DNA from: Dehalococcoidia bacterium
Lineage (GTDB): Bacteria; Chloroflexota; Dehalococcoidia; Tepidiformales; Tepidiformaceae
DNA length: 38,411 nt
Assembly: GCA_009841435.1 (NCBI GenBank)
Contig: VXLW01000118.1
Coordinates: 1 to 38,411, forward strand
Direction of reading: 5' to 3'
Notes under the pieces: model-generated
Databases searched by the model: none
What the model was told of the DNA's origin: nothing
Seen by the model: the letters and a program-made list of their open reading frames with translations, nothing else
Translations under genes and position numbers: made by a program
In this document: piece by piece, positions 1 through 38,411 of the stretch
Layout: each line of letters begins with the position of its first letter
Position numbering within the stretch: position 1 is the first letter of the stretch

Positions 1-26
1 CCCCCCCCCACGCCCTCTGTTTTTTT

Positions 27-88
27 CAACCTACAGAGGGAATTCGAGATTTCCAGATGTCTCGTGGGGTGGGAGAAGTGTATAAGAG
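27..88 (+). other. Sequencing-adapter remnant (P7 + 8-base index + Nextera read 2)
   Basis: This is not genomic DNA. Bases 59-88 match the first 30 bases of the Nextera read-2 adapter at 27 of 30 positions. The 8 bases before it (51-58) sit where an i7 index belongs. Bases 27-50 match the 24-base Illumina P7 sequence at 17 of 24 positions, with the last six (CGAGAT) exact. The order P7, index, adapter, insert is the order in a real library molecule. The C-run and T-run at 1-26 are probably also artefact. The mismatches suggest a poorly polished contig end. Confidence 0.93.
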
Positions 89-92
89 TCTT

Positions 93-1274
93 CCCACGCC
101 CACCCCTGCGGCGGCGCCTGCCGAGTCTGACGAGGTCGAGTGCCCCTACGCCCACCACACCGACCCCTCCGGTCAGGTCGATATCGTCCGCCTGCCCCCC
201 GACTTCTGCCGCGACTGGCCCGACCAGGACTGGTCCCGTCACACCGTGCCCTTCGGCCAGATCATCCGTGGCTGCGGCGCCCGCGACTGCATCGTCGCCC
301 TCGACACCCCCGGCGCCGTCTCCACGGACGGACCGTACGGCGTCGCCCGTTTCGCGCCCCTCGACGAAGTCGACTATGCCGGGAACCTGCCCATTGGCGT
401 CCTTCGCGTCGGGGAGGTCGTCCGTGGCTACCCCCTCCACGTCCTCACCTTCCACGAGATAGTCAACGACGTGGTCGCGGGTGTGCCCGTCGTCGCCTCC
501 TTCTGCCCGCTCTGCAACACTGTCGTCGCCTTCGACCGCCGCGTCGACGGCGAGGTGCTCGACTTCGGCGTCTCCGGCAACCTGCGCCACTCCGACCTCA
601 TCATGTGGGACCGCCAGACCGAGACCTGGTGGCAGCAGGCGACCGGTGAGGGCATCGTCGGACGCCACGCCGGCGTCTATCTGCGCGCCCTGCCCATGAG
701 CGTCCTCTCCTTCGCCGACTTCAAGCGCTCCTTCCCCGATGCCGACATCCTCACCGAGGAAACCGGCTTTAGCTTCCGCTATGGCACCAACCCCTTCCCC
801 AACTACGACACCGGCGGCCTTTCCCGCTACTTCGCCCGGCGGCCCGACTCCCGCCTCCCCGCCCTCGAACGCGTCGTGGCCGTCGCGTCTGAAGGGGACG
901 CCGTCGCCGTCCCCTTCTCGACGCTCAGCGAGCTCGCCCTCGCGACCGTCGACCTCGCAGGAACCGAGGTCGTGGTCTTCTGGGCGCCGGGAACGCTGTC
1001 CCCCCTCGACGACTTCGAGATCGCGGCCTCCCGTGACATCGGCAGCGCCGCCGCCTACCTCGCCGAGGTCGATGGCCGTGCCCTCACCTTCACGGTCGTC
1101 GCCCCCGGCCGCTTCGAGGACGAGCAGACAGGCTCGACCTGGGATGTGACGGGCCTCGCCCTCGACGGCCCCCTCGCCGGGACGCGTCTGGCGCCCTTCA
1201 ATCACGGCACGCCCTTCTGGTTCGCCTGGGCCGCCTTCAACCCCCGCGGGGACATCTGGGAGCCATCGCCCTGA
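93..1274 (+). CDS. DUF3179 domain protein, 5' end missing
   Basis: This is a DUF3179-family protein, a family of unknown function often found as secreted or lipid-anchored proteins in Chloroflexota and related bacteria. Family hallmarks are the block around GVLRVGEVVRGYPL, the Cys-pair segment SFCPLCNTVVAFDRR and the later GVSGNLRHSDLIMWDR. An ATG at 57 would give 405 residues, but its first 12 codons (MSRGVGEVYKSL) are the Nextera adapter translated; the known contaminant peptide is SRGLGDVYKRQ. Genuine sequence begins near codon 13 with a Thr/Pro/Ala-rich linker, as expected just after a signal peptide. The true start and signal sequence are therefore outside the contig. Identity of the family is solid; function is unknown. 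Confidence 0.88.
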   Translation, partial: PTPTPAAAPAESDEVECPYAHHTDPSGQVDIVRLPPDFCRDWPDQDWSRHTVPFGQIIRGCGARDCIVALDTPGAVSTDGPYGVARFAPLDEVDYAGNLPIGVLRVGEVVRGYPLHVLTFHEIVNDVVAGVPVVASFCPLCNTVVAFDRRVDGEVLDFGVSGNLRHSDLIMWDRQTETWWQQATGEGIVGRHAGVYLRALPMSVLSFADFKRSFPDADILTEETGFSFRYGTNPFPNYDTGGLSRYFARRPDSRLPALERVVAVASEGDAVAVPFSTLSELALATVDLAGTEVVVFWAPGTLSPLDDFEIAASRDIGSAAAYLAEVDGRALTFTVVAPGRFEDEQTGSTWDVTGLALDGPLAGTRLAPFNHGTPFWFAWAAFNPRGDIWEPSP

Positions 1275-1363
1275 GCCCCCGGCGCGGCGGGGGTCGCGAA
1301 CCGGTAGGCTAGGCGCGCTGTATCCGGGCGTGGGGTTCCCTGCCCACAATCCAGGAGGTCCAT

Positions 1364-2251
1364 GTGGAATTCGGCGTGAGCTACGCCCCGACGCACTACA
1401 ACGCGAGCCCCGTCGTTGTCGCCCGCGAGGCCGAGCGCCTCGGGTTCGAGTCGCTCTTCGTTCCCGAGCACTCGCACATGCCGCTCGCGACGGATTTCCC
1501 GCTCGCCCCCGAGACGCCCATGATCTACAAGAGCATGTACGACCCCTTCGTCGCGCTCGCCGCCGCCGCTGCCGTCACCGAGAACCTGAAGCTCGGCACC
1601 TCCATCGCCCTCATCCCCCAGCGCGACCCCATCCACACCGCCAAGGAAGTCGCCACCCTCGACCAGATCTCCAACGGGCGCGTCGTCCTCGGCATCGGCG
1701 CCGGCTGGAACGAGGAGGAGATGGAGGCGCACGGCACCGACCCGAAGACACGCTTCCGCCTGATGCGCGAGAAGGTGGAGGCCATCAAGACCCTCTGGAC
1801 GAACGAGGTCGCCGAGTACCACGGCCGCCACGTCGAGGTGCCGCCCACCTGGCAGTGGCCCAAGCCCGTGCAGGACCCCCACCCGCCCATCCTCATGGGC
1901 GGCGCCGGCCCCAACGTCCTCAACCGCGTCGTCAACTACTGCGAGGGATGGCTCCCCGCCGTCCATATGAACTTCACCGAAGACCTGCGCGGGCGATTCA
2001 CGCCGGTCGAGGAGTTCCCTGACGAAGTGGCGAAGCTGCAGCGCATGGCCGAGGAGCGTGGCCGCCCCCGGCCCCATGTGCAGTGCGGCTCCGAGATCTT
2101 GACCCGCATCCCCCTCGATCAGCTTGAGGAGATCGGCGTCACCCGTCTCATGGTGGGCGTCGGCGGAGGCGGTCTCGACGCCGTCGACGACGACGGCGTC
2201 CGGCCCGCCCTCGAGCAGGCCCGCGAACGCGTCGACGCCCTGACCGGCTAG
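1364..2251 (+). CDS. Luciferase-like (LLM class) F420/FMN-dependent oxidoreductase, copy A
   Basis: The 295-residue product is a bacterial-luciferase-like TIM-barrel oxidoreductase that would use reduced flavin or F420 to oxidise or reduce a small organic substrate in the cytoplasm. Recognisable blocks are the N-terminal MEFGVSYAP strand, FVPEHSHMP, LDQISNGRVVLGIGAGWN and the HPPILMGGAGP segment. The start is the GTG at 1364, with AGGAGGT at 1353-1359. The overlapping ATG at 1362 is out of frame and stops after five codons. The next gene is a close paralogue and shares the first residues MEFG, which supports this start. A TAGGCT hexamer at 1305-1310 may be its -10 box. The cofactor (FMN or F420) and substrate cannot be told from sequence. 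Confidence 0.9.
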   Translation: MEFGVSYAPTHYNASPVVVAREAERLGFESLFVPEHSHMPLATDFPLAPETPMIYKSMYDPFVALAAAAAVTENLKLGTSIALIPQRDPIHTAKEVATLDQISNGRVVLGIGAGWNEEEMEAHGTDPKTRFRLMREKVEAIKTLWTNEVAEYHGRHVEVPPTWQWPKPVQDPHPPILMGGAGPNVLNRVVNYCEGWLPAVHMNFTEDLRGRFTPVEEFPDEVAKLQRMAEERGRPRPHVQCGSEILTRIPLDQLEEIGVTRLMVGVGGGGLDAVDDDGVRPALEQARERVDALTG

Positions 2252-2293
2252 CCGCTACCCTCCACTCCGCCACCAGACACCGGGAGGTCACTC

Positions 2294-3178
2294 ATGGAAT
2301 TCGGCCTGAACTATGCCCCCATGCACTTCAACGCGAGCATCGTCAACGTCGCCCGCGAGGCCGAGCGCGTCGGGTTCGAGTGCCTCGGAGTACCCGAGCA
2401 CTCGCACATGCCCCTCGCCACGGACTTCCCCCTCGCGGCGGAGACGCCCATGGGCTACAAGAGCATGTTCGATCCCTTCGTCTCGCTGGCCGCGGCCGCC
2501 GCTGTCACGGAGAAGATCAAGGTCATCACCAGCCTCGCCCTCGTCCCCCAGCGCGACACCATCCACACCGCCAAGGAGGTCGCCACGCTCGACCAGATCT
2601 CCAACGGTCGCGTCGTGTTCGGTATTGGCGCCGGCTGGAACATCGAGGAGATGGAGGCCCACGGCGTCGACCCCTCCACTCGCTTCCGCCTCATGCGCGA
2701 GAAGGTTGAGGCGATGAAGACCCTCTGGACGAACGAGGTGGCCGAGTACCACGGGCGCCTCGTCGACATCCCCCCCACCTGGCAGTGGCCCAAGCCCGTG
2801 CAGGACCCCCACCCGCCGATCATCCTCGGCGGCGCCGGCCCAACCGTCCTCAACCGCGTCGTCAACTACTGCGACGGCTGGATGCCCGCCATCCATATGC
2901 GCTTCACCGAGGACCTGCGCGGCCGCTTCACCCCGGTCGAGGAGTTCCCCGAGGAAGCCGCGAAGCTCCAGCGGTTGGCGGAGGAGCAGGGCAAGCCCAG
3001 GCCCCAGATTCAGTGCAGCACGGCCGTCCTCTCCCGCATCCCGCTCGGGCAGCTCGAAGAGCTTGGGGTCACCCGCCTGATGATGGGCCGCGAGGACTTC
3101 CTCGGGAATCTCCAGGACGAGGACGTTCCCTCCGCCATGGAGAAGATGCGCGAGGACCTCGACAAGCTGATCGCCTAG
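2294..3178 (+). CDS. Luciferase-like F420/FMN-dependent oxidoreductase, copy B
   Basis: The 294-residue product is closely similar to the preceding gene along its whole length, including long identical runs such as KEVATLDQISNGRVV and PTWQWPKPVQDPHPPI. The two are a recent tandem duplication. Divergence is concentrated near the C terminus, where copy A has a Gly/Asp-rich tail and copy B ends REDFLGNLQDEDVPSAMEKM. The start ATG has GGAGGT at 2282-2287. A separate TACCCT hexamer (2256-2261) in the 42-base gap could give it its own promoter. Its TAG stop shares the bases CTAG with the stop of the convergent gene on the other strand. Substrate unknown. Confidence 0.9.
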   Translation: MEFGLNYAPMHFNASIVNVAREAERVGFECLGVPEHSHMPLATDFPLAAETPMGYKSMFDPFVSLAAAAAVTEKIKVITSLALVPQRDTIHTAKEVATLDQISNGRVVFGIGAGWNIEEMEAHGVDPSTRFRLMREKVEAMKTLWTNEVAEYHGRLVDIPPTWQWPKPVQDPHPPIILGGAGPTVLNRVVNYCDGWMPAIHMRFTEDLRGRFTPVEEFPEEAAKLQRLAEEQGKPRPQIQCSTAVLSRIPLGQLEELGVTRLMMGREDFLGNLQDEDVPSAMEKMREDLDKLIA

Positions 3179-3687
3179 GCCTGCGGAGCGGCGATCTCGA
3201 TGCCGCCCAGTGCCTTCGCGGTCTCCTGGCAGGTCGAGACGTAGGCGGCGGCCCCCACGCCGCCCTCCACCATCGCCTCGCCAACGGCCCGCATCATCGT
3301 GGCGAACACGCAGAAGCGCAGCCCCTCGCGCGCCTGCCACGCCCGCGACACCTCGTCGCGCTCGTGCATTTCCCGCAACTCCGAGGGCAGGTAGAGCCCC
3401 GAGCCCTGCGCCAGCCGGTGCGTTGCCAGCACGGCGTGTGCCCGCGGGTCCACGTGCGAGCTGTGCGGGAACGTCTGCGCGTTCACGATCGGGAACCGCT
3501 CGAAGGCGTCCATCATCCACGATTCCGAGTGTTCCTCCGCCACCTCCGCCGCCCGCACTGCCGCATCCGCGTCCTCCAGCTCGGTCCCCATCGCCTCCTC
3601 ATCCCCCAGCCGCTCCTCCAGGAAGCCCAGCACGCCCTCGCCGCCCGATTCCTCCAGCCGCGCCTCCAACTCCCCGAGCAGCGTCAC
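3175..3687 (-). CDS. Hypothetical protein, 170 aa
   Basis: I do not recognise this protein. It starts with GTG at 3687, 21 bases after the TAG stop of the upstream LLM gene and in the same frame as it, so it is probably co-transcribed with that gene. Only a weak GGAAG-type ribosome site is visible. The N-terminal 50 residues are acidic and helical (Glu-rich), and the middle holds a His/Pro-containing segment (FPHSSHVDPRAHAVLATHRLAQ). There is no signal peptide or membrane helix. The stop overlaps that of the convergent gene by three bases. It could be a small helper of the adjacent LLM, but that rests on position alone. Confidence 0.6.
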   Translation of the reverse strand: MTLLGELEARLEESGGEGVLGFLEERLGDEEAMGTELEDADAAVRAAEVAEEHSESWMMDAFERFPIVNAQTFPHSSHVDPRAHAVLATHRLAQGSGLYLPSELREMHERDEVSRAWQAREGLRFCVFATMMRAVGEAMVEGGVGAAAYVSTCQETAKALGGIEIAAPQA

Positions 3688-3708
3688 CGTCTCGTACCCC
3701 GCTTCCCG

Positions 3709-4641
3709 CTACAGGTCACGCGCCGGCCCGGCGACCTCGGCGGCGAGGTACTCGGGTACGTCGTCGGAGTCGAAGTCGAACTGCTGGAACTCGATCTCGT
3801 CCAGTCCCATCTCCGCCAGCCGCCCGAGCGTGTCGATGACTTTGTCCGTCGTGCCCCCCACCGTCGCTGCTGGCCCGGCTGCGGCCCCGCCCAGACCCTT
3901 GCTCGTGAGCACGGCCCCGATGTGCTGGATCGCGGCCTCGTTCGGCCCCACCAGCCCGAAGCTCATCATCGAACGCTTGATGGTGGCCGGGTCGCGCCCC
4001 ACCGCCTCGCAGTGCTGCTCCAGCACCTCGCACTTGTGGCGGTAGTCATCGAGCGGCATGGCGGGCGTGTTCCACTCGTCCGCGAACTCCGCCACCAGAC
4101 GCAGCGTCCGCCGCTCCCCGCTGCCCCCGATCAGGATCGGCGGGCGCCCCGACTCGGGCTTGGGCAGCGCGTCCGCCCCCTCGAGCCGGTAGTGCGTCCC
4201 CTCGTACGAGGCCGGCCCCTCCGTCCAGAGCGCCCGCATCACCTCGATCGCCTCGGTCAGACGGTCAAAGCGCTCCTTCGTAGGGGGAAAGTCGAGTCCG
4301 TAGGCGGCGTGCTCGCCCACGTTCCAGCCCGCGCCGATGCCCATCACGAAGCGCCCCCCGCTGAGCAGGTCGATCTGCGCCGCCATTCGCCCCAGGTTCG
4401 ATGGGTGCCGGAACGTGATCGGCGTCACCAGCGGCCCGAAGCGGATGGACTCCGTTTCCGCTGCCGCCAGCGTGAATGAGAGGTACGGGTCGAGGCTGTC
4501 CTGCTGGTGCGTGGGCAGCATGAAGAAGTGGTCCGAGCGGAACACCGTGGGGAACCCCAGCCGTTCCGCCGTTGCCAGCATGCGCCGCCAGTTCTGCCAG
4601 TTCAGGCCGTGCTGGCCCTCGACCATCAACCCGACATCCAT
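3709..4641 (-). CDS. Luciferase-like F420-dependent oxidoreductase
   Basis: This 310-residue LLM-class oxidoreductase belongs to a different subgroup from the tandem pair at 1364-3178. Family blocks are TVFRSDHFF, LLSGGRFVMGIGAGWN, PPILIGGSGERRTLRLVAEFADEWN and the LEQHCEAVGRDPATIKRS segment, which recurs almost unchanged in the LLM at 28647. The C-terminal part carries a Gly/Ala-rich insert (GLGGAAAGPAATVGG). The ATG at 4641 is preceded by GGGAGGCGG. A SnoaL-like gene lies 76 bases upstream on the same strand, suggesting a SnoaL-LLM-unknown operon. F420 is more likely than FMN by family resemblance; this is an inference. Confidence 0.9.
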   Translation of the reverse strand: MDVGLMVEGQHGLNWQNWRRMLATAERLGFPTVFRSDHFFMLPTHQQDSLDPYLSFTLAAAETESIRFGPLVTPITFRHPSNLGRMAAQIDLLSGGRFVMGIGAGWNVGEHAAYGLDFPPTKERFDRLTEAIEVMRALWTEGPASYEGTHYRLEGADALPKPESGRPPILIGGSGERRTLRLVAEFADEWNTPAMPLDDYRHKCEVLEQHCEAVGRDPATIKRSMMSFGLVGPNEAAIQHIGAVLTSKGLGGAAAGPAATVGGTTDKVIDTLGRLAEMGLDEIEFQQFDFDSDDVPEYLAAEVAGPARDL

Positions 4642-4698
4642 GCTCCGCCTCCCGCGCGCTCGTGCGGTCCTTCGTTCCTGCTGGCCATCGCCGGTTCC

Positions 4699-4713
4699 GG
4701 CTCCGCCGGAGCC
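4699..4713 (-). other. Short GC-rich hairpin between SnoaL and LLM genes
   Basis: GGCTCC and GGAGCC form a 6-base stem with a 3-base loop just downstream of the SnoaL-like stop codon. No T-run follows on the minus strand, so it is not a convincing terminator. It may stabilise the upstream message or act as a weak processing site. Confidence 0.3.
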
Positions 4714-4717
4714 TGCG

Positions 4718-5092
4718 CTAGACGACGATCTTGCGGTGCGCGAACTTCCACTCGCCGTCGACGCGCGAGAGCTGGTCCTCGTACATCGCGGTGAAGACGG
4801 TCGCGTTCCCGTCGGTGTTGATCAGGTTCAGGTACGAGCTCATCGTGGCGCTGTCGCCATCGCCGTCGATGACCAGGTTGCTCACGTGGTGCCGCACCGT
4901 CGGCATGTTCGTGTTCACACCCTGGGAGAACTGGATGAGGGCGTCCCGGCCCTGGGAGACCCCCTGCGGCGCCTCGATCGCGCCGTCCGCCGTGAAGGTG
5001 TCCGCCCACGCCTCCGCGTTGTGCGAATCCGTCGCGTGGCAGTAGCGCGCGCTCAGGTCCATGATCGCCAGTCTGTCTTCCGCTGAGAGCAT
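4718..5092 (-). CDS. SnoaL-like (NTF2 fold) protein
   Basis: The 124-residue product has the NTF2/SnoaL-like cone fold signature: an N-terminal helix pair (EDRLAIMDLSARYCHATDSHN), WADTFTADGAIE, and the strand blocks TVRHHVSNLVIDGDGDSATMSSYL and VDGEWKFAHRKIVV. Such proteins act as small isomerases, hydratases or dehydratases on ring compounds, or as binding proteins. I chose the ATG at 5092 because GGGAGAGAGG lies just upstream. An in-frame open stretch continues to 5251 but is Arg/Gly-rich with no family resemblance. It is divergent from the LLM at 5284 and upstream of the LLM at 4641, so it may handle the same substrate. Confidence 0.85.
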   Translation of the reverse strand: MLSAEDRLAIMDLSARYCHATDSHNAEAWADTFTADGAIEAPQGVSQGRDALIQFSQGVNTNMPTVRHHVSNLVIDGDGDSATMSSYLNLINTDGNATVFTAMYEDQLSRVDGEWKFAHRKIVV

Positions 5093-5179
5093 TCTTGCCT
5101 CTCTCCCATTTGCTGTTCTGGCGGGCGCAGCGCGTCTCCGGCTGCCCCACCAGGGAGCGCGATGCTCGCAGGTCACCCC

Positions 5180-5224
5180 CCGCCCGTCAATTGAACTTCC
5201 TCCGCTCCCGCCTTGCTGTAAGGT
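5180..5224. promoter_or_regulatory. Divergent promoter region, SnoaL-like / LLM
   Basis: On the minus strand TTGACG (5190-5185) is followed 17 bases later by GAGCAT, a plausible promoter for the SnoaL-like gene. On the plus strand TAAGGT at 5219-5224 resembles the -10 hexamers seen before other genes here and lies 59 bases upstream of the LLM start. The 12-mer CCGCCCGTCAAT at 5180-5191 recurs exactly at 17824-17835 in another divergent region. Confidence 0.45.
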
Positions 5225-5283
5225 TCGCCGCAGCCGCTTCGGGCCGGGCATCCGATACGGGCCGGCGGTGCGGGAGGTATCCG

Positions 5284-6207
5284 GTGGTCAACTTCGGTGT
5301 GTTCATGTTCTGCACGGCCAACACCATGCAGCCCGCGGACCTCGCAATCGCTGCCGAGGACCTCGGCTTCGAGTCCCTCTACTTCCCCGAGCACACCCAC
5401 ATCCCCATGCGCCGCTGGAATGGCGAGCCTCCGGACCGCTACGGCACCGTCACCCTCAACCGCGAGGGCATCCGCCCCTACGGCCGCCCCTCCGACTCCG
5501 ATACGTTCACCTTCGCCGAGGAGTACATCAGCCTCTACGACCCCTTCATCGCCATCGCCAACGCCGCCGCCGTCACCACAGAGCTCAACTTCGGCACGGC
5601 CATCTCGCTCATCAACCAGCATGACGTGATCACCTTCGCGCGGGAGCTCGCATCCCTCGATCGCATCTCCCAGGGACGCCTCTCGATCGGCTTCGGCGGC
5701 GGCTGGTTCCCCGACGAGATGGCCGACCACGGCATCCCCTTCGAGCATCGCTGGCAGATCGCGCGCGAGCGCATTGAGGCCATGCGCGTGCTCTGGACGA
5801 AGAAGGAGTGCGAGTACCACGGCGAGTTTGTCGACTTCGACAAGTGCTGGATGGACATGAAGCCGATGCGACGTGGCGGCCCGCCCTTCCTCCTCGGCAC
5901 GAACTCGAAGCCCGCCCACCGCCGCGTCGTCGAGTACTGCGACGGCTGGCTCGCCCCGCCGGGGACGCCCGCCATGCTCCAGGAAGGCATCGAACGCATC
6001 CGCCGCATCGCCGACGAGAAGGGCCGCTCGATGGACACCATCGACCTCAACGTGCTCGGCCCGGTCACCGACGAGAAGCACGCCGAGAGCCTCATCGAGA
6101 TGGGCTTCGACCGCCTCATCATGTGGCTTCACATCGGCACGCCCACCGACGTCATCCCCCAGCTCAAGAAGTACGCCCGCATCAAGGCAGCGTTCGAAGG
6201 GGCCTGA
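5284..6207 (+). CDS. Luciferase-like F420/FMN-dependent oxidoreductase
   Basis: This 307-residue LLM oxidoreductase shares with the 1364/2294 pair the FPEHTHIPM, LASLDRISQGRLSIGFGGGW and RRVVEYCDGWL blocks, but has an insertion of about 20 residues after the EHTHIP motif. The start is GTG at 5284, giving VVNFGVFMF, with a strong GGGAGGT at 5272-5278. The frame stays open upstream to 5095, but that part is Arg-rich, lacks a ribosome site and is not family-like. A crotonase gene follows 26 bases downstream and is probably in the same operon, linking the oxygenation step to acyl-CoA metabolism. Confidence 0.9.
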   Translation: MVNFGVFMFCTANTMQPADLAIAAEDLGFESLYFPEHTHIPMRRWNGEPPDRYGTVTLNREGIRPYGRPSDSDTFTFAEEYISLYDPFIAIANAAAVTTELNFGTAISLINQHDVITFARELASLDRISQGRLSIGFGGGWFPDEMADHGIPFEHRWQIARERIEAMRVLWTKKECEYHGEFVDFDKCWMDMKPMRRGGPPFLLGTNSKPAHRRVVEYCDGWLAPPGTPAMLQEGIERIRRIADEKGRSMDTIDLNVLGPVTDEKHAESLIEMGFDRLIMWLHIGTPTDVIPQLKKYARIKAAFEGA

Positions 6208-6233
6208 GCCCCACCTCCACCAGGAGCAGCACC

Positions 6234-7004
6234 ATGCCCATTCACGTCGACATCAAGGACCACATCGCCGTCGTGACGCTGGACAACCCCCCGGTCAACG
6301 CTCTCGCGCCCGACTGGGACGTCATGGGCATCTTCGATTCCCTCTCCGACAACCTCGATGTGCGCGTGGCCGTGCTCACGGCAACCGGCGATCGCGCCTT
6401 CTGCGCCGGCGCCGACATCAAGGCCCGCGCCAGCCGCGACCCCGACGCACCCCCGCCCCCCAGCGGGACCGGCAACCGCCGCATGCGCGAGATGCTCTAC
6501 TCGATTCAGGAGTGCGCTGTGCCCGTCATCGGCGCCATCAACGGCCCCGCTCTCGGCGGCGGCCTCGCCCTCGCCGCCTCCTGCGACTACCTCATCGCCT
6601 CGGAGAAAGCGACGTTCGGCCTCCCCGAGATCGACGTCGGACTGCTCGGCGGCGCCCGCCACTTCATGCGGCTCCTCACGAACTGGGGCCTGGTGCGCCG
6701 CCTGCACTACACCGCCGAACGCCTCAATGCGCACGAGGCGCTTGAGCTCGGCATGGTCGTGAAGGTGGTGCCTCACGACCAGCTCATGGAGGCCGCCATG
6801 GAGGACGCCCGCCTCATCGCGTCCAAGATGCCCCTCGGCATCAGGCTCGCCAAGGAGAGCCTCCACATGATCGAGAACATGGACGTGAAGAACGGCTACC
6901 GCTTCGAGCAGACCCGCACGGCCATCCTCACGAAGACCGAGGATGCCGCCGAAGCCCGCAAGGCCTTCGTCGAGCGCCGCCCGCCGGAGTTCACGGGGCG
7001 CTAG
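6234..7004 (+). CDS. Enoyl-CoA hydratase/isomerase (crotonase family)
   Basis: The 256-residue product is a crotonase-superfamily enzyme, typically hydrating enoyl-CoA in beta-oxidation. The oxyanion-hole segments are visible as AFCAGADIKA (about 56-65) and NGPALGGGLALA (about 103-114), and the acidic FGLPEIDVGLLGG block contains E132, the likely catalytic glutamate. The second glutamate of classical hydratases (near GGGLALA) is not evident, so hydratase, isomerase or another crotonase chemistry are all possible. A Pro-rich insert (DAPPPPSGTG) replaces the usual short loop. The ATG at 6234 has AGGAG at 6222-6226. It ends three bases from the convergent CoA-transferase gene. Confidence 0.9.
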   Translation: MPIHVDIKDHIAVVTLDNPPVNALAPDWDVMGIFDSLSDNLDVRVAVLTATGDRAFCAGADIKARASRDPDAPPPPSGTGNRRMREMLYSIQECAVPVIGAINGPALGGGLALAASCDYLIASEKATFGLPEIDVGLLGGARHFMRLLTNWGLVRRLHYTAERLNAHEALELGMVVKVVPHDQLMEAAMEDARLIASKMPLGIRLAKESLHMIENMDVKNGYRFEQTRTAILTKTEDAAEARKAFVERRPPEFTGR

Positions 7005-7007
7005 CCC

Positions 7008-8225
7008 CTACCAGATAACCTCTTCCGCCACCAGCTGCTCGTACTCCTCCGTGCTCAGCCCCAGCAGGCCCGTGCAGACCTCCTCGCTGTGCTGGCCGAA
7101 GAGCGGCGCCGGACCGTAGTCGTACGCCTCGATGTCGCTGTAGCGCCCCGGTAGCCCCGAGATCTTGCGGGGGCCTACCTCCGGGTGGTCCATCTCCACG
7201 TACAGGTCGCGGTCGGCCATGCCCTGGTCCTCGAGCAACTCGTGCGGGTCGAGGCAGGGCGCCGCGTTCACGCCCGCTGCCTGCAGCGTGTGCATCACCT
7301 CGTAGTGCGACCGCTCCCGCGTCCAGGCCGTGATCGCCGCGTCGATCTCGTCGTGGGCGGCGCGCCGCCCCTCCGCGCTCGCGAAGCGCTCCTCGCTTGC
7401 CCACTCGGGCTTGCCCAGCGCCCTCGCCAGCCCCCGCCACGCCTCCTCGCTCTCCACCTCGATCGCGGCCCACTTGTCGTCGCCGGAGCAGCGATAGACG
7501 CCCCGGGGGGCGTTCTGCGGCGAGCGGTTCCCCGGACGTGGCGGCTCCCGCCCGTTCATGGCGAACTCCATGATCCCCTCCGGGATCATCGTCGAGACGA
7601 TGGCCGCCATCGAGAGGTCCACGTACTGCCCCTCGCCCGTGCGGTTGCGCGCGTGCAGCGCCGAGAGCGCCGTGAACGCCATCACCGTCCCGATCATGAA
7701 GTCCGGGTACAGCCCGCCCAGCCCCGAGGGCGCCCCGCCCTCGTAGCCCGTCAGGTGCGGCAGGCCCGCGTACGCCTGCACGTTCGGACCCCACCCCGTG
7801 GCCGCGTGGTCCGGCCCCACCTGCCCCAGCGGCGAGGTCGCGATCATGACGATTCCTGGGTTGATCGCCTTGAGGGTCTCGTACGCCAGCCCCATCTTCT
7901 CCATCACGCCCGCTGCGTAGTTCTCGGTCACGATGTCACTGTGGCGGATCAGCTCCTTCGCCAGCTCGAGGCCGCGCGGCGTCGAGAGGTTCAGGCGCAG
8001 GCTCTTGCGGCTGAAGTTGAGCGAGTTGAACACGGCCCCCCGGTTGATGCCCGGCTGCCCGTCTGCGCCCGCCCCCAGGTTCTGGCGGTGGAAGTCGAGC
8101 CGGCTCTGCGACTCGATTCGGATCACCTCCGCCCCCAGGCTCCCCAGCCACGCCGTCGCGTACGGCCCCGCCAGGATCCAGCCGAAGTCGGCCACGCGAA
8201 CCCCTTCCAGCGGACGGTTGTTCAT
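7008..8225 (-). CDS. CaiB/BaiF-type CoA-transferase, second gene of pair
   Basis: This is a class III CoA-transferase of 405 residues, moving CoA between carboxylic acids. The N-terminal block LEGVRVADFGWILAGPYATAWLGSLGAEVIRIES and the later SLNFSRKSLRLNLSTP region are typical of the family. The candidate catalytic aspartate lies in GGLYPDFMIGT. The ATG at 8225 overlaps the TGA stop of the preceding gene as ATGA, so the two are translationally coupled and probably form a heteromeric enzyme. Upstream in-frame sequence to 8300 is Gly-rich and not family-like. The acyl acceptor cannot be predicted. Confidence 0.9.
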   Translation of the reverse strand: MNNRPLEGVRVADFGWILAGPYATAWLGSLGAEVIRIESQSRLDFHRQNLGAGADGQPGINRGAVFNSLNFSRKSLRLNLSTPRGLELAKELIRHSDIVTENYAAGVMEKMGLAYETLKAINPGIVMIATSPLGQVGPDHAATGWGPNVQAYAGLPHLTGYEGGAPSGLGGLYPDFMIGTVMAFTALSALHARNRTGEGQYVDLSMAAIVSTMIPEGIMEFAMNGREPPRPGNRSPQNAPRGVYRCSGDDKWAAIEVESEEAWRGLARALGKPEWASEERFASAEGRRAAHDEIDAAITAWTRERSHYEVMHTLQAAGVNAAPCLDPHELLEDQGMADRDLYVEMDHPEVGPRKISGLPGRYSDIEAYDYGPAPLFGQHSEEVCTGLLGLSTEEYEQLVAEEVIW

Positions 8226-9469
8226 CCCGACCCCTCTTCCACGGCCCCCGAGGCCGCCAGCGCCGCGAGCTCCTCCTCCGTGCGCCCCAGCTCCCCACAC
8301 ACCACGTCCCGGGTGTGCTCCCCGAGCAGCGGAGCGGGCCGCCGCACGGCCCAGGGCGTGCTCGAGTAGATGCCCGCCGCCCCCGGCTGCCGCTGGGTCC
8401 CCGCCTCCGGGTGCTCCACGTCAACGAAGAAGTCGCGCGCCGCGTACTGCCGCGAATTCAGCACCTCTTCCATCGTATTCACAGGGAAGCAGGCCACGTT
8501 CCGGGCCAGCGCCATCTCGTAGATCTCCTGCTTCGTGTGCTCCATCAGCCACTCGACCGTCAGCGGCTCGACCACGTCCGCGTTCTGCACGCGGCCCATC
8601 GTCGTCGCGAACGCCTCGCTCACGGCCCAGTCGGGGCTGCCCATCATGTCGACGACTGCGCGCCACCAGTGGTCCATCAGGAACGGCGCGAACGAGACGT
8701 GCCCGTCCTTGCAGGGCATCACCCACGGGAAGTTCGCCTTCTCCCGCGAGATCTTCGGCTCGTGCCCGTACCCGATGCTCGCGATTGGCATGCGCGTCAT
8801 CCCCGCCACCGACTCCATCGCCGAGACGTCCAGCAGCTGGCCCGTCCCGTACGTGCTCCGGTGGAACACCGCGATCAGCGCCATCGTCGCCGCCGTCCAG
8901 CCGGTCAGGTAATCGGCCTGGTCGCCGCCGTCGACGAGCGGCGGGAACGCCTCCGAGTCCGTGATCTCGTTGTACGGCGTCTCCCGCCCCATGCCCCCGA
9001 TATGGAAGGCCGTGAAGGCCGAACCCTGGTAGTCGCGGTACGGCCCCGTGAGCCCGAACGGGCTCGTGCAGACCATGATCAGGCCGGCGTTCCGCGCGCT
9101 CAGCGTTTCGTAGTCGAGCCCCAGCTCGCCGTAGGCGGTGGGCGGTAGATCCGCGATCAAGATGTCGGCGCTCGCTGCCAGCTCGCGCAGCAGCTCGCGA
9201 CCCGCCTCGTCCTCGATGTCGAGGGTGACGCCGCGCTTGTTCGTGTTGAGGTAGAGGAAGCGCCCGCTCTTCTCGGGATGGGGCTCGTCGTTCGGGAAGG
9301 GGCCGTGCGTCCGGCTCCGGTCGCCCCCCGGGGGCTCGACCTTGAGGACGTCCGCGCCCAGGTCGGCGAACGCCTTGCCGCAGAACGGCCCCGTCACCCC
9401 CTGCGCGTACTCGACGACGCGCAGGTCGCTCAGGGCCCCGTCAGTCCCTCCGCCTGATTCGCTCGCCAC
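8222..9469 (-). CDS. CaiB/BaiF-type CoA-transferase, first gene of pair
   Basis: This is a class III CoA-transferase of 415 residues. Family blocks are LRVVEYAQGVTGPFCGKAFA, LGADVLKVEPPGGD and LNTNKRGVTLD. The likely catalytic aspartate is in GGDQADYLTG. The start is GTG at 9469, nine bases after the stop of the DUF5343-like gene, with only a weak GCAGG ribosome site, so coupling to the upstream gene is likely. It overlaps the next CoA-transferase by four bases. Two unequal class III transferases side by side suggest a heterodimer. In the same run is a Rieske oxygenase, so the substrate may be an oxygenated acid. Confidence 0.9.
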   Translation of the reverse strand: MASESGGGTDGALSDLRVVEYAQGVTGPFCGKAFADLGADVLKVEPPGGDRSRTHGPFPNDEPHPEKSGRFLYLNTNKRGVTLDIEDEAGRELLRELAASADILIADLPPTAYGELGLDYETLSARNAGLIMVCTSPFGLTGPYRDYQGSAFTAFHIGGMGRETPYNEITDSEAFPPLVDGGDQADYLTGWTAATMALIAVFHRSTYGTGQLLDVSAMESVAGMTRMPIASIGYGHEPKISREKANFPWVMPCKDGHVSFAPFLMDHWWRAVVDMMGSPDWAVSEAFATTMGRVQNADVVEPLTVEWLMEHTKQEIYEMALARNVACFPVNTMEEVLNSRQYAARDFFVDVEHPEAGTQRQPGAAGIYSSTPWAVRRPAPLLGEHTRDVVCGELGRTEEELAALAASGAVEEGSG

Positions 9470-9478
9470 CGCCTGCGA

Positions 9479-9997
9479 CTACGATTCCGACTTCTGGTAC
9501 TGCTGCATCACCTGCCGGTTGCGTGAAGACGTACCCAGGATCGGCGGGATCAGCCCCGAAGCCTGGTCGATCAGCCCCGCCTCCGCGCACAGCGCCCGGA
9601 ACAGGGCGACCATGCGATCACGCTCCTCCGGCGGCTCGTACTCGCGGAAGACCGAGCGCAACTTGATGTCGCTCGCCTTCGCCGGGTCCGGGACCATCTC
9701 GAAGACCGGCTCGTACACGTCCCGCAGCAGCTCCTCAAGCGCCGCGTGGTAGTCCTCCTCCGACTCGCAGTCCTGGATCTTCTGGAACCGCTCGGTCGGC
9801 GTTTCGTTGGGCGTCAGGAGGTCCAGCAGCTTCAGGGCGTGCATCGTGCGATCCACGTCGATGAAGGGAATCCCCACGTGGTGCAGATCGTCCGGGCTGA
9901 ACCGCCGCGGGAAGTCCCGCAGCCGGTAGCGCCGGATCACGCTGAGGATGTTGACCATGCCGGCGGCCGGAGCCGTCGCGTCCGTTGGATGTGCCAT
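9479..9997 (-). CDS. DUF5343-like protein
   Basis: The 172-residue soluble protein resembles the DUF5343 family of unknown function: a winged-helix-like N terminus (MVNILSVIRRYRLRDFPRRF, GIPFIDVDRTMHALKLLDLL) followed by a helical C-terminal half with the block FRALCAEAGLI. Family assignment is from memory of the pattern and moderately sure. The ATG at 9997 has AAGGAGACGAGG upstream. It sits between a Rieske oxygenase (40-base gap) and two CoA-transferases, so it is probably part of the same message. A winged-helix fold could mean a regulatory role, but no DNA-binding evidence is visible. Confidence 0.75.
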   Translation of the reverse strand: MAHPTDATAPAAGMVNILSVIRRYRLRDFPRRFSPDDLHHVGIPFIDVDRTMHALKLLDLLTPNETPTERFQKIQDCESEEDYHAALEELLRDVYEPVFEMVPDPAKASDIKLRSVFREYEPPEERDRMVALFRALCAEAGLIDQASGLIPPILGTSSRNRQVMQQYQKSES

Positions 9998-10037
9998 CTG
10001 CCCTCGTCTCCTTTGGTGGTTGACCGCCCCGGTCCGC

Positions 10038-11363
10038 CTAGCGGTCGGGACCGTAGAGGTAGTTATCCAGCGCGTAGTGCATCGCCCGGATGCGGCGCTC
10101 CTCGCTGTTCAGCAGGATCCCGCTGAACCCCTTGGAGTGGTACGACTCCTGCACGATCTGCGCCTGCGCCATGTCCTGCTCCAGCGCCTCGAACAGCTCC
10201 GGATGGTTCCGCGCCGTTCCGTACACCGTCGCCGGGCGGCGGGGCGGCGGCGCCCCCTCCGGCACGCGCGCGTACACCTGGTAGTCCCAGTAGCACTTGT
10301 TCGGGTCCGTCGGGTGCGGCCGCGGCCGGAAGAACAGGAACGATCCGTAGGTGAAGTTGAATGTCAGGTTCGGGAAGATCATGTAGTGGAAGTTGTCCAC
10401 CAGCTGCTCATCGACCAGCAGGTCCATGTCCATGCCGATGCGCTTTCCCCACTCGCGGCGCGCCTGTGCCAGGAACGGCGGCAAGTCCCGCGACTTGCCC
10501 TCGAACGTGTCCGGGTCGACCCCGCAGTCCTCCAGGTTCTGGCGCTGCTGGCGTGTCAGCTCGTCCTGGTTCTCGTAGCCGAAGCGCTGCGCCAGGTCGT
10601 CCGTCCAGCTCGGATCGGGCAGGCCCATGCGGATCAGCTGGCGGCTGTGCTTGCCCTCGTCGTACACGTCCAGCGGCGTCGCCAGGTGGTCGAAGTACTC
10701 CAGCAGCTGCGGGTGCAGCGCCGGCAGGTGGTAGATCTCGGCGAACTGGTCCACCGCGAACTTCCAGTTGCACGACCACTCGAGCACGTAGTCGTCCACC
10801 ACGTGGTACTGGTCCAGCCGGTACGGGTCGAGGTGCGAGGGCATCACGCCCAGGTACTCGTGCAGCGACTCCGCCTCGTCGTCCATGTTGAACCAGACCC
10901 AGCCCGCCCACGTCTCCACCCGGACCTCGGTCAGGTGCTGCTTGTCCTCGGGAATGCCGTTCACGAAGTGCTGCCGATCGGGAACCGTGTTCAGCTGGCC
11001 CTCGATGTCGAACGTCCACAGGTGGAAGGGGCACTGCAGCTGCTCCGCGTGGCCCATGCCCACGCTCGGGCGAATGCGGCTGCCGCGGTGCGGGCAGATG
11101 TTGTAGTAGCCCTTCACCTCGTCCTCGGACGTGCGGATGAAGATGAACGACTCCCGCCCGATCTCGTGGACGAAGTTATCGCCCACCTCGGGGATATCGG
11201 CCAGCGGTCCCGCGTTCAGCCAGACCTTCGTCCACATTCGCTCCCACTCGAGCTTCGCGAACTCGGGGGATGTGTACCGTTCCGTGTCGATAAGGCCCGT
11301 CCCCATGTCGGGCTCTTCGGTTCGCCCCGTTGGCGTCGGGGCGGGGCGGTTCTCGAGCACCAT
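10038..11363 (-). CDS. Rieske non-heme iron oxygenase, large subunit (copy 1)
   Basis: The 441-residue product is a ring-hydroxylating-type oxygenase alpha subunit that would hydroxylate or dealkylate an organic substrate using O2. The Rieske [2Fe-2S] ligands are C90, H92, C111 and H114 (CPHRGS ... CPFHLW). The mononuclear iron site is in NWKFAVDQFAEIYHLPALH with H212 and H217; a likely third ligand is the Asp of EQDMAQ near the C terminus. I chose ATG 11363 because GGGAGGGC precedes it and the paralogue at 16430-17758 starts equivalently. No small subunit or dedicated reductase is adjacent. It heads a likely operon with the DUF5343-like and CoA-transferase genes. Confidence 0.93.
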   Translation of the reverse strand: MVLENRPAPTPTGRTEEPDMGTGLIDTERYTSPEFAKLEWERMWTKVWLNAGPLADIPEVGDNFVHEIGRESFIFIRTSEDEVKGYYNICPHRGSRIRPSVGMGHAEQLQCPFHLWTFDIEGQLNTVPDRQHFVNGIPEDKQHLTEVRVETWAGWVWFNMDDEAESLHEYLGVMPSHLDPYRLDQYHVVDDYVLEWSCNWKFAVDQFAEIYHLPALHPQLLEYFDHLATPLDVYDEGKHSRQLIRMGLPDPSWTDDLAQRFGYENQDELTRQQRQNLEDCGVDPDTFEGKSRDLPPFLAQARREWGKRIGMDMDLLVDEQLVDNFHYMIFPNLTFNFTYGSFLFFRPRPHPTDPNKCYWDYQVYARVPEGAPPPRRPATVYGTARNHPELFEALEQDMAQAQIVQESYHSKGFSGILLNSEERRIRAMHYALDNYLYGPDR

Positions 11364-11397
11364 CGAGCAGCCCTCCCTGCAAGGAAAATGCCCGCGC

Positions 11398-11495
11398 ATC
11401 ATGGCGCTTTGCGAGACGATCGGTCAACGTGTATCGGGGCGGTCCGGGCCCGGCCTCTCCGCGACGTTGACAGGCCGCGTGTGGCAGTGAAGCAT
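11398..11495. promoter_or_regulatory. Divergent promoter pair built on an inverted repeat
   Basis: For the minus-strand Rieske gene, TTGACC (11427-11422) is followed after 18 bases by CATGAT (11403-11398). For the plus-strand SnoaL-like gene, TTGACA (11467-11472) is followed after 17 bases by AAGCAT (11490-11495). The two -35 boxes lie in a perfect 8-base inverted repeat, GTCAACGT at 11423-11430 and ACGTTGAC at 11464-11471. One symmetrical factor could therefore act on both promoters. Confidence 0.5.
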
Positions 11496-11555
11496 GCGCC
11501 TTCCACCAGCATCCCCGGCCGGTGATTCCGGCCCTGCCACCCTACGGAGGACTAC

Positions 11556-12056
11556 ATGGCCACGATTGAAGAGCTCGAAGCGCGAGTCGAGTATTTGGAG
11601 GCGGTCGAGGGCGTTCGCCGGACCGTCTACGAGTACCTCCTCATGCACGACATCCCCAACGTCGTCGAGACGCTCATCTCCCTCTTCACCGAGGACGCTA
11701 TCCTCGACATAAGCGGCTACGGTGAGTCCCTCGAGGGCAGGCTTGTCGGGCGCGAGAAGATCGGCGAGCTCTACCGCCGCCTGGAAGAGGGCGGGATCTT
11801 CTCCGGCAAGCACAGCACCACCAACGTCCACATCGAGATCGACGGCGACGAGGCTACCGTTATCAGTTACCTGGAGGTCGGCACGGGACCGAAGCCCGGC
11901 GTCGCCCCCGGCGGCGGCATCTACCAGGAGCGCCTCCGCCGCGAGGACGACGGCCGCTGGCGCTTCGTTCACAAGCGCATCATCGGCACGGGCGAGCAGA
12001 CCGTGCACGACGCCATCGACCACAGCTTCCCCGGCACCGGGGCCTGGCGCTACTAG
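11556..12056 (+). CDS. SnoaL-like (NTF2 fold) protein
   Basis: The 166-residue product is SnoaL-like. An N-terminal helix with coiled-coil character (IEELEARVEYLEAVEGVRR) leads into YEYLLMHDIPNVVETLISLFTEDAILD and then the strand blocks HSTTNVHIEIDGDEATVISYLEV and DDGRWRFVHKRIIG. Members serve as scytalone-dehydratase-like or ketosteroid-isomerase-like enzymes or as substrate-binding proteins. The ATG has GGAGGAC upstream. It is 20 bases ahead of the acyl-CoA dehydrogenase pair, in the same direction, so probably the first gene of that operon. Length is a little above the usual 130-150 residues because of a C-terminal tail. Confidence 0.87.
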   Translation: MATIEELEARVEYLEAVEGVRRTVYEYLLMHDIPNVVETLISLFTEDAILDISGYGESLEGRLVGREKIGELYRRLEEGGIFSGKHSTTNVHIEIDGDEATVISYLEVGTGPKPGVAPGGGIYQERLRREDDGRWRFVHKRIIGTGEQTVHDAIDHSFPGTGAWRY

Positions 12057-12076
12057 CGCCCGGCGAGAGGACCAGC

Positions 12077-13246
12077 ATGGAGTTCGGCTGGAACGAGGAG
12101 CTCGAAGCCTTCCGCGACGAGGTGCGCGCGTTCCTCCAGGAGTTCGATACCCCCGCCCTCCGCAACGAGCTCGCCAACCGCGGCGAGGCCGCCCAGCTCG
12201 GCCCCGAGCAGACCCGCCTCCGCGAGGCCCTGGAGGATCGCGGCTGGGTGCGCATGTGCTGGCCCGAGGAGCTCGGCGGCGAGGGCAAGTCCCAGTGGTT
12301 CCAGTTCGTCATGACCGAGGAGTTTGCGAAGCGCGAGGTCCCCTATGGCTCAGGCTTCGGCACCATGGTCGGCCCCGCCATCCACCGCTTCGGCACGGAG
12401 GCGCAGCGCGAGAAATACCTCCCCGGCATCTGGGCAAACGACATCACCCTCTGCCTCGGCTACTCCGAGCCCAACGCCGGCACCGACCTCGCCGCCCTCG
12501 AGACCCTCGCCGTGAAGGACGGCGACGACTGGCTCATCAACGGCCAGAAGCTCTGGACGAGCGCCGCCGATACCGCCTCCCACGTCTGGCTCGCCTGCCG
12601 CACCGACCCCGACGCCCCCAAGCACCGCGGCATCTCCACCTTCATCGTCCCGATGGATACCCCCGGCATCTCCGTGCGCCCGATCATGACGATGTCGGGC
12701 GGGCGCACCAACGAGGTCTTCTTCGAAGACGTGCGCGTCCCCAGCGATGCCCTCATCGGTGAGGTCAACCAGGGCTGGTACATCATCGCCAACGCCCTCG
12801 ACCACGAGCGCGTCTGGATCGGCGCCGGCGGCGGCCTGCGCCACATCTTCGACCGGCTCATGGCGCACGTCCGCGAGAAGCGACCCGAGCTCCTCGAGGA
12901 CGACGTCGTCCGGCGCCGCCTCGTCGAGCTGGAGCTCGACCTCGACGTCATGGAGGGCCTCGTGCTCACGAACGCCTCCATCGTCGCCTCCGGCGACACC
13001 CCCACGATGGAGGCCTCCATGTCGAAGATCTGGACCTCCGAGTTGCGCTACCACATCAGCAACGTGGCCATGGACCTCCTCGGCCATGAGGGCGCCCTCA
13101 CCGAGGAGGCCGACGGCTTCGCCCCCCTCGACGGCGAGCTCGAACGCACCTACCGCGCCTCCCCCATCCAGCGCTTCGGCGGCGGCGCAAACGAGGTCCA
13201 GCGCGACATCATCGCCAGGCGCGGCCTCGGCCTCCCCCGTCACTGA
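12077..13246 (+). CDS. Acyl-CoA dehydrogenase, large partner
   Basis: This 389-residue FAD-dependent acyl-CoA dehydrogenase introduces a C2-C3 double bond in an acyl-CoA. Typical blocks are the N-terminal helices (ELEAFRDEVRAFLQEF), ITLCLGYSEPNAGTDLAALET, VNGQK-like LINGQKLWTS, and the C-terminal QRFGGGANEVQRDIIARRGLGLP. It is followed after seven bases by a second, shorter and clearly different dehydrogenase. Such adjacent unequal pairs are known as heterotetramers in actinobacterial steroid side-chain degradation (FadE26/27, FadE28/29 type), where one subunit has the catalytic base. By analogy these two may be one alpha2beta2 enzyme; that is inference. Confidence 0.92.
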   Translation: MEFGWNEELEAFRDEVRAFLQEFDTPALRNELANRGEAAQLGPEQTRLREALEDRGWVRMCWPEELGGEGKSQWFQFVMTEEFAKREVPYGSGFGTMVGPAIHRFGTEAQREKYLPGIWANDITLCLGYSEPNAGTDLAALETLAVKDGDDWLINGQKLWTSAADTASHVWLACRTDPDAPKHRGISTFIVPMDTPGISVRPIMTMSGGRTNEVFFEDVRVPSDALIGEVNQGWYIIANALDHERVWIGAGGGLRHIFDRLMAHVREKRPELLEDDVVRRRLVELELDLDVMEGLVLTNASIVASGDTPTMEASMSKIWTSELRYHISNVAMDLLGHEGALTEEADGFAPLDGELERTYRASPIQRFGGGANEVQRDIIARRGLGLPRH

Positions 13247-13253
13247 GCACGAC

Positions 13254-14336
13254 ATGGACACCACCCTCAGCGAAACCCAGCGACTTCTCCGCGAGTCCCT
13301 CCGTGACTACCTCAGCAACGAGGTGCCCTTCGACCGCATCCGCGAGCTCGAACGTGAGGGCGGGGCCGACCAGACCCTCTGGGAGTACCTCGCGGGCGCC
13401 GGCTTCCTCGGCCTGCCCTTCACCGAAGCGCACGGCGGCGAGGGCGGCGAGCTCACCGACACCGCCGTCGTCCTCGAGGAGTTGACCCGGCGCGCCTGCG
13501 TCATCCCCTTCCTTGAGACGACCGCCTCCGCCCTCGCCATCGAGCGCCACGGCGACGAGGCCCTCGCCGGCGAGGTCGTCCGCGGCGTCATCAGCGGCGT
13601 CATGACGATTGCGCCCGCCCTCCAGGGCGCGACGCCCGCCAACGGCGCCTCCCCGCGTGTCGAGGCCGGCGCCCTCAGCGGCGAACGCCGCTTCGTCGAC
13701 TACGGCGCCGAGGTCACCCACCACCTCGTCGAGGCCACCGAGAACGGCGAGCCCGGCCTCTACCTCGTCGAGACCGCCGCCGACGGCGTCGCGACCGAGT
13801 CGCTCAGCACGATCGCCCGCACGCCCCTCGCCCACTGCACCTACGAGGGCGCCCCCGCGCGGCGCGCCGGCGGCGCCGAGGCGCTCCAGTTTTTGCGCCG
13901 CGCCGGACGCGCCCTCTGCGCCGTCCAGTGCCTGGGCAACGCCCAGCAGGCCCTCGACATGACCGTCGAGTACGTCGGCATGCGCGTCCAGTTCGGGCGG
14001 CCCATCGGCTCCTTCCAGGCGGTCCAGCACCACTGCGCGAACATGGCCACGCAGACCCTCTCCGCGCGCTTCCTCACCTACCGGGCCGTCTGGTGCGTCG
14101 ACCAGGGCATCGCCACCGACCGCGAGATCGCCAAGGCCAAGGCGCTCGCCTCCCGAGCCGGCACCGAGGTCACCATGCAGGCCCACATCCTCTTCGGCGG
14201 CATCGGCTACACCGAGGAGTACGACCTCCACTTCTTCAGCCGTCACGGCAAGGAGCGCGCCCTCGCCTGGGGCAGCACCGAAGAGTGCCTGCGCGTCGCT
14301 GCCGACACGCTCGACGAGGTGCAGCCCTGGCAGTAG
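13254..14336 (+). CDS. Acyl-CoA dehydrogenase, small partner
   Basis: The 360-residue product is an acyl-CoA dehydrogenase-family protein. Its start is ATG 13254, giving MDTTLSETQRLLRESLRDYL, typical of the small partner of heteromeric pairs. Other family blocks are MRVQFGRPIGSFQAVQHHCANM and the C-terminal HILFGGIGYTEEYDLHFFSRH. It lacks the long middle beta domain features of its neighbour, including the clear SEPNAGTD motif. The open frame extends upstream to 12747 inside the previous gene, but that is Ser/Pro/Arg-rich shadow sequence. It overlaps the YHS gene that follows. Probably works only with the partner encoded upstream. Confidence 0.9.
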   Translation: MDTTLSETQRLLRESLRDYLSNEVPFDRIRELEREGGADQTLWEYLAGAGFLGLPFTEAHGGEGGELTDTAVVLEELTRRACVIPFLETTASALAIERHGDEALAGEVVRGVISGVMTIAPALQGATPANGASPRVEAGALSGERRFVDYGAEVTHHLVEATENGEPGLYLVETAADGVATESLSTIARTPLAHCTYEGAPARRAGGAEALQFLRRAGRALCAVQCLGNAQQALDMTVEYVGMRVQFGRPIGSFQAVQHHCANMATQTLSARFLTYRAVWCVDQGIATDREIAKAKALASRAGTEVTMQAHILFGGIGYTEEYDLHFFSRHGKERALAWGSTEECLRVAADTLDEVQPWQ

Positions 14337-14542
14337 ACCTCGTCTGCGGCCGCGAGGTCGCCGAGGGCGACGTCGACGCCATCACCGGCCACGTTCCCGG
14401 CGGCGCTCCCGAGCGCGCCAGCGGCACTGGCGCCAAGCGCTTCTACAAGGGCCGCTGGTACTACTTCTGCTCCCTCGAATGCCGCCTCACGTTCATGGCC
14501 ACCCCGGACGAGTTCATCGAAGGAACCGGCCCCGCCCCCTGA
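14327..14542 (+). CDS. Small YHS-domain protein, start codon uncertain
   Basis: About 71 residues form a YHS-like metal-binding domain: DLVCGREVAEGDVDAI near the N terminus and FYKGRWYYFCSLECRLTF followed by PDEFI. Three cysteines fit the usual C ... YFCSxxC pattern. Such domains bind copper, zinc or heme-associated partners and occur alone or in metal ATPases. No ATG, GTG or TTG is in frame close to the domain. The nearest weak candidate is CTG at 14327 after GAGG at 14316-14319; a GTA at 14333 overlaps the upstream TAG stop. Translation is probably coupled to the dehydrogenase gene. The domain is clear, the start is not. Confidence 0.68.
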   Translation: MAVDLVCGREVAEGDVDAITGHVPGGAPERASGTGAKRFYKGRWYYFCSLECRLTFMATPDEFIEGTGPAP

Positions 14543-14568
14543 CCCCGCAGGCCCGCCCTCTGGTCGTG

Positions 14569-14574
14569 TACCCT
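14569..14574 (+). promoter_or_regulatory. Candidate -10 box TACCCT
   Basis: TACCCT lies 27 bases before the hydrolase ATG, in the gap after the YHS gene. It fits the TAnnnT pattern that recurs before starts in this window. No good -35 box is seen. Confidence 0.35.
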
Positions 14575-14601
14575 CCCCTCGTTCCGTAAAGGGGGACTGC
14601 C

Positions 14602-16353
14602 ATGCCCGAGATGTTTGGAATGGATGTGACCGTCGAAGAGAACGTCATGATCCCGATGCGCGACGGTGTGCAGCTGCAGTGCGACATCTTCCGCCCCGCC
14701 GGCCCCGGCCCCTTCCCCACTCTCCTGACGCGTTCCCCCTACGGGCGAACCACGGGCCGCGAAGGCACCGGCATCGATTTCTGGCTGCCCCTCGGCTACG
14801 CCTACGTCACCCAGGACTGCCGCGGCCGCTTCGGCTCCGAGGGCGAGTACACCCCGCATCTGTACGAGGGCCCCGACGGCTACGACACCGTCGAATGGCT
14901 CGCCGAGCAGTCCTGGTGCGATGGCCAGATCGGCACCATCGGCCAGTCCTACCTCGGCGCCGACCAGTACCAGCTCGCCCCCCACTCCCCTCCCCACCTG
15001 AAGGCGATGGCGCCCGTCTCCGGAACCGCCGACCACCGCCAGAGCTGGACCCGCCACGCCGGCGGCGCCCTCGAGCACGGCTGGATGGTGCCCTACTCCC
15101 TCCTCAAGGGCCGCAACACCCTCGAGCGCAAGGGCCTCACGGGCGAGGAGATGGACACGCTCGAGGCCTACCTCGACCCGCCCGAGGAACACGGCTTCTT
15201 CGCCCAGCCCCTTACCCCCGAGGGCTACGCCCACGTCCCCCTCACCGACTGGATCGAGCGCATGAAGGACAGCGCTCCCTACTTCGCCGGCTACCTCGAA
15301 AACCCCGACGACGGCCCCTACTGGCACGAGATCAACTGCCGGCGCGGCTTCCACACCGTCGATATGCCGATGCTCCACTTCGGTTCCTGGTACGACATCT
15401 TCCTGGAGGGCACCCTCTCCGGCTTTGAGGGCATCAACGCCCTCGGCGGCCCCAACGCCCGGGGCAAGCAGCGCCTCCTCGTCGGCCCCTGGGGACACAT
15501 CGGCTACTCCCTTCCCGAGAGCGGCGGAACCGGGGACCTCAACTTCGGCCCCGAGGCCGAGATCGACTTCATGGAGTGGCAGAAGCGCTGGTTCGGCCAC
15601 TGGCTCAAGGGCGAGGACACGGGAATCATGGACGAGCCCCCCGTCCGCATCTTCGTCATGGGCGAGAACCGCTGGCGCGACGAGCAGGAATGGCCCCTCG
15701 CCCGCACCGAGTACACCCCCTGGTACCTGCACAGCGGCGGCTCCGCCAACAGCCTCAACGGCGACGGAACCCTCAGCCCCGAGGCGCCCGGGAGCGAACC
15801 TCCCGACCGCTACGTCTACGACCCCAACGACCCCGTCCCCAGCCTGGGTGGCAACAACCTCATCATCGCCCGCGGCGCCTTCGACCAGCGCCCCGCCGAG
15901 GTCCGTGACGACGTGCTCGTCTACACCAGCGAGGTCCTCTCCGAGGACCTCGAAGTCACCGGACCCCTGCGCGTCACCCTCTGGGCAACCACCTCCGCCG
16001 TCGACACCGACTTCACCGCCAAGCTCGTCGACGTCTACCCCGACGGCTACGCCCAGAACCTGCAGGACGGCATGATCCGCGCCCGCTACCGGGATTCAGC
16101 CAGCAACCCCACGCTGTTGACCCCCGGCCAGGCCTACCGCTACGAGATCGACCTGTGGGCCACGAGCCACGTCTTCCTCGCCGGGCACCAGATCCGCATC
16201 GAGATCAGCTCGTCCTGCTTCCCGCGCTTCGATCGCAACCCCAACACCGGCACGCCCGTGGAGAGCGAGAGCAACCTCGTGCCCGCCGCCCAGACAATCC
16301 TGCACGACGCCCAGCACCCCTCCCACATCACCCTCCCCGTCATTCCTCGCTAG
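14602..16353 (+). CDS. CocE/NonD family (S15-type) alpha/beta hydrolase
   Basis: The 583-residue enzyme belongs to the X-Pro dipeptidyl-peptidase S15 / cocaine esterase (CocE) family and would hydrolyse an ester or amide in the cytoplasm. The nucleophile elbow is GQSYLG with S116. The N-terminal block VMIPMRDGVQLQCDIFRPAGPGPFPTLL and DCRGRFGSEGEY are family signatures, and the C-terminal third is the jelly-roll domain (DLEVTGPLRVTLWATTSAVDTDFTAKLVDVYPDG). No signal peptide is present. The ATG has AAAGGGGGA upstream. It ends in a strong hairpin shared with the convergent Rieske gene. Natural substrate unknown; ester cleavage in the catabolic route is the simplest guess. Confidence 0.92.
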   Translation: MPEMFGMDVTVEENVMIPMRDGVQLQCDIFRPAGPGPFPTLLTRSPYGRTTGREGTGIDFWLPLGYAYVTQDCRGRFGSEGEYTPHLYEGPDGYDTVEWLAEQSWCDGQIGTIGQSYLGADQYQLAPHSPPHLKAMAPVSGTADHRQSWTRHAGGALEHGWMVPYSLLKGRNTLERKGLTGEEMDTLEAYLDPPEEHGFFAQPLTPEGYAHVPLTDWIERMKDSAPYFAGYLENPDDGPYWHEINCRRGFHTVDMPMLHFGSWYDIFLEGTLSGFEGINALGGPNARGKQRLLVGPWGHIGYSLPESGGTGDLNFGPEAEIDFMEWQKRWFGHWLKGEDTGIMDEPPVRIFVMGENRWRDEQEWPLARTEYTPWYLHSGGSANSLNGDGTLSPEAPGSEPPDRYVYDPNDPVPSLGGNNLIIARGAFDQRPAEVRDDVLVYTSEVLSEDLEVTGPLRVTLWATTSAVDTDFTAKLVDVYPDGYAQNLQDGMIRARYRDSASNPTLLTPGQAYRYEIDLWATSHVFLAGHQIRIEISSSCFPRFDRNPNTGTPVESESNLVPAAQTILHDAQHPSHITLPVIPR

Positions 16354-16379
16354 GGAGGCGGTCACGTAGGCACAACAAA

Positions 16380-16404
16380 GGGGGCGGCCCACTGGGCCGC
16401 CCCC
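16380..16404. terminator. Intrinsic terminator between convergent genes
   Basis: An 11-base perfect stem, GGGGGCGGCCC with its complement, encloses the 3-base loop ACT. Read on the minus strand it is followed by CTTTGTTGT, a U-rich tail, so it should terminate the Rieske gene ending at 16430. On the plus strand the tail is not U-rich, but the hairpin may still end the hydrolase message. Confidence 0.8.
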
Positions 16405-16429
16405 TCGATGTTCCTGCCGGTCCCGAACC

Positions 16430-17758
16430 TTAGCGGTCCGGGCCGAAGAGGTACTGCTCCAGGGCGTAGTGCATCGCCCGCACGCGGCGCTCCTCGCTGT
16501 TCAGCAGGATGCCGCTGAACCCCTGGGAGTGATACGACTCCTGCACGATCTGCGCCTGCGCCATGTCCTGACCCAGCGCCTCAAACACCTCGACGTCGTG
16601 CGCCGTCCCCCGCACCGTCGCCGGGCGCGGCGGAATGGGCGTGCCCTCCGGCAGCCGCACATACGTCTGGTAGTCCCAGAGGCACTGGTCCGGGTTCGTC
16701 GGGTGCGGACGCGCCCGGAAGTACGTCAGCGACGTGCCGCCGATGTTCAGCGTGATGTTCGGGAAGATCATGTAGTGGTAGTCGTCGATCAGCTGCTCGC
16801 CGTGGAGCGCCGAGACGTCCACGCCCATCGCCTCGTACAGATCGCGGCGCGCCTCGATGATCGCGGGGCGGACATCGTTCACCCCGCCCTCGAACTCGTC
16901 CTGCTCGATGCCGACCGCGGCAAGCTGCTGCCACTGCGAGTCGGTAATCATCTCCTTGTCGGTGTAGCCGTGGCGGCGAGCCATGTCGTCCGTCCAGGCG
17001 CCCCCGTCCGGGTACCCCTGGCGGATGAGCTGGCGGCTGTGCCGGCCTCCGTCGTACACGTCCAGCGGCGTGCCCGCCGTGTCCCACCACTCGATCAGCT
17101 GCGGGTGCAGCGCCGGCAGGTGGTAGATCTCGGCGAACTGGTCGACCGCGAACTTCCAGTTGCAGTCCCAGATGAGCTGGTAGTCCTGCACCAGGTGGTA
17201 TTCCTCGAAGTGATACGGGTCGAGGTGCGAGGGAATCACGCCCAGGAAGTCGGTCAGCGACTCCGCCTCGTCGTCCATGTTGAAGAACACGAACGGGCCC
17301 CACGTGTCGACCCAAACCTCCGCAAGCTGCTGCTTGTCCTCGGGAATGCCGTTCACGAAGTGCTGCCGGTCGGGAACCGTGTTCAGCTGCCCTTCGATGT
17401 CGAACGTCCAGAGGTGGAAGGGGCACTGCAGCTGCTCCGCGTGGCCCAGGCCAACACTCGGGCGCAGGCGGCTGCCGCGGTGCGGGCAGATGTTGTAGTA
17501 GCCCTTGATCTCGTCCTCGTCCGTGCGGATGAAGATGAACGACTCCCGCCCCAGTGTGTGCGTGAAGTAGTCCCCCACCTCCGGGATGTCGCAGATCCCT
17601 CCGGCGATGTTCCACGTCTTCGTCCACATCCGCTCCCACTCGAGCTTCGCGAACTCGGGGTCGGTGTAGCGCGTCGGGTCGATGAGCCCCGTGCCCATGT
17701 CGGGCTCGTCCACCCGCTCCAGCGGCGTCATCGGCATTTCTTGATTCTGGGTGACCAT
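16430..17758 (-). CDS. Rieske non-heme iron oxygenase, large subunit (copy 2)
   Basis: The 442-residue product is a close paralogue of the Rieske oxygenase at 10038-11363, with long identical runs such as HAEQLQCPFHLWTFDIEGQL. Rieske ligands are C91, H93, C112 and H115, and the iron-site helix NWKFAVDQFAEIYHLPALH is conserved. The start ATG 17758 has GAGGGAGGGG just upstream; in-frame sequence to 17815 is not needed. TATCCT at 17793-17788 is a candidate -10. Divergence between the copies is concentrated after residue 220, the substrate-pocket half, which suggests different substrates. No small subunit, ferredoxin or reductase is adjacent. Confidence 0.93.
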   Translation of the reverse strand: MVTQNQEMPMTPLERVDEPDMGTGLIDPTRYTDPEFAKLEWERMWTKTWNIAGGICDIPEVGDYFTHTLGRESFIFIRTDEDEIKGYYNICPHRGSRLRPSVGLGHAEQLQCPFHLWTFDIEGQLNTVPDRQHFVNGIPEDKQQLAEVWVDTWGPFVFFNMDDEAESLTDFLGVIPSHLDPYHFEEYHLVQDYQLIWDCNWKFAVDQFAEIYHLPALHPQLIEWWDTAGTPLDVYDGGRHSRQLIRQGYPDGGAWTDDMARRHGYTDKEMITDSQWQQLAAVGIEQDEFEGGVNDVRPAIIEARRDLYEAMGVDVSALHGEQLIDDYHYMIFPNITLNIGGTSLTYFRARPHPTNPDQCLWDYQTYVRLPEGTPIPPRPATVRGTAHDVEVFEALGQDMAQAQIVQESYHSQGFSGILLNSEERRVRAMHYALEQYLFGPDR

Positions 17759-17787
17759 GCAGTCCCCTCCCTCGTACTCGCGATTGA

Positions 17788-17879
17788 AGGATATTCCGTG
17801 CCGCGATGGTGGCATCGCCCCGCCCGCCCGTCAATGCCGCGACCGGCGGGTGCGCTTCCCCACCCCCGTCCTCTACGAT
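17788..17879. promoter_or_regulatory. Divergent promoter region, Rieske copy 2 / ABM protein
   Basis: TATCCT on the minus strand (17793-17788) lies 29 bases before the Rieske start, and TACGAT on the plus strand (17874-17879) lies 33 bases before the ABM start. TTGACG on the minus strand, in the 12-mer shared with 5180-5191 (here 17824-17835), is followed by CACCAT after 17 bases and may be a second minus-strand promoter. Confidence 0.42.
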
Positions 17880-17912
17880 GCGCCCGCCGAAACCACACGC
17901 AGGAGAGCATTC

Positions 17913-18206
17913 ATGCCCACCGTCGGAGTCGTTGCCCGCTTCACCATCCAGGCCGATAAGACCGATGAGTTCGCCCGTGTCGCGAACGAGTTCGTCGTCG
18001 CCCCCAGCCAGCAGGAGCAGGGCTGCATCCGCTACGAGCTCTGGCAGGACAACGAGGACCCCACCATCTTCGCGATGGTCGAGGAGTGGGAGAGCGACGA
18101 GGACCTGAACGCCCACCTCGCCAACGCCGGCAGCCGCGGTGGCCCCAGCCTGGGCGACTACATGGCCGGCCCGCCCGACATGCGCCGCTTTAGCAAGACT
18201 GGCTAG
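17913..18206 (+). CDS. ABM-family (YgiN-like) monooxygenase
   Basis: The 97-residue product is a ferredoxin-like-fold antibiotic biosynthesis monooxygenase (ABM) domain. Its blocks are VGVVARFTIQADKTDEFARVANEF, QEQGCIRYELWQDNEDPTIFAMVEEWES and LNAHLANAG. Family members are cofactor-free dimeric oxygenases or quinol monooxygenases, and some only bind substrate. The ATG at 17913 has AGGAGAG upstream. The frame is open upstream to 17751 but that runs into the divergent promoter. A C-terminal Gly/Pro/Met-rich tail (GDYMAGPPDMRRF) is longer than in the shortest members. Its divergent neighbour is a Rieske oxygenase. Confidence 0.88.
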   Translation: MPTVGVVARFTIQADKTDEFARVANEFVVAPSQQEQGCIRYELWQDNEDPTIFAMVEEWESDEDLNAHLANAGSRGGPSLGDYMAGPPDMRRFSKTG

Positions 18207-18227
18207 GCTCCCGGCGTAGCGCTCGCG

Positions 18228-19118
18228 CTAGGCCTCCCGCATCGGATTCATCACCTCTTCCACGAAGCGGAGCACCGGCTCCGTCGAGGTCGGGTGCCCG
18301 AAGTCGCAGGTGAAGTGCCGCACGCCCAGCTCGCGGAAGCGCTCGAGCACCTCGCGCCACGCCTCCGACTCCTGGCTGTTGTTCGGCAACCCCACCTCGC
18401 GGGTCACGCTGATGGTGATGTCCGAGGGGTCGCGCCCCGCTTCCTCGGCCGACTTGAGCACGATGTCGCGCTTCCGTGTCCAGTTCTCCTCCCACTCATC
18501 CGTCGGCCACCAGAACGTGTTCCACCCGTCGGCCTGGCGCCCCACCATCGGCAGTGAGAGCTGCTCGCCCTGCGCCCCCACCATGATCGGGATCATCGGG
18601 TCCGGCCGGGGCGGCGCCTTCGCGTCCTTGATCGTGTAGTAGCGGCCCTCGAAGCTCGGTGACTCTTCCGTCCACATCAGGCGGCAGATCTGGATCGTTT
18701 CCTCAAGCTGCCGGATGCGCGTTGCTGTCGAGGGGAACTCGTACCCGTAGCGCTCGAACTCCTCCCCCCGCCAGCCCGCCCCGATGCCGAGGATGAAGCG
18801 CCCGCCCGAGAGCGTCTGCAGGGTCGCCGCCATCTTCGCCGTCAGCGCCGGGTTGCGGTAACCCTGGCCCATCACGTGGTGGCACAGCTTCACCGTGGGG
18901 AACTTCGCCGCCAGCCACGTCATCGTCGTCCACGACTCCAGGAACGGGTCGTTCTCGTTCGCGAACCCGTAGAAGTGGTCCGCGAGCCACACGCAGTCGA
19001 AGTGCTGGAACGCCGTCGGCAGGATGTTCCGCTCCTGGTACATCACGATCGGCTCGTTGTCGCTGTCCGGCAGGCCGATCACCGGGGATACCCACCCGAA
19101 GGTCAGTTCGTCTGTCAC
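18228..19118 (-). CDS. Luciferase-like F420/FMN-dependent oxidoreductase
   Basis: The 296-residue LLM oxidoreductase shows the TIM-barrel blocks FDCVWLADHFYGF, LQTLSGGRFILGIGAGWRGEEFERYGYEFPS and IPIMVGAQGEQLSLPMVGRQADGWN. It is a distinct subgroup from the other five copies; the barrel strand after GAGW carries RGEEFERYG. The start is GTG at 19118 with AAGAGGAGAC upstream; the open frame to 19187 lacks family resemblance. TATCCT at 19184-19179 is a candidate -10 box. It is divergent from the zinc alcohol dehydrogenase. Substrate unknown. Confidence 0.9.
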   Translation of the reverse strand: MTDELTFGWVSPVIGLPDSDNEPIVMYQERNILPTAFQHFDCVWLADHFYGFANENDPFLESWTTMTWLAAKFPTVKLCHHVMGQGYRNPALTAKMAATLQTLSGGRFILGIGAGWRGEEFERYGYEFPSTATRIRQLEETIQICRLMWTEESPSFEGRYYTIKDAKAPPRPDPMIPIMVGAQGEQLSLPMVGRQADGWNTFWWPTDEWEENWTRKRDIVLKSAEEAGRDPSDITISVTREVGLPNNSQESEAWREVLERFRELGVRHFTCDFGHPTSTEPVLRFVEEVMNPMREA

Positions 19119-19178
19119 GCGCTTGTCTCCTCTTGGCCCGCGTTCGCCGCGATCTGCGGCCTCATGGGGGCGCGAGGC

Positions 19179-19246
19179 AGGATACACGAGCAGCCTCCCG
19201 ATCGCCGTTCACGCCTGCTCCCAGGCCCCGCCCAAAGGGGTAAGGT
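19179..19246. promoter_or_regulatory. Divergent -10 boxes, LLM / alcohol dehydrogenase
   Basis: TATCCT on the minus strand (19184-19179) and TAAGGT on the plus strand (19241-19246) match the recurrent TAnnnT pattern and sit about 60 and 45 bases from their start codons. No clear -35 boxes accompany them. Confidence 0.4.
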
Positions 19247-19291
19247 TGCGCGACACCGTTCCGCGCCTCCATCGGCGCCGGGAGGACTGCC

Positions 19292-20323
19292 ATGCGAGCC
19301 CTCGTCTACCGCGGCCACAAGCGCGTCGAGATCGAGAACGTGCCGGACGCCCAGGTCCCCGCTCCCGACGGCGCCCTCGTCCGAACCACCAACTTCGCCA
19401 TCTGCGGCTCCGACCTCCACGGCTACCACGGACCCGTCAACGAGGAGCGCATCGGCAACACGATGGGCCACGAGGCCATCGGCGAGGTCGTCGAGGTCGG
19501 CCCCGAAGTGCGCCGCATCCGCCCCGGCGACCACGTCGCCGTCTCGGCAGTCGTCGGCTGCGGCCGCTGCGAGGAGTGCCAGAGCCTCATCACCGCACGC
19601 TGCGCCAACAGCGAGACCCGCGTCCTCAACCTCGGCCAGGCCGAGGCCATCGCCGTCCCCGCCGCCGACTCCTCCCTCCTCCAGATCCCCGACGGCGTCA
19701 CCGACGAGCAGGCCGTCCTCCTCACCGACATCCTCCCCACCGGCTACAAGGGCGTCCGCGGCGCCGATATCCAGCCCGGCGGCACCGTCGCCGTCGTCGG
19801 CGCCGGCCCCGTCGGCCAGATGGCCCTCGAGACCTCCTTCCTCTTCGGTCCCTCCAAGGTATTCGCCATCGACCAGGTGCCCTACCGCCTCGAGGAAGCC
19901 GAACGCCTCGGCGCCATCCCCATCGACGCCAGCCAGGTCGACCCCGTCGAGGCCGTACTCGACCAGACCGGCGGGAAGGGCTGCCAGCACGTCATCGAGG
20001 CCGCCGGCCCCCAGGCGACCGTGCGCATCGCCTTCGGCGTGCTCGCCCACGGCGGCACCCTCTCCCAGGTGGGCGCCACCACCGACCCCGAGATGACCAT
20101 CAACCTCATGGCCCTTTTCTCGAAGGACCTCACCTACCGCGTCGGGCTCGTGTCGCCGCAGTACGCCTGGCCCGAGCTCGTCCCCCTCCTGCAGGAAGGC
20201 AAGATCCACCCCGAGCGCATCTTCACCCACCACCTGCCGATGTCCGATGGCCCCCGCGGGTACGAGATGTTCGACAACCGCGAAGACGGCGTGATCAAGG
20301 TCATGCTCGACCCGACCCGCTAG
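19292..20323 (+). CDS. Zinc-dependent alcohol dehydrogenase (MDR family)
   Basis: The 343-residue enzyme is a medium-chain dehydrogenase/reductase that oxidises an alcohol with NAD(P). Catalytic zinc ligands are C38 (ICGSD) and H60-E61 (MGHEAIGEV). The structural zinc site has all four cysteines, C90, C93, C96 and C104. The nucleotide-binding motif is VVGAGPVGQMA. An unusually short segment joins the two zinc lobes and the C-terminal part has the YEMFDNREDGVIKVML end typical of the family. The ATG has GGGAGGAC upstream. Its stop TAG shares CTAG with the stop of the convergent membrane-protein gene. It may oxidise an alcohol made by the oxygenases nearby. Confidence 0.93.
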   Translation: MRALVYRGHKRVEIENVPDAQVPAPDGALVRTTNFAICGSDLHGYHGPVNEERIGNTMGHEAIGEVVEVGPEVRRIRPGDHVAVSAVVGCGRCEECQSLITARCANSETRVLNLGQAEAIAVPAADSSLLQIPDGVTDEQAVLLTDILPTGYKGVRGADIQPGGTVAVVGAGPVGQMALETSFLFGPSKVFAIDQVPYRLEEAERLGAIPIDASQVDPVEAVLDQTGGKGCQHVIEAAGPQATVRIAFGVLAHGGTLSQVGATTDPEMTINLMALFSKDLTYRVGLVSPQYAWPELVPLLQEGKIHPERIFTHHLPMSDGPRGYEMFDNREDGVIKVMLDPTR

Positions 20324-20988
20324 CGCCGCTCAAGAAAGCTCCCCCAGGTCCTCGGCTCCCCGGGCTTCCGCTTCTGGGGCGGCTTGAGGTGCGGCAGGAA
20401 GCGGTCCATCACGAGGTTCCACAGCGGCCAGAGCGCCAGGGATGCCGCCCACGTGTAGGCCCCGTACAGCCACAACGTCAGCAGCATGCGCATCTTGGCG
20501 AACCCGGGCGTGTGTTCTCCTACGCTCGCGAGAAAGCCCTTCGCCTCCAGTGCGATGCGCATGAGCAGCTCTCCGTCGTGGGAGATCACGTTCGTCTGCG
20601 AGGTGGCGAAGAACACCAACAGCACGACGAAGGTCCGAAGCACGGCCACCACGAGCGCCGCCCCTGCCGCCACCCGCACGTAGCCGCTGCGGTGCAGGAA
20701 CCACAGGGCTACCAGCAGGTTGGGCAAGCCCGCAATCGTCAGCAGCAGCCAGGTCGGCCAGAAGTCGTAGTAATAGAGGGTCGCCTGCAGGTTCGCCTCC
20801 ATCCTTGTGGTGGGAAGGCCCAGCGAACGTGCGTCGAGCTCTTCGGCGAACCCGTAGATCAGTGCGAGGCTCAGGGGTGCGGTCAGGAGAGGCGTCAGGA
20901 CGAGCCACAGAAACGGCGATCGCCTGCCCAGCCCGGCGAGCACCTTCCTCAGCGCTCCCGTCGGTTCCGTTCCCCGTTCGCCGTGCAC
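20320..20988 (-). CDS. Novel four-helix membrane protein, paralogue 4
   Basis: The 222-residue product belongs to no family I recognise. Predicted helices are at about 26-48, 77-98, 103-128 and 167-193. An external loop of about 30 residues lies between helices 1 and 2 and another between 3 and 4, and positive charges at both ends suggest N-in, C-in. Shared family marks are TPLLTAPL, YYYDFW before helix 2, GYVRVAA and RT in helix 3, DGELLMRI in the second loop, and a C-terminal RFLPHLKPP ... EPRTWGSFLERR. The GTG start at 20988 has no Shine-Dalgarno site, and TAGAAT ends six bases upstream, so the transcript is probably leaderless. It is the last of four tandem paralogues. Confidence 0.82.
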   Translation of the reverse strand: MHGERGTEPTGALRKVLAGLGRRSPFLWLVLTPLLTAPLSLALIYGFAEELDARSLGLPTTRMEANLQATLYYYDFWPTWLLLTIAGLPNLLVALWFLHRSGYVRVAAGAALVVAVLRTFVVLLVFFATSQTNVISHDGELLMRIALEAKGFLASVGEHTPGFAKMRMLLTLWLYGAYTWAASLALWPLWNLVMDRFLPHLKPPQKRKPGEPRTWGSFLERR

Positions 20989-20994
20989 GACCGG

Positions 20995-21000
20995 ATTCTA
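20995..21000 (-). promoter_or_regulatory. Leaderless -10 box TAGAAT
   Basis: TAGAAT is separated by six bases from the GTG start, placing the expected transcript start at or next to the start codon. The gap holds no ribosome-binding sequence. Confidence 0.55.
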
Positions 21001-21018
21001 GCCCCGCGAATCAGCGAC

Positions 21019-21726
21019 CTACGCCATGTCCGAGGAGCGCTGGCGCCGCTCGAAGAAGCCGCCCCAACCTCGGGGCGTCCCGGCCTGCCGCCCTTGTGGC
21101 GGCTTCAGGTGGGGCAGGAAGCGTTCCATCCCGAGGTTGAAGAGCCCCCAGGCCAGGACGCTCGGTCCCCACGCGAACGCGCCGAACAACCACATCATCA
21201 GCGGCAGGCGGACCAGTGCCTCCCGCGTCGATGCTCGAGGCTCGAGCGCCAGGAAACCCGTTCGCTCCACCTCGATGCGCATCAGCAGTTGCCCGTCGTG
21301 GATGATCAGGTCGGACTGCGCGATCGCGAAGAACAGGAACAGGACACCCACGGTCCGTACCAGCGCCAGCACAAGGGCAAGCGCCGCCGCCACCCGCATG
21401 TACCCGCTGCGCTGGAAGAACCACAACACGACCAGCAGGTTGAGCACGAGCCCCGGCCCGATCAGCAGCAGTGCCGTCTGCCAGAAGTCGAAGTAGTGGA
21501 GCGTGGCCGGGATCAGCTCGTTTCGCCAGACGGGCAGCCCCAGCTCCCTCGCGCTGAGCTCTTGCGCGAAGCCGAACACGAGCACGGCGGTCAGGGGCGC
21601 CGTCACCACCGGCGTCACCACCAGCCACGCCAGGGGCGAGTAGCTCCCCATTCGGCGCCACGCCCTCCCGATCACGCCGAGGGCGCCTGCGTCTGCTGGA
21701 GCAATGTGAGAGGGCGTCGTTGCCAT
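21019..21726 (-). CDS. Novel four-helix membrane protein, paralogue 3
   Basis: The 235-residue protein is a paralogue of its neighbours. Helices lie at about 32-54, 82-104, 109-135 and 172-198. It carries the same marks: TPVVTAPLTAVL, HYFDFW, GYMRVAAALALVLALVRT, HDGQLLMRI and RFLPHLKPPQGR ... WGGFFERR. It has the longest tail, with 7 residues (QRSSDMA) after the ERR. It is most similar to paralogue 4, with which it shares FLPHLKPPQ exactly. The ATG at 21726 has no Shine-Dalgarno site, and TAGACT lies six bases before it, so it is probably leaderless. Function unknown; the conserved charged loop could bind a ligand or partner. Confidence 0.82.
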   Translation of the reverse strand: MATTPSHIAPADAGALGVIGRAWRRMGSYSPLAWLVVTPVVTAPLTAVLVFGFAQELSARELGLPVWRNELIPATLHYFDFWQTALLLIGPGLVLNLLVVLWFFQRSGYMRVAAALALVLALVRTVGVLFLFFAIAQSDLIIHDGQLLMRIEVERTGFLALEPRASTREALVRLPLMMWLFGAFAWGPSVLAWGLFNLGMERFLPHLKPPQGRQAGTPRGWGGFFERRQRSSDMA

Positions 21727-21732
21727 GGGGGC

Positions 21733-21738
21733 AGTCTA
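21733..21738 (-). promoter_or_regulatory. Leaderless -10 box TAGACT
   Basis: TAGACT lies six bases from the ATG of paralogue 3, with only G/C bases between. The arrangement matches that of paralogue 4 and of the first gene of the cluster. Confidence 0.55.
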
Positions 21739-21753
21739 GCGCGGTGGAGGACC

Positions 21754-21788
21754 GACCACCGATCACCGACCACCGGTCACCAATCCTC
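21754..21788. repeat. Heptad tandem repeat (consensus RRYCACC), five units
   Basis: Five consecutive 7-base units, GACCACC, GATCACC, GACCACC, GGTCACC and AATCCTC, lie between the stop of paralogue 2 and the promoter of paralogue 3. The first four fit RRYCACC exactly and the fifth is degenerate. A second array of the same type is at 37181-37215. Confidence 0.7.
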
Positions 21789-22441
21789 TACTGCCTCTGG
21801 AAGAAGCCGCCCCAGCGCCCGGGTTCGCCCTGGGAGCGTTCGCGGGGCGGCGCCAGGTGCGGGACGAAGCGCGACATGAGCGGCTCGTACGCCTGCCAGA
21901 TCACGAGCGTGAGCACCCACATCCCCAGCCCGCCCATCCACGCCGTCATCAGGATGCTCAGCGTCGCGAACGACGGCGAGGGGACCGAGGACGCGCCCGC
22001 CTCCCCGATGGGGATGCGGAGGATGAGTCCGTCCTCGCGCATCACATCGCCCGTCAGCCAGAGGACCGAAGCCATCGGCACGACGAACGTGCGCAGCAGG
22101 GCGAGCGTCAGCGCGAGCCCTGCCGCGATCCGCACGTAGGTCAGCTCGTGCCGCAGCCACCAGGCCACGGGCAGGTTCACCACGCCCGGCACAGTCAGCA
22201 CCACCCAGATGACCCAGAAGTCGAAGTAGAAATAATGCGTCCGATCGAGCTGGCGGTTCTCCCGCGTCCACTCCACCTCGACCAGCCCGAAGGCCTGCGC
22301 ATCCAGGGTGCCGCCCACGGTGAAGATCAGGAGTGCGCTCAGCGGCAGGGCTACCGCCGGCGTTACCTGGAGCCACTCGAACGGGGACCGCGTCCCCAGC
22401 CGGCTCCGGAGGCTCCCGATCACCGCTGCACCGTCCACCAC
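21788..22441 (-). CDS. Novel four-helix membrane protein, paralogue 2
   Basis: The 217-residue protein has four predicted helices (about 22-44, 75-97, 102-128 and 160-185). Shared marks are TPAVALPLSALL, FYFDFW, TYVRIAAGLALTLALLRT, EDGLILRI and RFVPHLAPPRER ... GRWGGFFQR. The N-terminal cytoplasmic stretch SLRSRLGTRSPFEWL corresponds to the RSPFLWL of paralogue 4. The GTG start at 22441 follows the previous gene by 18 bases and has no strong ribosome site, so translation is probably coupled to paralogue 1. The helix-2 mark N-L is kept (VVNLPVAWWL), although the following residues differ from the WFL(H/N/Q)R seen in the other three. Confidence 0.8.
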   Translation of the reverse strand: MVDGAAVIGSLRSRLGTRSPFEWLQVTPAVALPLSALLIFTVGGTLDAQAFGLVEVEWTRENRQLDRTHYFYFDFWVIWVVLTVPGVVNLPVAWWLRHELTYVRIAAGLALTLALLRTFVVPMASVLWLTGDVMREDGLILRIPIGEAGASSVPSPSFATLSILMTAWMGGLGMWVLTLVIWQAYEPLMSRFVPHLAPPRERSQGEPGRWGGFFQRQ

Positions 22442-22459
22442 CTGGTCGCCCGGAGCCCG

Positions 22460-23125
22460 CTAGCGCCGCGTCAGGAAGCCGGTCCAGCGCTTCGGTGCGT
22501 CGAGGCGCGGCCCTCCGGGCGGGTCGAGGTTGCGCCAGAAGCGCGCCATCAGCGGCTCGTACGCCCGCCACACCAACACCGTGATCCCCCAGAAGATGGC
22601 GCCGCCGACCCAGGCCGCCACGAGGATCCTTCGGATCGCCGTCCCCTCCGTGGGGGAGGTGATGTCGGTCACGACGCCCGTCGCTCCGACCTCGACCCGC
22701 AGGAACAGCCCGCCGTCGTTCACGACGGCGATCTGGGAGATGGCGACGGTCGCCAACGGCACGATGAGCGTCCGCACCAGCCCGAGCGTGAGCGCCACCA
22801 CTGCCGCTACCCGCACGTAGCCGTTGCGGTTGAGGAACCAGAGTAGGGCCAGCAGGTTCAGGGCGCCCGGCGCCGCCAGCAGCAGCCAGGTCCGCCAGAA
22901 GTCGAAGTAGTAGAAGCACTTCTGGGCGATGAACCCGTCGAACTTGCAGAGGTCGTTCTCCGGCAGGCCCAGCGCTTCCGCGCTGTGCTCGCCGCCCGCC
23001 GTGAACAGCAGCAGGGCCGCCAGCGGGGCCGTCGCCAGCGGCGTCACGGTAATCAGCAGGAAGGGCAGCCGTCGCTTCAACCAGCTCCACGCGCGGCGAG
23101 GGCCGGTCGGTTGGTCGTTACGCAT
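22460..23125 (-). CDS. Novel four-helix membrane protein, paralogue 1
   Basis: The 221-residue protein starts at ATG 23125, whose GGAAGGTG ribosome site lies within the end of the upstream gene. The two reading frames overlap by eight bases, so they are translationally coupled. Helices are at about 20-43, 76-98, 103-128 and 164-190. Family marks are TPLATAPLAALLL, YYFDFW, GYVRVAAVVALTLGLVRT, NDGGLFLRV and RFWRNLDPPGGP ... PKRWTGFLTRR. It alone has two cysteines (C60, C70) in the first external loop, which could form a disulfide. It has lost the PH of the PHL motif (here RNL). Most likely works with the HTH-ectodomain protein encoded just upstream. Confidence 0.82.
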   Translation of the reverse strand: MRNDQPTGPRRAWSWLKRRLPFLLITVTPLATAPLAALLLFTAGGEHSAEALGLPENDLCKFDGFIAQKCFYYFDFWRTWLLLAAPGALNLLALLWFLNRNGYVRVAAVVALTLGLVRTLIVPLATVAISQIAVVNDGGLFLRVEVGATGVVTDITSPTEGTAIRRILVAAWVGGAIFWGITVLVWRAYEPLMARFWRNLDPPGGPRLDAPKRWTGFLTRR

Positions 23126-24926
23126 CGTCACCTTCCGAGGGAAGGTTGTGCTCGATGCGGGTCTCGTCAAGGTCGGCCAGCAGGGGAAGCATGCGGTGGG
23201 GTTGGTGCGGAAGGGCCAGCACCACCTCGTTGCTCCCGTCGCCGCCCCACGGCCCAGCGTGCGCCGGAGCCGCCTCCGTTGGGTTCATGCCCATCCAGCG
23301 GCTGGATGCCCGGTCGTAGACATCCGTCCGCCCGAACGCGATCAGCGAAGGGTCATCGGGCGATGGCGCAGCGCCCCGCATGTCCGGGTGCTGGAACCAC
23401 TCGCCAGAAGGCCCCGGCGGCTCGGGAAGCGGCTCCAGCCGCGATCCGTCCCTGCTCACGAAGCTGTACCCCACCCTTCCCCCGATCTTCGTCTGCATCA
23501 CCAGCCCCGAAGAGTCGGCGAGCCAGCGAGCGCCGCCGAGCTCGTCGCCGTAGTTGAGTCTGGCCGACCGGACACGGAAAAGGTTCCGCCCAGTCGTTCC
23601 GTCGATGACAAGCACCGTACTCGTCTCCTCGAAGAGGGGTGGTTCGGTCCCCGGGACCGCCAGCACGCGTTCACCCGCTGCCAGCGACCCGTCCGGGGAG
23701 ACAAATGCGCGGTCCACCCGCACGCGTGTCATCCCCAGATGATCGCCCCCCCAGCCGAGACGCGCCACAAAGGTCGCGAAGATGCCGTACCCCAGCGTAA
23801 GCGGAGGGCGTGTGGGCCAGTAGGAGAACGGCAGCAGGAACGACTCCCCATCGCTCGCCGGCGTTGTCGCGTGGAACAGGATCCGCTGGAGGGTCGACTG
23901 CCGCTGGGGCGAGAACACGCTTGTTACCCATCCCGTGGCCCCGTCCAGCATGAACAGCGAGGGGTACTCCTGTGGCTGCTGGAGCGCCAGGAACACGCGC
24001 CGCCCGATGGGGTCGAAGAAAGGTGGAATAGAGGGGAGGAGCGTCCCTGTGAGCTCGAACTCCGCCCGTTCCTCCAGCTGCCCGTTCGTGAGCACGTACC
24101 GCGCCCGCTTGATCAGGTGCGGCCCCAGCTCCTCTTGCACCACCTCGAAGAGCGCTCCGTAATCGGAGAAGCCGAGCAGCCTCAGGCGATCCTCGGGCCA
24201 CGTCCACGATCGTCCCGTTGTCCGCTCGTGGAGCGCGTTCGTCGTCGCAATGAACCGCCTGCCCGCGCCCGCCTGGTAGACGGGCGGGTCGTTGCCCGGC
24301 TCGGCGACCTGCCAGCCCGTCACGCTCCCTGCTCCTTCGCCCCGCGTCCGCAGGAAGAAGATGCCGTGGTCCTCCGTCAGCGGCTGCCCCGGCTCGAGGG
24401 TCAGCTCCTTGAAGATGCCCGTCGCCGGCTGCAGCGCCGCGAGCGCTGGGGGCACGGGCGTGAGCGTGGGCGGAACCGGGACAGGTCGCGGCGGACGCAC
24501 GACCGTGTCCTCTTCCTCCGTCTCCCGCGTAATCAGGAACGCCCCTCCCGCCGCCAGGCCCGCGACTCCCGCCGCCAACCCCAGGAACGCCCGCCGCGAG
24601 ATTCCCCGGCGCGGCTCCGGGGCGCTCGGCCGCCGCCGCCCCGGCCCGCCGCCACCCCCTCCGGGAGCTCGAAGAGGAGGTCCCTCGCCGCCCCTCGCCT
24701 GTTCCGCTCGCCCGAGGCTCGGCGGCAGCAGGGGCTCGCCGTCCTCCACCTCCCGTCCCGGCGGCACGCCCCGGATGCGCGCGTGCGCATCGGGAACGCT
24801 GATGCCGAGCCGAACCGCGATCTCCGCGACCGGCTTCCCCTCCGCCAGCAACTCCTCGAGCAGCCGCGAGGTCGCGTCCGCGCCCTCCGTCGGGCGGAGA
24901 TCCCTGGGTTGCTCCCCGTCGGCCAT
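23118..24926 (-). CDS. HTH - Tat-like/TM anchor - ectodomain protein (possible membrane-bound regulator)
   Basis: The 602-residue protein has an unusual order of parts. Residues 19-52 look like a small helix-turn-helix (RLLEELLAEGKPVAEIAVRLGI). Residues 53-107 are a Gly/Pro/Arg-rich linker. Residues 110-132 hold SRRAFLG followed by an Ala/Gly/Leu helix, which reads as a twin-arginine-type signal or a single membrane helix. Residues 134-165 are acidic, then Pro-rich. Residues 166-602 are a soluble, beta-rich ectodomain with several Gly-Asp/Trp repeats, possibly propeller-like. The predicted topology is HTH inside, ectodomain outside, as in ToxR/CadC-type regulators. No known family is recognised. 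It overlaps the following membrane gene by eight bases and is preceded by TAGAAT seven bases from ATG, so probably leaderless. Confidence 0.78.
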   Translation of the reverse strand: MADGEQPRDLRPTEGADATSRLLEELLAEGKPVAEIAVRLGISVPDAHARIRGVPPGREVEDGEPLLPPSLGRAEQARGGEGPPLRAPGGGGGGPGRRRPSAPEPRRGISRRAFLGLAAGVAGLAAGGAFLITRETEEEDTVVRPPRPVPVPPTLTPVPPALAALQPATGIFKELTLEPGQPLTEDHGIFFLRTRGEGAGSVTGWQVAEPGNDPPVYQAGAGRRFIATTNALHERTTGRSWTWPEDRLRLLGFSDYGALFEVVQEELGPHLIKRARYVLTNGQLEERAEFELTGTLLPSIPPFFDPIGRRVFLALQQPQEYPSLFMLDGATGWVTSVFSPQRQSTLQRILFHATTPASDGESFLLPFSYWPTRPPLTLGYGIFATFVARLGWGGDHLGMTRVRVDRAFVSPDGSLAAGERVLAVPGTEPPLFEETSTVLVIDGTTGRNLFRVRSARLNYGDELGGARWLADSSGLVMQTKIGGRVGYSFVSRDGSRLEPLPEPPGPSGEWFQHPDMRGAAPSPDDPSLIAFGRTDVYDRASSRWMGMNPTEAAPAHAGPWGGDGSNEVVLALPHQPHRMLPLLADLDETRIEHNLPSEGDDA

Positions 24927-24933
24927 GGGATCG

Positions 24934-24939
24934 ATTCTA
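24934..24939 (-). promoter_or_regulatory. Leaderless -10 box TAGAAT
   Basis: TAGAAT lies seven bases from the ATG of the HTH-ectodomain gene with no ribosome-binding sequence between them. It is probably the promoter of the whole cluster. Confidence 0.58.
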
Positions 24940-24965
24940 GGCGAGCGCAGAGCCGCCCGGCCCGG

Positions 24966-25400
24966 TCACATCGAGAGCTTGCCCCAGTCTCCGCTCAGGT
25001 CCGCGGGCCCGCGGTACAGCGCCTCCAGGCGCCGCGTCTGGATGTACCACTGCCCGTCGATGCGCGTGTACGTATCGAAGTAGCAAAGCGAGTTCATCGT
25101 GCGGCCCGCCTCGCGGTTCAGGAACTCGCCCATGTACCAGCGCCCCGTGGCCGTGTCCCCCGTCACGTCGTCGATGACGCCCGAGTACACGTGCATGTAG
25201 ACGTTCGGGATGCTCGCCATGATTCGCGTCCAGTCGGCCACGACCTCCTCGCGGCCCGTGCGCGTGGTGCTCGTGATCCACTGCCCGTCCGGTGCCCAGG
25301 TCGAGCCCCAGGCCTCCGGGTCGAAGCGGTTGACCGCGTCCACGTAGCGCTCCGCCACCTGTCGCAGGGCGGTGTAGTCCTCAACCGTCGGTGCTCCCAT
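24966..25400 (-). CDS. SnoaL-like (NTF2 fold) protein
   Basis: The 144-residue product is SnoaL-like, the third in this window. Blocks are VEDYTALRQVAERYVDAVNRFDPEAW, the YMHVYSGVIDDVTGDTATGRWYMGEF strand pair and YTRIDGQWYIQTRRLEALY. The Asp and Trp of DPEAWGSTWAPDGQW are typical of the family. The ATG has GAGGAGGAC upstream, and TAGGCT at 25430-25425 is a candidate -10. It is divergent from the dienelactone hydrolase gene. The 39 bases separating it from the HTH-ectodomain gene contain that gene's own promoter, so the two are probably independent units. Confidence 0.86.
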   Translation of the reverse strand: MGAPTVEDYTALRQVAERYVDAVNRFDPEAWGSTWAPDGQWITSTTRTGREEVVADWTRIMASIPNVYMHVYSGVIDDVTGDTATGRWYMGEFLNREAGRTMNSLCYFDTYTRIDGQWYIQTRRLEALYRGPADLSGDWGKLSM

Positions 25401-25424
25401 GTCGTCCTCCTCGCTGGCTCGCGC

Positions 25425-25483
25425 AGCCTACCCGAAACGGACCCCGCCGCGCGCTCCCCACGCGACTCGCCGCGCCGTAGGAT
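25425..25483. promoter_or_regulatory. Divergent -10 boxes, SnoaL-like / dienelactone hydrolase
   Basis: TAGGCT on the minus strand (25430-25425) and TAGGAT on the plus strand (25478-25483) lie 24 and 27 bases from the respective starts, both followed by ribosome-binding sites. They match the recurrent TAnnnT pattern. Confidence 0.45.
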
Positions 25484-25510
25484 TCGCCCCACCACTGCAG
25501 GAGGCTCCCC

Positions 25511-26272
25511 ATGACCGACACCCGCGCCTACGAAGGCCTGATCGCCGAGACCATCACCGTCCAGGGCGATGGCGGCGACTCCATCTACGCTTACTTCGCG
25601 CGGCCCCTGGGCGAAGGGCCGTTCCCCGCGATGCTGCTCCTCCACCACATCCCCGGCTGGGACGAGTGGTACAGGGAGACCGCCCGCCGCTACGCCCACC
25701 ACGGCTACGTCACCATCTGCCCCGACCTTTACTACCGCGACGGCCACGGTGAGCCCGAGGACGTTGCCGCCAAGGTCCGCGCCGAGGGCGGCGCCCCCGA
25801 CGACCGCGTCGTCGGCGATGCCGACGGCTGTATCGCCTACCTCCGCTCCCTCCCCTACGTGACCGGCAAGGTCGGTGTCATGGGCACCTGCTCCGGCGGA
25901 CGCCATTCCTTCCTCGTCGGCTGCCGCTCCAGCGAGGGCGTCGACGCCGTCGTCGACTGCTGGGGCGGGAACGTCGTCATGCCCCCCGAGAATCTCTCGG
26001 AGCGCCAGCCCGTCGCCCCCATCGACTACACCGCCGACCTGGCCGCCCCACTCCTCGGCCTCTTCGGGGAAAACGACTTCAGCCCCACGCCCGATCAGGT
26101 CGCCGAGCACGAGGCCGCCCTCCAGCGCGAGGGGAAGGACTACGAGTTCCACATGTACCCCAACGCGGGGCACGGGTTCTTCTACTACAACTACCCCCAG
26201 GCCTACGCCGCCGAGGCCGCCGTCGACGGTTGGGAGAAGATCTGGGACTTCCTCGGCCGGAAGCTGAGTTAG
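25511..26272 (+). CDS. Dienelactone hydrolase family protein
   Basis: The 253-residue alpha/beta hydrolase has the dienelactone-hydrolase triad: nucleophile C127 in GTCSGG, D189 in GENDFSP and H221 in NAGHGFF. The N-terminal block YAYFARPLGEGPFPAMLLLHHIPGWDEWYRETARRYA is typical. Family members hydrolyse the lactone formed after ring cleavage or related lactones and esters, in the cytoplasm. The cysteine nucleophile supports true dienelactone-type chemistry over a serine esterase. The ATG has AGGAGGCTC upstream. A DUF6295-like gene follows 11 bases later and an MFS exporter after that, so the three may be one operon. Confidence 0.92.
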   Translation: MTDTRAYEGLIAETITVQGDGGDSIYAYFARPLGEGPFPAMLLLHHIPGWDEWYRETARRYAHHGYVTICPDLYYRDGHGEPEDVAAKVRAEGGAPDDRVVGDADGCIAYLRSLPYVTGKVGVMGTCSGGRHSFLVGCRSSEGVDAVVDCWGGNVVMPPENLSERQPVAPIDYTADLAAPLLGLFGENDFSPTPDQVAEHEAALQREGKDYEFHMYPNAGHGFFYYNYPQAYAAEAAVDGWEKIWDFLGRKLS

Positions 26273-26283
26273 GGGAAAACGCC

Positions 26284-26553
26284 ATGTGCACCATGATTGC
26301 GGAGAAGGTCCAGATCGCCGGCAGCGGCAAGTCGCGCGACCGCTGGTTCCCCATCGCCCAGACCTACGTCTCCTTCGACCACCCCTTCCACCTCCAGCGC
26401 GAGCACGCGCTCAACCTCGACTTCGTGAACGAAGAGCTCGGCACCGGCGCTCGCGTCGCCGTCGAGCTCACCCCCGAGGACGCGCGTGAGCTCGCCACCA
26501 CAATCCTGCGCCTTCTCGATGAGGGCGCCGAAGTCGAGGCAGGCCAGCAGTAA
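26284..26553 (+). CDS. DUF6295-like small protein
   Basis: The 89-residue soluble protein begins MCTMIAEKVQIAGSGKSRDRWF and continues with the Val/Tyr strand TYVSFDHPFHLQREHALNLDFVN and ARVAVELTPEDARELATTI. This closely matches my memory of DUF6295, known mostly from actinobacteria, with no function assigned. I chose ATG 26284 because the CTMI motif begins there; upstream in-frame sequence belongs to the end of the previous gene. The ribosome site is weak (GGGG). The next gene begins at or inside its stop codon. The His and Asp residues of FDHPFHL suggest a possible metal site, which is a guess. Confidence 0.78.
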   Translation: MCTMIAEKVQIAGSGKSRDRWFPIAQTYVSFDHPFHLQREHALNLDFVNEELGTGARVAVELTPEDARELATTILRLLDEGAEVEAGQQ

Positions 26554-27812
26554 CGCAGCCGCCCACGGACCAGGTCGAGATCGAGGACGAGGGGCCGCAG
26601 AGCCTGCGGCCCTGGGCCGCCTTCACCTTCCGCGACTACCGCTACCTCTGGGCGGCCGGCCTCGCCACCGTCGTCTCCCGCTGGATGCGCATCCTCGTCA
26701 CCGCCCAGTGGCTCTTCGAGGCCACTGGCTCCCCCGCCCAGCTCGGCCTCATCGGCGCCGTCCAGCTCGTCGTCCAGATTCCCGCCCTCCTCTGGGGAGG
26801 CGCTCTCGCCGACTACATGAACCGCAAGCACCTCGTGGCGGCCGCCCATGCCGTCACGTTCGGGGTGCTGCTCGTGCTGGGGTTCCTCGCCGCCGCCGGC
26901 ACGCTCACGGTCTGGCAGGTCTACATCGCCATCGGCATCACCGCCGCGACCCAGGTCATCTCCCAGCCCGCCGCCGCCGCCCTCACCCCCACCGTCGTCC
27001 CCCGGCGCCACCTCATGCTCGCGATCACCGGCGAGACCGCCACCATGAACGCCGGCTCCATCCTCGCGCCCCTGCTCTTCGCCGGCGTCGCCGAGGGCGT
27101 CGGGCTTACCGCCGCCTTCTTCGTCGCCGCCGGCACCACCGCCCCCGCCGCCCTCCTGCCCCTCCTCATCCGCGCCCGCGGCCAGGTCGAGCAGGTCGCC
27201 GAGGGCTCGACCGTCCGCCGCGTCTGGGAAGGCTTCCTCTTCGTCATCCGCCACCCCATCCTCCCCGGCCTTTTCCTCCTCGATATCGGCATCACCGTCG
27301 TCTCCTTCTACCGCGAGATACTGCCCGTCATCGCCAAGGGTCTCTTCAAGGGCGGCGCGGGCGCAGTTGGCGTGCTCGGCTCGGCGAACAGCGCCGGGGC
27401 GGTGGCCGGCTCCTTCGGCGCGCTCTTCTTCGCCGGCTACCGCTCCAAGGGGATGCTGGTGATCTATGCCTCCCTGGGCTACGCCGTCGTCCTCCTCCTC
27501 TTCTCGAACGTGGCGGCCCTCTGGGCGGGCGCCATCACGATCGCGCTACTCGGCCTCGCCGACGCGGTCACCGTCGCGGTCCGCCAGACGACCGTGCAGC
27601 TCACGACGCCCGACGACATGCGCGGCCGCGCCTCCGCCTTCCTCGTGCTGGCGGCCGTCACCGCGAACAACATCGGTACGCTCTGGGTCGGCCTCTGGTC
27701 GGCCTGGATCGGCGAGCGAGCCACCATGATGCTCGGCGCCTTCCTCGCGTTCGGCGCCACGCTGCTCATCTGGAGGCTCTGGCGGCCCCTCCGCGAGTAC
27801 CGCTACCCCTGA
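26550..27812 (+). CDS. Major facilitator superfamily exporter (EntS/MFS_3 type), start uncertain
   Basis: The product of about 420 residues is a 12-helix MFS transporter of the MFS_3/EntS-like branch, predicted to export a small molecule. Family blocks are FRDYRYLWAAGLATVVSRWM, the loop GGALADYMNRKHLV between helices 2 and 3, and TTVQLTTPDDMRGRASAFLVLAA. An ATG at 26685 would delete the conserved FRDYRYLW start of helix 1. No ATG, GTG or TTG lies further upstream. The frame is open back to 26523, so the start is probably near 26550, where GTA overlaps the TAA of the previous gene; a GTGA overlap changed by one base would explain it. Membership is firm, the start is not. Confidence 0.75.
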   Translation, partial: VTQPPTDQVEIEDEGPQSLRPWAAFTFRDYRYLWAAGLATVVSRWMRILVTAQWLFEATGSPAQLGLIGAVQLVVQIPALLWGGALADYMNRKHLVAAAHAVTFGVLLVLGFLAAAGTLTVWQVYIAIGITAATQVISQPAAAALTPTVVPRRHLMLAITGETATMNAGSILAPLLFAGVAEGVGLTAAFFVAAGTTAPAALLPLLIRARGQVEQVAEGSTVRRVWEGFLFVIRHPILPGLFLLDIGITVVSFYREILPVIAKGLFKGGAGAVGVLGSANSAGAVAGSFGALFFAGYRSKGMLVIYASLGYAVVLLLFSNVAALWAGAITIALLGLADAVTVAVRQTTVQLTTPDDMRGRASAFLVLAAVTANNIGTLWVGLWSAWIGERATMMLGAFLAFGATLLIWRLWRPLREYRYP

Positions 27813-27821
27813 GCTGGACCC

Positions 27822-28535
27822 CTACCGGTAGGGGATGATCTGGGCGTAGTCGACGGCGCTCTCGATCACGCGCGAGTAGGCGTAGTCGACCACCAGCACG
27901 TCCTTCATGATCGGCCCCAGCATCGGCCCCACCACTTCAGTGTGGTACGGATGCGCGGCGTACTCCTCCATCGCCTCGATCGAGTCGACCTCCGCGATGA
28001 ACACCAGATCGAACCGGTCCGTCGCCGAGCCGTAGTACGGCCCCGGCTTCCCCAGGATCCAGCGGCGGATGAACGGCTTCTGCCGCGGGAAGCGATCGAG
28101 CGCGAGCGTGAACTCCTCGATGTCCTCCTCGCTCGCGTCGTCCTTGAAGGCCAGGCAGGTCACGTGCGCGATCGCGACGTTGTCGTCGCCTTCGCGCGGC
28201 GCCTTGTAGGCCACGGCGCTCTGCTGCACGGCCGTGAACTCGAAGTCCACCACCAGCACGTCCTCGATGATCGGCCCCATCAGCGCCGCCGCGTCCATGT
28301 GGAACGGGTGCTTTGCGTAGTCGACCATCGCCGCCGGCGAGTCCACCTCCACCGAGAAGGCGAGGTCGTAGTCTTCGCTCGAGATTGGGTAGTAGTTCCC
28401 GGGCTTCCCCGAGATCCAGCGGCGCAGCCCGGGCTTCTTCGACGGAAACTCGTCGAGCTTGTCCCAGAACTCCTGGATGAGGGCCTCGTCGGCGCCCTCC
28501 TTGAAGCTCATGAAAACGGTGTGGGAGACGCCCAT
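27822..28535 (-). CDS. Tandem Dabb-domain (stress-responsive alpha/beta barrel) protein
   Basis: The 237-residue product contains two copies of the Dabb ferredoxin-like domain fused head to tail, about residues 1-110 and 125-237. The copies share the blocks FPSKKPGLRRWISGKPGNYY and FPRQKPFIRRWILGKPGPYY, HPFHMDAAALMGPIIEDVLVVDFE and HPYHTEVVGPMLGPIMKDVLVVDYA. Dabb proteins usually dimerise from one domain, so the fusion would give an intramolecular barrel. Some relatives catalyse cyclisation or decarboxylation of polyketides; here the role is unknown. ATG 28535 has AAGGAGGATCG upstream. Its open frame extends to 29399 but that is shadow sequence from the plus-strand LLM. Divergent from that LLM. 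Confidence 0.87.
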   Translation of the reverse strand: MGVSHTVFMSFKEGADEALIQEFWDKLDEFPSKKPGLRRWISGKPGNYYPISSEDYDLAFSVEVDSPAAMVDYAKHPFHMDAAALMGPIIEDVLVVDFEFTAVQQSAVAYKAPREGDDNVAIAHVTCLAFKDDASEEDIEEFTLALDRFPRQKPFIRRWILGKPGPYYGSATDRFDLVFIAEVDSIEAMEEYAAHPYHTEVVGPMLGPIMKDVLVVDYAYSRVIESAVDYAQIIPYR

Positions 28536-28592
28536 GGCGATCCTCCTTGCGGCGGACCGCGGCGTGCCCTGGCCCGCCTCGTGATGCCCGCG

Positions 28593-28622
28593 AGCATACG
28601 CCCCTCGGACCCCCTGTAGACT
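28593..28622. promoter_or_regulatory. Divergent -10 boxes, Dabb / LLM
   Basis: TATGCT on the minus strand (28598-28593) and TAGACT on the plus strand (28617-28622) are 18 bases apart and lie 57 and 24 bases from their start codons. Both fit the TAnnnT pattern. The small spacing suggests the two promoters compete for polymerase. Confidence 0.42.
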
Positions 28623-28646
28623 CGCCCCACTCCACAGGAGAACGAC

Positions 28647-29573
28647 ATGCAGATCGGCGCCCAGCTCCACAACAACTCCACCAGCTGGCAGGACATCACC
28701 GCTGTCGCCCGCACCGTCGATGCGGGCCGCTGGTCCAGCCTCTGGGTCTACGACCATTTCTTCCCGCCCGTCCCCAACCTCGGCAACGAGATCCCCACCT
28801 TCGAGGCCTACGCCCTCCTCGCAGGCCTCGCCGCCACCACCGAGCGCGTGCGCCTCGGCACGCTCGTCACCGGCAACACCTACCGCAACCCCGCCCTCGT
28901 CGCGAAGATGATCGCGACCATGGACGACATGAGCGGCGGCCGCATGAACGTCGGCATCGGAGCGGCCTGGTTCGAACGCGAGCACACCGCCTTCGGCTGG
29001 CAGTTCCCCTCCCTCAAGGAGCGCCTCGATCGGCTCGAGGAGGCCGTCCAGGTCATCCGCCTCCTCTTCGACACCGAGGGCCCCGTCACCTTCGAGGGGG
29101 AGTACTACTCTCTCGACGACACCCCCTTCGAGCCAAAGTGCATCCAGCAGCCCCACGCCCCCATCATGGTTGGCGGCGGCGGCGAGAAGCGCACCCTCCG
29201 CACCTGCGCCCGCTACGGCGACATCATGAACGTCGACGGCCCGCCCGACTTCGTCCGCCGCAAGATCGAGGTGCTGGAGCAGCACTGCGCCGACATCGGC
29301 CGCGACCCCGCCGAGATCAAGAAGAGCATCCAGCTCACCTGCGTCCTCCAGGACGACCCAGAGAAGGCGGCCACGTGGCGCGAGCGCTATGGCGGCCACA
29401 TGTCGCCCGAGGAGCGCGAGCGCGACCTCGCCATCGGCTCCGCCGAGCGCATCGTCGAGGTCCTCAAGCGCTACGAGGAGGTGGGCGTCGAGGAGGCCAT
29501 CTTCGCCCGCATGCCCAACAACCCCCGCCTCTACCAGCGCCTCGACGACGAGGTCCTCAGCGCCTTCGCCTGA
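28647..29573 (+). CDS. Luciferase-like F420/FMN-dependent oxidoreductase
   Basis: This 308-residue LLM oxidoreductase is the sixth in the window. Blocks are SLWVYDHFF, LVAKMIATMDDMSGGRMNVGIGAAWFEREHTAFGW and HAPIMVGGGGEKRTLRTCARYGDIMN. The segment VLEQHCADIGRDPAEIKKS is nearly the same as VLEQHCEAVGRDPATIKRS in the LLM at 3709-4641, so these two form a subgroup. The ATG has CAGGAGAAC upstream. It ends 51 bases before the Fic gene, which differs in base composition and starts after its own GAGG site. Substrate unknown. Confidence 0.9.
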   Translation: MQIGAQLHNNSTSWQDITAVARTVDAGRWSSLWVYDHFFPPVPNLGNEIPTFEAYALLAGLAATTERVRLGTLVTGNTYRNPALVAKMIATMDDMSGGRMNVGIGAAWFEREHTAFGWQFPSLKERLDRLEEAVQVIRLLFDTEGPVTFEGEYYSLDDTPFEPKCIQQPHAPIMVGGGGEKRTLRTCARYGDIMNVDGPPDFVRRKIEVLEQHCADIGRDPAEIKKSIQLTCVLQDDPEKAATWRERYGGHMSPEERERDLAIGSAERIVEVLKRYEEVGVEEAIFARMPNNPRLYQRLDDEVLSAFA

Positions 29574-29624
29574 CGCCCCCGATTGCGCAGGCGCGGACAG
29601 GGTGGGAATCTGAGTTGAGGAACG

Positions 29625-31100
29625 ATGTCTGACGAACAGACCGAACTAGTCATCTCTCACAAGTGGGAGCCGATCGAGGACCTGCCGGCGGATTGGCGCG
29701 ACCTGTGCCGTCCCGATCTCCACGAAGTTCATCAACAGTGGGTGGCCGACCGCAAACTGGTAAAGGATCCAGCGAAGCTTGCCGACTTCCAAGATCGGTT
29801 ACACACACTCTGGGCGATCGAAACCGGGGTCATTGAACGTCTTTACACGATTGATCGCGGCGTCACCATGGCGCTTCTTGAGGTTGGACTGGGGGCGCTG
29901 GAGCAGTTTCGTGCCGAGCGCCGCCTGACCCGCGATGCCCAAGAACTCATCGAGGACCAGCGGAGCGCGCTGGACTTCGTCATGGAATATGTCGGTGGAC
30001 GCCGGAACCTGACGACCTCGTACATCAAGGAGCTTCACCAAGGGCTCACCCGCCGTCAGGAACACTGCGAAGTAAGGGATGTCCGAGGGAAGGTCTTTAG
30101 GACTCCCCTCCTCAGAGGCGAATGGAAGAAGCTTCCGAACTTCCCAACTCTCCCAGATGGGTCGGTGCATGAGTACTGTCCACCTGAACAGGTTCAGAGT
30201 GAGATGGACCAGTTGCTCTCCCTGTATGAGCGCCACCGCGAGATGCGGGTCTGTACCGAGGTCGAGGTTGCCTGGCTCCACCACCGATTTGCACAGATTC
30301 ACCCATTTCAGGATGGAAACGGTCGCGTAGCTCGGTCTCTGGCTAGTGCGGTCTCCTTGAAGGCCGACTACCTAGTCTTGGTGGTTAGGGACGAACAGCA
30401 CGGGGAACTCTACTTCGATGCCCTTCAGTCGGCTGACCGTGGAGACCTGAAGCCACTGGTTGACCTCTTTGCCGACATCCAGATACGAGACCTCAAGGAG
30501 GCTATTGGAGCTATTGAGTCGCTCCGCGGTGAGGAGGCCGTGAAGGCTGTGGAAGCGGCCGCAGCGGCGGCTAGGCGGACCCAAGACGTCGCGATGGTGC
30601 GCATTGCAGACACACTCGACGAGTTGGCGGGAGTGGCTTCCTTTCGCCTAGAGGAAGTCGCCGCAGAGACCGAGCGTGCGTTCGAGAGAGAGGGAGTGGT
30701 TGTTTCCACCTATGTGTCCGGCGATGACGGAGGTGAGCACTGGTGGCATCGACAGATTGTGAAGGCGGCAAAGCAGCACGATTACTTCGCGGACCTTGAG
30801 CGTCCGCGCCGCTGGGTCTCGCTGAAGTTGCGCCTGCCGGCTCGCGAGGAGACTGATACCAGGCTGGTCATTTCGCTTCACGGTGTTGGTCGGCGAGCAG
30901 GTCGGCATGCTGTGACTGCGTTCCTGACCCAGCCCCTTGGAGAAGGAGACTGGGATACCCGTGTGGTTTCGCAAGCGGAGTTTCCCTTCGATGCGGAACC
31001 TGCAAATGATGAGGCGCTGGAGGCCATCAAGGCAGAATTCAGAGTCTGGCTTGATGAGACGATTACGAACGGTGTTCGCATGTGGACCGAGGATCTGTAG
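29625..31100 (+). CDS. Fic-family protein (AMP-transferase), foreign codon use
   Basis: The 491-residue product is a Fic-domain enzyme that typically transfers AMP from ATP to a hydroxyl on a target protein. The complete active-site motif HPFQDGNGRVAR spans 226-237. An N-terminal ETGVIERLY (66-74) occupies the place of the class II inhibitory helix; its T-x3-E is present, but the usual following Gly/Asn is Arg. The C-terminal 170 residues are of no family I know. There is no adjacent antitoxin. Codon use is much less C/G-ended than that of its neighbours, and GC falls visibly across 29600-31100, which points to recent transfer. The ATG has GAGG upstream. Confidence 0.93.
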   Translation: MSDEQTELVISHKWEPIEDLPADWRDLCRPDLHEVHQQWVADRKLVKDPAKLADFQDRLHTLWAIETGVIERLYTIDRGVTMALLEVGLGALEQFRAERRLTRDAQELIEDQRSALDFVMEYVGGRRNLTTSYIKELHQGLTRRQEHCEVRDVRGKVFRTPLLRGEWKKLPNFPTLPDGSVHEYCPPEQVQSEMDQLLSLYERHREMRVCTEVEVAWLHHRFAQIHPFQDGNGRVARSLASAVSLKADYLVLVVRDEQHGELYFDALQSADRGDLKPLVDLFADIQIRDLKEAIGAIESLRGEEAVKAVEAAAAAARRTQDVAMVRIADTLDELAGVASFRLEEVAAETERAFEREGVVVSTYVSGDDGGEHWWHRQIVKAAKQHDYFADLERPRRWVSLKLRLPAREETDTRLVISLHGVGRRAGRHAVTAFLTQPLGEGDWDTRVVSQAEFPFDAEPANDEALEAIKAEFRVWLDETITNGVRMWTEDL

Positions 31101-31117
31101 GCCCCACACCGAAGGCG

Positions 31118-31123
31118 TATCCT
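31118..31123 (+). promoter_or_regulatory. Candidate -10 box TATCCT
   Basis: TATCCT lies 41 bases before the P450 ATG, just after the Fic gene. It is one of five TATCCT/TATGCT hexamers in similar positions here. Confidence 0.35.
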
Positions 31124-31164
31124 GATCGCTCACAGCGAGCCGTGCGCTCAACGGGAGCCGAACC

Positions 31165-32490
31165 ATGAGGGCAGGAGAGAAGGCGGCCGAACGCCTCAAG
31201 ACCGAGATCGATCCGCGCGAGTTCGATTCTCCCGAATATCGCAAGGATCCCTTCCCCGTCTACAAGCGCCTGCGCGACCACCGCCCTCTCTTCCGTGACG
31301 GGTTCCACGGGCGCTGGGTGCTGAGCCGCTACGACGATATCGTCGGCGTCTTCCAGGACAACGAGCACTACGACCGCGCTACCTACAACCCCGACGGCCC
31401 CTACAAGTTCGGGGAGCGCTCCGTCTTCGGCCCCAACATCCTCGAGTACGGCAACAGCCAGCGGCACCGCTGGATGCGCAACATCGTCGCCGACCAGTTC
31501 GTCGGCAACCGCCTCGGGGCCTTCATCCCCTACATCGAGATGATCGCCCGCGAACTCCTCGACAAGATCGCGCAGAAGGCCGCCGACGATATCGCGAAGG
31601 GCTTCTCCGATACCGGCGAGGTCGAGCTGGTCAGCCAGTTCACCAACCAGTTCCCCGTGCGCGTCATCTCCAACATGCTCGGCCTGCCGCGCCACGACGA
31701 GGACACATTCGTGAGCTGGTACCAGCGCCTCATCTCCGGCATGGGCTCCGGCCAGTACTACGTCGACGGCATCCACGCCCGCGACGAGATCTGGGACTAC
31801 CTCGAACCCATCATCGAAGAGCGCATGAAGAATCCCGGCGAGGACCTCGTCTCCCGCATCGTCACCGCCGAGCTGCAGGGCAAGCGTATGAACGTCGAGG
31901 AGGTCAAGGGCTTCGTCGCCCTCCTGCTCGCCGCCGGTGGCGACACCACCGACAAAGCCATCGCCAACATGTGGTACCACATGCTCTACACCCGCCCGGA
32001 CCAGTTCGAGGAGGTCCAGGGCGACCACTCCCTCTGGACCAACGTCTTCACCGAGATGATGCGCTACGACCCCGTCGTTCACGGTCAGGGCCGGCGCACC
32101 ACCTGCGAGATCGAGATGTACGGCGAGGTCATCCCCGAGCGCGCCTCCGTCTCGCTGCTGCTCGGCGCCGGCAACCGCGATGAGCGTGTGTTCAAGGACC
32201 CGGACACCTACGATGTCTTCCGGGACGACCTGCACATGGGCCGCGAATTGCGCTCCGGACGCTACCCCGATGGCCGCGCCGGCCACCTGGGATTCGGCAT
32301 GGGCCAGCACTTCTGCATGGGCTACGCCATGGCCCGCCAGGAGGCGATCATCGCGAGCACGCGCCTCTGCGAGGCCATGAAGAACCCCCGTCCCAAGTTC
32401 CCCACCCACGAGGGCATCACCGGACCCAACATCAACGAGGGCGGCTTCCGCGCCCCACGCGAGCTCTGGGTCCAGTTCGACGTCGCCTAG
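31165..32490 (+). CDS. Cytochrome P450
   Basis: The 441-residue soluble bacterial P450 has all main landmarks: the heme-binding GFGMGQHFCMG with thiolate C384, the oxygen-activating AAGGDTTDKA of helix I, and ExxR as EMMRY. No membrane anchor is present. It would hydroxylate a hydrophobic substrate and needs a ferredoxin and reductase, which are not adjacent; the [2Fe-2S] protein at 37214 is of the thioredoxin-like type and an unlikely donor. The ATG has GGGAG upstream. A Rieske oxygenase follows 30 bases later on the same strand, so the two oxygenases are likely co-expressed. The C-terminal sequence resembles CYP families from actinobacteria and Chloroflexota only in general terms. Confidence 0.94.
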   Translation: MRAGEKAAERLKTEIDPREFDSPEYRKDPFPVYKRLRDHRPLFRDGFHGRWVLSRYDDIVGVFQDNEHYDRATYNPDGPYKFGERSVFGPNILEYGNSQRHRWMRNIVADQFVGNRLGAFIPYIEMIARELLDKIAQKAADDIAKGFSDTGEVELVSQFTNQFPVRVISNMLGLPRHDEDTFVSWYQRLISGMGSGQYYVDGIHARDEIWDYLEPIIEERMKNPGEDLVSRIVTAELQGKRMNVEEVKGFVALLLAAGGDTTDKAIANMWYHMLYTRPDQFEEVQGDHSLWTNVFTEMMRYDPVVHGQGRRTTCEIEMYGEVIPERASVSLLLGAGNRDERVFKDPDTYDVFRDDLHMGRELRSGRYPDGRAGHLGFGMGQHFCMGYAMARQEAIIASTRLCEAMKNPRPKFPTHEGITGPNINEGGFRAPRELWVQFDVA

Positions 32491-32520
32491 GCGCGACGCA
32501 GCACCACATCAGGAGTACGC

Positions 32521-34161
32521 ATGAAGTCCGAAGTCCATCCCCTCAGCGGCGCTACCTACACCGAGCTCGGCGACGGCAGGGTCCGCGTCGAGAAGGCGAA
32601 GAAGTACGGCATCTTCCAGTGGGACGGCCACCACCTCGAGGGCGACTTGAAGTACGCCGACCCCCACCTCCTCCAGTGGGTCGGCGGCCCCGAGCTTCCC
32701 CCAGAGTTCGTCGAGAACGACCCCCGCCGCGCCTCCCGCATGGCCGCCAGTCGTGACGCGGCCGCCGCCGAGGCCCAGTACACGGGCGGCACCGCCCTCG
32801 CTGGCGAGATCGACGACACCTTCACCCGCTACACCGGCGACCCCGGCCGCGACACCCCCGCCGGCCGCCGCTCATCCGGCATCTCCTTCATGGAGCTCCT
32901 CGACGGCGACCAATACCCGGAGCGCATCCCCGAGACGCTGCGCATGGAGAACTCGCTCGAAGGCGGCGTCCGCAGGGTGCCGACCAAGCGCTACACCCAG
33001 AAGAAGTGGCACGACCTGGAGGTCGAGCGCCTCTGGAAACGCGTCTGGCAGATGGCCTGCCACGTCGACGACATCCCCGAGGTCGGCGACTACATCGTCT
33101 ACGACGTCGCCCACCTCTCCTGGATCGTCGTCCGCACCGGCGAAAACGAGTTCAAGGCCTACAACAACGCCTGCCTCCACCGCGGCCGCCAGCTGCGCGA
33201 GTTCGATGGCAAGAAGGCGACCGAGTTCCGCTGCCCCTTCCACGGCTGGTGCTGGGAGATCGACGGGTCGCTGCGCGAGATCCCCTCGGAGTGGGACTTC
33301 CCCGAGGTGCGCGAGGACGCCAGCCACCTGCGCGAGGCGAAGATCGGCACCTGGGGCGGGTTCGTCTTCATCAACCCCGACCCGGACAGCGAGTCATTCG
33401 AGGACTACCTCGGCGACCTCCCGAAGCACTACGAGAAGTACGACTACGAGAAGAAGTACAAGCAGATGCACGTGGCGAAGATCGTGCGCGCCAACTGGAA
33501 GGCCAACCAGGAAGCCTTCATGGAGGGCTACCACATCATCGCCACCCACCCGCAGCTCATGATCTACGGCGGCGACGGCGCCAACCACCAGTACGACTCG
33601 TTCGGCAACTGGTCCCGCGCCGTCACGGTGGCCGCCCGCACGAGCGCCCACCGCAACATCCACCCGGACCGCGACGAGATCTTCGCCACCCGCCACCGGA
33701 TGGCGGACATGATGCGCGAGACCCTGCGCGAGACCATCGGCGACCGCGTCGATACCTACTGCGACGCCGAGCTCATCGACGGGCAGTACAACAACCTCTT
33801 CCCCAACTTCCACCCCTGGGGCTCGTTCAGCCGCATCGTCTACCGCTTCCGCCCCTACGGCGACAACCCCGACATGAGCATCATGGAGGTCATCTACCTC
33901 GCCCCCTGGCCCGAGGGCAAGCCCAAGCCGCCCGCCGCCCAGATCCACTGGCTCGGGCCCGATGAGCACTGGACCGAGGCCCCCGAGATGGGCGGCCTCG
34001 CCCGTGTCCTCAACCAGGACAGCTACAACCTGCCCAAGGTCCAGAAGGGCCTCAAGACCAAGCAGGATCCCTACATCTACCTGGCCGCCTACGAGGAGGG
34101 GAAGGTCCGCCACTTCCACCACCTCTACGACCAGTGGGTGGCCTACGACGACGGCGAGTAG
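32521..34161 (+). CDS. Rieske non-heme iron oxygenase with long N-terminal extension (copy 3)
   Basis: The 546-residue protein is a ring-hydroxylating oxygenase alpha subunit. Rieske ligands are C218, H220, C238 and H241; iron ligands H338 and H343 lie in NWKANQEAFMEGYHIIATHP. About 150 residues precede the normal start of the family. This extension is hydrophilic and Arg/Ala/Gly-rich with no family I recognise, including PLSGATYTELGDGRVRVEK and a stretch RRASRMAASRDAAAAEAQY. The ATG at 32521 has AGGAG upstream and no in-frame internal start with a ribosome site is obvious, so the extension is probably translated. It is downstream of the P450 by 30 bases. It differs strongly from copies 1 and 2. 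Confidence 0.92.
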   Translation: MKSEVHPLSGATYTELGDGRVRVEKAKKYGIFQWDGHHLEGDLKYADPHLLQWVGGPELPPEFVENDPRRASRMAASRDAAAAEAQYTGGTALAGEIDDTFTRYTGDPGRDTPAGRRSSGISFMELLDGDQYPERIPETLRMENSLEGGVRRVPTKRYTQKKWHDLEVERLWKRVWQMACHVDDIPEVGDYIVYDVAHLSWIVVRTGENEFKAYNNACLHRGRQLREFDGKKATEFRCPFHGWCWEIDGSLREIPSEWDFPEVREDASHLREAKIGTWGGFVFINPDPDSESFEDYLGDLPKHYEKYDYEKKYKQMHVAKIVRANWKANQEAFMEGYHIIATHPQLMIYGGDGANHQYDSFGNWSRAVTVAARTSAHRNIHPDRDEIFATRHRMADMMRETLRETIGDRVDTYCDAELIDGQYNNLFPNFHPWGSFSRIVYRFRPYGDNPDMSIMEVIYLAPWPEGKPKPPAAQIHWLGPDEHWTEAPEMGGLARVLNQDSYNLPKVQKGLKTKQDPYIYLAAYEEGKVRHFHHLYDQWVAYDDGE

Positions 34162-34175
34162 GCGTTAGGACCGCC

Positions 34176-34370
34176 GTGCCCCTGCGGCGCTGCAAGTTCT
34201 GCACCCAGCCTCCCCTGGAGGAGGTCGCCGTCTCCATGTGGACGGACGACCCCTCCGACCTGCGCCGCGACACCATCAAGCTCTGCCGGAAGCACCTCGT
34301 GCGCCTGCGCAAGGCGGGCGATGCCGGGCACGAGCACCGCGGCGTCCGCTACCGCCCCGGCTTCTGGTAG
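34176..34370 (+). CDS. Small zinc-binding protein, unknown
   Basis: A 64-residue protein starts at GTG 34176, with TAGGA about six bases before it. Two Cys/His pairs, CKFC (6-9) and CRKH, separated by about 30 residues, would form a zinc site. The rest is Arg/Lys-rich and short of hydrophobic residues, ending GVRYRPGFW. An in-frame ATG at 34134 lies inside the previous gene. I recognise no family. It follows the Rieske gene by 14 bases and its stop overlaps the TAGGCT box used for the thiolase gene. It may be a small regulator or an accessory to the oxygenase; this is only positional. Confidence 0.6.
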   Translation: MPLRRCKFCTQPPLEEVAVSMWTDDPSDLRRDTIKLCRKHLVRLRKAGDAGHEHRGVRYRPGFW

Positions 34371-34373
34371 GCT
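34368..34373 (+). promoter_or_regulatory. Candidate -10 box TAGGCT
   Basis: TAGGCT overlaps the TAG stop of the small zinc-binding gene and lies 51 bases before the thiolase ATG. It fits the recurrent TAnnnT pattern. Confidence 0.32.
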
Positions 34374-34424
34374 CGCCTCGCTGCGGACGAGCCCGCCACG
34401 GCCGTCCCCCGGAGGTCCACCGCC

Positions 34425-35609
34425 ATGCGTGAAGCCGTCATCGTCTCCACCGCCCGCACTGCCATCGGCAAGGCCTATCGCGGAGCCTTCAACGACACCC
34501 CCGCCCCCACCATGGCCGCCCCTGCTATTGAGGCGGTCGTTGCCCGGGCGGGTATCGATCCGGCCGAGGTCGACGACGTCATCGTCGGCTCCGCCCTGCA
34601 GCAGGGAACGCAGGGGTTCAACGTGGGCCGCCAGGTCGCCATGGCCGCCGGCCTGCCCGTGAGCGTCTCCGGCCAGTCCATCGACCGCCAGTGCTCGTCC
34701 GGGCTCATGGCCGTCTCCGCCGCCGCCAAGCAGATCATGATCGACGGCATGGAGACCGTCATCGCCGGCGGCATCGAGTCCATCAGCCTCGTTCAGAACA
34801 AGAACCAGAACTCCTTCCGCGCCCAGGACCCCAACGTCCTCGAGGCCACGCCCGACATGTACATGCCCATGATCACGACCGCCGAGGTCGTCTCGAAGCG
34901 CTACGACATCTCCCGCGAGGCCCAGGACGAGTACTCCCTCCAGAGCCAGCGCCGCACCGCCGCCGCCCAGGACGCCGGCCTCTTCGCCAACGAGATCGTC
35001 CCCAGCAACGTCACCAAGATCGTCGTCGACCGCGAGACCGGCGAGACGAGCAAACAGGACGTCACCATCGACATGGACGAGTGCAACCGCCCTTCGACCA
35101 ACGCTGAGGGCCTCGCCAAGCTCCCGCCCGTAATGGGCGAGGACGGCTTCATCACCGCCGGCAACGCCAGCCAGCTCTCCGACGGCTTCGCCGCCTGCGC
35201 CCTCATGGAGGCGTCCGCCGCCGAGAAGCGCGGCCTCCAGCCGCTCGGCTACTACCGCGGCATGGCCGTCGCCGGCTGCGAGCCCGACGAGATGGGCATC
35301 GGCCCCATCTACGCCGTGCCCAAGCTCCTCGAGCGCACCGGTCTCACCATGGACGACATCGACCTCTGGGAGCTGAACGAAGCCTTCGCCTGCCAGGTCG
35401 TCTACTGTCGCGACCAGCTCGGCATCCCCGACGAGAACCTCAACGTGAACGGCGGTGCCATCTCCATCGGCCACCCCTACGGCATGAGCGGCACGCGCAT
35501 GGTCGGCCACGCCCTCATGGAGGGGAAGCGCCGCGGCGCTCGCTACGCGGTCATCACCATGTGCGTCGGAGGCGGCATGGGCGCGGCCGGTCTCTTCGAG
35601 GTCGCCTGA
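34425..35609 (+). CDS. Thiolase (acetyl-CoA C-acyltransferase)
   Basis: The 394-residue enzyme catalyses thiolytic cleavage of a 3-ketoacyl-CoA or the reverse condensation. The nucleophile is C90 in RQCSSGL; the other catalytic residues are H350 in [14 protein letters not shown] and C380 in [10 protein letters not shown]. The length is normal. The ATG has CGGAGG upstream. It is one base apart from the acyl-CoA ligase gene that follows, so the two are one operon. Together they would activate a carboxylic acid with CoA and complete the beta-oxidation cycle begun by the dehydrogenases and crotonase elsewhere in the window. Whether it acts degradatively or biosynthetically is not visible. Confidence 0.95.
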
Positions 35610-35610
35610 C

Positions 35611-37182
35611 ATGGGCCAGTGGCTCGTCGGTGACATCCTCGAACGCAGCGTCCTCCTCTACGGTGACCGTCCCGCCGTCATCGACGGCAACGTGCGCCGC
35701 ACCTACGCCGAGACCAGCGAGCGCATCCGCTCGCTCGCCGCGGGCATCCTCTCGCTCGGTGTCGAGCCGGGCGAGCACATCGGCATCCTCGCCAACAACT
35801 CCCACCGCTACTTCGAGACGTACTTCGCCGCCCACTACGCGGGCACGCCCCTCGCGCCCCTGAACATCCGCCTCTCCGGCCCCGAGCTCGAGTTCATCAT
35901 CAACGACGGCGAGCTGCGCGCCCTGCTCGTCGGACCCGAGTACCTCGAGCTCCTCGCCTCCTTCCGCGACCGCCTCCCGAAGCTCGAGCACGTCGTCCTC
36001 CTCGCCGATAGCGCCGGCGAGGGGATGCACGCCTACGAGGACCTCGTCGCCGCGAACGAACCGCTCGCCGCCGCCGCCCGCGACTGGCACGAGGACGACA
36101 TGATCAACCTCTGCTACACCGGCGGCACCACCGGCCTCCCGAAGGGGGTCATGCTCTCCCAGCGCAACGTCGTCTCCAATTCCCAGCACATCCAGATGAC
36201 GTTCGCCTTCGAGGAACCCGATGTGTGGCTCCACGCCGCTCCCATGTTCCACCTCGCCGACGCCTGGGCCTGCTACTCCGTCACCGCCGCCGGCGGCGCG
36301 CACGCCTTCATCCCCGGCTTCGCCCCCGACGCCTTCCTCCAGGTCGTCCAGGACTCCCGCGTAACTGCCACCATCCTCGTGCCGACCATGATCAACTTCG
36401 TCGTGAACCACCCCACCGTGGGCAACTACGACCTCTCCTCGCTGCGGGCCCTCCTCTTCGGCGCCTCCCCCATGCCCACCGACCGCATCCTCGCCGCCCG
36501 CGAGATCTTCGGCCCCATCCTCGCCCAGGCCTACGGCATGACCGAGACCGCCCCGCTACTCTGCGCCCAGCGCCTCGAGTGGCTCGACTACGACACGCCC
36601 GAGGGCGTCGATCGCCTCGCCTCCTGTGGACGCCAGGTCCAGGGCGTCGCTGTCCTCGTCGTCGACGACAACGACGTGCCCGTCCCCGCCGGCGGCACCG
36701 GCGAGATCGTCGCCCGCGGTCCGAACGTCATGCTCGGCTACTGGAACCGTCCCGAGGAGACCGCTGCCGTCCTGCAGGACGGCTGGATGCACACCGGCGA
36801 CGTCGCCCGCATCGACGAGCAGGGTTTCATCTACATCGTCGACCGCTCCAAGGACATGATCGTGAGCGGCGGCGAGAACGTGTACACGACCGAGACCGAG
36901 GGCGCCCTCTACGAGCACCCCGCCGTCCTCGAAGCCGCCGTTTTCGGCATTCCCGACGACCGCTGGGGCGAGGCCGTCCACGCTGCGGTGGTGCTGCGGG
37001 AAGACGCCAGTGCGAGTGAGGCCGACCTCATCGAGCACTGCCACACGCTCATCGCCGGCTACAAGTCCCCCAAGAGCATCGAGTTCCACGAGACGCCGCT
37101 GCCCAAGTCGGGCGCCGGCAAGATCCTCAAGACGAACCTGCGCGCCCCCTGGTGGGAGGGCTACGAGCGCGGCGTCAACTAG
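35611..37182 (+). CDS. Acyl-CoA ligase (class I adenylate-forming enzyme)
   Basis: The 523-residue enzyme activates a carboxylic acid with ATP and joins it to CoA. The P-loop-like motif CYTGGTTGLPKGV spans about 168-180, AYGMTETAP provides the A5 motif, and the C-terminal PKSGAGKILKTNLR holds the catalytic lysine. The ATG is one base after the thiolase stop, and its ribosome site must lie in the end of that gene. The chain-length preference cannot be predicted; medium- to long-chain or aromatic acids are all possible. After the stop come five heptad repeats and the convergent ferredoxin gene. Confidence 0.94.
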   Translation: MGQWLVGDILERSVLLYGDRPAVIDGNVRRTYAETSERIRSLAAGILSLGVEPGEHIGILANNSHRYFETYFAAHYAGTPLAPLNIRLSGPELEFIINDGELRALLVGPEYLELLASFRDRLPKLEHVVLLADSAGEGMHAYEDLVAANEPLAAAARDWHEDDMINLCYTGGTTGLPKGVMLSQRNVVSNSQHIQMTFAFEEPDVWLHAAPMFHLADAWACYSVTAAGGAHAFIPGFAPDAFLQVVQDSRVTATILVPTMINFVVNHPTVGNYDLSSLRALLFGASPMPTDRILAAREIFGPILAQAYGMTETAPLLCAQRLEWLDYDTPEGVDRLASCGRQVQGVAVLVVDDNDVPVPAGGTGEIVARGPNVMLGYWNRPEETAAVLQDGWMHTGDVARIDEQGFIYIVDRSKDMIVSGGENVYTTETEGALYEHPAVLEAAVFGIPDDRWGEAVHAAVVLREDASASEADLIEHCHTLIAGYKSPKSIEFHETPLPKSGAGKILKTNLRAPWWEGYERGVN

Positions 37183-37215
37183 CCACGAACCACCAGCCAC
37201 CAATCACTAGTCACT
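37181..37215. repeat. Heptad tandem repeat (consensus RRYCACY), five units
   Basis: Five contiguous 7-base units, AGCCACG, AACCACC, AGCCACC, AATCACT and AGTCACT, fill the 31-base gap between the convergent ligase and ferredoxin stops, overlapping both stops slightly. The units resemble those at 21754-21788. Confidence 0.7.
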
Positions 37216-37591
37216 ACGTCGAGAGCGGGTTCTCGCCGATCAGGTAGTCCTCCACCGCCCGCCCCTCTCCAAGGTCCTCCGCGATTACCCGGTCCAGCGC
37301 CTCCCGCTGCATCCCCCCGTACCAGCGCCCCTCCGGGTACACCACAGCCGTAGGGCCGCTCTCGCAGATACGCAGGCATCCGACCTTCGTCCGGTAAATG
37401 GGCGTGGCCCCCTCGCGCTTGTTCAGCTCGCCGACTCCGCTCTTGAGCCGCGTCCAGGCCGCCATCCCCTCCTCGGGTGAGATGCAGTCCGGACCCGTGC
37501 AGATGAAGACGTGGCGGCCGTAGCCGCCCACGCCCCGCCGCTCCGCTTCCGCGCGCGCTCCGTCCAGGCCGCCGTCTTGCTCGTCTGTCAT
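37214..37591 (-). CDS. Thioredoxin-like [2Fe-2S] ferredoxin
   Basis: The 125-residue protein has the thioredoxin-like [2Fe-2S] fold used by NuoE-like and free ferredoxins. The cysteine motif is CTGPDC near residue 30 and VGCLRICESGPTAVVYPEG in the second half, giving four ligands. It would carry electrons in the cytoplasm, possibly to an oxygenase or hydrogenase-like partner; none is adjacent. ATG 37591 has GAGG upstream; the frame to 37711 covers a terminator and is not coding. TATCCT at 37612-37607 is a candidate -10 that leaves a very short leader. The N-terminal 25 residues are charged and probably disordered. Confidence 0.88.
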   Translation of the reverse strand: MTDEQDGGLDGARAEAERRGVGGYGRHVFICTGPDCISPEEGMAAWTRLKSGVGELNKREGATPIYRTKVGCLRICESGPTAVVYPEGRWYGGMQREALDRVIAEDLGEGRAVEDYLIGENPLST

Positions 37592-37606
37592 GCCGCTGTC
37601 CTCGTG

Positions 37607-37612
37607 AGGATA
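37607..37612 (-). promoter_or_regulatory. Candidate -10 box TATCCT
   Basis: TATCCT lies 15 bases before the ferredoxin ATG on the minus strand, downstream of two terminators, so the ferredoxin is probably transcribed separately from the zinc-ribbon gene. Confidence 0.38.
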
Positions 37613-37662
37613 GGGGAATCCGTCGCGACGGTCCCGTGCGGACCCTCCTGGAGGCAGGAAAA

Positions 37663-37694
37663 TGCCCGTCGCCGGCCACAACCGGGGACGGGCA
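37663..37694 (-). terminator. Intrinsic terminator, second hairpin
   Basis: TGCCCGTC and GACGGGCA form an outer 8-base stem with an inner CCGG/CCGG stem and a six-base loop. On the minus strand TTTT follows directly. This is the stronger of two hairpins downstream of the zinc-ribbon gene. Confidence 0.78.
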
Positions 37695-37702
37695 ATGAGA
37701 AA

Positions 37703-37720
37703 CCCCCGCACAGGCGGGGG
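37703..37720 (-). terminator. Intrinsic terminator after zinc-ribbon gene
   Basis: CCCCCGC and GCGGGGG form a perfect 7-base stem with a 4-base loop. On the minus strand TTTCTC follows. It lies 28 bases after the stop of the zinc-ribbon gene. Confidence 0.75.
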
Positions 37721-37748
37721 CTTCAGGTCCAGAACGTGAGGCGAGCGT

Positions 37749-37967
37749 CTACAGGCGCAGCTTGCCGTGCGACGGCTGGCGCCGGCGCTGGCGCTGCGGC
37801 AGAGCCGCTTCCTCGGCAGCCAGATCGATCGGCGGGCGCGTCAGCACTTCGTGTACGTAGCCGCACATGATGCAGCTGCCGTAGGTGCCGTGCCAGTCGC
37901 GCTCCACGATTATGGAGCCGCCGCACTTGGGGCACGTCTGGGGCGGGGCCTCTTGCAAGGCAGGCAT
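37749..37967 (-). CDS. Small zinc-ribbon protein under c-di-AMP riboswitch
   Basis: The 72-residue protein has a zinc ribbon, CPKCGGS and CIMCGYV, separated by about 18 residues, with a short N-terminal arm and a basic C-terminal tail (LPQRQRRRQPSHGKLRL). The ATG at 37967 has AGGAG seven bases upstream, chosen over an upstream ATG at 38003 that lies in the leader. The function is unknown; the basic tail could bind nucleic acid, and the ribbon could be a protein-binding module. Its leader contains a c-di-AMP riboswitch, normally found ahead of potassium transport, osmolyte or cell-wall hydrolase genes, so a role in osmotic or envelope balance is a possible inference. Confidence 0.8.
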   Translation of the reverse strand: MPALQEAPPQTCPKCGGSIIVERDWHGTYGSCIMCGYVHEVLTRPPIDLAAEEAALPQRQRRRQPSHGKLRL

Positions 37968-38007
37968 GGGGAACTTCTCCTGGGTTCCGTGAGGCAAGAT
38001 CATCTCG

Positions 38008-38038
38008 GCCTCGAAACGAGCATCCTGCTCGCCAGGCC
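38008..38038 (-). promoter_or_regulatory. Riboswitch expression-platform hairpin
   Basis: Between the aptamer and the ribosome site is a nested hairpin: outer GGCCT/AGGCC and inner CGAGCA/TGCTCG with a GGA loop. On the minus strand the inner stem is followed by TTTCG, so it may act as a switchable terminator. Confidence 0.5.
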
Positions 38039-38040
38039 TT

Positions 38041-38160
38041 CCTAGTGCATACGGGGTTAGCTGACGGGTTCGGGCGGAAGGTTGCCCTAGGGACTGGAGA
38101 GGTCCCATTCACCCCGGAAGGTGGTTCCCCCGCTGCGCCAGAGTGGCGCACTCTGCAGGT
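38041..38160 (-). ncRNA. c-di-AMP riboswitch (ydaO/yuaA leader)
   Basis: Read on the minus strand, the leader contains the conserved blocks of the ydaO/yuaA aptamer in the right order: GCGGGGGAACC (38133-38123), preceded by a 7-base hairpin at 38150-38134, then GGGGTGAAT (38115-38107), a hairpin region, and CGAACCCGTCAGCTAACC (38072-38055). The last block is nearly the same as in the Bacillus subtilis ydaO leader. A P1 stem can form from CCTGCA near 38160 and TGCACTAGG at 38049-38041. It binds cyclic di-AMP; in known cases ligand binding turns expression off. Confidence 0.92.
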
Positions 38161-38201
38161 TTCGGTTTTCACCGAGCGCACGCTCCTTGCGGAGCCCCTC
38201 G

Positions 38202-38231
38202 AAGCTAGCAGCCCCGAGATCGGCCTGTCAA
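38202..38231 (-). promoter_or_regulatory. Promoter of the riboswitch transcript
   Basis: TTGACA (38231-38226), a consensus -35 box, precedes TAGCTT (38207-38202) by 18 bases. An AT-rich stretch at about 38240-38280 lies just upstream, in an UP-element position. TTGACAGGCCG is identical to the -35 context at 11467-11477. The expected leader is about 225 bases, enough for the aptamer and hairpin. Confidence 0.65.
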
Positions 38232-38314
38232 GGACTTTGGGAAGGAAATCACAAATAAATCCCGAAATTCGTCGATATTCGTCCCGTGGAGGCCCATATC
38301 TGCCTCTGACATGG

Positions 38315-38392
38315 CTACGCGGCCACCAGCGCGGGCGCGATCGCCGCCCCCGCCGCCGCCAGCCACACCGCCAGCGCCAGCCCCGACTCCCA
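38315..38392 (-). CDS. 3' end of a membrane protein gene (partial)
   Basis: The last 25 codons and a TAG stop (38317-38315) of a minus-strand gene encode WESGLALAVWLAAAGAAIAPALVAA, a hydrophobic helix that looks like the final transmembrane segment of a membrane protein. The rest of the gene is lost at the contig end, where adapter begins at 38393. The product cannot be identified. Other frames here are Gly- or Arg-rich and less protein-like. Confidence 0.5.
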   Translation of the reverse strand, partial: WESGLALAVWLAAAGAAIAPALVAA

Positions 38393-38411
38393 CAGTCTGG
38401 TATACACATCT
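38393..38411 (-). other. Sequencing-adapter remnant (Nextera mosaic end)
   Basis: The last 19 bases match CTGTCTCTTATACACATCT, the reverse complement of the Nextera mosaic end, at 16 of 19 positions, with the final 11 exact. This is the partner of the remnant at 27-88 and marks the other artificial contig end. Confidence 0.9.

Follow-up and report, generated by a model that had tools for sequence, protein, structure and literature searches.

Transmembrane transcription regulators combine a DNA-binding domain with at least one transmembrane (TM) region (PMC10269533). In co-component systems of the VtrA/VtrC kind, the gene of a membrane partner is adjacent to or overlaps that of the regulator, the partner has a lipocalin-like periplasmic domain, and the two proteins form an obligate heterodimer (PMC9214523). 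Here we describe a locus of a Dehalococcoidia bacterium, found in a window (the whole stretch of DNA that was analysed) of 38,411 nucleotides, in which the gene for a regulator-like protein, P602, precedes four genes for small membrane proteins, M1 to M4. We observed its anatomy, the paralogy of its genes, their distribution and copy-number differences, their -10 boxes, and a shared fast divergence. We tentatively read it as a genus-specific, fast-evolving surface-sensing cassette, made of the tethered regulator P602 and accessory membrane subunits M.

Gene layout and protein anatomy

The five genes lie on the minus strand at 20320-24926, and all the ORFs exist where an earlier note, made from the sequence alone, had placed them. 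P602 (23118-24926, 602 aa) has an HTH-like N-terminus (residues 18-52), a variable linker, a twin-arginine-like SRRAFL motif with a TM helix (110-132), and an ectodomain, possibly a beta-propeller, at about 170-602. Next on the same strand come M1 (22460-23125, 221 aa from its favoured ATG start), M2 (21788-22441, 217 aa), M3 (21019-21726, 235 aa), and M4 (20320-20988, 222 aa). An alternative TTG start would give M1 236 aa (22460-23170). Read from the ATG, M1 shares 8 nt with the end of P602, in line with the overlap already described for the first small gene; M4 shares 4 nt with the ADH gene that converges on it. Upstream and on the same strand, the gene for a SnoaL_4-like protein (24966-25400) is a doubtful member of the cassette; in genome G092 it directly adjoins M1.

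All Pfam HTH matches of P602 are below cut-off (E 0.067-0.18), and PF00196 (LuxR/GerE) is not among its Pfam matches, listed to E 1. Three helices are predicted in residues 14-52 by a low-confidence model. In the six orthologues with an alignment, identity is 82-100% over the HTH (18-52) and 42-82% over the linker behind it. Hydropathy gives P602 one TM (114-132), and one TM with the SRR motif is found in 7/7 full-length orthologues of the genus. The Tat signal model TIGR01409 scores 13.6 bits against a cut-off of 16.7, and TatC is present in all nine genus genomes. Propeller proteins lead the Foldseek matches (E 9e-7), but with TM-scores of 0.14-0.23, and the poor quality of the P602 model, with a mean pLDDT of 43.5, makes these matches weak evidence: a beta-propeller is possible and the fold is uncertain. 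The HTH-anchor-ectodomain architecture proposed earlier thus holds for its clear single TM and its conserved HTH, but the HTH stays below the Pfam cut-offs and the ectodomain keeps an uncertain fold. P602 belongs to a family of proteins with this architecture, and relatives of its ectodomain occur elsewhere in the genus. One of them, at L060, has a clear GerE (LuxR) domain (E 2.3e-15). P602 is probably a membrane-tethered gene regulator; we infer its DNA binding, Tat export, and membrane orientation, as we do the ligand and target genes of the cassette.

By sequence, the M proteins are paralogues beyond chance, as had been claimed. M3 shares 38-54% identity with M1, M2, and M4 (E 4.8e-33 to 3.6e-68), and a separate comparison of all M1-M4 pairs gives 37-52%. 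Four helices had been attributed to each; hydropathy finds four in M1, M2, and M3 but three in M4, and the AlphaFold2 model of M1, the sole M protein modelled, has four long helices and short beta loops. In the putatively cytoplasmic tail, M193, R195, P202, W214, and F217 are invariant over 19 rows, with R195, W214, and F217 kept in all 22 genus rows. Conserved residues are found in the helices as well. Position 118, a basic residue in TM3, is R in 21 of the 22 genus rows and K in the other.

No usable family for the M proteins was found in Pfam, NCBIfam, or PHROGs (27 proteins searched), M1 is unmatched in plasmid and phage collections, and a PDB sequence search with M gave nothing usable (best E 0.4). 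Several candidates were taken as chance matches: DUF6332 (2/27 proteins, E 0.065 to 0.44; for M4, 11.6 bits against a gathering score of 25), the NCBIfam antiporter subunit NF009305 (1/27, E 0.0068), and phrog_11506 (1/27, E 0.068). The M family is therefore undescribed in the libraries searched, as the earlier note had supposed, and literature searches within an open-licence library turned up no named system of this kind.

Distribution, copy number, and promoters

M1-M4 are members of a diffuse family of the Dehalococcoidia that can be recognised by its signature and was found in 24 of 393 genomes, two of them marginal (G347 and G031). The distant-M alignment, made without these two, has 14 rows; L142 and L150 share one genus, and L150 is a fragment. 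A phylum search with A2 matched G051 outside the source genome (E 1.1e-5), and nine further matches (E 0.0012-0.0092), several with stops, were set aside. In the loci read from other families, the M relatives are single genes with varied neighbours.

Within the genus, the locus is at the identical site in 9/9 genomes, and for this reason it is probably not a recent insertion, contrary to the idea of a system inserted among catabolic genes. An empty site was sought outside the genus beside the SnoaL homologues of G314, G288, G271, and G353, none of which has the flanking order. The gene order and the variable number of paralogues, which the earlier note had suggested looking for elsewhere, recur across the genus: there are 1 to 4 M copies per genome, with a counterpart of M1 in all nine, of M2 in eight, and of M3 in seven. 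M4 belongs to the M3 lineage, and the fourth copy clusters with M3 in some genomes and with M2 in others, so that by sequence grouping it was gained at least twice, from differing parents.

Leaderless-type TANNNT boxes stand 6-7 nt ahead of the start codons of P602 and M3 (both ATG) and of M4 (GTG), all on the minus strand. The box of P602 (TAGAAT, 24934-24939) is present in the seven orthologues examined, once as TAAAAT; that of M3 (TAGACT, 21733-21738) in five of seven; and that of M4 (TAGAAT, 20995-21000) in three of the four M4 genes. Both M4' genes have TAGAAT or TAGACT. Because P602, M3, and M4 each have their own box, the five-gene run is probably more than one operon. A conventional sigma-70 scan of 20200-25600 found no minus-strand site with a -35 box and one plus-strand site (0.2 expected), so the -10 boxes are the sole basis of the promoter claim. 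Two terminators were found in the same interval against 1.7 expected, one of them inside P602, which is not above chance. We rejected the idea that the TAGAMT pattern is the sign of a dedicated regulon, as it occurs 30 times in the genome (12 for a reversed-pattern control); 24 of these occurrences precede ORFs of 100 aa or longer, three in the M/P602 cluster and the others ahead of ORFs that look unrelated by eye.

These data bear on the idea that M1-M4 form a heteromeric channel or transporter in fixed stoichiometry, which is close to the heteromeric complex first suggested for them. Four-TM paralogues with R118 in TM3, and the weak antiporter-subunit match in one of the 27 proteins, fit such an assembly. 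It is nonetheless improbable, as the M copy number is 1, 2, 3, or 4 depending on the genome, the fourth copy groups with M3 or with M2, and M3 and M4 have separate boxes. Moreover, Foldseek found no PDB match to the M1 model at E <= 1 (best E 1.1), and G092 suggests that a single M protein is fully functional.

P602 stands beside M in eight of the nine genus genomes. The 8-nt overlap with M1 occurs in five of these eight (the window, G184, G224, G233, and G242); G323 and G251 have a short gap instead, and the M1 start of G216 is unsure. In the ninth genome, G092, M1 has the same tail but no P602. A P602 query found no match in 14 loci that hold distant relatives of M, and a wider profile of the P602 family found there a single ORF (L057:1004-1678, E 5e-7), which judged by eye begins like a response regulator. 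Conversely, M profiles found no match in nine loci around P602-family genes. As G092 lacks a P602 beside its M1, and no P602 match turned up in the 14 distant loci, the link between P602 and M is not obligatory. It is thus a serious possibility, if short of a probability, that the genes are mere neighbours: M would be a tandemly expanded membrane family with a role of its own (in small-molecule protection or envelope stress, for example), with an unrelated regulator, P602, settled between SnoaL and M1. The separate boxes and the varied neighbours of the single M relatives also agree with this, but the gene overlap and the retention of P602 beside M argue for a partnership, as does the correlated divergence described below.

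Divergence and selection

Pairwise distances of P602, M1, and M3 are mutually correlated at 0.99 (7 genomes, 21 non-independent pairs), and at 0.33-0.64 with those of four flanking enzymes. M2 distances also track the adjacent ADH (0.83). Mean divergence is about 27% for P602, M1, and M3 versus 2-5% for the flanking enzymes; between the window and G323, the proteins differ by 35-39% and the four flanking enzymes by 1-6%. A flank-like topology is rejected by P602 (AU p 0.027) and M1 (AU p 0.004), the cassette topology is not rejected by the flanks (AU p 0.078 and 0.138), and for M2 the test is uninformative (p 0.37). The shared genealogy of P602 and M can be explained by physical linkage alone. 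For the suggestion that M works with P602, the divergence in step of P602, M1, and M3 counts in favour, and G092 and the 14 distant loci count against. Fast divergence is not special to P602, as it also marks a further regulator locus, which has no M genes.

Where computable, dN/dS is 0.023-0.162 for the cassette (14/20 comparisons) and 0.002-0.024 for the flanks (11/16). The dS of the cassette is mostly below that of the flanks, which raises its ratios; dN between close pairs is also higher, at 0.011-0.062 in the cassette versus 0.003-0.018 in the flanks. With dN/dS no higher than 0.162 in the computable comparisons, the cassette is under purifying selection. This counts against a receptor, decoy, or immunity array, in which the M proteins would be surface targets undergoing diversification, or would confer immunity to phages, bacteriocins, or host factors. 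The tandem copies, their varying number, the independent gains of the fourth, and the contrast between cassette and flanks in G323 speak for it, but the five window proteins have no PADLOC match, no toxin was seen among the neighbours (read by eye), and conserved residues extend to tail and helices. We consider such an array unlikely.

A possible sensing cassette and its closest counterparts

In the surface-sensing cassette that we tentatively favour, P602 would be a one-component regulator, with the HTH in the cytoplasm, a Tat-like helix as anchor, and a possible propeller ectodomain outside. M1-M4 would be small membrane proteins of four helices, with a predicted beta-structured surface made by the two outer loops and a cytoplasmic tail that carries the residues invariant across the genus; at the membrane, they would most likely be accessory subunits with a sensory or modulatory role. 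M1 would be translated together with P602, and the other M genes would be tuned from their own promoters, while duplication, and perhaps allele exchange, would alter M copy number and sequence. Contact between P602 and M, and the function of the cassette, are inferred. The fast change of the set might fit parts facing something variable outside the cell.

A more specific proposal is rather doubtful. A four-TM Dehalococcoidia family would have been recruited into an allelically exchanged array of variable copy number, in which one tethered regulator reads several paralogous co-sensors; the outer loops would diversify around an unchanging set of tail residues, and recombination in the conserved flanks would swap whole alleles between close genomes. 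If the sensing-cassette reading is right, the input of a one-component regulator would be widened by duplicating its membrane partners and not the regulator itself. Even without a link between P602 and M, there is now a signature for an undescribed Dehalococcoidia membrane protein family, and the divergence of the locus, so much faster than that of the genes around it, hints at what these bacteria encounter beyond the cell surface.

The closest counterparts in the genus are the LuxR-type GerE-TM-ectodomain proteins (L060:5402-7438 and relatives), which share the architecture and a homologous ectodomain with P602 (28-37% identity over longer stretches) and are also hypervariable. Unlike P602, L060 has a clear GerE domain and a C-terminal SH3-like match (25 bits versus a cut-off of 27), and proteins of its type lack the twin-arginine motif (3/3 checked) and adjoining M genes (loci read). 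Compared with the VtrA/VtrC and ToxR/ToxS pairs, the cassette differs in its putative partner, which has four TMs and no lipocalin-like domain, exists in 1-4 copies, and in some cases has its own -10 box; it resembles them in its tethered HTH-TM-ectodomain protein, the membrane-protein gene beside or overlapping it, and its fast evolution (PMC9214523). Set against transmembrane transcription regulators, P602 is distinguished by an HTH below every Pfam cut-off, a Tat-like anchor, a large ectodomain, and an array of four-TM neighbours, but it shares with them an N-terminal HTH-like domain, a single TM, and an extracytoplasmic domain (PMC10269533). The cassette is a putative variant of transmembrane one-component regulation.

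Organization of the cassette and anatomy of P602

All five ORFs of the minus-strand run claimed in the earlier note are located in the window. The first encodes P602, a predicted HTH-anchor-ectodomain protein of 602 residues (23118-24926), and the others four small membrane proteins, M1 to M4 (20320-23125), of 221 residues (M1, ATG start; 236 from a TTG), 217 (M2), 235 (M3) and 222 (M4). P602 and M1 overlap by 8 nt, and M1-M2, M2-M3 and M3-M4 are spaced by 18, 61 and 30 nt. This cassette is bounded by a convergent zinc-type ADH gene (19292-20323), which M4 overlaps by 4 nt, and by a SnoaL_4-like gene (24966-25400), 39 nt from P602. The four M proteins are indeed paralogues, as had been claimed: M1, M2 and M4 are 38-54% identical to M3 (E 4.8e-33 to 3.6e-68). 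The window's own assembly (89.8% complete) holds no further M copy at E up to 10. Two antisense ORFs of 951 and 861 aa on the plus strand (19024-21879 and 22929-25514) span the cluster and most likely result from high GC.

Residues 18-52 of P602 are HTH-like (Pfam HTH models at E 0.067-0.18, all under cut-off). This stretch is 82-100% identical, and the linker after it 42-82%, each across the six orthologues giving an alignment; in genus genome G216 the copy is truncated where a contig stops, the linker of G251 is unaligned, and P602 is missing from G092. All seven full-length genus orthologues carry, at 110-132, an SRR-type motif together with a single helix. TatC is found in 9/9 genus genomes, and the curated Tat model scores P602 under its cut-off. 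The ectodomain is homologous to longer proteins of the genus (28-37% identity over longer stretches, 45% over one short stretch), and the homologue scanned, at locus L060, has a clear GerE domain at its start (E 2.3e-15). The AlphaFold model of P602 is poor (mean pLDDT 43.5). Its best Foldseek matches are DPP-IV, prolyl endopeptidases and TolB, all propeller proteins (E from 9e-7), with TM-scores by query length of just 0.14-0.23 among the 50 matches listed; a beta-propeller ectodomain is plausible at most. On a short contig of G314, three tandem genes (L085:466-5539) resemble the HTH-anchor-ectodomain class, and all three match the P602-family profile.

The TANNNT hexamer lies 6-7 nt before the start codon of P602 in 7/7 and of M3 in 5/7 orthologues examined, of M4 in 3/4, and of M4', the other kind of fourth copy, in 2/2. 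It is absent before M1 (0/8) and M2 (0/8), and from 4-9 nt upstream of the 30 other called window genes, whose starts come from our own gene caller. By position alone, 8 of the window's 2229 RTG sites carry the upstream hexamer. Genome-wide, there are 30 occurrences of CTAGAMT-N5-7-RTG and 12 of the reversed control pattern, and 24 of the 30 precede an ORF of 100 aa or more; given this excess and the ORFs downstream, the motif would seem to be a general type of promoter. PMC3160421 predicts a leaderless -10 pattern of this type for bacteria, including 4/12 Chloroflexi genomes. A conventional promoter scan of the cluster gave no site with a -35 box on the minus strand. On our reading, the cluster would have at least three transcription starts.

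The M family and its distribution

In the M1 model (mean pLDDT 76.4, pTM 0.69, 27 aligned sequences), helices span residues 9-43, 76-98, 102-129 and 160-196, and beta strands sit in the helix 1-2 and helix 3-4 loops, which would face outside since the N-terminus is positively charged. No PDB fold matches this model with E at or below 1. A class-wide M search matched 11 of 393 genomes: all nine of the genus (30 M genes) and, weakly, two elsewhere. A distant-relative profile built from four sequences (two from G078, one each from G130 and G051) recovers the window's four M genes (E 2.7e-14 to 3e-5) and matches 24/393 class genomes in 14/226 genera, namely the nine of the genus, the three profile sources and 12 others, two of them marginal (E about 0.002). 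The core persists in the 14 distant rows: P21 (12/12 rows with a residue), P34 (13/13), N90 (11/14), W96 (14/14), R105 (13/14), a basic residue at 118 (13/14), P123 (14/14, and 16/22 genus rows) and W172 (11/13). All 22 genus rows keep the tail residues R195, W214 and F217, which are nearly absent from the distant rows, mostly gaps there (R195 and W214 0/14, F217 2/14), so the genus form has added a conserved tail. M is a family with no match among described ones in these comparisons.

The gene order with variable paralogue number, which the earlier note proposed to look for, recurs in the genus: M is present in all nine genomes in one to four copies, and P602 in eight. Six of these are metagenome-assembled genomes named as Chloroflexi or Dehalococcoidia, and some labels look to us like sponge samples. 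There are four copies in the window, G184, G224, G233, G323 and G216, three in G242, two in G251 and one in G092. Assigned by position and best identity, counterparts of M1 are in 9/9, of M2 in 8/9 and of M3 in 7/9; the M tree (30 genus and two distant rows) gives no support to M1 as a clade. In the window, G184, G224 and G233 (the last loosely placed) the fourth copy belongs to the M3 lineage (98/99), and in G323 and G216 it groups with the M2 lineage (97/94), so it arose at least twice. The other seven genomes group apart from G092 and G251 in one flank protein's tree rooted on a paralogue (91/96) and in the left flank tree (98/97; rooted on G092 by choice); in the right flank tree G251 and G242 are unresolved. 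A paralogous pair in the window's catabolic block, 441 and 442 residues long (10038-11363 and 16430-17758), served as root for the genus tree. The placing of G092 and G251 fits a stepwise gain of M copies; G092 could equally have lost P602 and M copies. In G092, the place between M1 and ADH that additional M genes take up in the other genomes is occupied by a 777-residue protein with a PMT_2 match (L055:7122-9455).

Divergence between conserved flanks

Protein distances, averaged over the pairs of seven genomes, are 0.27-0.31 for P602, M1, M2 and M3 and 0.02-0.05 for four flanking enzymes; between the window and G323, the neighbouring 296-residue protein differs by 1.0%, and P602 and M1-M3 by 35-39%. 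The distances of P602, M1 and M3 follow one another closely (correlation 0.99) and those of the flanks less so (0.33-0.64); M2 has correlations of 0.86-0.89 to the cassette and 0.83 to ADH, and the flanks 0.51-0.92 among themselves. In AU tests, which covered P602, M1 and M2, a topology with G242 outside alongside G251 is rejected by P602 (p 0.027) and M1 (p 0.004) and not by M2 (p 0.37); these p-values are optimistic, since the grouping was picked after the identities and the flank protein tree were known. The flanks favour that topology without rejecting the one of the cassette (p 0.078 left, 0.138 right). The pattern fits a possible exchange of cassette alleles between conserved flanks. The dN/dS ratio is 0.023-0.162 in the cassette (14/20 comparisons computable) and 0.002-0.024 in the flanks (11/16), low throughout, which places both under purifying selection. 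Across 20323-24926, synonymous divergence is mostly lower, and protein divergence higher, than in the flanks.

Fast divergence is not confined to the cassette. GerE-TM-ectodomain regulators of six genomes (L059:5893-7929, L060:5402-7438, L061:5721-7805, L062:1584-3623, L063:187-1662 and L089:5312-7465) are 51-80% identical over their last 560 residues, one of the six being truncated, and three neighbouring enzymes are 90-97% identical in five genomes. This is a hypervariable regulator locus of the genus, with 20-49% difference between genomes.

Proposed partnership and known systems

On the reading adopted here, P602 would be a tethered regulator, and the M proteins its membrane partners, helping to sense or set its state. 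The strongest points for this accessory-subunit reading are the P602-M1 gene overlap, found in 5/8 genomes, the shared divergence, and the conservation of both HTH and tail. Against it stand above all G092, where M1 and its tail are kept without P602, and the distant M loci; from these, the tail's partner may be something other than P602. A P602 search of the 14 loci around distant M relatives gave no match, and the P602-family profile matched one ORF there, in L057 (E 5e-7), which by eye begins like a response regulator. Two M profiles gave no match, at E up to 0.1, at nine loci around P602-family genes (seven from further genera of this family, the others in G184 and G092).

Other neighbours of M relatives were also seen. 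In G078, one base is shared by an M-like gene and a DUF4440/SnoaL-like gene (L058:9494-10674), recalling the SnoaL-M1 pair of G092, a single case that may be chance; two genes further on the same strand (L058:8047-9072), repeats by eye resemble a TolB-type propeller. Two distant genomes have similar proteins encoded right after the M relative (L141:3254-3562 and L150:490-1089), which may be of the PPOX class.

No published description of such a system was found in searches of an open-licence library. The P602-M pair resembles ToxR/ToxS and VtrA/VtrC (PMC9214523) in arrangement and differs from them in fold, and it lacks the lipocalin-like domain of co-component systems. P602, whose DNA binding is putative, fits the general kind of the transmembrane transcription regulators (PMC10269533). 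What seems new here, on the sequence comparisons, is one undescribed protein family, M, within an otherwise known kind of system.
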